DNA from: Cytophagaceae bacterium
GTDB lineage: Bacteria > Bacteroidota > Bacteroidia > Cytophagales > Flexibacteraceae
NCBI GenBank assembly: GCA_947458545.1
Contig: CANGYH010000002.1
Location: 62,001-126,000 of the forward strand
Direction of reading: 5' to 3'
Length of the DNA: 64,000 nt
The notes beneath the pieces are model-generated. The model was given only the letters and a program-made list of their open reading frames with translations, did not search any database and was not told the DNA's origin. Shown one piece after another: positions 1 to 64,000 of the stretch; the stretch's first letter is position 1; the number at the start of each line of letters is the position of its first letter. The position numbers and the translations under genes are program-made.

Positions 1-1368
1 TGCGTGAAGACCTACACCGCCGACACCGTCTTTGTGCGAGACTCCGTCGGGGTGGCTGCCACGGTAGGCCAGGTCTGCGCCGTTAGCCCGACACAGCTAT
101 CGGGGCTGCGTACCCAGTCTCAGTATCCCATTCGCCGCTGGTACTGGAACTACAACTACCCAGCCCTGCCCAACCTGCCCGCCTTTCCGCAAGACCAAGG
201 TGCCACCGTGGCCCGTACCTTCAACCAAAACGGGGTGCTGCGCATCCGCCTCACGGCCTACGACGCCAAGGGTTGCCCCGGCCGCTATGTGAAAGACACG
301 GCTACGGTGCTGGTCTCTCGGCCCGTGTTCGACATCAAGGGCCAGTGCGAGAAAGACTCGCTGTTCTTCTTCTACGGCCGCGTGCCAGACCAGTACGAGA
401 ACATCAGCCGTTTCATATACGACTTTGGCGACGGCACCACGCAAGAGAACGCCAACGGCCAGGTCTATAAGGTCTATCCGCGCATCGGCCGGTTTATGGT
501 AAAGCTGACGGCCATCACCGACGAGGGCTGCCGCAACACCGACAGCAGCCTGCTAGACCTAAAGCCCAAGCCGGCCATCGTCTTCGGCACCAACCCCAAC
601 CCGTGCTCCAATTCTAACATTCTGCTGGATGCCACGGCCAGCCGCTCCCCGGGCGACACCGGGCGTATCGTGTCCTACATCTGGCTGCAAGACGGCTTGC
701 CACTAGTCAATACCCAAGGCCAGGCCGCCGCTGGGCCCAGAGAAGTTGTGCGGTTCACGCAGACCGGCCCAACACTCCTGCAACTGGTGATTGTGGGCAA
801 CAACGGCTGCCGAGACTCGCTGGCCCTGCCACTGCAGGTGCGCGAGGGGCCCATCGCAGGTTTTACCTACAACCTGGACGAGCTGGGTACAGACGGCAGC
901 CTGCTCTTTAGAGACTCTACCCGCTTTGTAACCAACTGGCGCTGGCGCTTCGGAGACGGAGACTCGCTGGTGACGAGCCAGGCTACCGACCCGCGCCACG
1001 CCTACCGCCAAAGCGGCCGCATCACCGTGACGCAGATCGTGACCAATCCCTCGGGCTGTGCCGATACGGCCACGGCCCGGCTGGAACTGCGCAGCTTTGT
1101 GGCCCTGCCCTCGGCTTTCTCGCCCAACGGAGACGGCAACAACGACGCCCTGGAACTTCGGCACCGGTTCTTGCGCCAACTGACGCATTACGAGGTGTAC
1201 AACCGCTTCGGGCAGGTTGTCTTCTCTACCACCAACCCAAACCAAACCTGGGACGGTAAGCTCAACGGGGCAGAGGCACCGGTGGGCAACTACGTCTATG
1301 TGGTGCGGGCCAAGAGCATCTTCGGCGAAGACCTGGCCCTGCGGGGTAACCTTCAACTCATCCGCTAA
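1..1368 (+). CDS. PKD-domain cell-surface protein with type IX (CHU_C) sorting domain, 5' end missing
   Basis: The reading frame is open at the left edge, so this is the C-terminal 455 or so residues of a larger exported protein. At least two PKD-type beta-sandwich domains are visible through their YDFGDGT and WRFGDGD signatures. The last 85 residues carry the gliding-motility C-terminal domain: an FSPNGDGNND start, a YNRFGQVVF core, a TWDGKLNG turn and a GNYVYVV strand. In Bacteroidota this domain directs proteins through the type IX secretion system to the cell surface. It lies directly upstream of a PorP/SprF gene and an OmpA-like gene, the usual trio for this secretion branch. The cargo function (adhesin, matrix protein or other) cannot be read from this fragment. 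Confidence 0.9.
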   Translation, partial: CVKTYTADTVFVRDSVGVAATVGQVCAVSPTQLSGLRTQSQYPIRRWYWNYNYPALPNLPAFPQDQGATVARTFNQNGVLRIRLTAYDAKGCPGRYVKDTATVLVSRPVFDIKGQCEKDSLFFFYGRVPDQYENISRFIYDFGDGTTQENANGQVYKVYPRIGRFMVKLTAITDEGCRNTDSSLLDLKPKPAIVFGTNPNPCSNSNILLDATASRSPGDTGRIVSYIWLQDGLPLVNTQGQAAAGPREVVRFTQTGPTLLQLVIVGNNGCRDSLALPLQVREGPIAGFTYNLDELGTDGSLLFRDSTRFVTNWRWRFGDGDSLVTSQATDPRHAYRQSGRITVTQIVTNPSGCADTATARLELRSFVALPSAFSPNGDGNNDALELRHRFLRQLTHYEVYNRFGQVVFSTTNPNQTWDGKLNGAEAPVGNYVYVVRAKSIFGEDLALRGNLQLIR

Positions 1369-1404
1369 ACCATCATCCCACCATCATCAACCATCATTTT
1401 CATT

Positions 1405-2475
1405 ATGCGGATGATTGTTTACCGGTTTAGCCTGACGGCCCTCCTGCTTTGCCAAGGCCTGTTGGCCTACGGGCAAGAGTTTACCTTCTCGCAGGCGGGG
1501 CAGGTGCGCCACGCCATCAACCCGGCCCGCGTGGCCGACATGCCCGAGGATGCCCGGGGCACGGCAGCCTACCGCAACCAGTGGTATGCCGCTAACCAGC
1601 CCTATGCCGTGCTCTTTGCCAGCGGAGAGATGAGCTACCGCTTCAAAAAGGCAGATGCACTCCGCCGGATAGGTGGCCAAATCTCTTTTGCTGACGACAA
1701 CCTGGCCCGAGGCGTGCTGCGCACCCAATGGGTGCAGTTGGCAGGTAGCTATACCCAGAGCCTGGACGTGGCCCGGCGGCACCAACTCTCGGGCGGCCTG
1801 GGCCTGGCCCTGCAGATGCGGCGGCTCGGGCCCGATGGCCTCACCTTCGGCAACCAGTTTGATGCCGAGCAACTGGGCTTTAACCCAGCCCTGCCCAGCG
1901 GCGAGGGCGACCTGCTGCGCCTGCAAACCTTTGTGCAGACCAGCTTGGGCCTGGCCTACCGGTTCTACCAAACCGATCGCCTCTCTTGGCGGGCCGATGT
2001 GGCCTACCTGGGCATCAACAAGCTGCAGGAGAGCTTCTCTACCGAGGCGCGCTACGCAGGCTTTAGCCAGAAGCGGCGGCTGAGCCTGCTTCTCTCGGCC
2101 CAATACCAAACCCAGGGCCGCCTGGTGCTAGAGCCGTTGTTCTTCTTTAACCGCCAAGGCCCGGCCTACGAGATGCTGGCAGGCAGTTGGGTACTGCTGA
2201 GCCAAAGCCGCTATGCCCGCAAGCAGATGCAGTGGGGCGCAGGCCTGTTTGTGCGCCCGGGCGACGCCGTCATCCCCGGGGTGCGGCTGGAGTACGACAA
2301 GTGGGCCGGTGCCCTCACCTACGACGCCACCTACTCGGGCGCGCGGCAGGCGGCCAGCCGTAACAGCATCATCGGCCTGGGTGGCATGGGCGCGCTGGAG
2401 GCTACGCTCACCTACCGCCTCTTGTACACCAAACCCAACGACGGACCCAGCTCTGTGCCTTGCCGGGCGTTTTAA
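1405..2475 (+). CDS. PorP/SprF-family outer-membrane protein of type IX secretion
   Basis: A 356-residue protein with an N-terminal signal peptide ending near GQEFTFSQ, followed by the family hallmark of an early asparagine-proline segment (HAINPARVAD) and a run of amphipathic beta strands typical of a barrel. Length and order match the PorP/SprF family, whose members work with CHU_C-bearing substrates and probably hold or export one partner protein. The gene begins 36 bases after the CHU_C gene and overlaps or nearly abuts the OmpA-like gene downstream, so the three are probably co-transcribed. An alternative ATG lies two codons in. SprF proper supports SprB export in Flavobacterium; which paralogue this is cannot be told. 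Confidence 0.88.
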   Translation: MRMIVYRFSLTALLLCQGLLAYGQEFTFSQAGQVRHAINPARVADMPEDARGTAAYRNQWYAANQPYAVLFASGEMSYRFKKADALRRIGGQISFADDNLARGVLRTQWVQLAGSYTQSLDVARRHQLSGGLGLALQMRRLGPDGLTFGNQFDAEQLGFNPALPSGEGDLLRLQTFVQTSLGLAYRFYQTDRLSWRADVAYLGINKLQESFSTEARYAGFSQKRRLSLLLSAQYQTQGRLVLEPLFFFNRQGPAYEMLAGSWVLLSQSRYARKQMQWGAGLFVRPGDAVIPGVRLEYDKWAGALTYDATYSGARQAASRNSIIGLGGMGALEATLTYRLLYTKPNDGPSSVPCRAF

Positions 2476-2504
2476 CCTACATAATCCTTTTGCTAACTGC
2501 TGCC

Positions 2505-4469
2505 GTGTATAAAAGACTGCTTTTTCTGATGGCATGGGTTGCCCTGGGCCTGGCCAGGCCTGCCCAGGCCCAGGTGTACGACACCACCCACCGCTACATG
2601 GGCGTGCTGGAGCGCAAGGCCGAAGCCGGTGCCTACTACGACGTGCTGGCCGAAGTGGCCGAGCTGCAAAGGCGGTTTAGCGGCTGGGCAGGGGGCTACG
2701 GCACCCAAGGCCGGGCCCACTACCTGGCCCGCAACTATGCCGCCGCCCGCCAGGCCTATGCCGACGAGCGCCAAGACCTGCAAACTCCCCCGGCCCAACA
2801 CCTGCTAGACGCCGCAGATTGCGCCTATCGCCTGGCAGAGTACGACGAGGCTGCCCAACTGCTGGCCCGCCTGGCAGACCGCGCCGAGCTGAAGGCCCAG
2901 CCCGCCTTAAAGTCTCGCTTCACCCTGCTGGGCCAGCACCTGGGGGCCCGCACGGCCGAGCTGGATACGCTGGGCCAGTACTTTGCGATGGATACCACCT
3001 TCCGGTTCCCCAACTCGGGCTATGCTGATTTTGGGGCCGTGCCTGCGGGCAAGGGTGGGCAGGTGCTCTTTGCCAGCCTGCGGGCTGACAGCGTGCGCCA
3101 CCTGGGCCCGACCGACCCTGTGTTTGACGTAACGACCCTCTACCGCTACACGCCCGGCGGCGGGCAGGCCGACGGCTTTACCCGCCTGGACGCGCTGCGG
3201 GGGCTGGCCCCGGCCGGCTGCCAGGTGGGCAACCCCAGCCTCTCGGCCGATGAGCGGATGCTGTTTTACTCCGTTTGCCGCCCTACGGCGGCGGGCGGGC
3301 TCTACTGCCGCATCTACCAGGCCGAGCTAGACACCAAGGGCCGCGTGCTGCGCAGCCGCCCGGTGGGCGGTGGGCCCAATGCGGCGGGCTCTAACACGCA
3401 GCCTTGCGTGGTGCCTCCGGCCAAGGGCAAGGGGGTCGGCGGGCTCTACTTTGCCAGCGACCGCAAAGGCACCCGGGGCGGCATGGACCTCTTCTTTGCG
3501 CCCTACGATGCCAAAAAGAACAGCTTTGGCCCGGCGGCCCCGGTGGGCAAGGCCGTCAATACGCCCGGCAACGAGGGCTGGCCGTATTGGCATGCCCCCA
3601 CGGGGCGGTTGTTCTTTAGCTCAGACGGGCACCCCGGCTTTGGCGGGTACGATGTGCTGGTGGCCACGGGCCCGGCGCGTGCCTTCGACAGGGTCATCAA
3701 CCTGGGCCAGCCCCTCAACTCGGCTGCGGATGACCACAGCTTCAGGCCCGAAGACGAGGCGCTGCAGAGTGGCTTTTTGGCCTCTAACCGGGCCGGGGCC
3801 ACGTTGTTGCAAGACGCGTACTGCTGCGAAGACGTCTTTCGCTGGCAGGCGCTGCCCCAGCCCGTTCGCCGCCCCGGCCTGCTGGCCCAGCGCCTGGCCG
3901 CCCAGAAGGAGGCTCAATTGGCCGCCGAGCGCCGCCGGCAAGACTCCCTCCAGGCCGTGCAGGCTGCCCTGGCCGCACAACTAGCTGCTAATGCCCAGCG
4001 CCGGCAAGACTCGCTGCTGGCGGCCCGCGCCGCCGCCGCGCGCGCCAAGAAGGATACGGTAACCTTCCGCAAGGCAGACCTGGCCCGCAACGAAAGCTCG
4101 GCCCCGGTGGCCACCGTGGCCTTGCAGGCCAAGCGCATCAGCCAGGGCATCCGCTTCGAGCTAGGCTCGGCCCAACTGCTGGACGAGAGCAAGCCTGGCC
4201 TCGATACGCTGGTGCAAATCCTGGAGCGCCACCCCAAATGGAGACTGACCCTGACTGGCCATACCGACAACAAGGGCAAAGCGGCAGCCAACTTCAAGCT
4301 GGGCCTGGCCCGGGCGCAGTCTGTGCTGGCCTATCTGCAAGAGCGGGGTGCAGACGCTGCCCGGCTGCGGGCCAAGAGTCTGGGTGCCACCCGGCCAGCC
4401 TTCCTCAACAACACGGATGCCAACCGAGCCCGTAACCGCCGGGTGACGGCCACGTTTGCCGAGCGTTAG
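2505..4469 (+). CDS. OmpA-family protein with PD40/TolB-like repeats
   Basis: About 654 residues. The start at a GTG was chosen because it gives a compact signal peptide (MYKRLLFLMAWVALG, cleavage near AQAQ); a TTG at 2460 and an ATG at 2529 are also in frame. An N-terminal TPR-like helical part is followed by beta-propeller repeats with FASDRKG and FFSSDGH motifs, then a charged Ala/Arg/Gln-rich linker near residues 465-520, then the peptidoglycan-binding OmpA domain (GIRFELGSA, LTGHTDNKG, NRARNRRV). Family members such as PorE anchor type IX machinery to peptidoglycan. The position after PorP/SprF supports a role as periplasmic partner of the upstream pair. Confidence 0.88.
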   Translation: MYKRLLFLMAWVALGLARPAQAQVYDTTHRYMGVLERKAEAGAYYDVLAEVAELQRRFSGWAGGYGTQGRAHYLARNYAAARQAYADERQDLQTPPAQHLLDAADCAYRLAEYDEAAQLLARLADRAELKAQPALKSRFTLLGQHLGARTAELDTLGQYFAMDTTFRFPNSGYADFGAVPAGKGGQVLFASLRADSVRHLGPTDPVFDVTTLYRYTPGGGQADGFTRLDALRGLAPAGCQVGNPSLSADERMLFYSVCRPTAAGGLYCRIYQAELDTKGRVLRSRPVGGGPNAAGSNTQPCVVPPAKGKGVGGLYFASDRKGTRGGMDLFFAPYDAKKNSFGPAAPVGKAVNTPGNEGWPYWHAPTGRLFFSSDGHPGFGGYDVLVATGPARAFDRVINLGQPLNSAADDHSFRPEDEALQSGFLASNRAGATLLQDAYCCEDVFRWQALPQPVRRPGLLAQRLAAQKEAQLAAERRRQDSLQAVQAALAAQLAANAQRRQDSLLAARAAAARAKKDTVTFRKADLARNESSAPVATVALQAKRISQGIRFELGSAQLLDESKPGLDTLVQILERHPKWRLTLTGHTDNKGKAAANFKLGLARAQSVLAYLQERGADAARLRAKSLGATRPAFLNNTDANRARNRRVTATFAER

Positions 4470-5593
4470 GCGGTTTCGGCGGGCTCGTCTCGCGCGACGG
4501 TACGGCGGGCCTCGTTGAGGCTGGGGGTTTCATCCACGCCGGGGATCTGGTCTCCGAGCAGCATGCCGTAGGGTTGCAGCTCCTCCACCCGGTCGAAGAT
4601 GATCTTTAGGATGGCGATGATGGGTATGGCCAGAAACATACCCCCCACGCCCCAGAGCATGTTGCCTGCCAGCACGGCAATGACGGTGAACAGGGCATTG
4701 ATGCGCACCTTGCTGGCCACAATGCGGGGCTGGATGATGTTGTTGTCTAGAAACTGAATGACCAGAAAGGCGATCAGCACGCCTGCCGCATCGGCCAAGC
4801 CGTCGGGTGTAGAGATGACGGCAATGAACATAGGCAAGGCCGTACCGATGATGCCGCCGATGTAGGGGATCATGTTCAGAATGGCCGCCAGCACGCCCAA
4901 CAGCAGCGCATACGGAATGCCCAAGATGAGCAGCGCCCCCACGTTGAGCAGCGCTATGATGGCCGCCTCGATGAGCATACCCGACATGTAGGCCTGCACC
5001 ACCACCTTCACTTCCGTTAGTATCTCTCCTACTTTAGAGTGTGAGGTCCGCTCAGTGGCAAATACCTGCCGAATAAAGTGCACCAGGTTAGGCTTGTAGA
5101 GCAGCAGCAGAAAGATATAGACGGGGATGATGGTCAAGATCAGGGCGGCATCGCTTAAAGCCGTCAGTACGCTGAGGGCGTAGGTACCACTGTCGGTCAA
5201 AAAGGTGTCCATCCCGCGCTGGAAATACTGCAGCTGCACCTTTCGGCTTATGTTGTACTCTTTGCGCAGCCAGGTTTGCAGCTCGGCCTGGTACTCGTTT
5301 ACCCGCTGCTGCAATTGCGGAATGGCATCGGCAAACTGCGTGGCCTGCACGATGAGGAAGTACAGCAGCCCGGCTACCACCAATATGCCCAGCGTCACCG
5401 TGAGCGAGATGGCCAGCAGCCGGGGCATGCGCTTGCGCATCAGCCAGTTGTTGACCGGGTTGAGCAGCACCGCCAATATGGCCGCAAACCCAAACGGCAC
5501 CAGGATGGCACTGAGCCACCACAGCACCGCTACCAGCAGCACCAAGCCCTGCAGTATGAAGATGTAGCGGAGGTAGGCGGGCTTTAACGTCAT
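4466..5593 (-). CDS. AI-2E family (PerM/YdiK-type) membrane permease
   Basis: A 375-residue polytopic protein with two N-terminal hydrophobic helices, a soluble segment around residues 85-135, and five or so helices in the C-terminal half, including the family-typical block NMIPYIGGIIGTALP and FLDNNIIQPRIV. This is the AI-2E transporter family, members of which export autoinducer-2, sodium or other solutes; the substrate here is not predictable. The tail is acidic and lacks motifs. Its stop codon overlaps the end of the convergent OmpA-like gene by four bases, and it probably forms its own unit. Confidence 0.85.
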   Translation of the reverse strand: MTLKPAYLRYIFILQGLVLLVAVLWWLSAILVPFGFAAILAVLLNPVNNWLMRKRMPRLLAISLTVTLGILVVAGLLYFLIVQATQFADAIPQLQQRVNEYQAELQTWLRKEYNISRKVQLQYFQRGMDTFLTDSGTYALSVLTALSDAALILTIIPVYIFLLLLYKPNLVHFIRQVFATERTSHSKVGEILTEVKVVVQAYMSGMLIEAAIIALLNVGALLILGIPYALLLGVLAAILNMIPYIGGIIGTALPMFIAVISTPDGLADAAGVLIAFLVIQFLDNNIIQPRIVASKVRINALFTVIAVLAGNMLWGVGGMFLAIPIIAILKIIFDRVEELQPYGMLLGDQIPGVDETPSLNEARRTVARDEPAETA

Positions 5594-5711
5594 ACGAAAG
5601 GGCTAGGGCAGTAGAAGGAAGGGCTGGGCCGCAAGGTACGCCAAGGCCCTGCCAAGGCGATTGGGCAGGGCCCGGGTTAGGACTATAAGACAGGCTGCGG
5701 GCGCCATCGGT

Positions 5712-6221
5712 TTACATGGCCACCACATCGTGCTCGCTGTTGCGGGCGGGGTCTCCGGTGATGGCGGCCTTTATCATCTCGAAGGCCGTGACGATGGGGC
5801 CGCCTTTGCTCTCCCAGTATTCGGCCGTTTCCATCTCTACGCAGAGCAGGGCCAGGCTAGGGGTATCCAGTCCGTTGGGGAACCAGGCCTTGTAGGTCGG
5901 CTTCCACAGTTCCTGAATCTTGGCCTTGTCTTTCACCAGCCGGGCATGGCCATTTACGCTGATCCACTCCCCGGCGGCGCCGTTGGCAAAGCCCAGGGCC
6001 ACCTGCCAACTGTTGCGGATCTCGTGGATTTTGTGGCTGGTGTCATCGGTAAAGAACCAGATCTGGTTGGCGGCATCCACCTCAGCTATGGACATAGGGC
6101 GGCTTTTGATGCGGGTGCTGTCTTCGTCGAAGGTAGAGAACATGCAGGTGCGGGCATCCTCGATCATGGTGCGGATGTCGGCCTGGGTTTTGTGGCCGGG
6201 CTTTTCGGGGTATTGGGCCAT
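5712..6221 (-). CDS. Pyridoxamine 5'-phosphate oxidase-fold (general stress protein 26-like) protein
   Basis: A 169-residue protein with the split-barrel flavin-binding fold of the PPOX superfamily. Visible blocks are CMFSTFDEDS, SRPMSIAEVD, IWFFTDDTSHK and WISVNGHARLV, which match the GsP26 subgroup. Such proteins bind FMN, F420 or haem and are often stress-induced; no specific reaction can be assigned. The gene is alone on its strand between the AI-2E permease and dut, which is divergent. Nothing about its length or composition is unusual. Confidence 0.85.
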   Translation of the reverse strand: MAQYPEKPGHKTQADIRTMIEDARTCMFSTFDEDSTRIKSRPMSIAEVDAANQIWFFTDDTSHKIHEIRNSWQVALGFANGAAGEWISVNGHARLVKDKAKIQELWKPTYKAWFPNGLDTPSLALLCVEMETAEYWESKGGPIVTAFEMIKAAITGDPARNSEHDVVAM

Positions 6222-6297
6222 GGTATATTGGGTTTTTGGGTTGGGCCCATATGTACGTCAGCGGGCGAGGGTGGGTTGGCGGGGCTAGCTTTGGGGC

Positions 6298-6738
6298 GTG
6301 GTACGCATCCCTGTCATCAACCGGAGCGGCAATCCGTTGCCAGCCCATCAAACCCCATACGCGGCCGGGGTAGATCTGCAAGCCCATCTGCCCGAGGGGC
6401 CCGTCTCGCTGCAGCCCGGCGAGCGCCATTTAATTCCCACTGGGCTACACATAGCCCTGCCACCCGGCACCGAGGCGCAAATACGCCCCCGCTCGGGCCT
6501 GGCGCTCAAGCATGGTATTACCGTGCTCAACAGCCCCGGCACAGTAGATGCCGACTACCGCGGCGAGGTTAAGGTGCTGCTCATCAACCTGGGCCAAACC
6601 GAGTTCACCATCCAGAGCGGAGACCGCATCGCCCAAATGGTGGTGGCCCGCTACGAGCACATCGAGGCCTTTGTCCCCGTGGAGGCGCTGGACGCCACCG
6701 AGCGCGGCGCGGGCGGGTATGGGAGTACGGGGGTGTAA
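6298..6738 (+). CDS. dut: dUTP diphosphatase
   Basis: A 146-residue trimeric-type dUTPase that hydrolyses dUTP to dUMP and pyrophosphate, keeping uracil out of DNA and feeding dTMP synthesis. All five family motifs are visible: AAGVDLQA (I), [11 protein letters not shown] (II), [13 protein letters not shown] (III), GDRIAQMVV (IV) and the flexible C-terminal [11 protein letters not shown] (V). The start is a GTG; no better ATG exists without losing motif I context. A perfect 15-bp stem terminator follows the stop codon, so it is transcribed apart from the toxin-antitoxin pair downstream. Confidence 0.95.
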
Positions 6739-6743
6739 CTTGG

Positions 6744-6780
6744 AACGTGCGGCGTTACATTTGTAACGCCGCACGTTTTT
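6744..6780 (+). terminator. Intrinsic terminator after dut
   Basis: A perfect 15-bp inverted repeat (arms 6744-6758 and 6763-6777) with a four-base loop is followed by a run of T. It begins six bases after the dut stop codon and separates dut from higBA. Confidence 0.9.
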
Positions 6781-6795
6781 AATTATAGAAAATTT

Positions 6796-6808
6796 ATTCA
6801 GAATGAAT
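6796..6808. promoter_or_regulatory. Possible HigA operator
   Basis: A short palindrome, ATTCA-GAA-TGAAT, lies in an AT-rich stretch eight bases before the toxin start codon. Antitoxins of the HigA type usually repress their own operon by binding such palindromes. The assignment is inference from position only. Confidence 0.35.
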
Positions 6809-6816
6809 CTGTTAGG

Positions 6817-7098
6817 ATGGCAATAGTGTCGTTTAGGTCAAAGGCGCTTAGGCTCTTTTTTACTAAGGGAGATTCAACCAAGCTGTCTCCCCACCACGTT
6901 AGTCGTATTAAGGCCATTCTTTCGGTTCTGAATGTTGCTTTGTCTATAGACGAAATCCGCGCATTTGATCGATATTTTCACGGGCTTCAACCCCCTGGAT
7001 CCAACACATTCTCGATGCGCGTAAGCGGCAATTACAGGATAACCTTCAGATATGAAGATGGCCAGGTATACGACGTTGACTATCTAGACTACCACTAA
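6817..7098 (+). CDS. higB: HigB/RelE-superfamily toxin
   Basis: A 93-residue protein of the RelE/ParE fold with the HigB signature: FRSKALRLFFTKGD near the start, the central FDRYFHGLQPPGSNTFSMRVSGNYRITFRY core (shown here only by position, residues 50-79) and a VDYLDYH tail. HigB toxins are ribosome-dependent mRNA interferases. The gene precedes the antitoxin, the reversed order that is typical of higBA. It is preceded by a strong terminator and an AT-rich promoter region, and has lower GC than dut and ispE around it, which suggests acquisition. Confidence 0.88.
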   Translation: MAIVSFRSKALRLFFTKGDSTKLSPHHVSRIKAILSVLNVALSIDEIRAFDRYFHGLQPPGSNTFSMRVSGNYRITFRYEDGQVYDVDYLDYH

Positions 7099-7103
7099 TT
7101 GAT

Positions 7104-7430
7104 ATGATTATGAACACACCCTCACATCCTGGTGAGGTTCTGAAAGAGATGCTATCTAGCATCCAAGAAGAATCAGGCCAGCCCTTTACCCACGAGCAAG
7201 TTGCAATGGCTCTGGGCATTACCCGTAAGACGTTGTCTGCCTTGTTGAACCAGCGCCAGAGTGTCAGCCCAGAGATGGCCCTTCGGCTTAGTATTGCCTT
7301 TCCGGGCCCGACTGCCGAGTTTTGGCTGCGCCTGCAAGACCAGTACGATTTGGCCCTGGCCCGCAAGCGGTTTAATTCCGATGCCCTACGTGTATTTGTA
7401 CCTGGTGCTTCTCAAGCCCCAGCGGCATAG
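7104..7430 (+). CDS. higA: HigA-family XRE antitoxin
   Basis: A 108-residue helix-turn-helix protein. The opening HPGEVLKEML is the HigA hallmark, followed by an XRE-type helix-turn-helix (residues 30-55, VAMALGITRKTLSALLN) and the family segment TAEFWLRLQDQYDLA. It neutralises the HigB toxin encoded five bases upstream and probably represses the operon. A second ATG lies two codons downstream. The next gene, ispE, starts three bases after its stop, so read-through from the toxin-antitoxin promoter into ispE is likely. Confidence 0.9.
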   Translation: MIMNTPSHPGEVLKEMLSSIQEESGQPFTHEQVAMALGITRKTLSALLNQRQSVSPEMALRLSIAFPGPTAEFWLRLQDQYDLALARKRFNSDALRVFVPGASQAPAA

Positions 7431-7433
7431 CCG

Positions 7434-8270
7434 ATGGTCGTCTTCCCTAACATCAAACTCAACCTCGGCCTGCGCGTGGTGGCCCGCAGGCCCGATGGCT
7501 ACCACGACCTGGAGACCTGTTTTCTGCCCGTGCCCGGTTGTGGCGACGTGCTGGAGGCCGTACCCGCCCCGGCAGGCCAGCCCACCCGCCTGCACCTGAG
7601 CGGCATCCCCATACCCGGAGACCCGGTCCAGAACCTGGTTCTGAAGGCCTACCACCTGCTGGCCGCCCGCTACCCCCTGCCTGCGCTGGACGTGTATTTG
7701 CATAAAGCCATCCCGGCCGGTACGGGCGTGGGGGCGGGCAGTGCCGATGCGGCCTTTGCCCTGAAACTCTTTGCCCGCTTTGCACCCGTGCCCGTGCCTA
7801 CGGCCGAGCTGGAGGAACTGGCCCTGCAACTGGGCTCAGACTGCCCCGTGTTTATCCAGAATCAGCCTGCCATCGGGCGGGGCAGGGGCGAGCGGTTGGT
7901 GCCCGTGCACCTGCCCCTGGCAGGATATGGGGTGCGTATTTGCTTTGCGGCGTTGCACATCAGCACGGCGCAGGCTTTTGCGGGCATTGTCCCCGCACAG
8001 CCTGCTATGCCCATAGAGGCCGTGCTGGCGCAGCCGCCTGCGGCTTGGCAAGGGCTGTTGGTAAACGATTTTGAGCAGACCGTCTTTGCCCTGCACCCGA
8101 GCCTGGCCGACACCAAGGCCCGCCTGCTGCAGGCAGGTGCCGTGTATGCGGCCATGTCTGGCACGGGCTCAGCCGTCTTTGGCCTCTTTGAGCCTGCCCT
8201 GGCTGCCGCATGGGAGGCAGGCTGGGTGGCCGGCGCCGCGGTGCGCACCTGGCAGGGCGTATTGGCCTAA
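7434..8270 (+). CDS. ispE: 4-diphosphocytidyl-2-C-methyl-D-erythritol kinase
   Basis: A 278-residue GHMP kinase of the MEP isoprenoid pathway; it phosphorylates CDP-methylerythritol at the 2-hydroxyl using ATP. Seen: the N-terminal FPNIKLNLGLRV with the catalytic lysine region, the DGYHDLET motif, the ATP-binding loop IPAGTGVGAGSADAA near residues 93-107, and the C-terminal MSGTGSAVFGLF. The glycine loop is slightly off the usual GLGGGSADA. The gene abuts higA with only three bases between, so at least part of its transcription may come from the toxin-antitoxin promoter. It ends at a bidirectional terminator shared with yebC. Confidence 0.93.
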   Translation: MVVFPNIKLNLGLRVVARRPDGYHDLETCFLPVPGCGDVLEAVPAPAGQPTRLHLSGIPIPGDPVQNLVLKAYHLLAARYPLPALDVYLHKAIPAGTGVGAGSADAAFALKLFARFAPVPVPTAELEELALQLGSDCPVFIQNQPAIGRGRGERLVPVHLPLAGYGVRICFAALHISTAQAFAGIVPAQPAMPIEAVLAQPPAAWQGLLVNDFEQTVFALHPSLADTKARLLQAGAVYAAMSGTGSAVFGLFEPALAAAWEAGWVAGAAVRTWQGVLA

Positions 8271-8276
8271 CCATCC

Positions 8277-8317
8277 AAAAAAAGCGCCTGCCCTTTTGCA
8301 AAGGCAAGCGCTTTATT
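8277..8317. terminator. Bidirectional terminator between ispE and yebC
   Basis: An imperfect hairpin (AAAGCGC at 8281-8287 pairing with GCGCTTT at 8308-8314, inner TGCC/GGCA pairs) is flanked by A- and T-rich runs and lies between convergent genes. Confidence 0.65.
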
Positions 8318-8337
8318 ATGTGGGCAGAGAGGGAGGC

Positions 8338-9051
8338 CTACTTCATGTTGTGGTACACCTTCTGCACATCATCGTCCTCTTCGATGCGCTCCACCAGGTC
8401 TAAAATCTCATCGTGGAACTCCTCCGGTACATCCACGAAAGACTGTGGGACGCGCTCCAGCTCCGACGAGAGCAGTTCGATGCCGAGAGCCTCCAGTGCC
8501 TTCTGCATGCGGGCATAATCCACAAAGGCGGTGTAGATGATGATCTGCCCCTCTTCTTCGTCTAGCAGCAGCTCCTCTAGCCCGTGGTCTATGAGCGAGA
8601 ACTCCAGCTCCTCCAGGTCTTGCCCTGTGTGTTTGAGCTTAAAGGCACCCTTCTGGCTAAAGATGAAGTCTAGCGAGCCTGTTTTGCCCACAGCGCCCCC
8701 GGCCTTGCCAAAGATGCTCCGGATATTGGCTACCGTGCGGTTGGTGTTGTCGGTGGCGCACTCGCACAGGATGGCTACGCCGTGGGGGCCGTAGCCCTCG
8801 TACACCACTTCTTCAAAGTCCTTCTCGTCTTTGTTGCTGGCCCGTTTGATGGCAGCCTCCACCCGGTCTTTGGGCATGTTTACGCCCTTGGCCGTTTGGA
8901 TGGCGGCCCGCAGGCGTGGGTTGTTTTCGGGCAAGGGCCCGCCTTGTTTTACGGCGATGGCAATCTCTTTACCCAGACGACTGAAGGCCTTGGCCATCCT
9001 GTCGAACCGGGCAAACATCTTATGCTTGCGTTTTTCAAAAATGCGTCCCAT
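8338..9051 (-). CDS. YebC/PmpR-family DNA-binding regulator
   Basis: A 237-residue member of the YebC/PmpR/TACO1 family. The start at 9051 gives the family N terminus MGRIFEKRKHKMFARFDRMAK and the usual length; the longer frame upstream has no family resemblance. Other landmarks are NPRLRAAIQTAKGVNMPKD and GYGPHGVAILCE, with an acidic C-terminal domain. Family members act as transcriptional regulators or, as shown more recently for some, help ribosomes through difficult sequences. The gene is divergent from tsaE, 96 bases apart, and has its own -7 box. Confidence 0.92.
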   Translation of the reverse strand: MGRIFEKRKHKMFARFDRMAKAFSRLGKEIAIAVKQGGPLPENNPRLRAAIQTAKGVNMPKDRVEAAIKRASNKDEKDFEEVVYEGYGPHGVAILCECATDNTNRTVANIRSIFGKAGGAVGKTGSLDFIFSQKGAFKLKHTGQDLEELEFSLIDHGLEELLLDEEEGQIIIYTAFVDYARMQKALEALGIELLSSELERVPQSFVDVPEEFHDEILDLVERIEEDDDVQKVYHNMK

Positions 9052-9061
9052 AACAGCCCAG

Positions 9062-9069
9062 CAAAAGTA
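9062..9069 (-). promoter_or_regulatory. Bacteroidota -7 box for yebC
   Basis: TACTTTTG on the - strand matches TAnnTTTG and ends ten bases before the yebC ATG. A -33 element is not clear. Confidence 0.4.
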
Positions 9070-9110
9070 AGCCGCTGCCCCGGCTTGCACACCCTTTGCC
9101 ACCAAAACGC

Positions 9111-9142
9111 TTGCCCCCAGGTGCCTTGGTGCGCTACCTTTA
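9111..9142 (+). promoter_or_regulatory. Bacteroidota-type promoter for tsaE-ald
   Basis: TTG at 9111-9113, then 21 bases, then TACCTTTA at 9135-9142, one base off TAnnTTTG. The box ends only five bases before the tsaE ATG, so the transcript would be leaderless or nearly so. Confidence 0.45.
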
Positions 9143-9147
9143 CCTTT

Positions 9148-9582
9148 ATGCAACTGGCCCAGGTGCTTATTTCCGATGCAGATGCTTGGGCAGGCCAAGC
9201 CCGCCAATGGCTGGCAGACCTGCCAGCCCGCATCTGGCTGATAGACGGAGATCTGGGCGCGGGCAAAACCACCCTGGTGCAAGCCGCCTGCCACGCCTTG
9301 GGCGTGCAGGGCCCCGTGGCCAGCCCCACCTTTGGCCTGGCAAATACTTATGCCAGCCCCCAAGGGCCCATTCATCATCTGGACCTGTACCGCCTCCGCT
9401 CTGCCGAAGAAGCCCTGGAGGCCGGCCTGGTAGAGTACCTAGACGGGCCCGACCGCTGCTTTGTGGAATGGGCCGAGCGCCTGCCCGAGCTTTGGCCTTC
9501 CCAATACTTACACCTACACCTTACCACCACCGCCGGCGGCCAACGCCTGGCCAGGTTGGATCTTAAACATGCCCACGCCTAG
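9148..9582 (+). CDS. tsaE: tRNA t6A biosynthesis ATPase TsaE
   Basis: A 144-residue P-loop ATPase that works with TsaB and TsaD to make N6-threonylcarbamoyladenosine at tRNA position 37. The Walker A motif GDLGAGKTT is at residues 34-42, followed by the family blocks SPTFGLANTY and HHLDLYRL and the late FVEWAERLP. The ATG at 9148 gives standard family length. The stop codon lies inside the alanine dehydrogenase gene (14-base overlap), implying translational coupling; this pairing recurs in Bacteroidota. Confidence 0.94.
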   Translation: MQLAQVLISDADAWAGQARQWLADLPARIWLIDGDLGAGKTTLVQAACHALGVQGPVASPTFGLANTYASPQGPIHHLDLYRLRSAEEALEAGLVEYLDGPDRCFVEWAERLPELWPSQYLHLHLTTTAGGQRLARLDLKHAHA

Positions 9583-10804
9583 CACATCGGGTTTTGCCCG
9601 CCTGGCTGCACAAGCACAACAAGCCCTGGCGCCCCAAGAGGCCCTCCAAGCCGTGGCCGAAGGGGCCGGTGGCCTGGCCATCATCGTTCCCAAAGAGGTT
9701 GAGTTAGAAGAAACCCGCCTTGCCCTTACGCCCGACGCCGTGGCCCTGCTCATCAGCCGGGGGCACCAGGTTACCGTGCAGGCAGGCGCCGGAGACCTGG
9801 CAAAATTCTCTGACCGCGAGTTCTCTGATGCAGGCGCCCAAATTGCCTACACGGCCGAGGAAGCCTACAAGGCCGGCGACGTTGTCATCAAAATCAACCC
9901 GCCGACGCTGGAGGAAATTGGTATGATCAAGCCCGGGGCTGCCGTAATCTCTGCCCTGCAGACGAGCCAGATCGGGGCCGAGTTCGTCCAGGCCATGAAC
10001 GCCCGCAAGATTACCGGCGTCGCCTTCGAGCTGCTGGAGGACGAGGTCGGCAACATCCCCGTCGTCCGGGCCATGTCTGAGATTGCAGGCAGCACCGTGC
10101 TGCTCATCGCCGCCGAGTACCTAAGCTCTGCCCACGACGGGCGCGGTATCATTCTGGGAGGCATCACCGGGGTGCCGCCGACCAAGGTCGTCATCCTGGG
10201 GGCGGGCACCGTGGGCGAGTATGCGGCCCGCACCGCCATCGGCCTCGGGGCCGAGGTCAAAATCTTCGACAACCACCTCTACAAGCTGCGCCGCATCAAG
10301 CAAGAGCTTGGCCACCTTGTCTTTACCAGTACCATAGACGTATCTAACCTGCAAGACGCCCTGCTGAGGGCCGACGTCGTCATCGGAGCGCTGCGGGCCG
10401 ACGAAGGCCACGCGCCTATGGTAGTCTCAGACGAGATGGTCTCCCGGATGAAACCCAACTCCGTCATCGTGGACGTGTCCATCGACCAAGGCGGCTGCTT
10501 CGAGACGAGCCATATCACCACGCACTCCAGCCCGGTTTTCAAAAAGTATGGCGTCATCCACTTCTGCGTGCCCAACGTACCGGCGCGCGTGGCGCACACG
10601 GCCACCTCGGCCCTGTCCAACATCTTTGCCCCCATCCTGCTGCAGGCCGACAAGCAAGGCGGTATAGAAGAGCTACTCTTCAGCAAAGACTGGTTTATGA
10701 ACGGCGTCTATTGTTACAAGGGCGCCCTCACCAACAAGAGCTTGGCGCGCCGCCTCAACATGCGCTACAAAGACATCATGCTCTTCCGCATGGCGCGCAT
10801 TTAA
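9569..10804 (+). CDS. ald: Alanine dehydrogenase
   Basis: A 411-residue NAD-dependent alanine dehydrogenase of the AlaDH/PNT family, interconverting L-alanine and pyruvate plus ammonia. Seen: the N-terminal VPKEVELEETRLALTP, the Rossmann fingerprint VILGAGTVGEYAA, VVIGALRADEGHAP, and NVPARVAHTATSALSN near the active site. The start at 9569 overlaps tsaE. The protein is some 40 residues longer at the N terminus than the Bacillus enzyme, as in other Bacteroidota homologues. It ends 10 bases before the convergent phosphatase gene. Confidence 0.92.
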   Translation: MPTPSTSGFARLAAQAQQALAPQEALQAVAEGAGGLAIIVPKEVELEETRLALTPDAVALLISRGHQVTVQAGAGDLAKFSDREFSDAGAQIAYTAEEAYKAGDVVIKINPPTLEEIGMIKPGAAVISALQTSQIGAEFVQAMNARKITGVAFELLEDEVGNIPVVRAMSEIAGSTVLLIAAEYLSSAHDGRGIILGGITGVPPTKVVILGAGTVGEYAARTAIGLGAEVKIFDNHLYKLRRIKQELGHLVFTSTIDVSNLQDALLRADVVIGALRADEGHAPMVVSDEMVSRMKPNSVIVDVSIDQGGCFETSHITTHSSPVFKKYGVIHFCVPNVPARVAHTATSALSNIFAPILLQADKQGGIEELLFSKDWFMNGVYCYKGALTNKSLARRLNMRYKDIMLFRMARI

Positions 10805-10814
10805 GCAAGATGCG

Positions 10815-11660
10815 CTAGGCGGGATACCAGTGCCTGCCGATAAGGTCGAGCATGGGTGCATGGATGCCCCCTGCGGCAATAATCTCGCCACCGAAGAGGT
10901 AGTCCTCGCCCCCGCGGAAGTCCGTCACCGTGCCGCCCGCCTCTTGCACCAGTAAGATGCCTGCGGCGGCATCCCAGGCCTTCAGGTTGTACTCAAAAAA
11001 GCCCTCAAAGCGGCCGGCGGCCGTCCAGGCCAGGTCTACGGCGGCAGAGCCCATGCGGCGCAGGCCGTGGCTGGTGTGCATCATCTGCTCTATGACGGCC
11101 AGATACTCGGCCATGCGCTCGAAGCGCTGGTAGGGAAAGCCCGTCGCCAGCAAACTCTGCCCGAAGGTGGTGGCCGGGCTCACGGCCAACCGCTGCCCGT
11201 TCAGGTACGCCCCGCCGCCTTGCCAGGCCATAAACACCTCTTGGCGCACGGGCACGGCAATGGCCCCCACCCGCAATTGCCTCTCGTGCAGCAAGGCGAT
11301 GGAGCAGGCATAGATACCCAACCCGTGGATGTAGTTGGTGGTGCCGTCCAGCGGGTCTATGATCCAGTAGGCACCGGGGCCGGGGTGGGTGCGCCCGTCT
11401 GAGTGGGCCAGGGTGCCTTCTTCGGTTACAAAGCCGGCCTCGGGCAGCAGGGCCTGTAGGGCCGCTATGGCCTGCTGTTCGGCCTGCCGGTCCACATAGC
11501 TCACCAGGTCGTTGAGGCCCTTATGCTCTACCCGGCTGGGGTCGAAGGCAGCACGCTCGGCTTGCAAAAAGTGGCCGATGCGCTCGGTAATCTGGGCCAG
11601 GGCTTCGGCCAGGGCTTGCAGGCGGGCAGGGTGGTGCAGGTCTTGCAAAGAGAAGGTCAT
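10815..11660 (-). CDS. Inositol monophosphatase family protein
   Basis: A 281-residue Mg-dependent phosphatase of the IMPase/SuhB/CysQ fold. Metal-binding residues are in place: Glu80-Glu81 (FVTEEGT), DPLDGTTN at residues 102-109, and a late WDAAAGILLVQEAGG. The substrate could be inositol phosphate, 3'-phosphoadenosine 5'-phosphate or a sugar phosphate; the sequence does not decide. It is followed on the same strand 23 bases downstream of the helix-hairpin-helix gene start region only in reverse order: that gene ends 24 bases before this one starts, so the two may share a transcript. Confidence 0.9.
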   Translation of the reverse strand: MTFSLQDLHHPARLQALAEALAQITERIGHFLQAERAAFDPSRVEHKGLNDLVSYVDRQAEQQAIAALQALLPEAGFVTEEGTLAHSDGRTHPGPGAYWIIDPLDGTTNYIHGLGIYACSIALLHERQLRVGAIAVPVRQEVFMAWQGGGAYLNGQRLAVSPATTFGQSLLATGFPYQRFERMAEYLAVIEQMMHTSHGLRRMGSAAVDLAWTAAGRFEGFFEYNLKAWDAAAGILLVQEAGGTVTDFRGGEDYLFGGEIIAAGGIHAPMLDLIGRHWYPA

Positions 11661-11683
11661 ATTGTGGCTAGGTTCAGGTTTCT

Positions 11684-12598
11684 TTAAAATGCCAGATACG
11701 GCAGCAGGCGTCCGTACGTAGCGCTATCTACCAGGCGGTGTTGCAGCAGTTGCTCGGGCCGGGCTAGGTTGCCGTGTTGGCGCACCCAGGCGGCAATCAG
11801 GCGCGCTTGAGCTTTGGGTAGGTAGGGATGGTAGAGCTTGCCGGCCCGCGCCGCCTCGTTTATACGCAAGGGCTCACGCCCTTGGCCTGTTACCCGCAGG
11901 TAGGGCAGAAAGACGGCCGTGCGGGCGCTGTCTTGGTTGTAGAGTTCATAGAGCTGCTCGGGCCGCACATAACCGCCCAGCAGCTTACGGTATTTGATGA
12001 TGTTGCGGGCCGTGGCCGGGCCTAGCTGCGGCAGTGCCTCCAGCGCGGCAGAGTCTGCCGTGTTGAGGTCTAGCACAGGGTAGGTAGGGGCCTTGGCCTC
12101 GTAGGTGCCCTTGCGCTCGGCATCTCGCCGGTAGGTAGCAGCGGGTGGTGCCGTGGCAAAGCGCATGTAAGGCGCAAGCCGCGCCAGCAGCTCGGGCGGA
12201 AAGTCGTATATCCGCCCCACATCCTCTGCCCGGCGGAAGATGCCCCCCGCCGCCCGGTATTTGCCGATGCGCCGCGCCAGCCAGGCCGGTGCGCCTAGCG
12301 ATTGCCAGGTGGCCTCGTCGGCGGTGTTTGGGTCAAAGGGCCGCAGTATTACCGTTGCAGGCGCCAAGGCTTTGCTTTCTGCCCCGTACTTGCCAGATGG
12401 CGCGGCTGTGCTATCTGCCCATGCCACCACCTCTATCGGAGGTAGGGGTGGGGGCGGCTGGCGCAGCAGCCAGGCCTTGTAGGCCAGCGGCAGCCCCAGC
12501 AGCAGCAGCGTAGCCAGCATCAGCCCCAGCAGTTGCAAAACCTGCGGCGGGGTATATCCATACTCGGCCCCCAGCTGGGCCAGCCAACGCCGCAACAT
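11684..12598 (-). CDS. Membrane-anchored helix-hairpin-helix (ComEA-like) protein
   Basis: A 304-residue protein with one transmembrane helix at about residues 20-45 and a proline-rich linker, then three helix-hairpin-helix units beginning FDPNTADEATW, LDLNTADSAALEALP and LRINEAARAGKL. The middle unit has the full ComEA pattern (PQLGPATARNIIKYR). Such proteins bind DNA non-specifically and in competent bacteria serve in DNA uptake at the cell envelope. Three units are more than the usual one or two of ComEA but fit the larger Bacteroidota form. It lies just downstream of ftsI on the same strand, 27 bases away. Confidence 0.82.
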   Translation of the reverse strand: MLRRWLAQLGAEYGYTPPQVLQLLGLMLATLLLLGLPLAYKAWLLRQPPPPLPPIEVVAWADSTAAPSGKYGAESKALAPATVILRPFDPNTADEATWQSLGAPAWLARRIGKYRAAGGIFRRAEDVGRIYDFPPELLARLAPYMRFATAPPAATYRRDAERKGTYEAKAPTYPVLDLNTADSAALEALPQLGPATARNIIKYRKLLGGYVRPEQLYELYNQDSARTAVFLPYLRVTGQGREPLRINEAARAGKLYHPYLPKAQARLIAAWVRQHGNLARPEQLLQHRLVDSATYGRLLPYLAF

Positions 12599-12624
12599 GG
12601 CAACAAAGTAAAAAGGCCGGTGCG

Positions 12625-14745
12625 TTACTTAAGCAACAGGCTCACCGTACTGCCCCGGCTTAAGGCAGCCCCGGGGCCGGGGGTCTGCCGGTACACCCGC
12701 CCCTGGCCGAAGTGCGCCACGTGGTAGCCCTTGTTCTCCATCAAAAAGAGCGCATCGCGCAAGGTGAGGCCTTGCAGATTGGGCAAGCGCCCCTGCTTGG
12801 TGTTGAGCGGCTGCCATTGCACCGCCTGGTTGATGGGCCGTGCACGTACCCAGTCTTCTACCTCGCCTTTGGCGTAGTTGTTCACCCCAAAGCGGTTTAG
12901 CAGCGTGTGCAGCTCGGGCAGGTTGCCACTGCCGATGAAGGGCAGGTCGTGCGCAAACCGAGGCTCGTTCTTGTTACCGTCCTGCTCGTCGAACAAGGGC
13001 TTGTGCATGTCCATCTCCAGCGAGTTTACCTTCTCTGCCACTTCTTTGAAGACCGGCGCGGCCACATCTCCACCATAAGACCACCCGCTGCGCGGCTCAT
13101 CTATTACCACGATGCAGCTGTATTTAGGCTTGTCTGCAGGGAAAAAACCGCAGAAGCTCGTGTAGTACCGCTCCGTGTAGCGACCGTTGATCACCTTCTG
13201 GGCAGTACCCGTTTTGCCGGCAATCTTATAGTCGTTGTTGCGGATGTTATCGGCTGTGCCGTGTTCTACCACGCCTACCATCATATCGGTAATGGTTTGC
13301 AGGGTTTCTTCGCTGGCCATGTTTTCTACCAGTACTTTGGTAGAGAAGCGCTGCACCACATTGTCACCCTCGCGGATCTCTCTTACAAGCAGGGGTTGCA
13401 GCATTTGGCCCTTGTTGGCAATGCCATTGTAAAACGCCAGAATCTGCAATGGAGAGACCAGCACCTCGTAGCCGACCGACATCCACGGCAGCGTAATGCC
13501 AGACCAGCTCGGGTCTGACGTCGTCTTCACCATCGGCGGGGCTGCCCCCCGTAGCTGAAAGCGCAGGTCTGCATCCAACCCAAAGCGGTGCAGGTACTCC
13601 AGATACTTTTGAGGCCGCTTGCCAAAGCAGCTCATAATCAGCTTGCTGGTGGCAATATTGCTAGACTTGGCAAGTGCGTCGGCCACCGTAATCACGCCAT
13701 AGCCGCCCTCGTGGTGGTCGGTCATCTCGCGATCCATGATCTTGAAGCTGCCGTTGCCTGCATCAATCTTGTCGGTCGGCTTCACAAAGCGCTCTTCTAG
13801 CAGGGCCATATAGCTGGCCACCTTAAAGGTCGAGCCTGGGTCGGTTCGTTGGGCTACGGCGTAGTTGTACTTCTCGGCATACTGGCCGCTGGGGGTTAGG
13901 CCCAGGTTGGCCATGGCCTTTATCTCACCCGTTTCTACCTTCATCACCACCACGCAGCCGTAGCTGGCGCGATGCTTGCGCAAGGCAGCCTCCAGGCTGG
14001 CCTCGGCCACGTCTTGGATGTTGATGTCTAGCGTGGTCTGGATGTCGTACCCGCTTTTGGGCCTGCTGATTTCTACGACGGGTTTCCAGTGGCCGCCGGC
14101 AATTTTGCGGAAGATGCCCTTGCCTTTGGTGCCCTCCAGCTCGGGGTTGTAGGTAAACTCCAGGCCGGCGCCGCCGTTGCCCTCATTCATAAAGCCCACC
14201 GTGCGGAAGGCCAGGTGCCCGAACGGCATATACCGCCGCTCTACCTTCTCGAAGATGACGCCGCCCTTGTTTTTGCCGTTGCGGAAAATGGGCCAGTGCT
14301 GCATCTTTTTCCGCTCCTGGTAGTCTATCCGGGCGGTGTTCAGGTAGATAAACTCCTCGCCTGCCTTGCGGGCATCTACGATGCGGTTGCGGTACTCTGC
14401 CGCGCTCTTGTCTCTAAAATGCCGGCTCAGCAAAAAGGCCAGCGAGTCTATGCCCGGCTTAAAGACGGAGTCTTCTGCCACAGTAGGATCAAACCCCACC
14501 CTATAAAACGGCAACGAGGTGGCCAGCAAGCTCCCGTTGTCGGCATAGATGTTGCCGCGGGTAGGCCTCAGCACCCGCTCTTGCACGTTCTTTTTGAGCA
14601 TCTCGGCCTTCCACTTGGGCCCTTGCACAAACATCACCACGCATAGGCGTGTCACAATGGCCAGTGCCACCAGGCAAACGCCCAAAAAACCCAGACGTGC
14701 CCGCAGCACGATGGCCTTTTTGCGGTTCATGGCATTGGCAGACAT
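12625..14745 (-). CDS. ftsI: Septal peptidoglycan transpeptidase (class B PBP) with PASTA domain
   Basis: About 706 residues from the ATG at 14745 (others at 14793 and 14730). One N-terminal transmembrane helix (residues 18-40) is followed by the dimerisation domain (RPTRGNIYADNG) and the transpeptidase domain with SxxK at S305-TFK, SSN at 361-363 and KTGTAQ from 511. A single PASTA domain occupies roughly residues 648-705. This matches Bacteroidota FtsI, which crosslinks septal peptidoglycan. In most bacteria it follows ftsL in the division cluster; here it lies on the opposite strand, 5 kb from mraZ-rsmH-ftsL, next to dnaA. Confidence 0.9.
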   Translation of the reverse strand: MSANAMNRKKAIVLRARLGFLGVCLVALAIVTRLCVVMFVQGPKWKAEMLKKNVQERVLRPTRGNIYADNGSLLATSLPFYRVGFDPTVAEDSVFKPGIDSLAFLLSRHFRDKSAAEYRNRIVDARKAGEEFIYLNTARIDYQERKKMQHWPIFRNGKNKGGVIFEKVERRYMPFGHLAFRTVGFMNEGNGGAGLEFTYNPELEGTKGKGIFRKIAGGHWKPVVEISRPKSGYDIQTTLDINIQDVAEASLEAALRKHRASYGCVVVMKVETGEIKAMANLGLTPSGQYAEKYNYAVAQRTDPGSTFKVASYMALLEERFVKPTDKIDAGNGSFKIMDREMTDHHEGGYGVITVADALAKSSNIATSKLIMSCFGKRPQKYLEYLHRFGLDADLRFQLRGAAPPMVKTTSDPSWSGITLPWMSVGYEVLVSPLQILAFYNGIANKGQMLQPLLVREIREGDNVVQRFSTKVLVENMASEETLQTITDMMVGVVEHGTADNIRNNDYKIAGKTGTAQKVINGRYTERYYTSFCGFFPADKPKYSCIVVIDEPRSGWSYGGDVAAPVFKEVAEKVNSLEMDMHKPLFDEQDGNKNEPRFAHDLPFIGSGNLPELHTLLNRFGVNNYAKGEVEDWVRARPINQAVQWQPLNTKQGRLPNLQGLTLRDALFLMENKGYHVAHFGQGRVYRQTPGPGAALSRGSTVSLLLK

Positions 14746-14844
14746 ATCAGACCCGGCTACAACTATTGAAAGGTACCGTAAAGGTAGTGCCAAGTATTGC
14801 CAAGCACCCGCCCACAGCGAGGGGAGGCCCTATGGGTTTGTTCC

Positions 14845-14873
14845 AACAAAAAGCCCGGGCTCGGGCCCGGGCT
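14845..14873 (-). terminator. Terminator overlapping the dnaA stop codon
   Basis: Inverted arms AGCCCGGGC (14852-14860) and GCCCGGGCT (14865-14873) are followed on the - strand by a five-base T run. The stem includes bases of the dnaA stop codon. Confidence 0.75.
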
Positions 14874-16299
14874 AGTCGCGTTCAAACTTCTTTTTGAGCG
14901 TCTCAATGTCGCTCTTAAACCGTTTGTCAGACTCTATCAGATTCTCTACCGCCTGGATGGCGTGGATAACGGTAGAGTGGTCTCGGTTAAAGTAGTTGCC
15001 TATAGACTTGAGCGAGAAGTCTGTGTAAATCTTGGCGAAGTACATGGCCACCTGCCGGGCCCGGGCAACCTCTTGGGTGCGGGTGCGTCCTACCAGCGCA
15101 TCTGGAGACATGGCATAAAACTCTGACACCTGCCGGTGTATCAGGTTCATATCCACCTCTTGCTCGATGTCGTCGAGGATGTTTTGCAGGATAAGCTTGG
15201 CCCGTGTCAGGTCGAAGGGCTCGCGGCCGAAGCGGGCCTGGGCAATCATGCTCACCAAGGCACCTTCTAGCTCGCGGATGTTGCTTTTGACGGTCTTTGC
15301 CAGATACTCTACCACCTCTTTGGGCAGCGAGATGTCGTTTTCAAGCTCCAACTTGCGCTGCAAGATGGCCAGGCGCGTCTCGAAGCTGGGAGCCTGAATA
15401 TCTGCCGAGAGGCCCTTTTTGAGCCTGCTTAGCAGTCGCTCTTGCATACCGCGCAGGTCTTTGGGGGCGCAGTCGCTTGTCATCACCACCTGCCGCTGGT
15501 TGAGCTGCATGTGGTTAAAGACGTTAAAGAAGAACTCTTGCGTCTGCTCTTTGCCTGCCAGCACCTGCACATCGTCCATCAGCAGGACATCGCACCGCAT
15601 GTAGAAGGCCTGGAACTCGGCCATGCGCTTGTTGCGCAACGCATCTACAAACTGGTCAGTAAACCGGCTGGCAGAGATGTACACCACCGTCTTGCCCGGA
15701 AAGGCCTGCTTTACCTTGTTGCCAATGGCATGCAGCAGGTGGGTTTTGCCCAGCCCCACACCGCCATAAATCAGCAGTGGGTTAAAGGCTGTCTTGCCAG
15801 GGCGCTCGCTCAGGGCCAGGCTGGCGGCACGGGCCAGGGCGTTACAATCTCCTTCGATGAAGTTGTCGAAGGTAAAGTCGGCCACCGTGTCAGAGTCTGC
15901 CAGGTATTGCTCAGAGAAGGCCTTTGCCGCCGGGCTATGGCCAAAGGCCTCGCCCATGCTGCGGTCTGGCGGGGCGGCTGGGTGGTTTATCACCCGGCCC
16001 GCCAGGGGCTCGGCAGGCTTGCCGGCCGTGGTAGATCCGTCGCGGTAGGCAAGCTTGCCCGTAGGGCCCAGCACACGGCTGATCGTCTGGCCTATCTCTT
16101 GGCTGTAGTGCTCTTGGAGCCACTCAAAAAACCAACGGTTGGGAATCTGCACCGTCAGCACGTTCTCTTCCGACAGATGCAGCGGCTGCATCGGCGTAAA
16201 CCATGTGCTGTACACCTCCTCGTCAACAAGCTGACGCACCGTATGCATGAACATACGCCAAACAGTCTGGTGCGCTTCTTCTACGAGAACCTTAGTCAT
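14872..16299 (-). CDS. dnaA: Chromosomal replication initiator DnaA
   Basis: A 475-residue initiator that binds DnaA boxes and opens the origin. Start chosen at 16299, giving the domain I sequence with VYSTWFTPMQPL; the longer frame is not family-like. The AAA+ Walker A GGVGLGKTHLL begins at residue 179, Walker B is LLMDDVQ near 239, the sensor region follows, and the DnaA-box-binding domain IV ends with RDHSTVIHAI. It is monocistronic, closed by a terminator at its stop codon; dnaN is not adjacent. I could not find a DnaA-box cluster nearby, so the origin need not be here. Confidence 0.97.
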   Translation of the reverse strand: MTKVLVEEAHQTVWRMFMHTVRQLVDEEVYSTWFTPMQPLHLSEENVLTVQIPNRWFFEWLQEHYSQEIGQTISRVLGPTGKLAYRDGSTTAGKPAEPLAGRVINHPAAPPDRSMGEAFGHSPAAKAFSEQYLADSDTVADFTFDNFIEGDCNALARAASLALSERPGKTAFNPLLIYGGVGLGKTHLLHAIGNKVKQAFPGKTVVYISASRFTDQFVDALRNKRMAEFQAFYMRCDVLLMDDVQVLAGKEQTQEFFFNVFNHMQLNQRQVVMTSDCAPKDLRGMQERLLSRLKKGLSADIQAPSFETRLAILQRKLELENDISLPKEVVEYLAKTVKSNIRELEGALVSMIAQARFGREPFDLTRAKLILQNILDDIEQEVDMNLIHRQVSEFYAMSPDALVGRTRTQEVARARQVAMYFAKIYTDFSLKSIGNYFNRDHSTVIHAIQAVENLIESDKRFKSDIETLKKKFERD

Positions 16300-16572
16300 A
16301 AAAAGTACCTGAGGGCTCAGGCTTTGCCTGATGCGATAGGTGGGGATGAGGTGCCGGGGTCGGATAACAAATGTGCGAACTTTTGCCCACCTGATAAAAT
16401 GCCAACCACTGGCGAAGTGGGCCAAAAGGGCTCGTCTAAAACCCAACTTACTGAAAGTGAACCTGAAATTTTTTTTGGCTTTTTTCGAGCTTCCCTTACG
16501 TACGGAAAACAATGCCCATTAGGTGCAGCCTCCTTGCAAATGTGCTGGGCATGTATGTATGGCTATGCTAAG
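16300..16572. other. Intergenic region upstream of dnaA
   Basis: About 270 bases without a convincing gene. It holds the dnaA promoter region and palindrome at the left and an AT-rich stretch near 16565-16600 at the right. I looked for DnaA boxes of the TTATCCACA type and saw none. Confidence 0.5.
16308..16321. promoter_or_regulatory. Palindrome at the dnaA promoter
   Basis: CCTGAG-GG-CTCAGG lies nine bases upstream of the dnaA ATG and directly beside TACTTTTT, a near match to the -7 box. A regulator binding here would block the promoter. No protein can be named. Confidence 0.35.
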
Positions 16573-17823
16573 TTAATCTTTTAAAATATTGATAATCAAG
16601 CGTTCGAACTCCTTTTTCCATTCGTCGAAAGCCGCCCCGGTGGCCGGGCCGCTGAATCCCGTATGGACGGCCACCACCCGGTGCTTCCTGTCTAGAAAGA
16701 CCGTTGTGGGGAAGGCCTCTACATGCGTCAGGAAGGGCAGGCGCGCTGCAGCCGAGTCTTTGCTGGCGGGCCCGGCGTAGGCCAGGGGGTAGGGCACCTG
16801 CAGCCGCTCTGCCGTGCGGGCAAGGCGATGCTTCCAGTATGCTCGCTCGGGCTTTCGCTCAAAGAACAGGCCGAGCACCTCTATGTTTTTCCGGGCTGGG
16901 CTGCGGTACCACTCGGCCATAAACTGGGTCTCATCCATACAATTAGGGCACCAAGTACCAGAGAGCTGCACGATGACGGGCTTGCCCGCAAAGCGCGGAT
17001 CTGTAAGGCGCACGGTGTGCCCGGCCGTATCCTGTGCGGTAATGGCTACTGGAACCTCGGGTTTGGCTGATACGCGGCCCAGCGGATTAGGCAGGGCGGC
17101 ACCGGGGTTCAACTTGCCGGCCCATACCTCGTAACCTTTGCCGGTGGCCGAGTAAAACCGTCCACCCACCAGGCTATCGCCCCGCATCCTGGCCGTGAAT
17201 AGGTAAAGGTGTGCTCCGTCGAAGGTAGAAAGCCAGAGGGAGTCTCCCGATACGGCCCCTTCCAAAAACCGGTAGTCACCCGTAGTTGTCTCAAAGGTGC
17301 CAATGGCCTTTACGCCTGTGGGCCCCTCTACGGTACCTAGCTGCCCTACCGCCTGGTATGCGCCGCTGCCATCTGGCGCACAGAACCGCACATCGTATCG
17401 CCGGGTATGGAGCAACTTCTTGCTGCGGAAGGGTAGGGTGGGCCTGGCTGTAATGGGAATGCGCACTGTACCCCCTCGGGCATCATACCGCGCATATATC
17501 CCTGTAAGATTTGCGCCGTTTTTCAACAATTTTAGGTCTGCATCGAACACTACCAACGGGTAAACGAGGGTGTCTTTCAGCCCTTTGCGGGCTTGCAGCA
17601 GCAAGCGTTCAGTGCCGTTTACCAGCCATGCTTTTGGGGTTGATTTAGCACTTGTGCCAACCCCTTCCATAGCAAGTCTAAAGGGGATTTTGACCCCGCT
17701 AAGCCCCGTTGCCTCTGCCTGGTACAACGTTTCTTTTGGCGCGGCCGCTGGTTGCCGCACGCTTTGGGCCAACACGGGCCCGGATAGCAGTGTTACGACA
17801 GAAAGAAATTTAAGTGCTTGCAT
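16573..17823 (-). CDS. Secreted TlpA-like thioredoxin-fold protein
   Basis: A 416-residue exported protein. The start at 17823 gives a clean signal peptide ending near VLAQS. Residues 25-260 form a beta-rich N-terminal region, and the C-terminal part is a TlpA/ResA-type thioredoxin domain with the redox pair in WCPNC (Cys292, Cys295), a cis-proline segment VEAFPTTVFLD and a long insertion. Such proteins reduce disulfides or assist cytochrome maturation in the periplasm. The N-terminal half resembles domains fused to thioredoxins in Bacteroidota without a known role. It is divergent from mraZ. Confidence 0.82.
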   Translation of the reverse strand: MQALKFLSVVTLLSGPVLAQSVRQPAAAPKETLYQAEATGLSGVKIPFRLAMEGVGTSAKSTPKAWLVNGTERLLLQARKGLKDTLVYPLVVFDADLKLLKNGANLTGIYARYDARGGTVRIPITARPTLPFRSKKLLHTRRYDVRFCAPDGSGAYQAVGQLGTVEGPTGVKAIGTFETTTGDYRFLEGAVSGDSLWLSTFDGAHLYLFTARMRGDSLVGGRFYSATGKGYEVWAGKLNPGAALPNPLGRVSAKPEVPVAITAQDTAGHTVRLTDPRFAGKPVIVQLSGTWCPNCMDETQFMAEWYRSPARKNIEVLGLFFERKPERAYWKHRLARTAERLQVPYPLAYAGPASKDSAAARLPFLTHVEAFPTTVFLDRKHRVVAVHTGFSGPATGAAFDEWKKEFERLIINILKD

Positions 17824-17856
17824 TTCAGGCGATTGGCGTAATTGTTCCGATAAAGG

Positions 17857-17864
17857 CAAAGGTA
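17857..17864 (-). promoter_or_regulatory. Bacteroidota -7 box for the TlpA-like gene
   Basis: TACCTTTG on the - strand is a full match to TAnnTTTG, 33 bases before the ATG at 17823. No clear -33 element was found. Confidence 0.45.
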
Positions 17865-17910
17865 GCCCAACCTGGGCTGTGTTAGGTGCGTAAAGGTATT
17901 TTGAGTGCAA

Positions 17911-17936
17911 AGTGGGAAAAAGTGGCGAAAAGTGGT
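17911..17936 (+). promoter_or_regulatory. MraZ box (three AGTGG repeats, 10-bp period)
   Basis: AGTGG starts at 17911, 17921 and 17931, exactly one helical turn apart, with A-rich spacers. MraZ proteins in Escherichia coli and Mollicutes bind three or four such direct repeats upstream of their own gene, one repeat per subunit of the ring. The third repeat touches the -33 element of the putative mraZ promoter. Confidence 0.85.
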
Positions 17937-17965
17937 TGAAATTCCCAAGCTGCCTCTCATCTTTG
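17936..17965 (+). promoter_or_regulatory. Putative mraZ promoter
   Basis: TTG at 17936-17938, 19 bases, then CATCTTTG at 17958-17965, one base off the TAnnTTTG consensus. It directly follows the MraZ box, as expected for autoregulation. Confidence 0.55.
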
Positions 17966-18013
17966 TCTCAACCTTTCAGCTGTAACAGTAGTACGCATCC
18001 GGCTCGGGCCAGT

Positions 18014-18045
18014 CACGGCAACTTCTAGCGCCAGAAGTTGCCGTG
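18014..18045 (+). promoter_or_regulatory. Strong hairpin in the mraZ leader
   Basis: A perfect 13-bp stem (CACGGCAACTTCT pairing with AGAAGTTGCCGTG) with a six-base loop lies in the leader. A run of six T follows 14 bases later at 18060-18065. Two further palindromes are at 18074-18087 (GGGTGC-CT-GCACCC) and 18113-18131 (GATTCTGA-TTA-TCAGAATC). An attenuator or a terminator is possible. Confidence 0.55.
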
Positions 18046-18174
18046 CCGCCGGGGTCGGATTTTTTCGTCTCGGGGGTGCCTGCACCCTCCAAACGCGCAG
18101 TTTTTTATGTAAGATTCTGATTATCAGAATCCTATTGACCTAAGCTGTAAACCTTCCTCTCTGCCCACCACCCA

Positions 18175-18651
18175 ATGCACTTCACCGGAGAGCACGAATG
18201 CAAGCTGGACGCCAAGGGGCGTATGCTGCTGCCTGCCCGGCTAAAAGCGCGCTTGCCCGAGGGCGAGCACACGCTGGTGGTGCTGCGCGGCTTCGAGCCC
18301 TGCCTGGTGATATACCCCCAGAGTGCCTGGCAAAAGATTTACGACCAGGTGGCAGGCCTCAACGAGTTTACGGCCGAGAATCGCCTGCTGCAGCGCAGCT
18401 TTCTGCGTGGTGCAGCCGAGTGCGAGCTAGATGGGCAGGGCCGCCTGCTCATACCCAAGTCTATGGCTACCTACGCAGGCCTTGTGGCCGACGTGCTGGC
18501 CGTAGGCGTGGCCAACCGCATCGAGCTCTGGGAGCCCGTGCAATACAATCAGTACCTAACCACTGACGCCGCAGCCCTTTCGGCCGCAGCAGAAAAAATT
18601 CTAGGAGACCAAGCCACCCGTGATTTCAACTTCCCACTACACAGAAATTGA
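18175..18651 (+). CDS. mraZ: Transcriptional regulator MraZ
   Basis: A 158-residue protein with two SpoVT/AbrB-like repeats, starting FTGEHECKLDAKGRMLLPA and ECELDGQGRLLIPK, as expected for MraZ. The protein forms rings and binds direct repeats upstream of its own operon, controlling division and cell-wall genes. A matching three-repeat box lies 240 bases upstream. It is followed at seven bases by rsmH and then ftsL. Both repeats carry the DXXGR core, so it should be functional. Confidence 0.96.
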   Translation: MHFTGEHECKLDAKGRMLLPARLKARLPEGEHTLVVLRGFEPCLVIYPQSAWQKIYDQVAGLNEFTAENRLLQRSFLRGAAECELDGQGRLLIPKSMATYAGLVADVLAVGVANRIELWEPVQYNQYLTTDAAALSAAAEKILGDQATRDFNFPLHRN

Positions 18652-18658
18652 TTGGTTC

Positions 18659-19627
18659 ATGGCCGAAGAACCAAGCCCAGACGGCATCCGCATCCCTTAC
18701 CACAAACCGGTTATGCTCAAGGAGTGTATCCGCGAGCTGGACCTGAAGCCGACCGGCACTTATGTGGACGTCACCTTCGGCGGTGGCGGCCACTCAGAAA
18801 TTATCGTGCAGATGATCGGCAAAGGCCGCCTCATCGCTTTTGACCAAGACCCCGACGCCTACAAAAACGCAAGCTCCTGGCAGAACCCGAACTTCCAGTT
18901 TGTGCGGGCCAACTTCCGCTACCTCGAGCGCTACCTCGATAGCCTGCAGGCCACGCCGGTAGATGGCATCCTGGCAGATTTGGGCATTAGCTCTTGGCAG
19001 ATAGATGAGCCCAGCAAGGGCTTTTCCATCCGCTTCGACGGCCCGCTGGACATGCGCATGAACAACAGCGCCGGCATCAGTGCCGAAGAGGTCGTCAACG
19101 AGTACAGCGCAGAAGAGCTGGAGCGCATCTTCCGCCACTATGGCGAGGTGACCAACCCGCGCCGCCTGGCCCAGCACCTGGTGGCCGAGCGGGCCCGCCG
19201 GCCCATCACCACCACCTTCCAGCTGAAAGAAGCCGTATGGCCTTTGGCTCCCCGCAAGGCCGAGTTCAAGTTTCTGGCGCAAGTGTTCCAGGCCATCCGC
19301 ATAGAGGTGAACGACGAGCTGGCCGCCCTCAAAGAGATGCTGGAGCAGGCTGCCCGCGTATTGGCCCCCGGCGGCCGCCTCGTCGTGATGACCTACCACA
19401 GCCTGGAAGACCGCCTCGTCAAAAACTACCTAACGACGGGCAACTTCGAGGGTAAGGTAGAAAAGGACATCTACGGCAACCAGCTCAACGCGCCCCTGCG
19501 CCCTGTCTGGAAAAAGGCCATCGTGCCCACAGAGGAGGAGCTGGCAGAAAACAGCCGCGCCCGCTCGGCCAAACTGCGCGTGGCAGAGCGCGTGGCCGCC
19601 AAAACGGGGCAGGCCTTTCCGGGTTAG
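18659..19627 (+). CDS. rsmH: 16S rRNA (cytosine1402-N4)-methyltransferase
   Basis: A 322-residue methyltransferase that modifies C1402 of 16S rRNA in the ribosomal P site. Seen: YHKPVMLKE at the N terminus, the S-adenosylmethionine loop VTFGGGGHSE, GILADLGISSWQID, and the C-terminal VMTYHSLEDRLVKN. The ATG at 18659 is chosen over a GTG at 18620 that lies inside mraZ. It is the second gene of mraZ-rsmH-ftsL, as in most bacteria. Confidence 0.96.
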   Translation: MAEEPSPDGIRIPYHKPVMLKECIRELDLKPTGTYVDVTFGGGGHSEIIVQMIGKGRLIAFDQDPDAYKNASSWQNPNFQFVRANFRYLERYLDSLQATPVDGILADLGISSWQIDEPSKGFSIRFDGPLDMRMNNSAGISAEEVVNEYSAEELERIFRHYGEVTNPRRLAQHLVAERARRPITTTFQLKEAVWPLAPRKAEFKFLAQVFQAIRIEVNDELAALKEMLEQAARVLAPGGRLVVMTYHSLEDRLVKNYLTTGNFEGKVEKDIYGNQLNAPLRPVWKKAIVPTEEELAENSRARSAKLRVAERVAAKTGQAFPG

Positions 19628-19657
19628 TACCTAACTTTAGCCTGTAAGAAGACAACC

Positions 19658-20038
19658 TTGGCAGACATCCGCAACCGCTTTAAAGACCCTACCCGCCAGG
19701 CCCCGCAAGAGGCCAAGCCCACCCTGTTTGGCTTTTTGCAAACGGCCTTGCGGGTAGATTCTATCTTCAGCGGGGGGCTGCCCATTCGGTACCTGCCCCG
19801 GCTGCTTTGGCTTACCGTGCTGGTGATCGTGTACATCGCCAACAACCACAATGCCAACCGCACCATCGTCAAGCTCTCTAAGACGCGGCAAGAGATTGAG
19901 GAGCTACGCGTGGACTATACCACGCTGAAGGCCGCCTACATGTCGCAAAGCAAGCAGAGCGAGGTAGCCAAGCGCGTAGAACCCCTGGGCCTCTCTGAGA
20001 GCCTGGTGCCACCCCGCAAAATCGTGCTAGAAGACTAG
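19658..20038 (+). CDS. ftsL: FtsL-like cell division protein
   Basis: A 126-residue bitopic protein with a cytoplasmic N-terminal segment of about 40 residues, one transmembrane helix (LLWLTVLVIVYIANN) and a short periplasmic coiled coil (KLSKTRQEIEELRVDYTTL). This matches the FtsL-like family found after rsmH in Bacteroidota; the protein links the divisome core to FtsI activation. The start is a TTG; no ATG gives the conserved N terminus. The gene's last four bases overlap the end of the convergent udk, so ftsI does not follow. Confidence 0.85.
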   Translation: MADIRNRFKDPTRQAPQEAKPTLFGFLQTALRVDSIFSGGLPIRYLPRLLWLTVLVIVYIANNHNANRTIVKLSKTRQEIEELRVDYTTLKAAYMSQSKQSEVAKRVEPLGLSESLVPPRKIVLED

Positions 20039-20676
20039 GACTGCACCAGCGCGGCCCGCTCTTGGCAAACGCGGCGCAGGTAGTGCAGCAGCACGTCCAT
20101 GGCCATGGCAAAACCGTGGTTGTTGGGTATCACCAGATCAGCCTCGGCACGGAAGGGCTGCACATAGTGGTAATAGGTCGGCGCCACATGGTGCTCGTAG
20201 CGGTAGAGCACGTCGTTGAGGTCGTAGCCTCGCTCCTGGTTGTCGCGCACGATGCGCCGGCGCAGCTTCACAGACTCGTCGGCATCGATAAAGACCTTCA
20301 GGTCTATGAGTCCGGCCACTTCTGGGTAATAGAAGACGAAGATGCCCTCCGTCAAAATGATGGGCGCTGGCTTAAAGGTCAGCATCTGCGGCACCACCAG
20401 CGGGTTGTTAAAGGTGTACTCCAGCTTCTGCACCGTGCGCCCTGCCTTGACGGCCGCTATGTCTGCGGCGTACTGGTCTACGTCTATGGCGCTGGGCATG
20501 TCGAAGTTGTGTATGCCGTTTTTATCAACCGGCACCTGGTCCATAGGCTTGTAGTAGTGGTCTTGCGACATGAGGCAGACCTCACCCGGTGCAAACTGGC
20601 TTAGCAGTTGCCGCAGAAAATGCGTTTTGCCCGAAGCCGAGCCACCCGTCACACCCAGAACAAACGGTTGCACCAT
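20035..20676 (-). CDS. udk: Uridine kinase
   Basis: A 213-residue P-loop kinase that phosphorylates uridine and cytidine in pyrimidine salvage. The start at 20676 puts the Walker A motif GGSASGKT at residues 11-18, the normal place. Other marks are SQDHYYKP, NFDMPSAID and the RRIVRDNQERG lid. It converges with ftsL (four-base overlap) and follows the DoxX-like gene on the same strand after a 90-base gap. Confidence 0.94.
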   Translation of the reverse strand: MVQPFVLGVTGGSASGKTHFLRQLLSQFAPGEVCLMSQDHYYKPMDQVPVDKNGIHNFDMPSAIDVDQYAADIAAVKAGRTVQKLEYTFNNPLVVPQMLTFKPAPIILTEGIFVFYYPEVAGLIDLKVFIDADESVKLRRRIVRDNQERGYDLNDVLYRYEHHVAPTYYHYVQPFRAEADLVIPNNHGFAMAMDVLLHYLRRVCQERAALVQS

Positions 20677-20766
20677 CACAAAAAATATTAGACCACAAGG
20701 AGGCAACAGTAGCCTGCTAACCAGCAAGCATGCCTCCAACGGGCGCCAAAAGTACGCAGGCGTGGC

Positions 20767-21168
20767 CTAGTCTAACCGGCCTCTCTTGTAAAGAACCACA
20801 GCTAGATGGTTGCGGATGGCCAGCAAAGCCACTGAGAAGATGAGCCCGGCCAGGTTCTGGTAAAACCGCCCGCCCTCGTCAGACCAAAACTTGACCCCAA
20901 GCTCAGAAAGGTGAAAGAAGACACCTGCCCCAAACACCAGAATGGTAACAACGGCAGCCTGCCGCATCAGCTTGGGCGCGCAAAGGCCCACCACACACAG
21001 AATCTCCACGCCCATTGAGGCCCACATCCCGAAGCCCTCCATCTCCAGCATCCTGAAGGCAGCCTTTTCCTTATCCGTCTGCATAATCTTCATCGTCACA
21101 GAGTAAACAAGCAGCAGCACGCAGACGGCCTGCAGCAACCAGGCAACTAAATTCAGAATTCTGTTCAT
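20767..21168 (-). CDS. DoxX-like small membrane protein
   Basis: A 133-residue protein with four predicted membrane helices (near residues 5-25, 45-65, 70-90 and 102-120). The spacing and the central GMWASMGVEILCVVGL helix fit the DoxX-like family. Members are linked to quinone or thiosulfate metabolism or stress, but no reaction can be given here. It lies between udk and the RluA-type gene on the same strand. The ATG is the only reasonable start. Confidence 0.7.
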   Translation of the reverse strand: MNRILNLVAWLLQAVCVLLLVYSVTMKIMQTDKEKAAFRMLEMEGFGMWASMGVEILCVVGLCAPKLMRQAAVVTILVFGAGVFFHLSELGVKFWSDEGGRFYQNLAGLIFSVALLAIRNHLAVVLYKRGRLD

Positions 21169-21232
21169 GTAGAGGGGGTTAAACCGGGATGGACTATACT
21201 TTGGCTAGAGAGCCCAAAAATTGCACTGTTCG

Positions 21233-22015
21233 CTACGCGACAGGCAACCATTCGCCGAGTTTTTTAAGTATTTCGCTGGAAACTTCCAACCAAGGCGGGG
21301 CGCTGTACAGCTGCAATATGGCCCCGCCTACGGGGTGGGCCATACGCAAGTAGCTGGCATGCAGTTGTATAGCCTGGGGCGTGTAGCCCATGCGGGCCCC
21401 ATACTTCTTGTCGCCCACGATGGGCCAGCCCCGGCTTGCCAGTTGCACCCTGATCTGGTGGTGCCGGCCCGTCTGCAAGTCTATACCCAGCAGGGCAGCC
21501 TGCCCCTGGGTGGCCATCACCTTGTAGCTCAGCACGGCACGTTTGCCCTGCTTATGCTTGGGGCTTACCCGGTGGCTCGTGTTGTTGGCGGCGTTTTTCA
21601 GCAGATAATCTGTTAGCACGGCGGTATGCTCGGCAGGTATCTGCTCTGTGCGGGCCAGGTAGCGCTTGGTGATGCTGCGCTCGGCCACGGCTGCGTTTAG
21701 GCGGGCCAGGGCCTTGCTAGTTTTGGCCAGCATCACCAGGCCGCCCACGGGCCTGTCTAGCCTGTGCACAAGGCCTACAAAGGCCTCGCCGGGTTTTTGG
21801 TATTTGGCCACCAGGTAGGCCTTGGCCCAATCTACCAGGCACAGGTCGCCAGAGTCGTCGCCCTGCACGGGCATGCCTGCAGGCTTGTCTAATATCAGCA
21901 GGTGGTTATCTTCAAAAACCACCGCAGGGGCGGGTAGAGGTGTGGCGGTATGTATGTGCTCGTTTTGCAACCTTGCAAAAATGGTGCGGCTGGTTCGGTA
22001 AAAAAGGGCAGCCAA
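21233..22015 (-). CDS. RluA-family RNA pseudouridine synthase
   Basis: A 260-residue pseudouridine synthase with the catalytic aspartate (Asp87) in LVHRLDRPVGG, the ILDKPAGMPVQ block, and the late QTGRHHQIRVQLASRG and GDKKYGAR motifs. No S4 domain precedes the catalytic part. The target uridine in rRNA or tRNA cannot be predicted. An in-frame TTG at 21967 would remove 16 poorly conserved residues and widen the gap to the divergent M1 peptidase gene; I keep the ATG. Confidence 0.9.
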   Translation of the reverse strand: MAALFYRTSRTIFARLQNEHIHTATPLPAPAVVFEDNHLLILDKPAGMPVQGDDSGDLCLVDWAKAYLVAKYQKPGEAFVGLVHRLDRPVGGLVMLAKTSKALARLNAAVAERSITKRYLARTEQIPAEHTAVLTDYLLKNAANNTSHRVSPKHKQGKRAVLSYKVMATQGQAALLGIDLQTGRHHQIRVQLASRGWPIVGDKKYGARMGYTPQAIQLHASYLRMAHPVGGAILQLYSAPPWLEVSSEILKKLGEWLPVA

Positions 22016-22032
22016 AGCGTTTATTTGCAGCT

Positions 22033-24558
22033 ATGTCTCGTTCTGTAGCAGGTAGGCAATTAGGGGCCTGGGCATCCATGGCTGTACTGGTAGTTGCCTT
22101 TGGGTGTAAAAGCCAACAGCCCAGCCAGCAATCCTATCAGCAGGCGCCGGTGTCTAGGCAAATGCCTAAGCCTGCAAACAACGTAATTGGGCCCCAGGGC
22201 GGGCCTTACCAACCCGAGCGCACCCGTGTTTGGGATCTGGTGCATACCAAACTAGAGCTTGAGCCCATCTGGGACAAACGGCAGATGAAAGGGCTGGCTA
22301 CCGTCGTGCTCACGCCCCACTTTGGCGACAAGCAAGAGCTTATGCTAGACGGGGTCGGCTTCGAGCTGCGCAGCGTAAAGCGGGTAAACCGCAGGGCCGC
22401 CTACCCCGTGCAGCATACCTACGACGGCAAAGCCATCAAAATCAAATTAGACTCTGCCTTTGCCGCAGGCCAGCGCTGCAGCCTGGAGATTGAGTATGTG
22501 GCCAGGCCAGAAGAAGCCCCCAGCGCCGAAGGCCTCGAAGCCATCACGTCTGACAAAGGGTTGTACTTCATCAATCCCCTCGGTACACTGCCCAACCGCC
22601 CGCGCGAGCTCTGGACCCAAGGCGAGACCCAAAGCAACAGCCGCTGGTTCCCCACGCTAGACGCCCCCAATCAAAAGATGACCCAGGAGGTACACCTAAC
22701 CGTAGATACCTCTTTTACAACGCTCTCTAACGGGTTGCTTACCTCGCAAACACGCCTGCCCGGCGGCAAGCGTATAGATGTTTGGGAGCTGAAGCTGCCC
22801 CATGCACCCTATCTGGCCATGCTGGCCGTAGGGCCTTTTGCAGTCGTCAAAGACAAATGGCGCGACATAGAGGTTAGCTACTATGCCGAAAAGCCCCTGG
22901 CCAAGCGCGCCAAGGCCGTCTTTGCCAACACGCCAGAGATGATTGAGTTCTTCAGCAAGCGCCTGGGCGTGGCATTTCCCTGGCCCAAGTATAGCCAGGT
23001 TGTGGGCCGAGACTATGTGTCTGGAGCTATGGAGAACACCAGCGCCTCTCTCTTTATGGAGGATGTGCTGGAGGACGACGTTGACAAGCGCACTCAAAAC
23101 TGGGACCTTATCATCGCCCACGAGCTTTTCCACCAATGGTTCGGAGACCTGGTAACGTGCGAGAGCTGGAGCAACCTCTCGCTCAACGAGAGCTTTGCCA
23201 ATTACAGCGAGTACCTCTGGCTAGAGCACAAGCAGGGCCAGGACGCGGCCGACTTCCACGCCTTGGAAGAGAAGCTGCAGTATCTGTACGAGAGCCGTTT
23301 CAAACGCGAGAACCTGATTCGCTACCACTACCAGCGAGACCTGCAGATGTTTGACAGCCACACCTACGCAAAGGGTGGCCGCATCCTGCACATGCTCCGC
23401 AGCTACCTCGGAGACGATGTCTTCTTTGCCGGGCTGCAGGCATATCTCAAAAAGTACAGCTTCAAAAAAGCAGAGGTGCACGATTTGCGCCTCGTGCTAG
23501 AAGAAGTCTCTGGCCAAGACCTCAACTGGTTCTTCGACCAGTGGTACTTTAAGCCCGGCCACCCCGAGCTGCTCGTCCGCAAAACCTTTACCGGCGAGAG
23601 CCTCCTGCTCTCCGTCAGCCAGGTGCAGGACACGACCTACACCCCCATCTACCGCCTGCCCATAGCCTTCGACATTTGGCAGGGAGATCGGAAGGTGCGC
23701 CACAACTTCATGCTCGAGGGCCGAGACGGCACCTTCGAGATACCCATGGGCAAGGCTCCGGCCTTGGTGCTTTTCGACCCTGACCACACCCTGCTGGCCG
23801 AGGTGCGCTACGAGGTGCCCAACGAGGAGGTCATCCAGGCCTTCAACTTCGCCCCCCGCGCCATAGATCGCGTTGAGGCCATCGAACGTCTGGCCAAAGT
23901 AACGGAGGGCCAGGCCCTGAACCTGTACCTGCGCAAAGGCCTGCGCGATGCTGACTACCACGTGCGCGAGGCTGCTCTGCAGCTCTGCGCCAACAACCCC
24001 GAGGTAGATGAGCAAACCCGCATCATGATTGGCGACATTGCCAAGACTGACAAGAGCATCGCCGTGCGTGCAGCGGCCGCTGGCATCGTAGGCAACCAAA
24101 AGATTGAGCCTGTGATTGACCGCCTTACCGAGATACTCGACAGAGACCCCGCCTACGAGGTGCAGGCCGAGGCTCTGAACCAGTACGTTATCGCCAAGGG
24201 CCCAGACGTAGAAGGCCGCATGAAAAAGATGGAGGCTAACACCAGCCCAACCGTCGTACGTGTTCTGGCCGAGCTTTATGCCACCCGCGCCGGTGCCGAC
24301 AATCTGGCTTGGTTCAAAAGCCGCCTGCACGACTTTAACAAAGACAACCAGTATCTCGTCATCCGCTCGCTGGGTACGTTCTCTAACCGCAGCAGCGGCG
24401 CCACCAGAGACGAAGCCAACAAGATGCTGGAGTCTCTGGTAAAATACCAGGCCGATAGCCCCACCATCCGTGCCGCCCTGGCCGCCGCCGTCAAAAACAT
24501 GGATGCCAAAGACCCCGCCAAGGCGGCATTGCAGGCGCAACTGTTGCCAAAGCCGTAA
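22033..24558 (+). CDS. M1-family aminopeptidase lipoprotein with HEAT-like repeats
   Basis: An 841-residue zinc aminopeptidase. The ATG at 22033 yields a lipoprotein signal with lipobox AFGC, suggesting attachment in the envelope. The substrate-binding GAMEN motif is at residues 331-335, the zinc motif HELFH at 363-367 and the third ligand in NESFANY (Glu386). The last 270 residues are helical HEAT-like repeats, replacing the usual ERAP1-like domain. It removes N-terminal residues from peptides, probably for nutrition. The gene is followed by a terminator, then nuoK. Confidence 0.93.
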   Translation: MSRSVAGRQLGAWASMAVLVVAFGCKSQQPSQQSYQQAPVSRQMPKPANNVIGPQGGPYQPERTRVWDLVHTKLELEPIWDKRQMKGLATVVLTPHFGDKQELMLDGVGFELRSVKRVNRRAAYPVQHTYDGKAIKIKLDSAFAAGQRCSLEIEYVARPEEAPSAEGLEAITSDKGLYFINPLGTLPNRPRELWTQGETQSNSRWFPTLDAPNQKMTQEVHLTVDTSFTTLSNGLLTSQTRLPGGKRIDVWELKLPHAPYLAMLAVGPFAVVKDKWRDIEVSYYAEKPLAKRAKAVFANTPEMIEFFSKRLGVAFPWPKYSQVVGRDYVSGAMENTSASLFMEDVLEDDVDKRTQNWDLIIAHELFHQWFGDLVTCESWSNLSLNESFANYSEYLWLEHKQGQDAADFHALEEKLQYLYESRFKRENLIRYHYQRDLQMFDSHTYAKGGRILHMLRSYLGDDVFFAGLQAYLKKYSFKKAEVHDLRLVLEEVSGQDLNWFFDQWYFKPGHPELLVRKTFTGESLLLSVSQVQDTTYTPIYRLPIAFDIWQGDRKVRHNFMLEGRDGTFEIPMGKAPALVLFDPDHTLLAEVRYEVPNEEVIQAFNFAPRAIDRVEAIERLAKVTEGQALNLYLRKGLRDADYHVREAALQLCANNPEVDEQTRIMIGDIAKTDKSIAVRAAAAGIVGNQKIEPVIDRLTEILDRDPAYEVQAEALNQYVIAKGPDVEGRMKKMEANTSPTVVRVLAELYATRAGADNLAWFKSRLHDFNKDNQYLVIRSLGTFSNRSSGATRDEANKMLESLVKYQADSPTIRAALAAAVKNMDAKDPAKAALQAQLLPKP

Positions 24559-24583
24559 GGGCGCATCACCTTATCCAATGTTT

Positions 24584-24617
24584 GCGGGGCCGCCTTTTGG
24601 CAGGCCCCGCTTCATTT
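24584..24617 (+). terminator. Terminator after the M1 aminopeptidase gene
   Basis: Arms GCGGGGCC (24584-24591) and GGCCCCGC (24603-24610) are followed within two bases by CATTTTT. It lies between the peptidase and nuoK. Confidence 0.75.
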
Positions 24618-24628
24618 TTGTAGCTGCT

Positions 24629-24910
24629 ATGGCACTCTCGGCTTGGCTCTTTTTGGGGATGGTGCTGTTTGCGGCAGGGGCCGCCGTGTTTATGACGCGG
24701 CGCTCGGCCATCGTCATGCTTTGCGGGGCAGAGCTTATGCTCAATGCCGCCAACCTCACCCTGGTAGGCTTCAGTCGCCTAGACCCTACTCATGCCGATG
24801 GGCAGGTCTTTGCCCTTTTCATCATGCTGGTGGCCGCAGCCGAGGCGGCCGTCCTGCTGGCCATCCTATTTGCCTTGAGCAAGCACAGCGGCCCGGCGGA
24901 GGGCCTTTAA
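24629..24910 (+). CDS. nuoK: NADH-quinone oxidoreductase subunit K, outside a nuo operon
   Basis: A 93-residue protein with three membrane helices, the normal build of NuoK. The two membrane glutamates needed for proton pumping are present: Glu35 in CGAELMLNAANL and Glu72 in AAAEAAV. The ATG at 24629 was chosen over a longer frame that is only a shadow of the peptidase gene. No other complex I gene is nearby; it sits between a terminator and a convergent glycosyltransferase (four-base overlap). An Mrp-antiporter MnhC-like subunit is possible, but length and motifs favour NuoK. Confidence 0.85.
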   Translation: MALSAWLFLGMVLFAAGAAVFMTRRSAIVMLCGAELMLNAANLTLVGFSRLDPTHADGQVFALFIMLVAAAEAAVLLAILFALSKHSGPAEGL

Positions 24911-25779
24911 GGCTGCCGGTAGGCCTCCAGAAAGGCTGCCAGCTTATGCAAATCCAAGCCGCGCAAAGTTTGCCGGCTGCCCACGAGGCGGATGATGGGA
25001 TGTGCCCAGCCCAGGCCCAACTGCGTAAGTTTCTGCCCGGCGGCGATCAGCCTGGCATCGGCAGGGCCAAGTTTGCCTGCGCGGCAGAGGCGCGCCAGGC
25101 TGCGTGCGGCTTCTTCGCTCTTGGTCAGAAACGTGGCATCATCCTCCAGCCCCGTATGGACGACGGGGTTATCTATGTGGACGATGCGTGCGCCCATCTG
25201 CTCCAGGCCTTTGCCCAGCAGGGTATCCTCGTGGCCGTAGGTTGTCAGCGTGGCATCCAGCCCACCGGCCCGCCAGAAAGATGCCCGCCTGATAAACAAG
25301 TTGTTGAGCGCCAGCCGTGCATAAGGCCTTTGCTGCCTGGTGGTAGCGGGCACAGCCTCTCTGGCCAGGCCGTAGCGGTGGCGCAGGTTGCCTGCCCCGG
25401 GCTGAGTGTCTGTGTAGGCCGTGCCGCCTGCTATGGCGTCGGCTCCTTCGGCGGCGGCTACATAGTCGCTCAAAAAGGTAGGTGATGGCACTTCGCTGTC
25501 CACATCTACAAAGAGCAGCCAGTCCGTCTCCGCCTGCTGGGCCATCCAATTGCGCACGGCTGCCCGGCCCAGGTTGTGCGGCGGCCGCACAACCCGCACA
25601 AAAGAGAATTGCGCAGGCAAGGTATCATAAGCGGCCGTAAACGCCCCGCCAGAGGCATCGTCGGCCAGCAGCACCGTGCAGGGTAGGGGGCAAGCCTCCA
25701 GCGCGGGGGCCAGGCTGGCAAGCAGCGGCTCGGCCGCAAAGCGGTAGGCGGCTATGCAAATGGTGATGCCTTGCGCCAT
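24907..25779 (-). CDS. Family 2 glycosyltransferase
   Basis: A 290-residue GT-A fold enzyme. The start at 25779 (MAQGITICIAAYR) matches the family onset. Seen: the LLADDASGG nucleotide-binding region, the metal-binding FVDVDSE (DXD-like), and a late YGHEDTLLGKGLEQ that is typical of the family's catalytic ED. It transfers a sugar from a nucleotide donor, to an unknown acceptor. It starts 20 bases after the ftsE stop on the same strand, so it is probably co-transcribed with ftsE. Confidence 0.87.
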   Translation of the reverse strand: MAQGITICIAAYRFAAEPLLASLAPALEACPLPCTVLLADDASGGAFTAAYDTLPAQFSFVRVVRPPHNLGRAAVRNWMAQQAETDWLLFVDVDSEVPSPTFLSDYVAAAEGADAIAGGTAYTDTQPGAGNLRHRYGLAREAVPATTRQQRPYARLALNNLFIRRASFWRAGGLDATLTTYGHEDTLLGKGLEQMGARIVHIDNPVVHTGLEDDATFLTKSEEAARSLARLCRAGKLGPADARLIAAGQKLTQLGLGWAHPIIRLVGSRQTLRGLDLHKLAAFLEAYRQP

Positions 25780-25798
25780 GTGTAAACAGAGCCCGGGC

Positions 25799-26503
25799 CT
25801 ATCGGATAAAGACGATGTCTTCGCGCTGGCTGTCTTTGAGCGCCCCGTCGGCACATTGCAATATCCGCGCCGGAGACTGCCGCAAAAACTCGTGGTTGTG
25901 CGTAGCCATCAGCACGGCCGTGCCGCGCCGGTTAATCAGCCTGAAAAGCTCTAGGATGGCAAAGCCAATCTCAGGATCCAGGCTGCCCGTAGGCTCGTCG
26001 GCCAGCAGCAGGCGCGGCTCGTTCAGCAAGGCGCGCGCTATGCAGATACGCTGCTGCTCTCCGCCAGATAGTTGGTAGGGCATTTTGTCGGCCACGCTGG
26101 TTAGGCCAACCTCTGCCAGCACCTGGTGCATGCGTGTAGCCATCTTGGCCTTGTCTGCCCAGCCGGTCGCTTTCAAAACAAACAAGAGGTTGTCTTGCAC
26201 GCTCCTGTCTGGCAGCAGCTGAAAGTCTTGAAAGACGATGCCCAGCTTGCGCCGCAGCGTTGCCATGTCTGCCAGGCCCATATCGGCCGTTACAGGCATA
26301 TCTACCACAGATAGCGTACCCGAGCTTGGCACCAGGTCGGCATACAGGGCTCGCAGCAAGGTCGTTTTGCCCGAGCCTGTACGGCCAATCAGGTAGCAAA
26401 ACTCCCCTTTTTCTAGGGCAAAGCTGGCTTGTGTCAGCACGGGGCGTTCGCCATGGTGCAAAACCAGGTTTTCAGCTTTAAGAACGTACTCCACGGCAGG
26501 CAA
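25799..26503 (-). CDS. ftsE: Cell-division ABC transporter ATP-binding protein FtsE
   Basis: A 234-residue ABC ATPase with Walker A GRTGSGKTT at residues 40-48, Q-loop FQDFQLLPD, signature LSGGEQQR from 145 and Walker B LLLADEPTG. The FtsE-type Q-loop context and size support FtsE, which with FtsX controls peptidoglycan hydrolases at the septum. The start is a TTG at 26503; a GTG at 26494 is also possible. ftsX is not adjacent; it is commonly separate in Bacteroidota. The 67-residue gene just upstream is probably in the same transcript. Confidence 0.85.
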   Translation of the reverse strand: MPAVEYVLKAENLVLHHGERPVLTQASFALEKGEFCYLIGRTGSGKTTLLRALYADLVPSSGTLSVVDMPVTADMGLADMATLRRKLGIVFQDFQLLPDRSVQDNLLFVLKATGWADKAKMATRMHQVLAEVGLTSVADKMPYQLSGGEQQRICIARALLNEPRLLLADEPTGSLDPEIGFAILELFRLINRRGTAVLMATHNHEFLRQSPARILQCADGALKDSQREDIVFIR

Positions 26504-26529
26504 AAAAAGATGTTAGGGGGCGGCTGCTT

Positions 26530-26733
26530 TTAGAGGTTAAGTGCCTGCAACTTGCCAAAGGGCAGTTGGCCAATCAGTGCCTCCAGGGCAGCCTCTTTGC
26601 CCGCCAAGCCAAACTTGGTCATATCCTTCACCGGCCTGTCGGCACGGAAGTATGCCACCAGCACCATATTGGCATCGCGCAGTTGGATGTAGTCTGGAAT
26701 CTTGGCCTTGCCTTTTACCTTCAGAATGAACAT
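26530..26733 (-). CDS. Small conserved-looking protein upstream of ftsE
   Basis: A 67-residue protein, unnamed, with a compact pattern of alternating hydrophobic residues (FILKVKGKAK, YIQLRDANMVLVAYF) suggesting a small beta-rich cytoplasmic fold and no signal peptide. It ends 27 bases before ftsE on the same strand. I believe homologues occur beside ftsE in other Cytophagales but cannot verify that here. Codon use resembles neighbours, which supports a real gene. No function is proposed. Confidence 0.7.
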   Translation of the reverse strand: MFILKVKGKAKIPDYIQLRDANMVLVAYFRADRPVKDMTKFGLAGKEAALEALIGQLPFGKLQALNL

Positions 26734-26788
26734 GATGGTGCACCGCTTTTGTGCCGCCAGCCCGTCTGGCTTGCCAAAGATGGGGGAT

Positions 26789-26825
26789 AAAACGCCAAAG
26801 GCTGCCCATGGGGCAGCCTTTGGCG
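26789..26825 (-). terminator. Terminator after the HesB/IscA gene
   Basis: A perfect 15-bp stem with a three-base loop (26793-26825) is followed on the - strand by TTTTA. It lies 25 bases past the HesB/IscA stop codon. Confidence 0.85.
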
Positions 26826-26850
26826 AGCTGTTGGCAGTGCCGGCTTTGCT

Positions 26851-27177
26851 TTAGATTGAAAAGCTCTCTCCGCACCCACAGGTGCGGCTGGCATTGGGGT
26901 TCACAAACTGGAATCCCTTGCCGTTAAGCCCATCCGAAAAGTCTAGTACCGTACCGGCCAGATAGAGCAGGCTCTTTTTATCTACGGCAATCTTAATGCC
27001 CTTGTCTTCAAACACTTTGTCGTTGGGCTGATCCGTATCGTCAAAGTCCAGGTCATACATCAGGCCCGAGCATCCCCCACCCTTCACGGCCACGCGGATC
27101 TTATAATCCTCGTTGATACCGTCTTGGGCTTTGAGTTGCACAATCTTGTCGCGGGCAGCGTCTGTTACGGAGATCAT
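26851..27177 (-). CDS. HesB/IscA-family iron-sulfur cluster assembly protein
   Basis: A 108-residue A-type carrier or insertion protein for Fe-S clusters. The start at 27177 (MISVTDAARDKI) gives family length. The three conserved cysteines are present: one in GGGCSG and two in CGCGES near the C terminus. It could be ErpA or SufA-like. It is monocistronic with its own terminator and is divergent from the TacA-type antitoxin gene, 107 bases apart. Confidence 0.93.
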   Translation of the reverse strand: MISVTDAARDKIVQLKAQDGINEDYKIRVAVKGGGCSGLMYDLDFDDTDQPNDKVFEDKGIKIAVDKKSLLYLAGTVLDFSDGLNGKGFQFVNPNASRTCGCGESFSI

Positions 27178-27284
27178 AGTTATTGATTTAACAAAGTTAG
27201 CGGGGTAGGGGTTCAGAAAAAAGTTTGGCCCTTTGGCGGTGATTCGCCGTACAAGCGGTATATTAGAGCGGCATAACCACAACT

Positions 27285-27602
27285 ATGGCAACGCTATCGA
27301 GAACGGAGCGCATCGACCTAAGAGTTACGGAAGATTTCAAGCGGCAGGTACAGGAGGCGGCTGCGCTTGCCTCTATGAGTGTGTCTGAGTACATGATTGC
27401 CAAAGTGTACCAAGCGGCTCTGTCTGACCTTAAGGATCATCGCCTCCAAATGTGGAGTGAAGCCGAGATTGAAGCAGCTTCCAAGCTTCTTGAAGCGGGT
27501 TTAGTACCTATTATTGACCTGAAGTCTAACCGGCAAGCATTAGAGGATGAACGCCAATTTGCTCGTCTTGAGCCCCTTAGACTCAAGTTTTCAGGCAGAT
27601 AG
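27285..27602 (+). CDS. tacA: DUF1778 (TacA-like) antitoxin
   Basis: A 105-residue protein with an N-terminal ribbon-helix-helix (RIDLRVTEDFKRQVQEAA, SMSVSEYMIAKVY) and a C-terminal toxin-binding tail. Such antitoxins repress their operon and neutralise a GNAT toxin encoded downstream. The toxin gene begins inside this gene, a 56-base overlap. The lower GC than the rpoB region suggests it is acquired. Confidence 0.88.
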   Translation: MATLSRTERIDLRVTEDFKRQVQEAAALASMSVSEYMIAKVYQAALSDLKDHRLQMWSEAEIEAASKLLEAGLVPIIDLKSNRQALEDERQFARLEPLRLKFSGR

Positions 27603-28023
27603 CTTTTCCAGTGGAGAGCAGGTTATAGATCGGCAGCTTAGGGACTATTTGGCCTTCCCACCCAATCCTGAATTGATAGATGTAACGGTAGCAGCGTATC
27701 CGGCCGACGATGAAGTCCAAGGTTACATGGCACTTCGGCTTGCGCTTCGATTGAACTACGGCCAACTACCTAAAGCGCTGGGCATCCCCTTCGATCAGAA
27801 AATGGAGCCTGCACTCGAGGTCGCCTTTCTGGGTGTCACTCAAGCCTGGCGGGGAAAAGGGCTTGGGCGAAGATTGCTAGGCACTGCATGGGCTTTGGGC
27901 AAAGAAGCTGGCTTTCGCATTTTGACGCTCTCTGCCCTGAACGATAGGCTCATTCAATACTACACCTCCCTAGGTTTCGTGCGTGTAGGATACTCAATGC
28001 GAATGATCGCCAGGATTCAGTAA
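27547..28023 (+). CDS. tacT: GNAT-family (TacT-like) toxin
   Basis: A 158-residue acetyltransferase fold protein. The acetyl-CoA motif is QAWRGKGLGRRLLG (Q/RxxGxG/A) and the C-terminal part YYTSLGFVRVG is typical. TacT-type toxins acetylate the amino group of aminoacyl-tRNA and stop translation. The ATG at 27547 overlaps tacA and supports coupled translation. It ends 112 bases before rpoB. A plain N-acetyltransferase is unlikely given the DUF1778 partner. Confidence 0.87.
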   Translation: MNANLLVLSPLDSSFQADSFSSGEQVIDRQLRDYLAFPPNPELIDVTVAAYPADDEVQGYMALRLALRLNYGQLPKALGIPFDQKMEPALEVAFLGVTQAWRGKGLGRRLLGTAWALGKEAGFRILTLSALNDRLIQYYTSLGFVRVGYSMRMIARIQ

Positions 28024-28115
28024 GCTTCAGGAGGGAGGGCTGTCTAGGTACCTTCTTTGTGTAATGGCCAGCAAACTAATACCCTTTTCGTTAGGTTATT
28101 CGACTTGCCACATGC

Positions 28116-28123
28116 TATTTTTG
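28116..28123 (+). promoter_or_regulatory. Possible -7 box for rpoB
   Basis: TATTTTTG matches TAnnTTTG and ends 11 bases before the rpoB ATG. A -33 TTG at the expected distance is missing, so support is partial. Confidence 0.35.
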
Positions 28124-28134
28124 CAACCATTTTC

Positions 28135-31100
28135 ATGAAGACTCCTAAGACAGCTAGCGTGAACGGCGACGGCCGTATCAGCTTCGCCAAGGTGAAGCAT
28201 GCCTTGGAATATCCTGATTTTCTGGATGTTCAGGTACAGTCGTTCAAAGATTTCTTCCAGCTCGAGACCTCTGCCGAGAATCGTAGCCGGGAGGGCCTTT
28301 TTAAGGTGTTTGCCGAGAACTTCCCCATCTCTGACTCTCGCGACAACTTCGTACTGGAATTTGTTGACTACAACGTAGATGCCCCCAAGTACAACGTTGA
28401 CGAGTGCATAGACCGCGGGCTAACCTACTCGGTACCCCTCAAAGCAAAGCTGCGCCTCATCTGTAACGACGCAGACAACGAGGACTTCGAGACGATAGAG
28501 CAAGAAGTTTTCCTCGGCAACATCCCTTACATGACAAGCCGCGGCTCGTTCGTTATCAACGGAGCCGAGCGTGTCATCGTATCGCAGTTGCACCGCTCGC
28601 CCGGCGTGTTCTTTGCCCAGAGCAAGCACACCAACGGCACCAAGCTGTACTCTGCACGTATCATCCCCTTCAAAGGCTCTTGGATCGAGTTTGCGACGGA
28701 CGTTAACAACGTCATGTACGCCTACATCGACCGTAAGAAGAAGTTTCCCGTCACCACGCTGCTGCGTGCCATCGGTTTCGGGTCTGACAAAGAAATCCTG
28801 GACCTGTTCGGCCTCTCAGAAGAGGTGAACGTGACCAAAACCGGCCTCAAAAAGATCATCGGCCGCCGCCTGGCTGCCAGGGTGCTGCGCACCTGGACGG
28901 AAGACTTCGTTGACGAGGATACCGGCGAGGTAGTGTCTATCGCCCGTAACGAGGTGCTGCTGGAGCGCGACCACACGCTCTCTGAAGATGATCTGCTCAT
29001 CGTGCAAGAGTCTGGCGTTAAGTCCGTCATCCTGCACCGCGAGGGCATCAACCTCAACGACTTTGCCATCATCTACAACACGCTGCAAAAAGATGCTTCC
29101 AACTCTGAAAAAGAGGCCGTGGAGCAGATCTATCGCCAGCTGCGTAATACCGATGCCCCGGACGAGCAAACCGCCCGAGACATCATCCAAAACCTGTTCT
29201 TCTCTGACAAGCGCTACGATCTGGGCCAGGTAGGCCGTTACCGGATCAACAAGAAGCTGGGCCACGAGATCAACCCAGAAACCCGCGTTCTGACCAAAGA
29301 GGACATCATCTCGATCGTCAAATACCTCATCGGCCTCATCAACTCCAAGGCCGTGGTAGATGACATCGACCACCTCTCTAACCGCCGCGTACGCACCGTA
29401 GGCGAGCAGCTCTATGCCCAGTTCGGCGTAGGCCTGGCCCGTATGGCCCGCACCATCAAGGAGCGGATGAACGTGCGCGACAACGAGGACTTCAAGCCTG
29501 TGGACCTGATCAACGCCCGCACCCTGTCGAGCGTGATCAACTCGTTCTTCGGCACCAACCAGCTCTCGCAGTTCATGGACCAGACCAACCCCCTGGCCGA
29601 GGTTACGCACAAGCGTCGCCTCTCGGCACTCGGGCCTGGCGGTCTGAGCCGCGAGCGCGCCGGCTTCGAGGTACGCGACGTACACTATACGCACTATGGC
29701 CGCCTCTGCACCATTGAGACGCCCGAAGGTCCGAACATCGGTCTGATCTCCAGCCTCTGCGTACACGCCAAGGTGAACTCGATGGGCTTCATCGAGACGC
29801 CTTACCGTAAGATTGATGCAGGCAAGGCCGTGATGGAGAACGGCATCATCTACCTGACGGCCGAAGAGGAAGACAACAACAACATCGCCCAGGCCAACGC
29901 CCACTTCGACGACGCCGGCAACTTCTTGACCGAGCGCGTAAAGGCCCGCTACGAAGGGGACTTCCCCATGGTAGAGACCGAGAAGCTCACCTACATGGAC
30001 GTTGCCCCCAACCAGATCGTGTCGGTGGCCGCCTCGTTGATTCCGTTCCTGGAGCACGACGACGCCAACCGTGCACTGATGGGCTCGAACATGCAGCGCC
30101 AAGCCGTGCCCCTACTGCGCCCCGAGGCACCCATCGTTGGCACTGGTCTGGAAGGCCGCGTAGCCCGCGACAGCCGCACCCTGCTGATGGCCGAAGAAGA
30201 CGGCGTGATCGAGTTTGTGGATGCCAGCAAAATCGTGGTACGCCACTACCTGACCGACGACCAGAAGGCCGTGGACTTTGAAGGCGAGGTGATTACCTAC
30301 CCGCTCATCAAGTTCCGCCGCACCAACCAGGATACCTGCATCAACTTGCGCCCCATCGTAGAGCGCGGGCAAGAGGTGAAAAAAGGCCAGATCCTCTGCG
30401 AAGGCTACGCAACCAACCAAGGCGAGCTGGCCCTGGGCCGCAACCTGATGGTGGCGTTCATGCCCTGGCAGGGTTACAACTTCGAGGATGCCATCGTAAT
30501 CTCTGAGAAGGTGGTGCAAGAGGACATCTTCACCTCCATCCACATCGAAGAGTTTGAGCTGGAAGTGCGCGACACCAAGCGCGGCGAAGAAGAGCTCACC
30601 TCTGAGATTCCGAACGTATCTGAAGAGGCCGTACGCCACCTGGACGATCGCGGTATCATCCGCGAGGGTGCCGAAGTGCGCGAAGGCGACATCCTGATTG
30701 GCAAAATCACGCCCAAAGGCGAGACCGACCCCACCCCCGAGGAGAAGCTGCTACGCGCCATCTTCGGCGACAAGGCCGGCGACGTGAAAGACGCCTCCCT
30801 CAAGGCGCCGCCCTCTTTGCGGGGTGTGGTTATTCGTACGGACCTGTTCTCTCGCCCCAAAAAGGAGAAAGACAACCGCAGCCGCGCCAAGAAAGAGGTG
30901 GAGGTGCTCAAGGCCAAGTACAGCAAAGACCTGAAGGCCCTGCGCGACCGCATGGTGGACAAAATGGCCGCCCTGCTCGACGGCATGACCAGCCAGGGCA
31001 TCAAGCACAACCGCGGCACGGAGGTGTTGAGCAAAGGCGTCAAGTTCACCAAGAAGAACATCTCGGAGAACCTCTTCCCGCCCAACAACCCCTTCCGCGA

Positions 31101-32022
31101 CGAGTCTAACCTCTCCGTACCCGAAGAGGCCAACCTCATCTCCGACCTCATCCTGGAGAGCTGGACCAACGACGCCCGCGTCAACGGTCTCATCATCCAG
31201 CTGGTGAAGAACTATATGATCGCCCGCAACACGATTGCCGGTGCCTTCAAGCGCGACCGCTTTGCCCTCGAGGTAGGCGACGAGCTGCCGGCCGGTATCG
31301 TGAAACTGGCCAAGGTGTACATCGCCAAGAAGCGCAAGCTGAAGGTGGGCGACAAGATGGCCGGCCGCCACGGCAACAAAGGGGTAGTAGCCCGTATCGT
31401 CCGCCGCGAGGACATGCCCTTCCTGGAAGACGGTACTCCGGTGGACATCGTGCTCAACCCGTTGGGTGTACCCAGCCGTATGAACCTGGGCCAGATCTAC
31501 GAGACCGTACTGGGCTGGGCGGGCCGCCGCCTGGGCCGCAAGTACGCCACGCCGATCTTCGACGGTGCCAGCGAGGCCGAAGTACGCGCCGAGCTGGATG
31601 CCGCCAACCTGCCCGAGTTCGGCCAGGCCACGGTAGTGGATGGCCTCACGGGCCAGCCCTTCGACCAGAAGGTAACCGTGGGTATCATCTACATGCTCAA
31701 ACTGGGCCACCTGGTAGATGACAAGATGCACGCCCGCTCCATCGGTCCCTACTCGCTCATCACCCAGCAACCCCTGGGCGGTAAGGCGCAGTTCGGTGGC
31801 CAGCGCTTCGGCGAGATGGAGGTGTGGGCTCTGGAGGCCTTCGGCGCCAGCCACGTCCTCCAAGAGATCCTCACCGTCAAGTCTGACGACGTGGTCGGCC
31901 GGGCCAAAGCCTACGAGGCCATCGTCAAAGGCGAGAACCTGCCCAAGCCGAATATTCCAGAGTCGTTCAACGTACTCATCCACGAGCTCCGCGGCCTGGC
32001 CCTGGAAATCACGCTGGACTAA
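28135..32022 (+). CDS. rpoB: RNA polymerase beta subunit
   Basis: A 1295-residue catalytic subunit of RNA polymerase, complete from the ATG at 28135 to the stop. Typical blocks are [21 protein letters not shown] (near residue 145), the rifampicin region [17 protein letters not shown] and [18 protein letters not shown] near 475-505, and the C-terminal [21 protein letters not shown]. The gene lies apart from its usual partners: neither rplJ/rplL precedes it nor rpoC follows. A terminator begins 25 bases after the stop. Codon use is strongly biased, as in highly expressed genes. Confidence 0.98.
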
Positions 32023-32046
32023 GGACACGGCAGCCCCATACAGAAA

Positions 32047-32080
32047 CGCCCCACCTGGAAAGGTGGGGCGTTGATGTTTT
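32047..32080 (+). terminator. Intrinsic terminator after rpoB
   Basis: A perfect 10-bp stem CGCCCCACCT-GGAA-AGGTGGGGCG with a GNRA-like loop (32047-32070) is followed by a T-rich stretch ending in TTTT. It closes rpoB as a single-gene unit. Confidence 0.85.
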
Positions 32081-32100
32081 CAGGGCCCCTGGGCCCCCTC

Positions 32101-32270
32101 GCTAAGCAAGGTCTCCGACCTTGCTTCCCGCCGCTGCAAGTCTCCGACTTGCAAGTGGATGATGCTATTTAGGCATTAGTTCTAGTGCTTAAGTTAACTG
32201 CAAGCACGTTAAAACCTTGCAAGTCAGAGACTTGCGGCGGCGTAAAGCAAAGTCGGAGACTTTGTTTAGC
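32101..32270. repeat. 170-bp palindromic (REP/MITE-like) element
   Basis: Two 55-bp arms (32101-32155 and 32216-32270) are imperfect inverted copies of each other around a 60-bp AT-richer centre. Each arm contains two smaller palindromes built on the core GTCTCCGAC, for example GCAAGTCTCCGACTTGC and AAGTCGGAGACTT. No coding sequence is inside. The structure is like non-autonomous REP/BIME or MITE elements mobilised by a transposase elsewhere. Confidence 0.8.
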
Positions 32271-32310
32271 ACGGGCTCAAAGTCTTTGTTGTTTGGCAGA
32301 GAGTTTACTG

Positions 32311-32571
32311 CTAATAGTGATACCTGCACTGTGCAATCTCTAGCACATCATCATCTACCCGATAGACAAGCCGATGCTCATCGGTAATACGGCGAGACCA
32401 GAATCCCTTGTACTCATGGAGCAAGGGTTCTGGCTTGCCTGAGCCTTCAAAGGGCGTACGCATGGCCTCCTTTATCAGGCCGTTTAGTTTCTTAAGCACT
32501 CTACGATCCGTTTCTACCCAATGCTGGTATTGCTCCCAGGCTAGGGGGTGCCAGACAATCTTGCGGGCCAT
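32311..32571 (-). CDS. yoeB: Txe/YoeB-family toxin
   Basis: An 86-residue RelE-fold mRNA interferase. Seen: IVWHPLAWEQYQHWVETDRR, the conserved GKPEPLLHEYKGFWSRRITDEHRLVYRV region (residues 45-73) and the catalytic C-terminal CRYHY. YoeB cleaves mRNA in the ribosomal A site. It overlaps the antitoxin gene by one base and lies next to the palindromic element downstream of rpoB. Confidence 0.93.
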   Translation of the reverse strand: MARKIVWHPLAWEQYQHWVETDRRVLKKLNGLIKEAMRTPFEGSGKPEPLLHEYKGFWSRRITDEHRLVYRVDDDVLEIAQCRYHY

Positions 32572-32825
32572 TATTCTATCAGCCCGCGCTCTATGCCTTC
32601 TCCGTTATTGAGGCCCTTAATCGCCTCAAGCAGAAGATTTCTGTTCTTGGGTGAACTTATCAGATGTTGCGTTTCATGCCAAGAGCGATAGACCTCCTCA
32701 GACATGATTACCACATTGCTGCCCTCGCCATTTCGGGCTACAATGGTCACATCCGAATCGGAAATAACCCGGTCAAGCTCCTGTTTGAGGTTAGCTCGAA
32801 GACTACTATAGTTAACGACGCGCAT
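32571..32825 (-). CDS. yefM: YefM/Phd-family antitoxin
   Basis: An 84-residue antitoxin with the Phd/YefM N-terminal DNA-binding fold (MRVVNYSSLRANLKQELDRV) and a C-terminal toxin-wrapping tail (SPKNRNLLLEAIKGL). It pairs with YoeB, and the complex represses the operon. A palindrome directly upstream of the ATG is a good operator candidate. Confidence 0.93.
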   Translation of the reverse strand: MRVVNYSSLRANLKQELDRVISDSDVTIVARNGEGSNVVIMSEEVYRSWHETQHLISSPKNRNLLLEAIKGLNNGEGIERGLIE

Positions 32826-32851
32826 AGTATGTACAATAATACGTACAACTA
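32825..32851. promoter_or_regulatory. Candidate YefM-YoeB operator
   Basis: An imperfect palindrome with half sites TAGT-AT-GTAC and GTAC-A-ACTA starts at the yefM ATG. YefM binds palindromes with a TGTACA core in other bacteria, and TGTACA occurs here at 32830. Confidence 0.6.
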
Positions 32852-32872
32852 GGCAAAAGTTCCAAGTTTACA

Positions 32873-33427
32873 CTACCCCCTCCACAACTCGGGATACTTT
32901 GGGGTAATGCCCCGGTAGAAGGCCTTGATGCGCTCCAGGTCGGCGTCGTAGTCGCCGGTGGGGTAGAAAGGCTCGGGGTGGATGCCGGCTTCCTTCTTGC
33001 CATAGTCCAGGTAGCCGAGCAGGATGGGCACCTGGGCCAGGCGGGCTACGTGGTAAAAGCCGCTCTTCCATTCCTGCACGGCAGAGCGGGTGCCTTCGGG
33101 TGGAATAAGCACGATGAGCTGGCCCTCGGCTTCGGCCAGGGTTTGGGCCATGGCCTCTACCAGGCTGTTGCTGCGGCTGCGGTCAACGGGCACGCCGCCC
33201 AGGGTGCGCATAAGCCAACCCAGCGGACCAGAAAACAGCTCCTTTTTGGCCAGAAACCGCACCCGCACGCCCATCAGCCGCAGGGCAGACATCGCAATGG
33301 GAAAGTCCCAGTTGCTCGTATGCGGGGCCGCCACCAGCACAGCCTTTTGCAGCCGGGTATCTACACCGCCGGCCGTGTGCCAGCCCAAGCCCTTCAGAAT
33401 CAACCAACCAACGGTGCGCCAAAACAT
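32873..33427 (-). CDS. 1-acyl-sn-glycerol-3-phosphate acyltransferase-like protein
   Basis: A 184-residue PlsC-fold acyltransferase, short for the family. The catalytic H(X)4D motif is APHTSNWDFP (near residue 35) and the substrate motif is PPEGTRS (near 109). There is no clear transmembrane helix. The enzyme probably acylates lysophosphatidate or a related lysolipid. A -7 box stands five bases upstream of its ATG. It is divergent from the epimerase gene by 120 bases. Confidence 0.85.
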   Translation of the reverse strand: MFWRTVGWLILKGLGWHTAGGVDTRLQKAVLVAAPHTSNWDFPIAMSALRLMGVRVRFLAKKELFSGPLGWLMRTLGGVPVDRSRSNSLVEAMAQTLAEAEGQLIVLIPPEGTRSAVQEWKSGFYHVARLAQVPILLGYLDYGKKEAGIHPEPFYPTGDYDADLERIKAFYRGITPKYPELWRG

Positions 33428-33432
33428 AGCAA

Positions 33433-33440
33433 CAAAGGTA
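33433..33440 (-). promoter_or_regulatory. -7 box for the acyltransferase gene
   Basis: TACCTTTG on the - strand is a full TAnnTTTG match, with five bases (TTGCT) between it and the ATG, so the message would be leaderless or close to it. Confidence 0.45.
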
Positions 33441-33477
33441 GAAGCCCAGCCCCTGGTAGCCTAAAGGGCCACAACCG

Positions 33478-33485
33478 TACCTTTG
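33478..33485 (+). promoter_or_regulatory. -7 box for the epimerase gene
   Basis: TACCTTTG is a full TAnnTTTG match 62 bases upstream of the epimerase ATG. Confidence 0.4.
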
Positions 33486-33547
33486 TCCATACATTATGGG
33501 CCGACGCCCCTGCATAAGCGCATCTGTCGGCACCTTCTCTGCACTCC

Positions 33548-34588
33548 ATGCGATACACCCTGGTAACCGGCGCCTGCGGCTTTGTAGGCCGCAACCTCGT
33601 AAAACGCCTGCTGGCCACCACCCAAGACGCCATCGTCATCGTTGATGACCTCTCCGTCGGCACAGACCCTGCCACCTGGCTGGCCCCCGAGTACCAGGCC
33701 GATTTGCAGCCTTCTGAGAAAAAGAGCCGCCTGCTGTACCTGCCCATAGACTGCCGGCAGTTCTTCCGCGAGTACCGCACCACCTACAAAGCCCAGGTCG
33801 AGGCTGCCTTCGGGGCATACGATACCTTCGACTATGCCTTCCACTTTGCTGCCATCGTGGGTGGCAGGGCCAAAATCGACGGCGACCCTATGATGGTCGC
33901 CCTCGACCTGAGCATAGACGCTGAGTTCTTCTACTGGCTCACGCGCGAGAAGTGCCGTAAGGCCATGTTCCCCAGCTCGTCGGCGGCCTATCCCGTTAAG
34001 CTCCAGCGCGAAGACGGCGCCATCGCCCTGCGCGAATCCGACATCAGCTTCTCGGACGTGGGTGCCCCAGACATGACCTACGGCTGGAGCAAGCTCACCG
34101 GCGAGTACCTGGCCCAGATTGCCGCCAAGTACTACGGCATCTCCGTAGCCTGCGTGCGCCCCTTCTCGGGCTACGGCGAAGACCAGGACCTTAGCTACCC
34201 AATCCCCGCCATCGCCGCCCGCGCCGCCCGCAAAGAAAATCCCTTCGAGGTCTGGGGCTCGGGCCACCAGGGCCGAGACTTTGTCCACATTGACGACTGC
34301 ATAGACGTCATCCTGCAGGCTACGGAAGAGATTTCGGACGGCTCGGCCGTCAACATCGGCTCGGGCAAGCTCACCAGCTTCCGCGAGATCATCGCCCTCA
34401 TGAGCAAGTTTGCCGGCTACGAGCCCGAGATCAAGCCCCTGCTCGATAAGCCCGTAGGCGTACACTCCCGCTACTGCGACATCAGCTACGTGGGCCAGCG
34501 CCTCAACTGGCAGCCCAAAATCAGCCTGGAAGAAGGCATGCGCCGCGTGTACGAGGCCAGCGTAGCCCGCATGGCCGAGCAAGCTTAG
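33548..34588 (+). CDS. NAD-dependent epimerase/dehydratase (nucleotide-sugar)
   Basis: A 346-residue extended short-chain dehydrogenase. The Rossmann motif is VTGACGFVGRNL at residues 5-16 and the catalytic pair is YGWSK. The FHFAAIVGG segment resembles GDP-mannose 3,5-epimerase and GDP-fucose synthase. It probably modifies a nucleotide sugar for polysaccharide or glycoprotein assembly. No other sugar genes are adjacent except glmM 1.3 kb downstream. It is closed by a terminator. Confidence 0.87.
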   Translation: MRYTLVTGACGFVGRNLVKRLLATTQDAIVIVDDLSVGTDPATWLAPEYQADLQPSEKKSRLLYLPIDCRQFFREYRTTYKAQVEAAFGAYDTFDYAFHFAAIVGGRAKIDGDPMMVALDLSIDAEFFYWLTREKCRKAMFPSSSAAYPVKLQREDGAIALRESDISFSDVGAPDMTYGWSKLTGEYLAQIAAKYYGISVACVRPFSGYGEDQDLSYPIPAIAARAARKENPFEVWGSGHQGRDFVHIDDCIDVILQATEEISDGSAVNIGSGKLTSFREIIALMSKFAGYEPEIKPLLDKPVGVHSRYCDISYVGQRLNWQPKISLEEGMRRVYEASVARMAEQA

Positions 34589-34673
34589 CGACGGTGCTTG
34601 GGTATTTTTTGAACAGATACCCCGCCCGCGCGTTTTATCTCTTCAAGACTTTTCAATCACTTAGTTATGGAGC

Positions 34674-34708
34674 GCCCAGGGCCGCAGCTGCGGCTCTGGG
34701 CCTTTTTT
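34674..34708 (+). terminator. Terminator after the epimerase gene
   Basis: A 12-bp stem with an AGCT loop (34674-34701) is followed by C and six T. One pair is a G-T wobble. Confidence 0.85.
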
Positions 34709-34761
34709 GAGCCGGTTCTGGCCCGGCTCGCACTTGCCTCCACTGCGCCCATCTGCCCATC

Positions 34762-35850
34762 ATGAGCACCTTCCGCCCCGTAGAGCTTACCCTGGCTGCC
34801 GTCTCGGCAGAGACGCCCGACGCCGTAACCCTGGCCTTTAACGACCCCGCCGGAGAACTGGCCGGCTACCTCCCCGGCCAGTTCTTGACGCTGAACGTAG
34901 CCGTAGGCGGCAAGCAGCACCGCAGGTCTTACTCGCTCTGCTCGGCCCCGGGGCTGGATGCCCACCCCACCGTCTGCGTCAAGCGCGTGCCGGGCGGCCT
35001 GGTCAGCAACGAGCTGGTAGACAACTGGAAGGCAGGCCAGACGATGCAGCTCTTTACACCCATTGGCAACTTCGTCTGCGAGCCCAAGCCTGGGGCTAGG
35101 CGCCACATCGTGCTTGTGGGCGCAGGCAGCGGCATTACCCCGCTCTGGAGCATTGCCAAATCTATATTGACGCACGAGCCCGGCAGCCAGGTAAGCCTCA
35201 TTTATGGCAACCGCCGAGAAGACTGCATCATCTTCTCAGAGCCCATCCGCCAATGGCAGGCCCAGCATCCGGCCCGCTTTCGGGTGGTGCATGCGCTCAC
35301 CCAGCCTCCTGCGGGCTGGCAGGGGGCTACGGGCCGCATTCATGGTGCTATGGTGGTTGACCTGCTGCGCCACCTGGAGCCCCTGCAAGACGTAGAAGAA
35401 ACCCGCTACTACCTCTGCGGCCCCCAGGCCATGGCCGACGACGTAGAGCAGGCCCTGCTGGGCACTGGTGTGGTACGCCGCAACATCTTCCGGGAGAGCT
35501 TCTTCTCTGACAGCCAGGTCAATCATCAAGAAACGGTTGAAGTGGGCGGCGCGCAGGCGGCAGCCGGAGGCGAAGGCCCTTTCTCCGTAACCATCAAGCA
35601 CGACGGCGACACCTACGAGGTAGAAGTACCCCTGGGCGAGACCATTCTGCAAGCCGCTCTAGACCAAGACATAGACCTGCCCTACAGTTGCCAGGCCGGC
35701 CTATGCACCGCCTGCCGGGCCAAGTGCCTGAGCGGTGCCGTAGAGATGGACGAGACCGAAGGCCTGGTAGAGAGTGAGATACGTGAGGGCTACGTGCTGC
35801 TCTGCGTAGGGCACCCCAAGTCTGCCGGTATAGTTGTAGAGGTAGGGTAG
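34762..35850 (+). CDS. PaaE-like ferredoxin-NAD(P)H oxidoreductase with C-terminal 2Fe-2S domain
   Basis: A 362-residue flavoprotein with three parts: an FAD domain with HRRSYSLCSAP (residues 53-63), an NAD(P) domain with VGAGSGITPLWS (119-130) and YLCGPQAM, and a plant-type ferredoxin domain with cysteines 310, 315, 318 and 348. This is the architecture of PaaE, the reductase of phenylacetyl-CoA epoxidase, and of related hydroxylase reductases. No paaABC genes are nearby, so a different oxygenase partner is likely. It starts after the epimerase terminator and ends 46 bases before glmM. Confidence 0.9.
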   Translation: MSTFRPVELTLAAVSAETPDAVTLAFNDPAGELAGYLPGQFLTLNVAVGGKQHRRSYSLCSAPGLDAHPTVCVKRVPGGLVSNELVDNWKAGQTMQLFTPIGNFVCEPKPGARRHIVLVGAGSGITPLWSIAKSILTHEPGSQVSLIYGNRREDCIIFSEPIRQWQAQHPARFRVVHALTQPPAGWQGATGRIHGAMVVDLLRHLEPLQDVEETRYYLCGPQAMADDVEQALLGTGVVRRNIFRESFFSDSQVNHQETVEVGGAQAAAGGEGPFSVTIKHDGDTYEVEVPLGETILQAALDQDIDLPYSCQAGLCTACRAKCLSGAVEMDETEGLVESEIREGYVLLCVGHPKSAGIVVEVG

Positions 35851-35871
35851 GGGGTGCCCCGCCGCGGCCCG

Positions 35872-35879
35872 TATCTTTG
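35872..35879 (+). promoter_or_regulatory. -7 box for glmM
   Basis: TATCTTTG is a full TAnnTTTG match, 17 bases before the glmM ATG. A -33 element is unclear. Confidence 0.45.
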
Positions 35880-35896
35880 CAGCCCTCTTCCGCACA

Positions 35897-37282
35897 ATGA
35901 CCCTCATCACTTCTATCTCTGGCATACGAGGTACCCTCGGCGGCTTGCCCGGCGAAAGTCTTACCCCACCAGACGTTGTTAAATACGCCTGCGCCTACGG
36001 TGCCTGGCTGCTAGAGACCCAGGCCACGCCCAAGGTCGTCATCGGGCGCGATGCCCGGCCCTCTGGCCCCATGATCGCCGGCCTCGTGCGAGAGAGCCTT
36101 CGCATGATGGGCATCTCCGTCATAGACCTGGGTCTTTCCACCACGCCGACGGTAGAGATGGCGGTCGTGTTCGAGCAGGCAGGCGGCGGCATCATTCTGA
36201 CGGCAAGCCACAACCCCGGCAACTGGAACGCCCTCAAGCTCCTCAACGCCAGTGGTGAGTTCATCTCGGCCCAAGATGGCGCCCGCATCCTAGAGCTGGC
36301 TGCCTCTGGCAACTTCCCCTTTGTGGAGTCTAAGAAGATGGGCAGCCTTAAAGAGGACTCCAAGGCGCTGGGCAAACACATCAAAGCCATCCTGGCCCTG
36401 CCAGAGGTGGATGTAGAGGCCATCAAGGCCCGCAACTTCCGCGTTATGGTAGATGCCGTCAACAGCTCGGGCGGTATTGCCGTGCCCATGCTGCTGGAGG
36501 CGCTTGGCGTTAACCAGGTAGAAAAGCTTTATTGCGAGCCTACCGGCCAGTTTCCCCACAACCCAGAACCCCTACCCGAGAACCTGACCGTCATCTCGTC
36601 AGAGATCCAGAAGGGGAAGTACGACCTGGGCATCGTCGTTGATCCAGATGTGGATCGCCTCGTCTTCATCAACGAAGACGGCTCCATGTTCGGCGAAGAG
36701 TACACGCTGGTGGCCGTGGCAGACTATGTGCTGGGTTTTAACCCTGGCAACACCGTCTCTAACCTAAGCTCTACCCGCGCCCTGCAAGACGTAACCGAGA
36801 AGCACGGCCACACCTACACCGCCGCCGCCGTAGGCGAGGTTAACGTAGTGGCCCGCATGAAAGCCACGCAGGCCGTCATCGGCGGCGAGGGCAACGGTGG
36901 CGTCATCTACCCGGCCCTGCACTATGGCCGAGACGCCCTGGTGGGTATTGCCCTCTTCTTGACGCACCTGGCCAAAAAAGGTATGTCAGCCAGCCGCCTC
37001 CGCGCAAGCTACCCCAGCTACCATATTAGCAAGAACAAAATCGAGCTGACGCCCACCACCGATGTGGACCTGATACTGAAACAGGTGCAACAGAAGTACG
37101 CCAAGCAGCCCATCAACCTGGAGGACGGCGTCCGCATAGAGTTCGACAAAACCTGGGTGCACCTGCGCCGCAGCAATACCGAGCCCATCATCCGCATCTA
37201 CGCCGAGGCCGACAGCCGCACCACAGCCGATGCCCTGGCCGGAAAAATTATCCAAGACATTAAAGAGTTGCTGGTGAAATAA
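35897..37282 (+). CDS. glmM: Phosphoglucosamine mutase
   Basis: A 461-residue alpha-D-phosphohexomutase that converts glucosamine-6-phosphate to glucosamine-1-phosphate for UDP-GlcNAc. The catalytic serine is Ser104 in TASHNP, the metal loop is DPDVDR (249-254), the sugar-specificity loop GGEGNGG is at 329-335, and the phosphate loop is RRSNTEP near 427. GEGNGG fits the Bacteroidota GlmM-type group, but a phosphomannomutase role cannot be excluded. It has its own -7 box. The EamA permease gene begins 25 bases after it. Confidence 0.85.
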   Translation: MTLITSISGIRGTLGGLPGESLTPPDVVKYACAYGAWLLETQATPKVVIGRDARPSGPMIAGLVRESLRMMGISVIDLGLSTTPTVEMAVVFEQAGGGIILTASHNPGNWNALKLLNASGEFISAQDGARILELAASGNFPFVESKKMGSLKEDSKALGKHIKAILALPEVDVEAIKARNFRVMVDAVNSSGGIAVPMLLEALGVNQVEKLYCEPTGQFPHNPEPLPENLTVISSEIQKGKYDLGIVVDPDVDRLVFINEDGSMFGEEYTLVAVADYVLGFNPGNTVSNLSSTRALQDVTEKHGHTYTAAAVGEVNVVARMKATQAVIGGEGNGGVIYPALHYGRDALVGIALFLTHLAKKGMSASRLRASYPSYHISKNKIELTPTTDVDLILKQVQQKYAKQPINLEDGVRIEFDKTWVHLRRSNTEPIIRIYAEADSRTTADALAGKIIQDIKELLVK

Positions 37283-37307
37283 ACTCACCACAACCCCCAA
37301 CCGCCCT

Positions 37308-38225
37308 GTGGAGGCCCCCGCCAGCCAGGCCCAGCATCCCCGCCTGCAAGACTATGGCTTGCTGCACTTCATCGTGCTGCTGTGGGGTTTCACGGCCTTG
37401 TTGGGGATGGCCCTGGCCCCCCTCACCCCCAACGAGGTAGTTTTTTGGCGGACGCTGGCCGCCGCCCTGGCCATGTGGGCCTTATTTGGCCGCCGCATCA
37501 GCCGGCAGCCTATGGGTACGCCCAGGCTTTGGGCCATCTTGGGCACTGGTACCTTGATAGCTATCCACTGGTGGTTGTTCTTTCTGGCGGCCAGGGTAGG
37601 TAACGTAAGCTCCTGCCTGGCAGGCATAGCCACCGGCTCCGTCTGGACGGCCCTGTTAGAGCCCGTGGTAGACCGGCGCCGAATCCGCTGGGCAGACCTT
37701 GCCACCGCCGTCGTGGTCTGCCTTGGCCTGCTGGTCATTTTCGCAGGCCAGGCCGACAAAGCCTGGGGTGTTGCCATTGGCATAGCATCGGCGCTTTTCT
37801 CTAGCCTTTTCGGGCTTTGCAACCGCTACTTTGTGCGGTCTGGGTCAGACGTGTTTGCCATTTCAACGGTGGGCCTCAGCGGCGCATTTGTTACCACGGC
37901 CTTCATGCTGCCGCTTTCGGCCTGGGCCGGGTTTCAGCCCACGGTATGGCCGGCCCTGCCTCAAGGATCGGCCTGGCTGTGGCTGTTTCTGCTGAGCGGG
38001 GTGTGTACTGTATTTGCGCTAACGGCTTCGGTGGCGCTGCTCAGGCGCTTCTCTGCCTTCAGCACCTCGCTTGCCATCAATATGGAGCCCGTTTACGGCA
38101 TCTTGGCAGCCCGCCTGCTGCTGGGCCAAACAGAGGCCATGACACCGGCCTTTTACCTAGGCACGGCCGTCATCTTGCTGGCGGTGCTCGGGCACCCGTT
38201 GCTGCTGGCCCGGCAAAATGCCTAG
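37308..38225 (+). CDS. EamA/DMT-family transporter
   Basis: A 305-residue permease with about ten membrane helices in two EamA repeats. The first repeat starts FIVLLWGFTALLGM and the second LFSSLFGLCNRYFVRS, with a late NMEPVYGILAARLLLG that is typical of EamA. Members export amino acids or metabolites; the substrate is unknown. The start is a GTG. It lies downstream of glmM and ends before the XrtF promoter. Confidence 0.88.
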   Translation: MEAPASQAQHPRLQDYGLLHFIVLLWGFTALLGMALAPLTPNEVVFWRTLAAALAMWALFGRRISRQPMGTPRLWAILGTGTLIAIHWWLFFLAARVGNVSSCLAGIATGSVWTALLEPVVDRRRIRWADLATAVVVCLGLLVIFAGQADKAWGVAIGIASALFSSLFGLCNRYFVRSGSDVFAISTVGLSGAFVTTAFMLPLSAWAGFQPTVWPALPQGSAWLWLFLLSGVCTVFALTASVALLRRFSAFSTSLAINMEPVYGILAARLLLGQTEAMTPAFYLGTAVILLAVLGHPLLLARQNA

Positions 38226-38232
38226 CCGTAGC

Positions 38233-38262
38233 TTTTGCTGCTGTCTGCTACCTTTACTTTTG
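38233..38262 (+). promoter_or_regulatory. Promoter of the XrtF genes
   Basis: TTTTG at 38233-38237, 17 bases, then TACTTTTG (full TAnnTTTG match) at 38255-38262. A palindrome (CGCAG...CTGCG, 38267-38293) follows in the leader and could be an operator or hairpin. Confidence 0.55.
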
Positions 38263-38341
38263 CAAGCGCAGGTCTGCAGGCCTGCAAACTGCGGCTTTAA
38301 CCTTATTTTTCGGTAGTACCCCCTCCTCATTTAGCTACCCC

Positions 38342-38932
38342 ATGCGCCAAAACAAAGTCCTTATTCGCTTCCTGCTCACGGCGGGTGTGCTCTATGTCGT
38401 GTGGGACTATTTCTATAAGTCTGTACTAGAGGAGGACGGCGTGTTCATCCGGCAGGTAGCCTCCCACGTAGCCAAGGTGTCTGTGGCAGTGCTGCAGCTC
38501 TTCGGGTGGGACGCCGCCGTGCGGCCCTATCCGTACCCCAGCGGCCTCAGCTTCGACACGCTCATCACCCTCAATGGCCAGTCTTTGGTTTGGATAGATT
38601 CAGGCTGCACCGGGCTTACCCTGATGGCCCTGTTTGCGGGCTTCATCATAGCCTACCCAGGCCCGTTGGCTAAAAAGGCCTGGTATATTCCGGTGGGTTT
38701 GCTGGCCATCTACCTGGTCAACATTGTCCGCGTGGTGGCGCTGGCCATCAACCACATCGTCAGCCAATCCAGCTTCGACTTCAACCACAAGTACACCTAC
38801 ACGCTGGCCACCTATGTAGCCATCCTGGCCTTGTGGATGTTGTGGGCCAACCGGCTCAGCGGTTTCTCGCTGGCAGGCGAGGCCGAGGAGCCTGCCGAGC
38901 AAGAGCAAGACAAAACCCCGCAGGCATCTTAG
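38342..38932 (+). CDS. xrtF: Exosortase-family protein XrtF
   Basis: A 196-residue membrane protein of the exosortase/archaeosortase superfamily. The catalytic residues are in place: Cys89 in IDSGCTGL, Arg130 in NIVRVVAL and His149 in FNHKYTY. About five membrane helices are predicted. The short size and the adjacent partner gene match the Bacteroidota XrtF type. Exosortases process C-terminal sorting signals of exported proteins; the XrtF substrate is not established, as far as I know. The ATG at 38342 gives the normal N terminus. Confidence 0.9.
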   Translation: MRQNKVLIRFLLTAGVLYVVWDYFYKSVLEEDGVFIRQVASHVAKVSVAVLQLFGWDAAVRPYPYPSGLSFDTLITLNGQSLVWIDSGCTGLTLMALFAGFIIAYPGPLAKKAWYIPVGLLAIYLVNIVRVVALAINHIVSQSSFDFNHKYTYTLATYVAILALWMLWANRLSGFSLAGEAEEPAEQEQDKTPQAS

Positions 38933-38936
38933 CGCC

Positions 38937-39434
38937 GTGGCTAAAAATTGGCGCTTGTGGGCGGGGTGGGGGTTGCTGGCCCTGTTGTTTGCCATAGTAC
39001 AGTTTGCCAAAGAGCTATGGCTATGGCTGGCATACCGGGCCTATTATGCCTTGTTTTGGCGCCCCATCGGTGCCCCGCTAGAGTATCTGGAGAAGCGCAT
39101 AGGCTGGCAGGTGTACCATGGGGAGTTTTGGGGCAAGGTGCTTTACAGTGCCCTTGTGCTTGTGGTGATGGCAGCCAGTATCTGGTTTTTTGGGCGCAAC
39201 CGGGCAGAGCGTAAGCTGTGTTACAGCCTGTTGGCTCTGGCCTGGGGCGTAACCATAGCAGCCAACGTGGGTAGTAAACTGTTGCAAAGCCACTGGCTGC
39301 AAACCTTTAGCCGCGATACGCTGGAAGTTCTTACCTCGCCTTTTCCGGTAATTTTCATGCTGCCCATGCTCGTTTTGTACCGGAAGACGGCCACAAGCGC
39401 CGCCAAAGGGGCTGGCACCCGCGGCAGAAGTTAA
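38937..39434 (+). CDS. Exosortase F system-associated membrane protein
   Basis: A 165-residue protein with four or so membrane helices (from about residues 8-30, 60-85, 95-115 and 135-155 in outline), starting with a GTG four bases after xrtF. This size and position match the family that always stands next to XrtF. Its role is unknown; a co-factor or chaperone for exosortase action is an inference from co-occurrence. Charged residues at the end suggest a cytoplasmic tail. Confidence 0.8.
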   Translation: MAKNWRLWAGWGLLALLFAIVQFAKELWLWLAYRAYYALFWRPIGAPLEYLEKRIGWQVYHGEFWGKVLYSALVLVVMAASIWFFGRNRAERKLCYSLLALAWGVTIAANVGSKLLQSHWLQTFSRDTLEVLTSPFPVIFMLPMLVLYRKTATSAAKGAGTRGRS

Positions 39435-39502
39435 AAAAGGGCTTTGCCCACACATGTAATATACCCACGCTGCGTGGCCTGGTGGCGCGCTAAGGCTGAT
39501 TC

Positions 39503-39510
39503 TAAGTTTG
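39503..39510 (+). promoter_or_regulatory. -7 box for the AP2-domain gene
   Basis: TAAGTTTG is a full TAnnTTTG match, 23 bases before the ATG at 39534. Confidence 0.4.
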
Positions 39511-39533
39511 TTTCAGTCTTTTACCAGCCGCCT

Positions 39534-40112
39534 ATGCTCTATAAGATTACGCTAAAGAATTCTGACAAGACAGTCATGCTTTCAGAGGATGGGTACAAAC
39601 TCATCGCCGACAACCCCTACCTGCAATCGATAGATTTTCTAAAGAATCTACGGATGCACTCCAACGGATACGCCTTCTACCAGAAGAACCATCCTGACAA
39701 GAACGGGGGCTATCGCAACGAGACCATCTATCTGCACAAGTACCTGGCCGAAACCTTGTTGGAGCGTCCGTCGAGCGACGAGCAGCTGTACGTCATGTTC
39801 AAGAACTCTAACCGGCTAGACTGCCGCACCGAGAACCTGGAGTGGGCCAGCCGTTCGATCATCACGCGCAACACCAAAAAGAACACCAGCAAAAGCGGGT
39901 ATCGCGGCGTTTACCAAGACGGTAACAGCTACCGCGCCACCCTGTACAAAGGCAAAGAGCGCTTCGAGCTCGGCTTTTTCAAGTCGGCCGAAGAAGCCGC
40001 CAAGGCCTATAATGCCAAGAGCGAGGAGCTCTTCGGCAAGACCCGATCGCTCAACGCTGTCGGCCACGAGGCAGATCCTTTCTCGGCCGACGATCTGGCC
40101 GGCGATCTGTAG
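39534..40112 (+). CDS. AP2-domain DNA-binding protein with degenerate HNH module
   Basis: A 192-residue protein. Residues 70-110 follow the layout of HNH endonucleases found with AP2 domains (IYLHKYLAETLLERP, NRLDCRTENLEWAS), but the usual catalytic NH in the middle is replaced by VMFKNSN. Residues 117-172 form an AP2-type DNA-binding domain (SGYRGVYQDGNSYRATLY, LGFFKSAEEAAKAY). The family comes from homing endonucleases; loss of the key histidine suggests a domesticated DNA-binding protein. Start chosen at 39534 for the promoter and the Met. Confidence 0.8.
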   Translation: MLYKITLKNSDKTVMLSEDGYKLIADNPYLQSIDFLKNLRMHSNGYAFYQKNHPDKNGGYRNETIYLHKYLAETLLERPSSDEQLYVMFKNSNRLDCRTENLEWASRSIITRNTKKNTSKSGYRGVYQDGNSYRATLYKGKERFELGFFKSAEEAAKAYNAKSEELFGKTRSLNAVGHEADPFSADDLAGDL

Positions 40113-40372
40113 CCCCCACCCGCCAAGGCCCTGCAGATACCTAGCTGGCCGCGCGTGCCCTCTATCGTGGGCCTCGCACGGTGGGTTGGCCATCTGGCAG
40201 CGGCGTCCGGGTCCGTTTACCCTTACTTGATCCCTCGTCAGAGGCCGGCTTTTGGAAACAAGCGCCTGCCTCTTTTTATTTTTACAGAGCGGGCCTGTAC
40301 TTTATCGGGCAGACGCCCGTACTTAACCTGTTCTAAACCCGCCGCCAACGCCATCCGTAGGCGTACATCTTT

Positions 40373-41434
40373 ATGACCCAGGCCTCGCACACCGTTTTGC
40401 CCGGCGCCGACAAACTGGCCCGGCTCCCCTTCAACCCTGAATTTACGCCTGGGGCCTTCAGCGCCATCAACACCTGCCTGCGCCTGCAGCCAGCCGAGAC
40501 GATCACCATCATCACCGACGAGGCCAGCAAAGAAATTGCCGCCTCCCTCTACGCAGAGGTGCTGAAGGTTGGCAGCCGCTGCCACGCCATCATACTGGAA
40601 GACTACCTGCCCCGCCCTACCAAGGTAATGCCCCAAGAGGCCCTGGATGCGCTCGAAGAAAGCCAAGTCTCCATCTTCTGCGCCCAGGCCCAGACGGGCG
40701 AGCTGGCCGCCCGCAGGCAAATGTCAGACGTGGTGAACCGCCGCCGCATCCGCCACGGGCATATGGTCAACATCAATGCGCAGATTATGGTAGAGGGTAT
40801 GCGGGCCGACTTTCTGGCCGTAGACCGCCTCAGCCAGCAGTTGATTGACCGCGCCCGGCAAGCCCGCACCATCACCGTTAAAACCAAGCTCGGCACAGAC
40901 CTGACGGCCACCTTTGTGCCTGAGCTCAAGTGGCTCAAAACGAGCGGCATCATCTCGCCAGACAAGTGGGGTAACCTGCCCGGCGGCGAGATCTTCACCA
41001 GCCCCTTGCGGGTAGATGGCACCTTTGTGGTAGATGGCGTGGTAGGAGACTACCTCTGCGAGAAATACGGCGTGCTCGACAAAACCCCGCTCACCATAGA
41101 GATCGTTGACAGCCGTATCGTACAGATGCACTGCGACAACAAGACGTTGCTGGACGAGTTTAACGCCTATACCCATACCGACGAGAACTCTGACCGGGTA
41201 GGAGAGTTTGCCATCGGCACCAACCTGGCCGTGAAGAAGGCCATAGGCCACATACTGCAAGACGAGAAGCTGCCCACTCTCCACATGGCCTTCGGCCACC
41301 CATATGCTGAACATACCGGAGCCAACTGGGCCAGCTCTACGCACATTGACTGTGTGGCCCAGCATTGCTCCATCTGGTTCGACGGCGAAGAGATCATGCA
41401 CGAAGGCGTGTTTACGTTTCCGCATACGCTGTAA
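40373..41434 (+). CDS. M29-like (aminopeptidase T/AmpS-type) metallopeptidase
   Basis: A 353-residue protein that resembles the M29 thermophilic aminopeptidase family. Expected metal ligands appear in order: LPGGEIFTS, GEFAIGTN, HMAFGHPYAEH and STHIDCV. It is about 50 residues shorter than typical M29 enzymes. It would remove N-terminal residues from peptides using two metal ions. It is alone, ending at the start of a repeat-rich region. The assignment rests on these motifs only. Confidence 0.82.
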   Translation: MTQASHTVLPGADKLARLPFNPEFTPGAFSAINTCLRLQPAETITIITDEASKEIAASLYAEVLKVGSRCHAIILEDYLPRPTKVMPQEALDALEESQVSIFCAQAQTGELAARRQMSDVVNRRRIRHGHMVNINAQIMVEGMRADFLAVDRLSQQLIDRARQARTITVKTKLGTDLTATFVPELKWLKTSGIISPDKWGNLPGGEIFTSPLRVDGTFVVDGVVGDYLCEKYGVLDKTPLTIEIVDSRIVQMHCDNKTLLDEFNAYTHTDENSDRVGEFAIGTNLAVKKAIGHILQDEKLPTLHMAFGHPYAEHTGANWASSTHIDCVAQHCSIWFDGEEIMHEGVFTFPHTL

Positions 41435-41450
41435 TTCTACGACTGCCCGC

Positions 41451-42121
41451 CCCCAGGCTAAAGCCGTGGGGCTACTAGCATGGCATCGGCTGAAGCCGCC
41501 TGCCCTTCAACTGTGCAATGGCTTTGCCCCCCCTTTAACTGTGCAATGGCTTTGCTATTGTCACGTGCTCTGGCGAGGCTGCGCCTCGCATGTAGGCCAG
41601 GGCGATAGACCTGGCAGCCTGCGGAGTGCGTAGGGTTGCGGATTGTTGCGTTGGCTGTAGCCCGCGACGCCCGCGTGTTCACCCAAGGCTAAAGCCGAAC
41701 GCTTTAGCTTGTAGTGCAGGCTGCCAGCCCGCCCTGCGGAAGCTGCCCAACGGGCGTGGAAGGACAGGTTAGATAATAGAGAGAAGATAAAAGATGAAAG
41801 ATGGGGCCGGTACCGTTGAGTAAGGTATGCTATGTACCATGTCGAGGCCGTATTGTGTGCCGCTGTGCTGGTTTTGCGGTATGGGGGTATGCTGGGCTGG
41901 AGCCCTGCAAGTGAGGGTTACGAGGGCTGGAGCCCTCGAACAGCAAGCTGTGGTGGCAGCGAAAGCGTTCGGCTTTAGCCGTCGCCTTAGCATTAGCCCC
42001 ACGGCTTTAGCCTGGGGTGAACAGGGCGACCCTGGCCTACACGCGAGGCGCAGCCTCGCCAGAGCACGTGACAAGGGCACAGCCCTTGCACAGTTGACAG
42101 GGGGGCACGGCCCTTGCACAG
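41451..42121. repeat. Mosaic of inverted repeats and palindromes (gene-free)
   Basis: Two repeat families have inverted copies here. Family A: 41451-41473 and 41995-42017 are exact 23-bp reverse complements; a further 19-bp pair is 41687-41705 with 41962-41980. Family B: 41511-41602 and 42030-42121 are ungapped 92-bp inverted copies at about 88 per cent identity, including a 43-base stretch with one mismatch. Small palindromes such as GGCTAAAGCC, GGGCTGGAGCCC and GCGAGGCTGCGCCTCGC recur. The order is A-B ... A-B, each inverted in place, so it is not one simple inverted repeat. Confidence 0.8.
41509..41555. repeat. Tandem direct repeat inside the mosaic
   Basis: The 19-base unit AACTGTGCAATGGCTTTGC occurs at 41509-41527 and 41537-41555, a period of 28 bases. 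The inverted copy near 42073-42121 keeps the same period with more differences. Confidence 0.8.
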
Positions 42122-42212
42122 GCCGCTGGCCAATACGCTGCACAAGCGTTTGAGCTTTGGATGCCTATTTTCACCGCCGACAGCCCTCCGATACCCCTAC
42201 CGATACTGCCAC

Positions 42213-43412
42213 ATGGTACCAGATATACGCCAGAAATACAACCAACGCTTTACCCAAGCTGCCTACGAGGCCCTGCTGGCCCGCATCGAGCAAGACTGCC
42301 CCGGCCAGCTAGACTTCCGCGTGGCGGAGACGCCGGTGTTTATGGACCGGGCCTTGAAAGAAAAACTGGTTGCTGCAGGCGAGTACGTAGTTGGGCAGAT
42401 AATGGCTCCCGGCTTTAAGGCCCGCACGGATGGGGCCATCCCGGCACGGTGCCAGGTGCCGGGCGAGCGTGCCCACACCGAGTTTCTGGCGGTGGACTAT
42501 GCCATCTGCCGCAACGAAGCCACCGGCGAGCTTGAGCCCAAGATGATTGAGCTGCAGGGCTTTCCGAGTTTGTTTGCCTGGCAGCAGTACTTCAGCGCTA
42601 CGCAGCCCGAGTACTTGTATGTGCCGCCCAATTACAGCTATTTCTTTGACCCAGCCATGAACGGACAGTCGTACCTGCGCCTGCTTAAGCAGACGATCTG
42701 CGGCAGCTATGCCCCAGAAGATGTAGTGCTGCTGGAGATTGAGCCCCACAAGCAAAAGACACGGGTAGATTTTTACTGCACCCAAAAACTAACCGGCGTA
42801 GATACCGTCTGCCTCACGCAGCTGCAGGTAGAGGGGCGGCAGGTGTTCCGCACCCTGCCCGATGGGCGCCGCCGGCAGGTGAAACGCATTTACAACCGCG
42901 TCATCTTCGACGAGCTGCTGCAGCGCACCGACCTGCAAACCGCCTTCGACTTCGGGACGGACTACGACGTTGAGTGGGCAGGGCATCCGGCCTGGTTTTT
43001 CCGCATCAGCAAGTACATTTTGCCGATGCTGGACCACCCCAGCGTACCCAAAACCTACCGGATGACAGAATTTACCCCATCCGAGGCGGATTTGCCCAAG
43101 TACGTGCTCAAGCCCTTGTTCAGCTTTGCGGGGCAGGGTGTGGTGTTTGACGTTACCCCGGCAGACCTTGCCGCCGTGCCCGACCCCGAGAACTGGATTC
43201 TGATGGAGAAGGTGCAGTACGCCCCAGCCCTGCAAAGCCCCGTTGGCGAGGTGAAGGTCGAAATCCGCCTGCTCTACCTCTGGCCAGAGGGGGATGCACG
43301 GCCCACGCTCTGCACCAACCTGGTGCGCCTGAGCCAGGGTAGCATGATGGGCGTGCGTTACAACAAAGACAAAACCTGGGTGGGGGGGAATACGGCGTAT
43401 TTAGAGAATTAA
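42213..43412 (+). CDS. Uncharacterised ATP-grasp-like protein
   Basis: A 399-residue cytoplasmic protein, start at 42213. The segment KYVLKPLFSFAGQGVVFDV (near residues 297-315) followed by WILMEKV resembles the ATP-binding lysine and hinge of ATP-grasp enzymes. N-terminal landmarks are FRVAETPVFM and PKMIELQGFPSLFAWQ. I cannot place it in a named family; a carboxylate-amine ligase is one possibility. It stands alone, after the repeat mosaic. The lack of a close paralogue nearby gives no more context. Confidence 0.65.
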   Translation: MVPDIRQKYNQRFTQAAYEALLARIEQDCPGQLDFRVAETPVFMDRALKEKLVAAGEYVVGQIMAPGFKARTDGAIPARCQVPGERAHTEFLAVDYAICRNEATGELEPKMIELQGFPSLFAWQQYFSATQPEYLYVPPNYSYFFDPAMNGQSYLRLLKQTICGSYAPEDVVLLEIEPHKQKTRVDFYCTQKLTGVDTVCLTQLQVEGRQVFRTLPDGRRRQVKRIYNRVIFDELLQRTDLQTAFDFGTDYDVEWAGHPAWFFRISKYILPMLDHPSVPKTYRMTEFTPSEADLPKYVLKPLFSFAGQGVVFDVTPADLAAVPDPENWILMEKVQYAPALQSPVGEVKVEIRLLYLWPEGDARPTLCTNLVRLSQGSMMGVRYNKDKTWVGGNTAYLEN

Positions 43413-43483
43413 GAGTGGGGGAAGGGACAGAATTAAGAGTTGCGATTCTATAGGACCTGTTTTTTTGATTTATTGAGTTACCC

Positions 43484-43521
43484 AAAAAAAGCCAAAAGCC
43501 ACCCAAGGGGTGGCTTTTGGC
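43484..43521 (-). terminator. Terminator for the PKD-domain gene
   Basis: A perfect 14-bp stem with a three-base loop (43491-43521), and seven A on the + strand before it (43484-43490) give a T run for the - strand gene. It can also end the convergent ATP-grasp-like gene. Confidence 0.8.
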
Positions 43522-43556
43522 GCAATGCGGAAAAACTACGGATGAAGGTGCCTGGC

Positions 43557-43937
43557 TTAGCGTGTAAACACGGCGCCGTCGGCACTTTTCACTTTTACTA
43601 CGATGCGGTCTGTGGCAGAGGCGCCACTGGGGAGGGTCGTCGTGAGGGCGAAGACGTACCAGCCGGGTTGCATTTGGCTGGCCAGCAGGGTAGGGGTGCC
43701 CTGGCCGGTTATACGGGCGCGGCTGGGGCCCTCTTCTTGTATCCAGGTGTACGTCGAGCCCTTTTCGGCAGCGTAACCAAAGACGACGGCATTGTCGGCC
43801 CAGACAGATTGGCTGTGGCGGGTCAGCCCCTTGATGGAAGCCGCGCCTGCGGTAGTGCCTTTGCTGCCATTCTCGCCTGCCAGGGCCAGGGTGCCGGTGG
43901 TGGTAATGAGCATGAGGGCCAAAAGGAAGGTTTTCAT
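43557..43937 (-). CDS. Secreted single PKD-like domain protein
   Basis: A 126-residue exported protein. The start at 43937 gives a clear signal peptide (MKTFLLALMLITTTGTLALA). The mature part is one K319-type PKD-like sandwich: TYTWIQEEGPSRARITG followed by PGWYVFALTTT and TDRIVVKV. It has no CHU_C or other sorting tail. The role is unknown; such domains act in adhesion or as spacers. Its terminator lies downstream. Confidence 0.72.
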   Translation of the reverse strand: MKTFLLALMLITTTGTLALAGENGSKGTTAGAASIKGLTRHSQSVWADNAVVFGYAAEKGSTYTWIQEEGPSRARITGQGTPTLLASQMQPGWYVFALTTTLPSGASATDRIVVKVKSADGAVFTR

Positions 43938-44210
43938 AGTCGTAAGTGTTTGTTTTAGGGTTTCGAGCGAATCAGGTTTGTTTGGGTTTGCGTGCCGGGC
44001 AGTGGATTTCTCCGTGGCCGACAATGCAAGGATACCTGAATCTGCCAACGGCCGCTCGGCTTTTGGGATAAGTGTGCTACCGCTCATCCAAAATGCAGAA
44101 TGTCAGGCGTTTACAGTAGCTTATATTGGATGAACGGTTGTGCTTTTGTGCCTGGCAGCAGGTTGCCATACCCGGCAGCAAGCAGCGCTTGGCCGCATCT
44201 TGCAGGTAGA

Positions 44211-45746
44211 ATGATGCTTAGGGTGCTGTGCAAACGTTGGGTGGGCTTGCTGGCCTTGTGCCTGGCTGCCAGTGCCGTGCAGGCTCAGCCCTTTGTGCCA
44301 CTCTATGGGCAAGCATACAGGCTAGCTCTCAAGCTCAAGGTAGATTCTGCCCGGCAGCTTACGGCAGCCCCTGCCACCGGGCCAGATATCGAAGCCCAAC
44401 GCCTGCTGGTGCAGAGCATGGCAGACTTTATAGAGTGCATGGTGCGCGAAGACGACCAGCCCCCGCCTGGCCTGGAAGATGCCATGACCGATCGGCTAGA
44501 TGCACTGGCAGACCTGCCAGACCGATCGCCCTGGCCCAATTACGCCCTGGGCGAGGCCTACCTGCACCGGGGCCTGGTGCTGGCCCGCTACGGCCACGAG
44601 GTAAAGGCTGCCTACATGCTGGCCAAGGCCTACAACCGCACCAAAGAGGTGCGCAGGCGTTGGCCAGCCTTTTTGCCCGCCCGCAAGTCTATGGGCATCT
44701 ACCAGATGGTGCTGGGCCTGGCGCCGCCCCTCAAAGACAATTGGATGCTCAAAATACTGGGCCTGCGCGGAGACGTAGACGGCGGGCTGGCAGACCTGCA
44801 AGCCGCCGCCGACAGCGCCAACGCCCAACAACCCGAGGCCGTCTTGCTCTACAGCATGGCGCAGATGTATGTCCGCCGCCAACCCGAGCAAGGCCGCGCC
44901 TTGCTGCTGCGCTACGTTAACAACCAACCCGACGACCTGGCCGGGCTGGCCTTGCTGGCCACTGTCTATCAGCAGGGGCAGCAGCATGGGCGTGCGCAGG
45001 CGGCCATTCGCTACATGCGCAAAGACGCTGGCCACCTGCCCTTTTACTACCCCCTGCTGCTGGAGGGCGACCTCTACCTGCAAGCCTTGAAGACAGACAG
45101 CGCCATCGTTCCGCTGGAGAAGTACCTGGCCGTATGCAGCCGCAAACGGCTGGTGAAGCAGCTGCACTACAAGCTTTTTGTGGCCTACTACCTGCAAGGC
45201 GACAGTGCCACGGCCAATGCACACTTCTATGCCATTGCCTCTTACGGCGAGGTGGGCACAGACCAAGACCGTTACGCCTTACACTTCTTTAAGCGGGGCA
45301 TCATACCTGACAAGCGCCTGCTGCGGGCGCGGCTCCTCTACGACGGCGGCTTCGACGAGCGGGCCCAGCGCACGTTAGACTCGGTGCTGCCCCACCAGTT
45401 GCGCACCATATCAGAGCTGGCCGAAGTGCAGTACCGCCGAGCCCGCCTGGCCCAACGCCGCAAAGACACGGCCGCGGCCGAGCGCCTCTTTCTGCTCACC
45501 ATCTCAACGGGTGGGGATGACCCTAGCTACTATGCCCCAAACGCCTGCCTGCAACTGGGCCGCATAGCCTATGCCCGTAAGCAATGGACGGCAGCCCGAA
45601 GCTGGTTTGCCCGCGTACGCACCTATCCAGACCACGAGTACAAACAAGGCTTAGACGAGCAAGCTGATGCCTGGCTGAACCGGGTGCAACGGGCCGAGCG
45701 GCAGCAGCGCAAACGGGAGCGCCGTGCTGGCCCGGCAGCGGGTTAA
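44211..45746 (+). CDS. Secreted TPR-repeat protein
   Basis: A 511-residue protein with a signal peptide ending in AVQAQ (start at 44211, MMLRVLCKRW). Most of the rest is helical repeats of the tetratricopeptide type, e.g. PNYALGEAYLHRGLVLARYG and ACLQLGRIAYARKQWTAARSWF. The C terminus is a basic stretch (RAERQQRKRERR). It probably serves as an envelope scaffold for other proteins. The stop overlaps convergent lpxD by four bases. Confidence 0.78.
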   Translation: MMLRVLCKRWVGLLALCLAASAVQAQPFVPLYGQAYRLALKLKVDSARQLTAAPATGPDIEAQRLLVQSMADFIECMVREDDQPPPGLEDAMTDRLDALADLPDRSPWPNYALGEAYLHRGLVLARYGHEVKAAYMLAKAYNRTKEVRRRWPAFLPARKSMGIYQMVLGLAPPLKDNWMLKILGLRGDVDGGLADLQAAADSANAQQPEAVLLYSMAQMYVRRQPEQGRALLLRYVNNQPDDLAGLALLATVYQQGQQHGRAQAAIRYMRKDAGHLPFYYPLLLEGDLYLQALKTDSAIVPLEKYLAVCSRKRLVKQLHYKLFVAYYLQGDSATANAHFYAIASYGEVGTDQDRYALHFFKRGIIPDKRLLRARLLYDGGFDERAQRTLDSVLPHQLRTISELAEVQYRRARLAQRRKDTAAAERLFLLTISTGGDDPSYYAPNACLQLGRIAYARKQWTAARSWFARVRTYPDHEYKQGLDEQADAWLNRVQRAERQQRKRERRAGPAAG

Positions 45747-46789
45747 TCTGCCTCGCGCTTAAGGCGCTTCTCCAGCGCATCGAGGCGGCGGTCTAGGTCG
45801 GGCAGGCGGCGGAAGACGGTGTAGGCGCGGAAGTACGACTTATAGTCTATCGCAGGCGAGCCGATGATGGTATCTACCCCGGCGGGAATGTTGTTGCCGA
45901 TGCCTGCCTGGGCACCCACCTTCAGCCCGTCGGGTAGTTTCATGTGGCCGGCAACCCCGGCCTGGCCCCCGAACATGGAGTTTGCCCCTACCTGCACCGA
46001 GCCTGCAATACCCACCTGGGCCGCCATCACGGTGTGCTTGCCGATGGTGGCATTGTGGCCAATCTGGATGAGGTTGTCGAGCTTGACGCCTTGCTGCACC
46101 AGGGTCTGGCCGAGCGTGGCGCGGTCTATGACGGTGTTGGCACCGACCTCGACATCGTCTTGCAGCACCACGGTACCCAGTTGGGGGATCTTGCGGTAGC
46201 TACCGTCGGGCTGTGGAGCATGGCCAAACCCATCTGCCCCGACGACGGCCCCGGCATGGATGATGCATCTGGCCCCAATCTGCACCCCGTGGTACACCTT
46301 GGCTCCGGCATAAATCACCGTGCCTGGGCCCACAGAAACCCCCGCGCCTATGTAGGCATGCGGGTAGATTTTGACGCCTGCACCCAACTGAGCGCCCGGC
46401 CCCACGTAGGCAAAAGCGCCCAGGTAGGCATCGGCGGGCAGCGTTACGCCGGGGGCCAGGTAGCTAGGTTGCTCTTGGCCTAGCAGGCTGGCATTCACGT
46501 ACTGGTCGGCCAACTCTAGCAGTTTGGTAAAGGCGCTGTATGGGTCTGCCACACGCAGCAGGGCCGCTTGAGTTGGCTTGGAGGGTACAAAATCTGTGCG
46601 GACGAGTACCGCCCCTGCCTGCGTTGTGTAGATATGAGGCTCGTAGGCCGGATTGGCCAAGAAGGCTACGGCAGCAGGCCCGGCCTCTTCAATTTTGGCT
46701 AGGGTAGATACGCGGCGGTCGGCCGGGCCCTCTAACGTTGCGCCTAGCAGTTGGGCCAGTTGGGCCAGGGTAAACTCGAGCGAAGCCAC
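45743..46789 (-). CDS. lpxD: UDP-3-O-acylglucosamine N-acyltransferase
   Basis: A 348-residue lipid A enzyme that adds the N-acyl chain to UDP-3-O-acyl-glucosamine. An N-terminal uridine-binding domain (FTLAQLAQLLG) is followed by a left-handed beta helix of hexapeptides (IYPHAYIGAGVSVGPG) with the catalytic histidine region LIQIGHNATIG and GGQAGVAGH. The GTG start fits the family. lpxC/lpxA are not adjacent. A TAATTTTTG sequence directly abuts the start codon. Confidence 0.94.
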   Translation of the reverse strand: MASLEFTLAQLAQLLGATLEGPADRRVSTLAKIEEAGPAAVAFLANPAYEPHIYTTQAGAVLVRTDFVPSKPTQAALLRVADPYSAFTKLLELADQYVNASLLGQEQPSYLAPGVTLPADAYLGAFAYVGPGAQLGAGVKIYPHAYIGAGVSVGPGTVIYAGAKVYHGVQIGARCIIHAGAVVGADGFGHAPQPDGSYRKIPQLGTVVLQDDVEVGANTVIDRATLGQTLVQQGVKLDNLIQIGHNATIGKHTVMAAQVGIAGSVQVGANSMFGGQAGVAGHMKLPDGLKVGAQAGIGNNIPAGVDTIIGSPAIDYKSYFRAYTVFRRLPDLDRRLDALEKRLKREAD

Positions 46790-47117
46790 AAAAATTACTT
46801 TTTATTCAGAGCTAAGAGAAGGGGACGGCGTTGGCCTGCCCAAAGGCAAACCACCCACCGGGGTACACTGCGGCAGAGTTTTGCCGGTTCTGCAGAGTCG
46901 TACCAAAAGTTAAAGATGTACGGCTGGCTCCCTTTTTTGAGGGCCGCAGCCCCTTGCCGGTAATTTATCTTTGTGGCTTCTCTGCTACCATTGGGCTCGT
47001 CCTTCGCCAACCATTTCCGTCGGCTAGTCAAGGCACTTGGCCATGCTCCCTCTTCTCACAAGCGTGCCCTTGCCGCACATCCTATTGTAAATCACTAGGG
47101 TTGGCCCTCCTGAGCGC
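46790..47117. other. Gene-free region between lpxD and the NUDIX gene
   Basis: About 330 bases with no convincing reading frame. It holds the start regions of divergent genes, and the TATCTTTG box at 46966-46973 for the right-hand gene. Confidence 0.5.
46966..46973 (+). promoter_or_regulatory. -7 box for the NUDIX gene
   Basis: TATCTTTG is a full TAnnTTTG match 144 bases before the ATG, leaving a long leader. Confidence 0.4.
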
Positions 47118-47798
47118 ATGAAACTCTTCATCAACGACAAGTACGTCCACCTGCTGGCGGCAGACTCCTTTGGTAATTTGCTTGGCTACGACCTGGAGCT
47201 TAGCCCGGATATTCCCCTGTCGGAGGTTAAGCTGCAAGGCAGGGTCTTGGTCTGGAACGGCACCCCCGCCTACATGGACGCCCTGCTGCTGCAAATGGAG
47301 CTTAAAAAGCTCAAAAAGCTAGACCATGTGGACTTTGTAACCGACCGCTACGACGAGGTGAAGCAGTTCGTCAAAGCCCAGTTCAAAATCGTAAAGGCTG
47401 GCGGTGGCCTGGTGCTAAAGGACGGTAAGTACCTGATGATCTACCGCCTGGGCAAGTGGGACCTGCCCAAGGGCAAGCTGGAAAAAGGCGAGCGCTCTAT
47501 TGAAGGTGCCGTGCGGGAGGTTGAGGAAGAGTGCGCCATCCAGGTCTTGCCAGAGGATAAGATTACCAACACCTGGCACACCTACGTCTCTGACGGGCGC
47601 CAGATCCTCAAAAAGACCAGCTGGTACCGCATGGCCTGCCTCAACGATGCCCAGATGCGCCCCCAGGCCGAAGAAGGCATAGAGGCCATCCGCTGGATGA
47701 CCCGCGCCGAGGTAGAGCTGGCACTAGAAAACTCCTACAACTCAGTGCGAGAGGTGTTTGCCAGCCATTGGGCCAAGGTCGGTACCTCTTCTTTCTAA
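47118..47798 (+). CDS. NUDIX hydrolase
   Basis: A 226-residue protein. The first 90 residues are a small N-terminal domain; the NUDIX fold follows with the box GKLEKGERSIEGAVREVEEECAI at residues 121-143 (given as position, with key GX5EX7REVEEE). It hydrolyses a nucleoside diphosphate linked to another group; substrate unknown. It converges with the DegT gene, three bases apart. The N-terminal extension is common in Bacteroidota NUDIX proteins. Confidence 0.88.
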   Translation: MKLFINDKYVHLLAADSFGNLLGYDLELSPDIPLSEVKLQGRVLVWNGTPAYMDALLLQMELKKLKKLDHVDFVTDRYDEVKQFVKAQFKIVKAGGGLVLKDGKYLMIYRLGKWDLPKGKLEKGERSIEGAVREVEEECAIQVLPEDKITNTWHTYVSDGRQILKKTSWYRMACLNDAQMRPQAEEGIEAIRWMTRAEVELALENSYNSVREVFASHWAKVGTSSF

Positions 47799-47801
47799 TG
47801 C

Positions 47802-48833
47802 TTACAGGGGCAGGCTGAGCGTCTCTCTGGCAATACGGGCTGCCACCGGCGCGGCATGGTCTGCATAGCCAAAGGGCGGCAACTGGTGGGGTGCCTGTGC
47901 ATAATGCACCGCTGTGCCTACACCGGCATCGGCCAAGGCGGCCCGCAAGGCCTCGCGCTCTGGGTGCAGTATGGTAAAGAGGTGGTGGGCCGAGGTTGCC
48001 TCTGGCAATACCTGCTGCAAGACGACGGGCAGGCCCTCGAGCTGCCGGGCATACCGCTCGGCCTGGGCGGCGCGGTCTGCTATAAGTTCATCTACAAAAG
48101 GCAGCTTGCGTAGCAGGAACCTGGCCTGCAAATCGTCTAGCCGGCTGTTGATGCCTGCCAAGCGGGGTGCGCCGGGGGCAACGGGCTTGCCGTAGTTGGC
48201 CAGGCTGCGGATGGTATCTGCCAGCTGGGCATCGCCTGTGGTGACGGCACCTCCGTCGCCCAAAGCCCCAAGCGGCTTGGTAGGGTAAAAGCTGTGCGCT
48301 GCCGCCAGGCCAAAGCTACCCGTGCGCCGCCCCCGGTAGGTGGCACCGGTGGCCTGGGCGTTGTCTTCGATCAAGGGTAGGTGGTGCGCCTGGCAGAAGG
48401 CGGCTATGGCCTCCAGCTCGCAAGGGCTGCCGTTCATGTGAACGCAGACCACGGCCCGGGTGGCAGGCGTAACCAGACCTGCCAGCAGGTCTGGGTTTAG
48501 ATTGAGCGTATCCAGCCTTACATCTACGGGTATGGGTGTAGCGCCTGTGGCTGCGATGGCCATCCAGGTAGCATCGCAGGTATGGGCCTGCACCAGCACC
48601 TGGTGGCCGGGGCCAATCTCTAGCGCGCGCAGAATCAGGTAGAGCGCATCGGTGCCATTGCCTACGCCTACGCAGTGCTCGGTGCCGATGTATGCCCCGT
48701 AGGCCTCCTCGAACCGCTGCACGCCCGGGCCCAGCACATAGCAATTGTCGGCCAGGCAGGCTGCCAGGTCTTGCTCAAAGCCTGCCAGCCAAGGTGCGTT
48801 TACCAGCCTGAGGTCTGCGTAAGGGCGGGCCAT
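47802..48833 (-). CDS. DegT/DnrJ/EryC1-family sugar aminotransferase
   Basis: A 343-residue PLP-dependent enzyme. The PLP lysine is in FYPTKPLGALGDGG, the conserved aspartate in IEDNAQATGA, and the glycine motif in GVGNGTDALYL. It transfers an amino group to a keto-sugar nucleotide for polysaccharide assembly. No other biosynthesis genes flank it. It is divergent from the second CHU_C gene, 340 bases away. Confidence 0.92.
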   Translation of the reverse strand: MARPYADLRLVNAPWLAGFEQDLAACLADNCYVLGPGVQRFEEAYGAYIGTEHCVGVGNGTDALYLILRALEIGPGHQVLVQAHTCDATWMAIAATGATPIPVDVRLDTLNLNPDLLAGLVTPATRAVVCVHMNGSPCELEAIAAFCQAHHLPLIEDNAQATGATYRGRRTGSFGLAAAHSFYPTKPLGALGDGGAVTTGDAQLADTIRSLANYGKPVAPGAPRLAGINSRLDDLQARFLLRKLPFVDELIADRAAQAERYARQLEGLPVVLQQVLPEATSAHHLFTILHPEREALRAALADAGVGTAVHYAQAPHQLPPFGYADHAAPVAARIARETLSLPL

Positions 48834-49172
48834 GTGGCAAAGCTACGAGCACCTACTTGCTGCCGGCACGGTTTAATCTCCTGTTTAACATTAATGCAAG
48901 AGTCCATGATTATCGTGTTTTTTGCAGCGAAACGCCTTTTGTTTTAGCTTACGTAAGGCTCAAGGTTGTTTTGCGGCAAAGCATTTTTGTAAATGCCTAC
49001 AAAACAGCTTATTCGCAGAAGAATCGTCGGCTTGACGTTGCCTAACTTGTACATTATTTGGAGTAATGTTGTTTGATTTGTTGCGCAAAACGGCTACTTT
49101 TTTCCTATATTTGGCACCACTGTTGCCTTCCCCATAAGGCTACCTGGCTTGCGCCGCACCTCAGCCAATCAC
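48834..49172. other. Divergent intergenic region, DegT / CHU_C genes
   Basis: About 340 bases of AT-rich sequence without a gene. The right part holds a good promoter for the CHU_C gene; nothing else was identified. Confidence 0.5.
49077..49113 (+). promoter_or_regulatory. Promoter of the second CHU_C gene
   Basis: TTTGTTG at 49077-49083 (-33 region), 22 bases, then TATATTTG (full match) at 49106-49113, 59 bases before the ATG. Confidence 0.6.
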
Positions 49173-51758
49173 ATGAAGAGACACGCTACCTTCTTTTCGC
49201 TATTTGCCCTGTTGCTTACAATAGGCGTTTACCACGCCGCTCAGGCGCAAACGTCGCCCATAGAGACCAACCATTGGTACTTTGGCCGCCAGGCAGGGTT
49301 GCGGTTTGTGCCCCCCGGCCCCAACGGCCGCCCGGTACCCCTAAACGATGCCACCAACCTGAATGCATTTGAGGGCACTGCGGCAATCTCTAACCTGCGC
49401 GGCCGCCTACTATTCTATGTAGGCTCACGGGCCGCTGGCGACGATTTCGCCACCGTCTTTAACCGCCGCCACGAGCCTATGCTTGGCGGATCAGACATTC
49501 AGGGCGGTTCATCTTCAACGCAGAACGCCCTCATTGTGCGCCAGCCGGGCAATACCCCCAACTACTTCATTTTTCAGGTAGCCCAGGTAGAGAACTACGG
49601 CAGCGCCAACCCGGGCCTAGGCACGGGCTTCTATTATTCCATCGTAGATACCACCCGCGGCATAGACCCCGCCACCAACGAGCCTCTGGGTGAGGTCGTC
49701 GTGCGCGATCAGATGCTTTTCGACTCTACCACAGAGAAGGTCTCTGCCGTTATGCACCGCAACGGCCGCTGGATCTGGATCATGGGCCACCGCCGGTTTA
49801 CCAACGAGTGGATGGCCTTCCTGCTGACGGAAAATGGTGTCGATCCTCAACCCGTCATTTCTCGCGTTGGTCGTGTGCATACACAGTGCCGTGGCGCGCT
49901 CAAGTTCTCGCCCAATGGCAACCGTGTGGCCTGCGCCCTTACTGAGCCCGAGAGCGGTGGCCACTGGGCACAGGTTGCGCAGTTCAACAACCTAACCGGC
50001 GAGGTATTTGACCTTGTGGAACTCCCCATCCGGGCTACGGGTACTGGTTTCTCCGTCTATGGCGTGGACTTTAGCCCAGACAACAGCAAGCTTTATATCG
50101 GAGACAGGTCCTTCAACGCCCGCGGCATTTACCAGTGGGATATGTGCGCCGGCACTAGCCAGGCCATCATCGCAAGCCGAGCTACCCGCACCACAACCTT
50201 TGAGCCGGGCCAGTTGCAGTTGGGCCTAGACGGTGCCATCTACATCTCTAAGGTAGGTGCCTCAACCTCGCTGGCCGCCTTTACGTCACCCAACGAGAAT
50301 ATGGCCGCCGCCGGTTTTGATGCCACCTACATCCAGCTTCTGCCCGGCACAACGGCAGACCGTGGCCTGACCAACGTGAACCAGTCGGCCTTCAACCGCC
50401 TCGCCCCGGTGATGCAATACACCAACCTCTGCGAGAACGACAGCACGCAGTTTGCCGCCGAGGCCCAATGCCAAGGCATTGTAGCCACCTATACCTGGGA
50501 CTTTGGCGACCCTGCCTCTGGCGCGGCCAACACCAGCACAGCCCAGGCACCCCGCCACCGTTTTACGGCTCCGGGCCGCTACAACGTCCGCCTCGTGGTA
50601 AATGCCGGCAACTATGTAGACTCAGTTGACGAAGACATCGTGATCACGGCGCGCCCCCGCGGCCGGGTGCGCTACAACAAACTCTCTTGCTTTGGCGCCG
50701 CCAACTATACCTATCTGCAAGACACCGCCCGCCCCAACAACGTAACCATCACCGACTACTGGTGGAACGCTCGCGGCATTGCCGACACCATCTTGGAGGG
50801 CAGCAGCTTCGACCGCATTCAGCTTAGCTGGAACCGCAACCAGAACGTGGACTTCCGCGTCATCACTGCTAGCACCACCAGCATCGGCGAGAAGTGCTGG
50901 TCTGATACGATCCGCTACCGCGTCGTCGTAAACCAAGTGCGCGGTGGCGCCATCACCGGCCCCGATACCGTCTGCCTGGATCCTGAGGTGCCCTTCGTAT
51001 TCACCTCGTCAGACTCTATCCGTACCTCTTACAACTGGGTTTATGGCCCAGATCCACAAGACGGCACACAGTCGGGCCAGGGTACCCGCCAATTCTCGAT
51101 TCTGAACCCCACGCCTGGGAATAAAACCCTCCGCGTTGGCTTCTTGCTCGACACCCTGAACATGACCTGCTTCCAGCCCTCGCCCGAGAAGACCTTCTTT
51201 GTGGCGACGCCTGCCGAAGGAAACATCTTCGTCAACGGAGACTCTTCCGTCTGCGAAATCAACACCATCCGCTACCGCAGCTTTGGCCGCTCGCGTACCT
51301 CTCGCGTGCTGTGGGGCTTCGAGAAAGCCCCTGGTGCGGGAGGCAACATCTCCTTCTTGTCAGACACGCTGGCAGATACCGTACGTGTGCTCTACAACGG
51401 CCTAAGCTTCGGGCGCGACAAGTACTACATCACCGCTACGGAAGTTTCTAAAGACGGCTGTAAGGCCCCACCCGTCAAGAAAGAGATATGGAACGCCTGT
51501 CTGAATTTCGGCTCGCTGGTTACAAAGCAGAACGTTGACGGTAAAAACGACAATTTCCAGATTGAGAACATTGAGAACTTCCCAGATAACGAAGTATCTC
51601 TGTACAACCGCTGGGGTGCCCGCGTCTTTACGGCCAAAGGCTTTAAGAACAGCGACGTTACGGGTAACCTGGAGCCAGGTACCTATTTCTACCACATCCG
51701 CGTACAGTGGGAAGGCCGCAACCTGGAGCGCCGCGGCTGGGTAGAGATTATGCAATAA
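49173..51758 (+). CDS. PKD-domain surface protein with type IX (CHU_C) sorting domain
   Basis: An 861-residue exported protein. The signal peptide ends near AAQAQ; the start is at 49173. The first half resembles the HWYFGRQAGLRF family of Bacteroidota surface proteins with beta-propeller-like repeats (VDFSPDNSKLYIG). A PKD domain with YTWDFGDPAS is near residue 440. The C terminus has the sorting domain in short form (VSLYNRWGARVF, PGTYFYHIRV). It is probably exported by the type IX system like the protein at the left edge. Role unknown. Confidence 0.88.
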   Translation: MKRHATFFSLFALLLTIGVYHAAQAQTSPIETNHWYFGRQAGLRFVPPGPNGRPVPLNDATNLNAFEGTAAISNLRGRLLFYVGSRAAGDDFATVFNRRHEPMLGGSDIQGGSSSTQNALIVRQPGNTPNYFIFQVAQVENYGSANPGLGTGFYYSIVDTTRGIDPATNEPLGEVVVRDQMLFDSTTEKVSAVMHRNGRWIWIMGHRRFTNEWMAFLLTENGVDPQPVISRVGRVHTQCRGALKFSPNGNRVACALTEPESGGHWAQVAQFNNLTGEVFDLVELPIRATGTGFSVYGVDFSPDNSKLYIGDRSFNARGIYQWDMCAGTSQAIIASRATRTTTFEPGQLQLGLDGAIYISKVGASTSLAAFTSPNENMAAAGFDATYIQLLPGTTADRGLTNVNQSAFNRLAPVMQYTNLCENDSTQFAAEAQCQGIVATYTWDFGDPASGAANTSTAQAPRHRFTAPGRYNVRLVVNAGNYVDSVDEDIVITARPRGRVRYNKLSCFGAANYTYLQDTARPNNVTITDYWWNARGIADTILEGSSFDRIQLSWNRNQNVDFRVITASTTSIGEKCWSDTIRYRVVVNQVRGGAITGPDTVCLDPEVPFVFTSSDSIRTSYNWVYGPDPQDGTQSGQGTRQFSILNPTPGNKTLRVGFLLDTLNMTCFQPSPEKTFFVATPAEGNIFVNGDSSVCEINTIRYRSFGRSRTSRVLWGFEKAPGAGGNISFLSDTLADTVRVLYNGLSFGRDKYYITATEVSKDGCKAPPVKKEIWNACLNFGSLVTKQNVDGKNDNFQIENIENFPDNEVSLYNRWGARVFTAKGFKNSDVTGNLEPGTYFYHIRVQWEGRNLERRGWVEIMQ

Positions 51759-51785
51759 CCGGCTCTGCCACCCAGGCCTAACCGA

Positions 51786-51823
51786 TTGTGCCCCTGTCTG
51801 CCGCAAGGCGGGCGGGGGCACAA
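51786..51823 (+). terminator. Terminator after the second CHU_C gene
   Basis: A 17-bp stem with three G-T wobbles and a GCAA loop (51786-51802 with 51807-51823) lies 28 bases after the stop. The T run is weak. Confidence 0.6.
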
Positions 51824-51863
51824 CGCTTTAATACGGTAACAGTGGCGTAACAGCCCGCGCCCT

Positions 51864-51871
51864 TACTTTTG
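51864..51871 (+). promoter_or_regulatory. -7 box for the SNF2 helicase gene
   Basis: TACTTTTG is a full TAnnTTTG match, 26 bases before the GTG start. No TTG is at the expected -33 position. Confidence 0.4.
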
Positions 51872-51897
51872 AAGGTTCATAAGACCCACGTCTGGCG

Positions 51898-54843
51898 GTG
51901 CGCGTATCTGTCCAAGAAGATTTTGCCCTGATCTATGCTCTGCTAGAGCATCAGTATCTTGGCTATTTGGTAGAGGCGCATGCCGTGCAACTCAACGCAC
52001 AAGGCAAGCATACTCTTCGTAGCCAGGCCGTTTCGCCAGAGAACCTGCCCGAGTTTATTGCCCGTGCCGACGAGCAAGACCGGCAACTGGTAGAACTCTG
52101 CGACCAGATGCGGCAAGAACGTATCGTCCGCCGCTTTGCGGGCAAAAAGGTGGCCCCGGCAGACTTTTTCTTGAAGCATTACGCCGGCGAGAAGAATCCC
52201 AGCCAATTGCCTGGCCTGGTAGCCACCCACCTAGATGCCCTGCGTGAGGAGGTTTTCAGCCTGCTGGAGGTTAAGCCTTTTTTTGTGATGGGGCAGGACG
52301 GTAACCCAGCCTGGCAGCCCATTGCCTTTGCACCCGAGCAGCCCACCATCAGGTTCCACTTCTTCCGCAACGAGGCTGATACCCATTACTACCCCACTCT
52401 ACGCTACCAGGGCCAAAAGTTGGAGTTCTACCACAAGAACTGCGCCGTGCTCACCAACAAGCCGGCACGCCTGCTGCTAGAGGGTACGCTCTACACCCTG
52501 GCAGGCCAGGCTGATGGAAAGAAACTGCTGCCCTTTCTGAAACGGAAGTTCATCTCGGTGCCGCGTAAGATGGAGGCCACTTATTACAAGAGCTTCGTGG
52601 CTCCGCTCATAGAGACGGAAGACGTGGTGGCACATGGCTTCGAGATTGCGCAGGTGCAGGCCGAGCCCACCTTCGCCCTCTGCCTGACGGCTACAACCGG
52701 CCAGGCTACCGAGCTTTTTGCAGACAAGCCTCAGGATGCAGGGCTGCTGACGCCGACCAGCCCGGCCCAACTGCGTGCCGAAGCCAGCTACGGCGGCCAT
52801 ACCGTGCCCCTGGCCCGGCAGGCCGCCTGCATGGTGGTGGCAGAGGCATCTGGCGATACCTACCGGTTTACCAAAGTGCACCGCAATACGGCCGCAGAGC
52901 AGTATTTCTTGCAATTGCTGGGTACGCTTGGCCTGGCTGAAGCTACCGAGAGTGGCCGGGTGAGCCTCTCGCTGGGGGCGGCGCTGGGATGGCTATCGGC
53001 CCATGCGGCGGCCCTGCGCCATGCGGGTGTCGAGCTTAAGCAGGCCTTGCCAGAGGGAGCCCGCTTTGCTCTGGCGCCACCCAAGCTGGAGCTGGAGGCA
53101 AAGCCCAGGCTAGACTGGTTCGAGCTGGGCGGCGAGGTTGTCATCGGCGAGGTGAGGGTACCCTTCAGGCTGCTGCGGCAGGCGCTGGCAAAGCGCCAGC
53201 CCTGGCTCGTACTGCCTGGTGGCGAGCTGCTGGCCATTCCGCCAGATTGGATAGATGCCCTGCAAGACCTTGGCCTAACCACGCAGCGCAACTCGGCTGA
53301 TGACGTGCTTGAGCTGCAGCCTGCCCAACTGGCCCTCTTGGGCCCCGTGCTGCAAGAGGCGGGCATAGAGGCCCAGTTGCCCGCCGCCTGGGCCGACAGG
53401 CTCCGGCAATTAGGCAACCCTGGCCCGCATCTGCTGCCAGACACCTTTAAGGGGAAGCTGCGCCCCTACCAACAGACCGGCTACGACTGGCTACATAGCC
53501 TGCGCGATGCCCAACTGGGCGCCTGCCTGGCCGACGACATGGGCCTGGGTAAAACCGTGCAGACACTCGCACTGCTTTGTGCCCTGCATCCGCCAGACGA
53601 GCGCCCCAGGGCCACCAGCCTGCTGGTGGTGCCCAACAGCCTGCTCTACAACTGGGAGCGCGAAGCCAGGCAGTTTGCCCCCCACCTGCGAATGCTGCGC
53701 CACATCGGGCCCCAGCGCCACCGCACCCACGAGCATTTCAACTACTACCACCTCGTCATCACCAGCTACGGCACGCTCCGCAGCGACAAGGCCATCTTTA
53801 GCACCTTCGCCTTCCGGAGTATTGTGCTAGATGAGGCCCACGCCATCAAGAACCACGACAGCGCCACGGCCAAGGCCGTTTTTACGCTCAAGGCCGGCTT
53901 CAGACTCTCGCTGACGGGTACGCCGATTGAGAACAATCTGATGGAGCTCTGGAGCCAGATGCAGTACTGCAACCCGGGCCTGCTGGGCTCTGCGGCGCAT
54001 TTCAGGCAAAACTTTGTGGTGCCCATCGAGCGGCAGGGAGACACCGCCAAGGCCGAGCGACTCCGCAAGCTGATTGCCCCTTTTTTGCTGCGCCGCTTAA
54101 AACAACAGGTAGCCCAAGACCTGCCCCAAAAGACCGTACAGACGCTTTATTGCGAACTTACCGAGGCCCAGCGCCACGCCTACGAAAAGGTTCGCTCTGC
54201 CTACCGGACCACCATCCTCGAAAAGCTCGAGGAAGGGGCCTTGGCCAAAAACCGCTTTTTGGTGCTGCGTGGCCTCACGCACCTGCGCCAGATGGCCTGC
54301 CACCCAGTGCTGACGGAGCCTGACTACACCGACGGCTCTGGAAAGTTCGAGTCGCTCTGCTACAAGCTGCAAGAGGTGCTCGATGAGGGGCATAAGGTGC
54401 TGGTTTTCTCGCAGTTTGTGCGGCATTTGCAGCTCTTGCGCGCCTGGTTAGACGAGCACGGCCTTGCCTATGCCTACCTGGACGGCCAGACCCAAGACCG
54501 CCCCGAGCAAGTAGATCGCTTTGAGCGCAACCCGGCGGTACAGGTGTTTCTGCTAAGCCTGAAGGCGGGTGGAGTAGGCCTCAACCTAACCTCTGCCGAC
54601 TACGTCTTTATGCTAGACCCTTGGTGGAACCCCGCTGCTGAGGCCCAGGCCATAGATCGTGCCCACCGGATAGGCCAGCAAAAGCCCGTGTTTGTGTACA
54701 AGTTCATTACCCAAGACACCGTCGAAGAGCGCATTCTTGAGCTGCAAGACCGCAAGGCGGCCTTGGCCGGGGCCCTCATCCAGGCTGAGGATAGCATGGT
54801 GCAGCGCCTATCAGAAGACGATATCCGCAACCTTTTTGGATAG
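51898..54843 (+). CDS. SNF2-family DEAD/DEAH-box helicase-like ATPase
   Basis: A 981-residue protein with a GTG start. Residues 1-520 are a helical and beta region without motifs I can name. The SNF2 ATPase follows: DDMGLGKTVQTL (Walker A, near 545), DEAHAIKN (DEAH, near 645), SLTGTPIENNL, and the C-terminal helicase motif RAHRIGQQKP. It is likely a DNA translocase for remodelling or repair. There are no restriction genes nearby. The family is common in Bacteroidota genomes. Confidence 0.9.
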   Translation: MRVSVQEDFALIYALLEHQYLGYLVEAHAVQLNAQGKHTLRSQAVSPENLPEFIARADEQDRQLVELCDQMRQERIVRRFAGKKVAPADFFLKHYAGEKNPSQLPGLVATHLDALREEVFSLLEVKPFFVMGQDGNPAWQPIAFAPEQPTIRFHFFRNEADTHYYPTLRYQGQKLEFYHKNCAVLTNKPARLLLEGTLYTLAGQADGKKLLPFLKRKFISVPRKMEATYYKSFVAPLIETEDVVAHGFEIAQVQAEPTFALCLTATTGQATELFADKPQDAGLLTPTSPAQLRAEASYGGHTVPLARQAACMVVAEASGDTYRFTKVHRNTAAEQYFLQLLGTLGLAEATESGRVSLSLGAALGWLSAHAAALRHAGVELKQALPEGARFALAPPKLELEAKPRLDWFELGGEVVIGEVRVPFRLLRQALAKRQPWLVLPGGELLAIPPDWIDALQDLGLTTQRNSADDVLELQPAQLALLGPVLQEAGIEAQLPAAWADRLRQLGNPGPHLLPDTFKGKLRPYQQTGYDWLHSLRDAQLGACLADDMGLGKTVQTLALLCALHPPDERPRATSLLVVPNSLLYNWEREARQFAPHLRMLRHIGPQRHRTHEHFNYYHLVITSYGTLRSDKAIFSTFAFRSIVLDEAHAIKNHDSATAKAVFTLKAGFRLSLTGTPIENNLMELWSQMQYCNPGLLGSAAHFRQNFVVPIERQGDTAKAERLRKLIAPFLLRRLKQQVAQDLPQKTVQTLYCELTEAQRHAYEKVRSAYRTTILEKLEEGALAKNRFLVLRGLTHLRQMACHPVLTEPDYTDGSGKFESLCYKLQEVLDEGHKVLVFSQFVRHLQLLRAWLDEHGLAYAYLDGQTQDRPEQVDRFERNPAVQVFLLSLKAGGVGLNLTSADYVFMLDPWWNPAAEAQAIDRAHRIGQQKPVFVYKFITQDTVEERILELQDRKAALAGALIQAEDSMVQRLSEDDIRNLFG

Positions 54844-54858
54844 CATTAGCATAAAATA

Positions 54859-54891
54859 AGCCCGGCCTTAGCGGTAAGCTAAGGCCGGGCT
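54859..54891. terminator. Hairpin between the SNF2 helicase and queA genes
   Basis: A perfect 14-bp stem with a five-base loop (54859-54872 and 54878-54891) lies between convergent genes. The T run is missing, so termination efficiency is unclear. Confidence 0.6.
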
Positions 54892-54915
54892 GGGCAACGT
54901 AATACCGGAAGCGGT

Positions 54916-55971
54916 TTAACGCAGGATCAGCATACAGTCGCCATAGACGTGGAAGCGGTACTTCTGCTCTACAGCCTGGCGGTATGCCTCTTTAATCAGG
55001 TCTGCACCGCCGAAGGCGCAAGCCATCATCATAGGTTGCGTCATAGGGAGCTGGAAGTTGGTCACCAAGGCATCGCCCATACGGAACTCATGCGGGGGGT
55101 AGATAAAGCGGTCTGTCCAGCTAGACATGGCCTTCAGGCGGTTGCCCGTAGCCAGAGAGCTTTCTATGGCCCGCATCGTCGTCGTGCCGACGATGACGAT
55201 CTTCTGGCGCTTTTCTACAGCCTCGGCCACCCGTTTGACGGTTGCCTCTGGGATGGTGAAGGGTTCTGCGTCAGACTTGTGCTTGTTGAGATCTTCAGCC
55301 TCAACGGGGCGGTAGGTGCCCAGGCCAACGTGCAGGGTTATGTATGCTGCGTCGATGCCTTTAAGCTCCATGCGCTTGTAGGTCCGCTGAGAGACGTGCA
55401 GGCCTGCTGCAGGCACCGTTACGGCCCCGACGTTCTTGGCAAAGATGGTCTGAAACTGCTCGCGGTCTTCAGGCTCTACCTCGCGTTGATCTTTGATGAT
55501 GGGCGGAATGGGCGTCTCGCCAATCTGGTCAATGATGGAGTCGAAATGCTCTTGGGTGCCGTCGTACAGAAAGCGGATCGTACGCCCCCGGCTGGTGGTG
55601 TTGTCAATTACCTCGGCCACCAGCTCTGAGTCGCCAAAGTAGAGTTTGTTGCCTACGCGGATCTTACGGGCAGGGTCCACGTTTACGTCCCACAAATGGT
55701 ATTGCTTGTTGAGCTGCCGCAGCAAGAAAACTTCGATCTTGGCTCCGGTCTTTTCTTTTTGCCCGTACAGCCTTGCCGGGAAGACCTTGCTGTCGTTCAT
55801 CAGCAGCAGGTCTCCCTCGCTGAAGTAGTCCGTCAGGTTGGCAAACGTTTTGTGCTCAATCTGGCCGGTCGATTTGTGCACCACCATCATTTTAGCATCG
55901 TCGCGGTGCGGAGCCGGGTGCAGGGCAATCAGTTCTGGCGGAAGTTGGAAGTCGAAGTCGTGCAGTTTCAT
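54916..55971 (-). CDS. queA: S-adenosylmethionine:tRNA ribosyltransferase-isomerase
   Basis: A 351-residue enzyme of queuosine synthesis; it transfers ribose from S-adenosylmethionine to the 7-aminomethyl-7-deazaguanine in tRNA. The start at 55971 (MKLHDFDFQLPPELIALHP) is the family onset. Other marks are DLLLMNDSKVFPARL and the late VGTTTMRAIESS and TNFQLPMTQPMMM. It is a single-gene unit, convergent with the helicase gene. Confidence 0.95.
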   Translation of the reverse strand: MKLHDFDFQLPPELIALHPAPHRDDAKMMVVHKSTGQIEHKTFANLTDYFSEGDLLLMNDSKVFPARLYGQKEKTGAKIEVFLLRQLNKQYHLWDVNVDPARKIRVGNKLYFGDSELVAEVIDNTTSRGRTIRFLYDGTQEHFDSIIDQIGETPIPPIIKDQREVEPEDREQFQTIFAKNVGAVTVPAAGLHVSQRTYKRMELKGIDAAYITLHVGLGTYRPVEAEDLNKHKSDAEPFTIPEATVKRVAEAVEKRQKIVIVGTTTMRAIESSLATGNRLKAMSSWTDRFIYPPHEFRMGDALVTNFQLPMTQPMMMACAFGGADLIKEAYRQAVEQKYRFHVYGDCMLILR

Positions 55972-56140
55972 GCCGAGTAGGAAATAGAAGAACAAGGCAG
56001 GCGTTATCGCGTTCAGCGCGCAGGCCGTGTCTTAAGACGTGCCTGTTTTTGGCACGCAAGCCCACAAATTACTTTTTTGGGGCCGTTTTGTCAAGCAAAA
56101 GTTACCCACAATGCCCTCTGCACCCCTAACTTGCCTGATT

Positions 56141-57019
56141 ATGCACCACTTGCTGTTGCGGCGGCTGCGCCGGCTCACAAGCGTATTTATGGCAGGTAGT
56201 CTGGCCCTGCTCGCCAGTTGCGACCAGGTAGATTACCGCAAGGCCTTGCAGAATCCTACCCCTACGGATACTACCAAGCCCGACACTACCGCCAACTTGC
56301 CCACCATTACCCCGGTGCGCAAGGTGCTCTTGTATGATTTTACCGGCCACACCTGCGGCAACTGCCCCAACGGGCACGACCAGGCCAAGGCCCTGCAAGA
56401 CCAGTTCGACGCCCGGTTTGGGGTTATGTCTATCCACTGCGGAGGCTTTGCGGTGCCCTTTCCGCCCCGGCCAGACTCTGCCTACGGGCTAGACCTGCGC
56501 ACCCCCGCCGGAGACGCCCTAGACGATTTTTACCGGGCCAGCGCCGCTGGCCTGCCTCGGGGTGTGCTCAACGGCAAGGCTACTACCATGTCTCCGGTGG
56601 CGTCTTGGGCCAACATCACCCAACAAGAGCTACAGCGCCCATCTACCACGGGCCTGACGATGTCTTACGCCCCTGGCCGGGTACAGGTAAACCTCACCCA
56701 AACGACACCGCTAGCCGCGCCGCTGACCCTGACGCTTTACCGGATGCAAGACTCCATCCGCGGTTGGCAGAAAGACTACCGCCGCTCCAGCAACCAGCAG
56801 AACATCCGCAACTACTTCCACCGCCATGTACTGCGCGAGAGTATGGCCCAGGTGCCGGCCTTTGTGCCTGCCGAGTTTGCCGGCAACCGGCAGCGTATCT
56901 TCAACCTAAGCCTGCCTACCTCTAACAAACCCTGGCTACACGAGCTACTGGCCGTAGTGGCAGACCCTGCCACCGGCGAGGTGTACCAGTGGGCCATCGT
57001 CCGCAGCACAGCGCAGTAG
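56141..57019 (+). CDS. Omp28-related lipoprotein with thioredoxin-like motif
   Basis: A 292-residue lipoprotein (start at 56141, lipobox LLASC with Cys27). The Omp28-type domain starts KVLLYDFTGHTCGNCPNGH, with the CXXC pair Cys72-Cys75, which gives it a thioredoxin-like fold. Omp28 proteins of Bacteroidota are on the outer membrane; their exact role is not known. Two other small exported proteins follow on the opposite strand. Confidence 0.85.
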   Translation: MHHLLLRRLRRLTSVFMAGSLALLASCDQVDYRKALQNPTPTDTTKPDTTANLPTITPVRKVLLYDFTGHTCGNCPNGHDQAKALQDQFDARFGVMSIHCGGFAVPFPPRPDSAYGLDLRTPAGDALDDFYRASAAGLPRGVLNGKATTMSPVASWANITQQELQRPSTTGLTMSYAPGRVQVNLTQTTPLAAPLTLTLYRMQDSIRGWQKDYRRSSNQQNIRNYFHRHVLRESMAQVPAFVPAEFAGNRQRIFNLSLPTSNKPWLHELLAVVADPATGEVYQWAIVRSTAQ

Positions 57020-57030
57020 CGGGCCCCGGC

Positions 57031-57471
57031 CTACTGAGGCTTAAAGCCAATAAACAGATAGCCGCAGCCTTGGGCGCCAGGCTGAGGTTCTAGCTTTAGA
57101 TGCGCTACCCCTGTCTGCCCACAGGCATAGCCAAAGCGTGGCAGCAGCGCCTTGTGCTGCTTGTCGTAGTTAGAGAATACCGGCTTGTGGAAGCTGTCCA
57201 GCACGGTCACCTTGAGGGGCACGGGCTGGCCCTCCGGCCCGCAGGCAGTAAGCAGATAGTCTGTGCCTGCGGTAAAAATGTACATGTGCTCGGCCACGCC
57301 CCCTTGCAGGGGCACGGCAAAGGCTTTAACCGTCACGTAGCCTTCGGCCTGCCCGCAGGGGCAGTTCTGCACCTGGGCAGGCTCTGGGCAGCCTGCCGGT
57401 TTGCCGGCACCCAACAAAAGCCCCAACAACGCCGTGGTCGCCCACAAAAGACTACGCCGCTGCATACGCAA
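57031..57471 (-). CDS. Uncharacterised secreted cysteine-rich protein
   Basis: A 146-residue protein with a signal peptide (MRMQRRSLLWATTALLGLLL) and six cysteines in the mature part (NCPCG, TACG, YACG, QGCG among them). It is mostly beta strand. No family is recognised. The arrangement suggests disulfide bonds in the periplasm or outside. It may share a transcript with the lipoprotein gene 68 bases upstream. Confidence 0.65.
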   Translation of the reverse strand: MRMQRRSLLWATTALLGLLLGAGKPAGCPEPAQVQNCPCGQAEGYVTVKAFAVPLQGGVAEHMYIFTAGTDYLLTACGPEGQPVPLKVTVLDSFHKPVFSNYDKQHKALLPRFGYACGQTGVAHLKLEPQPGAQGCGYLFIGFKPQ

Positions 57472-57538
57472 ACCATCTAAAAGGCGAGCGTAGGCATATA
57501 ATGCTTAAAGAGCATGCGCAATTCATAGGTAAGAGGGT

Positions 57539-58465
57539 TTAGTGGGAAAGCTGGTTTTGGTCTGGGAGCGGGGCTTGCAACTGCTGCCGCGCCTGGGCTA
57601 AAAGCGAAAGCAGTTTGGGCAGTTTGTCTGTAGGCAGGTAGCGCAAGGGCTGCGTCTGATCCATGTAAACGGCCAGGTCGTTCATTTGCCTCCACTCGCC
57701 CGATGCGCTAAGGGCTACTTCTTGTACGTCTTCTAAGCTGCGTTGGGTGGCGCGCAGCAGGGCATAGGTTTTGCCTGTGGCGGGGTTATCGCTGCCGGCG
57801 GTGTCAGGCCAGGCGGCAAGCAGAACGTCTAGCGCTGATTTTTGGTTGGCAAGCTCTGCCAGCAGGGCAGGCTTCTGCGTGGCCTTGGCATGGCGGGCTA
57901 GCAGGTAGAGGCCCTCTAGGTAGCAGCCGGCCACGGCCATGGCGGCCAGCGGCAGTTGCCCGCGCTTTTGCAGTTGGGTGCTCAGCGCCGCCGCCCCCAG
58001 GTTTAGCCGCGACATCAGCGTATCAGACGATACCCCCTCCTCTAGGCCTTTGGCCAACGCCTGCACGTTTAGCGCATCGCTCAGGTTGAGTTTTTGCGCT
58101 AATGTTTCCACGGCGCGCAGGCTCTGGCCAGCCTCTAGCGGATGCTGGTAAAGATTGGCATAGGCTACGTCTGCCACATAGGCCCCCAGCCCGAGGGCCT
58201 GCCTTTCGGTGGTGCGCAAATAGTCTGTATGCCCGGCAGGCAGCAGCAGGTCTGCCCGAAAGAGCGGATCTTGCCGGTGCAGCCGCATGGCCGTTTCGGT
58301 AGGGGCAGGCAGGGCATCCAGCAGTTGGCATCGCTCGCGATAATCGGCGGTTAGCTGCAGGCCCTCGCTGGCCACGGTGTCATGCGGATTCTGCTGGCAG
58401 CCTGCAATCAGAAGCGCCAGCGCCACTACCCAACCCAAACCTTTCAGGCTCGTCTTATCTCCCAT
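57539..58465 (-). CDS. Uncharacterised helical lipoprotein
   Basis: A 308-residue lipoprotein (start at 58465; lipobox ALLIAGC). The mature protein is almost all helix, with several leucine-rich segments (LGAYVADVAYANLYQHP, LLSLLAQARQQLQAP). No known domain was recognised. It probably sits on the inner leaflet of the outer membrane. A start at 58477 is also possible. Confidence 0.7.
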   Translation of the reverse strand: MGDKTSLKGLGWVVALALLIAGCQQNPHDTVASEGLQLTADYRERCQLLDALPAPTETAMRLHRQDPLFRADLLLPAGHTDYLRTTERQALGLGAYVADVAYANLYQHPLEAGQSLRAVETLAQKLNLSDALNVQALAKGLEEGVSSDTLMSRLNLGAAALSTQLQKRGQLPLAAMAVAGCYLEGLYLLARHAKATQKPALLAELANQKSALDVLLAAWPDTAGSDNPATGKTYALLRATQRSLEDVQEVALSASGEWRQMNDLAVYMDQTQPLRYLPTDKLPKLLSLLAQARQQLQAPLPDQNQLSH

Positions 58466-58605
58466 ACTGGCTGCCAAAAGTCACTTTTAAAGATGCTTAC
58501 CGTCCACTGGCTCGGGCCCTACCTTGCCAGAGTCAACCTTAGCCGCGTAAGGTTTGGCCCAAAGCCCAACCCTGCTATTGACCCAAGCGTTTACAACTAC
58601 CAGAT

Positions 58606-59073
58606 ATGCAAGACACTAACCTGCACGTAACCAAGCGCCGCGTGGTGGCCGCCTTCGAGGCGCGCCTCAAAGACACGCTGGCATCCATAGAAAATCTGGA
58701 GGAGGTGCTCACAGAAGGGACCCGCAGCCAAGACGAAGAGACCTCTAGCGATAGCCTGGGCCGCAAGTCAGAAGAAATGATGCAAGATCTGGAGAACCAC
58801 GGCATCATTGCGGGCGACGCCAAAAACAAGCAACTGGCCCTGGCAAGCCTAAACCTGGATGCTACGCTAGACGAAGTGGCCGTAGGTGCTCTTGTCGTTA
58901 CTGATCAGGCCCGGATGCTCGTTTGCACCGCACTAGAGCCACTGGAGGTAGATGGCCAAACCTATGTCGGCGTATCTATCCAGGCGCCGCTGATAGCGCA
59001 ATTGCTGGGAAAAAAGGTAGGCGAGAGCATAACCTTCAACGAGCGGACGCTAACCATCGAGGCCATTGCATAG
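58606..59073 (+). CDS. GreA/GreB-like transcription factor
   Basis: A 155-residue protein with a helical N-terminal region (residues 1-80) and a GreA-type C-terminal domain (DEVAVGALVVTDQ, YVGVSIQAPLIAQLLGKKVGE). The N-terminal tip region has several acids (SQDEETSSD), as in cleavage factors that enter the secondary channel of RNA polymerase. It is likely a paralogue of GreA that rescues or inhibits the polymerase. Automatic pipelines sometimes mislabel such proteins as oxoacyl synthases. Confidence 0.75.
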   Translation: MQDTNLHVTKRRVVAAFEARLKDTLASIENLEEVLTEGTRSQDEETSSDSLGRKSEEMMQDLENHGIIAGDAKNKQLALASLNLDATLDEVAVGALVVTDQARMLVCTALEPLEVDGQTYVGVSIQAPLIAQLLGKKVGESITFNERTLTIEAIA

Positions 59074-59100
59074 TACCCGCCCGTATGAGGCCACGTACGC

Positions 59101-59132
59101 AAAAAAAGCCTCAGAAGATCTGAGGCTTTTTT
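59101..59132. terminator. Bidirectional terminator after the GreA-like gene
   Basis: A perfect 9-bp stem with a three-base loop (59107-59127), flanked by seven A on the left and six T on the right. Confidence 0.9.
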
Positions 59133-59549
59133 AATGCACGTTGGTGCGGCCGGGGCGGGGTGCCACGGCCATTCCAGGGCCAGAGGCCTACCCTCTGCCT
59201 GCTGTTTTGCAACGTAGGGCAGTGGCGGTTGGTGGTCACGGTCAACCACCGTTTGGGGGCCGGCGGATAGGGCGACTGGAGAGGCAGCATAGCGCCCCGC
59301 ATGCACAGATAGAAAGACCTGTGCGCTGCGGGCCGGCTTGGCTGCGCGCCGTGCAGGCCTGGGGGGCGCTGCCACAGAGCGCAGCAAGGCAGCCGTTGGC
59401 GGGCCGCTTGTTGCCACCCAACCTTGCAGCAAATACCGTGGAGCTGCCAGGCTGGGTAAGGGTGGGAATGATAAGGGCCGCCCAGCAGGCAGCCCCTATA
59501 CAGGCAGGAATGAAATAGAATCCTCCGTTTCCGATGTTATGTGATACGC
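59133..59549. other. Gene-free region
   Basis: About 420 GC-rich bases. Open frames occur on both strands but none has a recognisable protein composition, and no repeat or RNA signal was seen. Confidence 0.45.
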
Positions 59550-60896
59550 TTACTCGCTGACCTTGAACTGAAGGTCTGAGACGACGATGGGCGTAGTATT
59601 GGTGTTAGACTTGAGCCAAACCTCGATATAGTCGCCAGAGATGAGCTCTACCTGCGTTTGCAGTGTGAGCTGGAAGCCAGCATTCCGGCCCAGGTTGGCA
59701 ACCGTAGAGTTGGGGGCGATCAGCTCTGTGCCGTTCTTCATGATGGCGATAGAGTAGCCATTGCCGTCGTCTGTTGCAGACGATTTGGCACTTACGGCCG
59801 CAAACACGTTAAGCGTAGTGCTGCGCTTGCCTGTGAAGACGAACTTGTTGCTGGAGGGCGTGGTGAACTTGTCAGACTTTAGCACCTTGGTGGTGCCGTT
59901 TACCTTGGTGTACAGGCTGGCCGTTTTGAAGCCCGTCGGCGCTGTGTTGTCGTTCATGTACAGGTAGCCCATGCCTTTGGAGTCTGCCACACCTACACCG
60001 TTCATGTGCATCTCCCAGCCTGGGGTGTAGCTGTCAAAGCCTACCAGTAGGTTGGTAACGCCGCGGAAGAGGTTGAGCGCCAGGCGGCCCTGGTCAACCA
60101 TGGCACCTTTGTTCATCTTGATGCCCGTCTCGCCAGAGTACACAAAGTAGCAAGACTGGATGATGACGTCGTTTACCACAGCGTTGTCCATAAACTCTAC
60201 GGCCGAGCCCTTGGTGATGCCCGTCACGTAGTTGAGGGTGTTGGTCCACTTCTGCATATTGCCGGCCACTTTTATGCCGTCTTTGCACTTCCAGTAGTTC
60301 TTCTCTATGCAGACCGTGTTGAAGCCCGTGATCTTACCGACGCCGGCACTGGCGATGTTGGGCGCGTCTAGCACGGAGCATCCAGTGAAGATGTTGGCAT
60401 ACTTGGTGCCGGTCAGGTCTTGGAAGTCGTAGCCAGACGTTTCGGTGCTGGCGCAGATTACGCCGATACTCTCCATGTACACGTCAACATCCCGGCTGCG
60501 GAGCACGGCTCCGGCTACTGACGAGATGATGAAGTCTTTGCCGGGGTCGTTGCCGCGTAGGCCGGCACCGTTCAGGTTGATGCAGTTGGTGCCGATGTTT
60601 ACAGGGCCGGCAACGATGTACATCTTATTAGGGGCCAGCTTGATGACGCCCTGATAAGGTGAGGGCAGGTCTTTCATGTCGCTGACGACAACCACGTTGG
60701 CACCTTCTAAAGGCAGGGCCCGTGGCGAGGTTGCAGGCGCAGCGGCAAAATAGGCCGCAGGCGTGGCGTAGCTCGGTACGCCCTCGGCGGTGGTAGGATC
60801 TTGGCCTACGCCTGCCAGCAGGGGTAGGGGAGCGTTCAGGCAGATGCCCAGTGCGACAGCAGATACAAGGCTGCGAGAGGTAAGAGTCCTCGTCAT
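59550..60896 (-). CDS. Secreted beta-helix protein with phage-structural-type C-terminal domain
   Basis: A 448-residue exported protein with a signal peptide ending near PLLAG. Residues 70-320 look like a right-handed parallel beta helix (NCINLNGAGLRG, NDVIIQSCYFVYSGETGIKM). Residues 355-448 resemble C1q/TNF-like jelly-roll domains of phage tail or head fibres: FVFTGKRSTTLNVFAAVS, YSIAIMKNG, SGDYIEVWLKSNTN, VVSDLQFKV. There are no other phage genes nearby. The function is likely binding or breaking of a polysaccharide, by inference from the fold only. Confidence 0.72.
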   Translation of the reverse strand: MTRTLTSRSLVSAVALGICLNAPLPLLAGVGQDPTTAEGVPSYATPAAYFAAAPATSPRALPLEGANVVVVSDMKDLPSPYQGVIKLAPNKMYIVAGPVNIGTNCINLNGAGLRGNDPGKDFIISSVAGAVLRSRDVDVYMESIGVICASTETSGYDFQDLTGTKYANIFTGCSVLDAPNIASAGVGKITGFNTVCIEKNYWKCKDGIKVAGNMQKWTNTLNYVTGITKGSAVEFMDNAVVNDVIIQSCYFVYSGETGIKMNKGAMVDQGRLALNLFRGVTNLLVGFDSYTPGWEMHMNGVGVADSKGMGYLYMNDNTAPTGFKTASLYTKVNGTTKVLKSDKFTTPSSNKFVFTGKRSTTLNVFAAVSAKSSATDDGNGYSIAIMKNGTELIAPNSTVANLGRNAGFQLTLQTQVELISGDYIEVWLKSNTNTTPIVVSDLQFKVSE

Positions 60897-61395
60897 GACT
60901 TATGTGGATTAATGGGGTTAGACCGTGAGTAACCAGCTTTATTACCGGCTGGCAGTGGCAAAACTGGTGGCCCCGCCAAGGCCGTTTTGCGTGCTGTTGG
61001 GCAATCTCCTTAGTTGCGTAGGATGCAATGGTTCCTATTTTAGGAAAACGCTAATGCGTTTTCTATCAAGCAGTTGCCCCTGTTTATGCATTTTCAGTAT
61101 AGCCTCGGCTTAGCCACTTTTGCAAACACAAGCCACACATAGCCCACCTTTCCGGAAACTGGACGCTTTGTTTAACTATAAGTCCAGAAAATCCTTACAC
61201 TCTCTAAGTCAGGGCGTGTAAAAGTGCCTAAAAGTGCAATAAATTATCTATTGCGCCGTGCGGGGTTCCAGAAAAAGCATATTTGGCCGAAGATTGGCCC
61301 GGTGAAAGCAGTGTTATTGTTTAACGATGGTGTGCATTTTGTTTAACATAATCTAAGCAAGAAAATATAGCATAGTTCAGGAGGCCAACGCCAAC
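60897..61395. other. AT-richer intergenic region upstream of the beta-helix gene
   Basis: About 500 bases with lower GC than the rest, no credible gene. It probably holds the beta-helix gene promoter, but no full TAnnTTTG box was found on the - strand. The terminator of the histidine kinase gene is at its right end. Confidence 0.45.
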
Positions 61396-61422
61396 AAAAA
61401 AGCACCCTTAGACAAGGGTGCT
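61396..61422 (-). terminator. Terminator after the hybrid histidine kinase gene
   Basis: A perfect 9-bp stem with a four-base loop (61401-61422) is followed on the - strand by six T. Confidence 0.85.
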
Positions 61423-61455
61423 TGTAGGTAGCAAAAGCCAGCAGGCGTGGCAACT

Positions 61456-64000
61456 TTATTTATCAGCCTCGGGTGGGGCGGCAGCCAACAGTTGGGCGGC
61501 TAGCTCTTTTGCCTGATCGGCAAACATCCGTGCCAAGGCCAGCAGGTCTTCATCTGACATTTGCTCTTTGGCGCAGTTTTCAAGCTCGCGCACGCTTGTG
61601 CGCATGGGCACTACCTGCAGCATATCCAGCGTAGCCTTTAGCCTATGGGCTACATTGTATATCCTGGTGCGGTCTAGATTCTGGGCGGCCTCTAAGATCT
61701 CGGCCGTAGAGGTCTCCGTCAGGGTGCGGGCCATCCCCAGCATTTTGTAAACAAAAGCAGGGTTGCCTTGCGAGAGTTGCTCCAGCTTCTCGGCCGAGAA
61801 ACGAACCTCATGGCCCCATGTAGGCGCTTCGGCCGCTTCTGTCGCCTGCGTCGGGGGCTGCTCTGCGGGTTGCTCCAGGTGGCGACGTATTTGGGCAATC
61901 AGCTCTGCCTCTTCAAAGGGTTTTACTACAAGGTCATCCATGCCAGCCGTCAGGCAGCGCTCCCTTATTTCGGGGAAAGCGTTGGCCGTCAGCGCCAGCA
62001 CGGGGCCCTTGTAGCCTTGTTGCCGCAAAATAACGGTAGCGTCTAACCCTCCAAGCACGGACATTTGCAGGTCCATCAATACGATGTCTGGCCAGCGTGC
62101 CGACACAAGATCTACGGCTTCTGCCCCGTTGTTGGCCAGCACCACCGATGCTCCGGCAGACTCTAGCACCGTTTGCGCCACCAGCCTGTTAAACTCGTTG
62201 TCTTCTACGACCATCACCAGCCAGCCATCTAAGCGTTGGGTGCCCGTTTGCTGGGTGGGCGTTTCTATCTGCGCTGCCGGGGCGGCAGGCAGCGCTATAG
62301 TAAAGCTGAAAATGCTGCCCTTGCCGGCTTGGCTCTCTACAGACAGGGTGCCCCCCATGGCCTCTACCCACTGCTTGGATATGTTGAGGCCCAGGCCCGT
62401 GCCCCCATACTCGCGCGCAATGTTGGCATCTGCCTGGCTGAAGGGGTCAAAAACCCTTTGCAATACCTCGGCGGCCATGCCGATGCCGGTGTCTTCAACG
62501 GCAAAGGTTACCTGGCCGGGTGCAGGGCCTGGGCCTATGCGGAGCAAAACGTGCCCATGCTCCGTAAACTTGACGGCATTGCCTGAGAGATTCATCAGCA
62601 CCTGGTAAATCCGGTGCCCGTCGCCCAGCACATGGCGCGGCAACGTATCAGCCAGCGAAACCTGGAAGGCAATCTGCTTTTCTTCGGCCTTATACTCCAG
62701 CACGTTGGCTACGGCCCGCACCGTCTTGGCCAGGTCGAAGGGGGCCAGGGCCAGTTCCATCTTGCCGGCCCGCAGCTTAGAGAAGTCCAGCACATCGTTG
62801 ATGAGCACCAGCAGGTTGCTGGCCGACACCCCGATGGCATCTACATAGCGGCGCTGGCGGTCTTCCAGCATGGTTTTGGCCAGCAACCGCTGCATACCGA
62901 TAATGGCATTCATCGGCGTGCGGATCTCGTGGCTCATATTGGTCATAAAGAGCTCTTTGGCCTCAGAGCTTGCCTCAGCGGCAATTTTTGCCTCCTTAAG
63001 GTCTTCTTCTAGCTTCTTACGTTGCGTAATATCCAGGTGGATGCCGATGGACCCAACCACCTCGCCTTTGGCATTGTACCTCGGCGCGCCACTCACCAAA
63101 AACCATATCTGTGTGCCGTCTTTGCGCCTGCAGGGGATCTCGTACACGTCCATCTGGCCTTCTTGCCGCAAGGCCGCTTTTTCTAGCAATAGCTCTGTAA
63201 CTGTGCCATCGGTCAGCAAATCGGTAGCCCGGTTGCCAATTAGCTCTTGGGGGGTGTAGCCTGTCATATGCTGCAGGCTATGGTTGGCATACTGGATGTA
63301 GTCTTGGTTATCTACCTCTAGCAGGCCAAGGTTCATGTTCTCGATCAGCGTCCGGTATTTTTCCTCGCTTTGGGCCAGGTTGCGCCGCTGGTTTTCTGCC
63401 AGGGTCACGTCGCGGTAGCGCCACATGTGGCCCAGATACTTGGGCCCAGCCCAAACTGGAATGTAGTCTCGCTCCAAGATTCGGCCATCGGCCATCTCCA
63501 GTATCTCGGCCAATGCCCTTTTTCTGTTTTGCAGTATCTCAGCCACGCGGCTCAAAAACCCCTCAGGGTCGGCAAACAGGGCCTTGCTTTGCTCAGCTGC
63601 CCGGCTGCAGTCTGCCCCGCGCAAGGCAGCGGGAGGGGCGGGTATACCAAAAATTTGGCAAAAGGGCTGGTTGGTTAGTACAATCTGCCGCTGCTCGTTT
63701 TCTACCAGCAGCGCGTCTTGCAAATTGCCAATCAGGCTTTCTAGGCGCTGCAAGGTAGCTTTTAGCTCGTAACGCACGAGGGTAGCATCCGTAAACTCGC
63801 GCAGAATGACGGCGCAGCTGCCGTCTGGCCCTCTATGCCCGATGCCTGGCCAATAGTACTCGCCGTTCAGCTTTATGGTCGAGATCTGGGTCAGATTACG
63901 CTCAGCAAAACGCCTGAGCGTCCGCAAGTAGTCGGCCAGGGGCCGTTTGCGCTTGCTGGCTGTCTCGCTTACCAGGCGCAAAAAGGCTCCATTGGCTTCC
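61456..64000 (-). CDS. Hybrid sensor histidine kinase, 5' end missing
   Basis: The frame runs off the right edge; upstream residues (EANGAFLRLVSE) look like another PAS domain, so the TTG at 63981 is not the start. The visible 847 residues have two or more PAS domains (e.g. MTGYTPQELIGN), a HisKA box with NMSHEIRTPMN, an ATPase with GGTGLGLNIS, a receiver domain with DIVLMDLQMS as phosphorylation site, and a C-terminal HPt domain with VAHRLKATLDML. This is a complete phosphorelay in one protein; it lacks a visible transmembrane part and so may be cytoplasmic. The signal and the target regulator are unknown. Confidence 0.92.
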   Translation of the reverse strand, partial: EANGAFLRLVSETASKRKRPLADYLRTLRRFAERNLTQISTIKLNGEYYWPGIGHRGPDGSCAVILREFTDATLVRYELKATLQRLESLIGNLQDALLVENEQRQIVLTNQPFCQIFGIPAPPAALRGADCSRAAEQSKALFADPEGFLSRVAEILQNRKRALAEILEMADGRILERDYIPVWAGPKYLGHMWRYRDVTLAENQRRNLAQSEEKYRTLIENMNLGLLEVDNQDYIQYANHSLQHMTGYTPQELIGNRATDLLTDGTVTELLLEKAALRQEGQMDVYEIPCRRKDGTQIWFLVSGAPRYNAKGEVVGSIGIHLDITQRKKLEEDLKEAKIAAEASSEAKELFMTNMSHEIRTPMNAIIGMQRLLAKTMLEDRQRRYVDAIGVSASNLLVLINDVLDFSKLRAGKMELALAPFDLAKTVRAVANVLEYKAEEKQIAFQVSLADTLPRHVLGDGHRIYQVLMNLSGNAVKFTEHGHVLLRIGPGPAPGQVTFAVEDTGIGMAAEVLQRVFDPFSQADANIAREYGGTGLGLNISKQWVEAMGGTLSVESQAGKGSIFSFTIALPAAPAAQIETPTQQTGTQRLDGWLVMVVEDNEFNRLVAQTVLESAGASVVLANNGAEAVDLVSARWPDIVLMDLQMSVLGGLDATVILRQQGYKGPVLALTANAFPEIRERCLTAGMDDLVVKPFEEAELIAQIRRHLEQPAEQPPTQATEAAEAPTWGHEVRFSAEKLEQLSQGNPAFVYKMLGMARTLTETSTAEILEAAQNLDRTRIYNVAHRLKATLDMLQVVPMRTSVRELENCAKEQMSDEDLLALARMFADQAKELAAQLLAAAPPEADK

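Follow-up and report, generated by a model that had tools for sequence, protein, structure and literature searches.

In the PEP-CTERM/EpsH and archaeosortase systems, the sorting signal consists of a motif, a helix and a basic tail, and the sorted protein is cleaved and transferred to another molecule. The same order of motif, helix and basic tail, again with cleavage and transfer, is given for the GlyGly-CTERM signal of rhombosortase (as cited in PMC7468200). For the XrtF exosortase of the Bacteroidota, the sole knock-out study that we found concerns Flavobacterium johnsoniae, in which deletion of xrtF or of its partner gene resulted in much less biofilm and no zorbs with colony spreading retained, and, in the passages of that paper on these mutants, spreading was stopped only by the deletion of sprA (PMC10936215). 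The porU and porZ deletions gave the same row of phenotypes, and the porV deletion also behaved like xrtF, apart from its effect on the expansion of B. cereus (PMC10936215). Type-A cargo is carried by PorV (PMC10994853), and the phenotypes fit an exosortase that serves type-A adhesins and not secretion as such. The xrtF phenotypes are not specific to the T9SS, because mutants of Fjoh_0334 and Fjoh_0651 share them, and the poor colonisation of sand by the xrtF deletion is blamed by the authors on growth on sand rather than on initial attachment (PMC10936215). The original prediction for the locus described here stated that the target of XrtF is not established, in agreement with passages of PMC10936215 and PMC12188702, the former of which leaves the XrtF substrates to future work.

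The window, that is, the whole 64-kb stretch of DNA that was analysed (contig C2, 62001-126000, of a genome of 3.23 Mb), carries on its forward strand an exosortase gene at 38342..38932, with an ATG start and a product of 196 aa, followed after four bases by a gene for a membrane protein at 38937..39434, with a GTG start and a product of 165 aa. The exosortase had been named XrtF, and this identity was rejected on the profile scores: the protein reaches 81 bits on TIGR04128 (XrtF), below the cut-off of 90, and 182.2 bits on NF046081 (XrtX), above the cut-off of 170. The full Cys-Arg-His triad and the spacing of the partner, both part of the same prediction, were confirmed, since Cys89, Arg130 and His149 are invariant in 15/15 aligned sequences (the window XrtX and 14 relatives), as is the string FDFNHKYT, and the xrtX stop at 38932 is followed by the partner start at 38937. 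The start of xrtX at 38342 is supported by the N-terminal Met of the relatives, which aligns there, and for this reason a longer frame opening at 37817 was set aside. An AlphaFold model of the window XrtX had a pLDDT of 82.8; a fold search of the PDB with this model returned nothing under an E of 0.001, and the best hit of phmmer with the protein had an E of only 0.45. The partner matches NF046082, the XrtX-associated membrane protein, with 32.7 bits, below the cut-off of 75, over positions 4-147 of the 147 in the profile, and this was its sole match at E up to 0.001. By sequence, the window pair is an XrtX-type exosortase with a small membrane partner.

The promoter and the leader palindrome that had been described for this pair are also present as anatomy. 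The EamA-type gene upstream of xrtX ends at 38225, and the gap is occupied by a putative promoter on the forward strand, predicted by string match (TTTG-N17-TACTTTTG, 38234..38262; we take this form to be the Bacteroidota-type consensus), and by a near-perfect palindrome at 38268..38285, in which a repeat search found two overlapping 12-nt arms that are 92% complementary. The pattern TTTGN{14,20}TANNTTTG has its sole match of the 64 kb in this leader, with 0.68 matches expected by chance on both strands and a spacing range chosen after the leader had been inspected. A sigma-70 scan gave nothing on the forward strand near the xrtX start. Behind the pair, a gene at 39444-40112 encodes a 222-aa protein that matches HNH_3 above the cut-off and AP2 weakly, and it lies outside the conserved neighbourhood of the relatives; at 40373-41434 there is a 353-aa protein, residues 162-314 of which partially match the M29 metallopeptidase family.

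In the original prediction no substrate was visible, and a genome-wide search for a shared motif, helix and basic tail was proposed. For the window this view stands, as a six-frame search for P-x-[DEN]-G-G found no such sorting tail in it; for the genome it does not, as four PID-CTERM-type mini-proteins of 64-93 aa turned up and candidate substrates thus exist. Three of them exceed the NF046080 cut-off of 26, namely those at C8:45362 (44.4 bits), at C1:1706774 (39.4 bits) and at C1:1298234 (33.9 bits, and 31.9 bits in another scan), and the fourth, which has PADGG, lies below it (C1:885918, 22.9 bits). The mini at C1:1298234 is 93 aa long; its hydrophobic N-terminus is taken to be a signal peptide, and its tail consists of VPIDGG, helix and basic residues. 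Three of the four, of 64-66 aa, have the common mature stretch ADDPPPIGGSPDPIP[VA]DGG. A plain DNA-level search for P-x-[DE]-G-G across the same genome was of no use, with 14+19 matches, fewer than the 33+45 of a reversed control; of the 33 pattern loci, 30 were inspected by eye, and a helix with a basic tail was seen in just two, both of them known minis. The NCBIfam models NF046080-NF046083 are consecutive, and XrtX and PID-CTERM were therefore evidently meant as a pair by the curators.

The PID-CTERM class consists almost entirely of such small proteins. Of 117 NF046080 matches in 194 genomes of the order, 114 fall in frames that measure no more than 139 codons from stop to stop, so that the class is almost without full-size cargo. 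From the fetched loci of 48 genomes we collected 84 distinct minis by the string P-x-[DEN]-G-G with helix and basic tail, a set that covers part of the 117 matches and in which the GG is fixed in all members by the search string itself. Their architecture comprises a hydrophobic N-terminus, a short stretch rich in Pro, Gly and Asp, the motif P-[IVL]-D-G-G, a hydrophobic helix and a basic tail, with signal peptides and helices judged from hydrophobicity rather than by a trained predictor. With the signal peptide crudely cut off, the mature stretch of the 84 minis up to the motif has a median of 15 residues (range 2-60). A rare large PID-like carrier, outside this set by its VPIDGE-type tail, was found in one locus (L210, G030:C1:2167132-2167203) as a hydrophobic, multi-span-looking protein of 995 codons ending in VPIDGEVWVLLAGG. 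Judged by their sequences, the PID-CTERM minis of the genome are probable substrates of XrtX.

The genome encodes a second XrtX-like enzyme at C1:1297540-1298025, which scores 143.1 bits on NF046081, below the cut-off of 170. In its locus (L047, 7339-12902, contig C1) T9SS-tailed genes stand on both flanks, and a PID mini sits between one T9SS cargo and the enzyme. In a midpoint-rooted tree of 46 enzymes, the window XrtX groups with copies of the same family (G113, G138 and G027; 95/82) and, one step out, its clade joins copies from G043, G072, G085, G099 and G126 (98/91); the second enzyme groups with the second copies of G043 and G072 (97/86). One XrtX, from a bin recorded as Rickettsiales bacterium (L013), is nested among Marinoscillum copies, and the bin is probably mislabelled. 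An exclusive pairing of XrtX-1 with DDPPP-type minis and of XrtX-2 with Cys-type minis was suggested by G000, G043, G085, G099 and G126, and we keep it only as a lead: against it, Cys-type minis occur in G027, G113 and G138, each with a single XrtX match found, and G072 has both enzymes yet showed the Cys type alone. The window XrtX, rather than the second enzyme, may be the one that handles DDPPP-type minis.

It might be argued that XrtX has a dedicated substrate next to it, the partner itself, which ends in a Pro, a hydrophobic stretch and a basic tail. The two genes are adjacent in many relatives, a gene in the partner position being present in 13/14 of them (in the remaining one, L012, the locus ends there), and the sole invariant residue among 14 partner sequences is P135, ahead of the last hydrophobic stretch, as would be expected of a partner that is the only substrate of the window XrtX. 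We nevertheless consider this very improbable, since in the neighbourhood comparison of relatives no partner gene follows XrtX-2 and G027, G113 and G138 lack one as well, and since 56 of the 57 PID-positive genomes in the survey described below have an XrtX match, which points to the minis as substrates. In three loci (L048, L055 and L057) a conserved gene order puts a partnerless xrtX in line with enoyl-CoA-hydratase-like and CoA-transferase-like genes, named by eye.

The minis in turn are linked to the T9SS by their gene order. Three of the four minis of the genome immediately follow the gene of a large cargo protein that ends in a T9SS type-A tail (TIGR04183), a tail found 90 times in this genome at E up to 0.001, 84 of these over cut-off. 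The three mini-paired cargos score 45.9, 35.7 and 24.7 bits in the genome search, above the cut-off of 23, with the third at 21.1 bits, below it, when scanned as a whole protein. For 57 of the 84 collected minis, a purpose-built profile found a T9SS-tailed gene on the same strand that ends no more than 700 bp upstream of the mini, the median gap being 81 bp; such an upstream gene is found for 39 of 920 other genes, the control being genes of at least 100 aa in 89 fetched loci that are themselves rich in T9SS genes. The paired minis are spread over 20/27 genera and 11/13 families, and 27 of the 84, including one of the four in the genome, have no T9SS gene just upstream. Pairing with xrtX is looser, as 13/46 loci have a PID gene no more than 1 kb away from it. 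The window xrtX has no PID gene nearby, and the nearest T9SS tail, 12.6 kb away, is itself weak and below cut-off (21.2 bits; about 51549-51704 on the forward strand, within an 893-codon frame). Five genomes of the same family have a PorP/SprF-type T9SS gene behind the xrtX-partner pair, and none stands next to the window pair; its identity comes from a family search in one locus (L053), with which the other four were grouped by BLAST.

The cargos paired with the minis belong largely to one type, since 53 of the 57 share a module of about 340 aa just before the T9SS tail, some of the cargos being cut by locus ends. Because the profile of the module was built up from a single seed with none but mini-paired cargos, it leans to them, so that the spread of the module over genomes is the freer test. 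No Pfam or NCBIfam family matched the module at a credible score, the best matches of its members being at E 0.014 and 0.005, one member each. Against the PDB, the profile found the adhesins RemZ (8gl8, E 2.4e-47, residues 702-1026) and RemA (8gl6, E 6.2e-43, residues 1010-1348), which establishes a homology of mini-paired cargos to RemA and RemZ beyond the T9SS tail. In the part of the work on the F. johnsoniae T9SS translocon that describes these structures, only the tail domain is well resolved (PMC10994853), and an AlphaFold model of our module, with a pLDDT of 49.8, was set aside. In the genome studied, eight cargos carry the module, which is followed by a T9SS tail in every one; they include all three that are paired with minis, and behind the other five there is no mini for about 1.2 kb. 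Nine genomes with the module are positive for XrtX and negative for PID; two of them (G036, L225; G130, L234) have a small gene 21-49 bp behind the module cargo, with a hydrophobic N-terminus, a C-terminal helix, a basic tail and a divergent motif, and in the other seven the screen showed no such small tailed gene. In another genome (G226, L268) a module cargo, a PFDGG mini and an exosortase-like gene stand in a row, with TIGR04128 seeing no exosortase there at 1e-12, and in two more (G215, L261; G301, L263) minis with TQTPIGSGL, helix and basic tail lie 120-174 bp behind module cargos and may represent a further signal type.

Such tight gene pairing with one cargo family would also be expected if the minis were export helpers in the inner membrane, docking a chaperone or motor for the cargo encoded upstream, and XrtX released or destroyed them with nothing reaching the surface. 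We regard this as rather improbable, as the xrtF deletion of F. johnsoniae still spreads and, in the passages available, its T9SS is not blocked as it is by the sprA deletion, an observation that is silent on single cargos.

Genomes with and without the enzyme were compared for co-occurring families, as the original prediction had proposed for xrtF. In 194 genomes drawn from the order, with XrtX matches taken at E up to 0.001 (some of them weak) and overlaps counted by hand, XrtX was matched in 72, PID in 57 and both in 56 (Fisher 8e-33, a descriptive value). Of the genomes with XrtX over cut-off, 32/34 have PID, and 16 of the 72 with any XrtX match are without a PID match. The module was surveyed at E up to 1e-15 in 47 hand-picked genomes of the order, and was present in 14/15 with both XrtX and PID, 9/11 with XrtX only and 1/1 with PID only (G088), that is, in 23/26 XrtX-positive genomes. 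The separation is clean in one family (f1), in which the XrtX-positive G000, G043, G085, G099, G113 and G126 have the module and the XrtX-negative G008 and G058 do not; two families are mixed, one (f4) with weak XrtX and no module in G148 and G156, the other (f14) with the module and no XrtX in G088. A second set of 43 hand-picked genomes, mostly from the class and phylum, showed the module in 13/14 XrtF genomes, and in 23/25 with a TIGR04128 match at 1e-12 versus 5/18 without. The general exosortase signature TIGR04178 revealed an enzyme in 4 of those 5 genomes, in 4/33 module-free genomes tried, and none in G088. Over all 90 genomes, the module occurs in 50/59 that are exosortase-positive by any model used versus 2/31 that are negative (Fisher 1.7e-13). 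The association is strong, and the Fisher values are descriptive because the genomes were hand-picked in strata, several exosortase models were mixed and kinship was ignored. The two exceptions with the module and no exosortase found are G088 and G278, and nine exosortase-positive genomes are without the module. Among the module-bearing XrtF genomes, 4/13 (G307, G342, G285 and G245) show a mini directly behind the fetched module cargo.

A more classical role for XrtX would bind the PID minis to exopolysaccharide, their adjacency to T9SS adhesin genes reflecting a shared regulation of surface genes and not a joint machine. Polysaccharide-type genes are indeed seen by eye at XrtX loci, WecA-like in four (L009, L011, L013 and L065) and NeuD-like in three (L077-L079), and, in a cyanobacterium, an exosortase mutant no longer adhered to its own polysaccharide, according to the part of PMC12188702 that deals with it. 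We think this role unlikely, though a serious competitor: the pairing targets a single T9SS cargo family, that of the 53/57 cargos with the module; the module was found in none of 20 genomes negative for both XrtX and PID, although T9SS tails are present in 17 of these at E up to 1e-11, by the dozen in some (48 in G008, of the same family as the source genome); and in F. johnsoniae the knock-outs of porV, porU and porZ resemble that of xrtF in their behaviour, according to the passages of PMC10936215 on these strains.

The function that we propose instead is that XrtX cuts the PID minis into short surface peptides which serve RemA-type T9SS adhesins, and we give it a nearly even chance of being right; what can be read from the sequences themselves is the family of the enzyme, its triad, the mini architecture, the gene pairing and the co-distribution. 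The window XrtX would act as a Cys-Arg-His sorting transpeptidase of the inner membrane together with its small membrane partner, and its substrates would be the PID-CTERM minis from other parts of the genome. After trimming by signal peptidase and XrtX, each mini would be left as a short peptide, and XrtX would pass the new C-terminus of the peptide to a lipid or a glycan, a transfer modelled on archaeosortase and rhombosortase. The peptide would then be carried to the surface, where it would anchor or present the RemA-type adhesin encoded alongside, presumably through contact with the module. In a broader and more tentative form, which we hold to be possible, the exosortases of the Bacteroidota in general (XrtX, XrtF and related enzymes) would constitute an accessory arm of the T9SS whose peptides hold or activate RemA/RemZ-type adhesins. 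If the proposal is true, exosortases are joined to T9SS surface adhesion and biofilm formation, and, if it is true of Bacteroidota exosortases at large, these enzymes are supplied with targets and the RemA/RemZ-type adhesins with an anchor. In either case, the substrate list, the gene-pairing rule and the adhesin module make the targets of Bacteroidota exosortases directly testable.

The pairing of XrtX with PID-CTERM as enzyme and substrate is already implied by the NCBIfam names. In the open-licence literature searched there was no report on PID-CTERM, and the papers naming XrtX, XrtY or XrtN were, judged by title, not about exosortases. Nor did the titles, abstract starts and passages searched in that literature report a link between exosortases and the T9SS, which may have been reported elsewhere; in its passages on the subject, PMC7468200 speculates solely on shared linking sugars. 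The pairing of mini and adhesin genes suggests that two systems of the cell surface are connected in a way not reported in the literature searched.

Compared with known systems, the locus is closest to XrtX/PID-CTERM (NF046081, NF046082 and NF046080), as the enzyme and three of the four minis score above the curated cut-offs; it differs in the window partner, which lies below that of NF046082, and the one-line NCBIfam descriptions make no mention of the T9SS. With the XrtF system of F. johnsoniae (Fjoh_1448/1449) it shares an exosortase with an adjacent membrane partner in the Bacteroidota, and XrtF genomes share the T9SS adhesin module (13/14); unlike XrtF, the window enzyme stays below the TIGR04128 cut-off (81 versus 90), and a mini next to the fetched module cargo is seen in only 4/13 of the module-bearing XrtF genomes. 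The paired cargos resemble the T9SS adhesins RemA and RemZ in having a type-A tail preceded by a shared region of about 340 aa, the comparison covering module and tail. Finally, the PEP-CTERM/EpsH, archaeosortase and rhombosortase systems sort full-size proteins, in contrast to the PID class with its 114/117 matches in frames of 139 codons or less.
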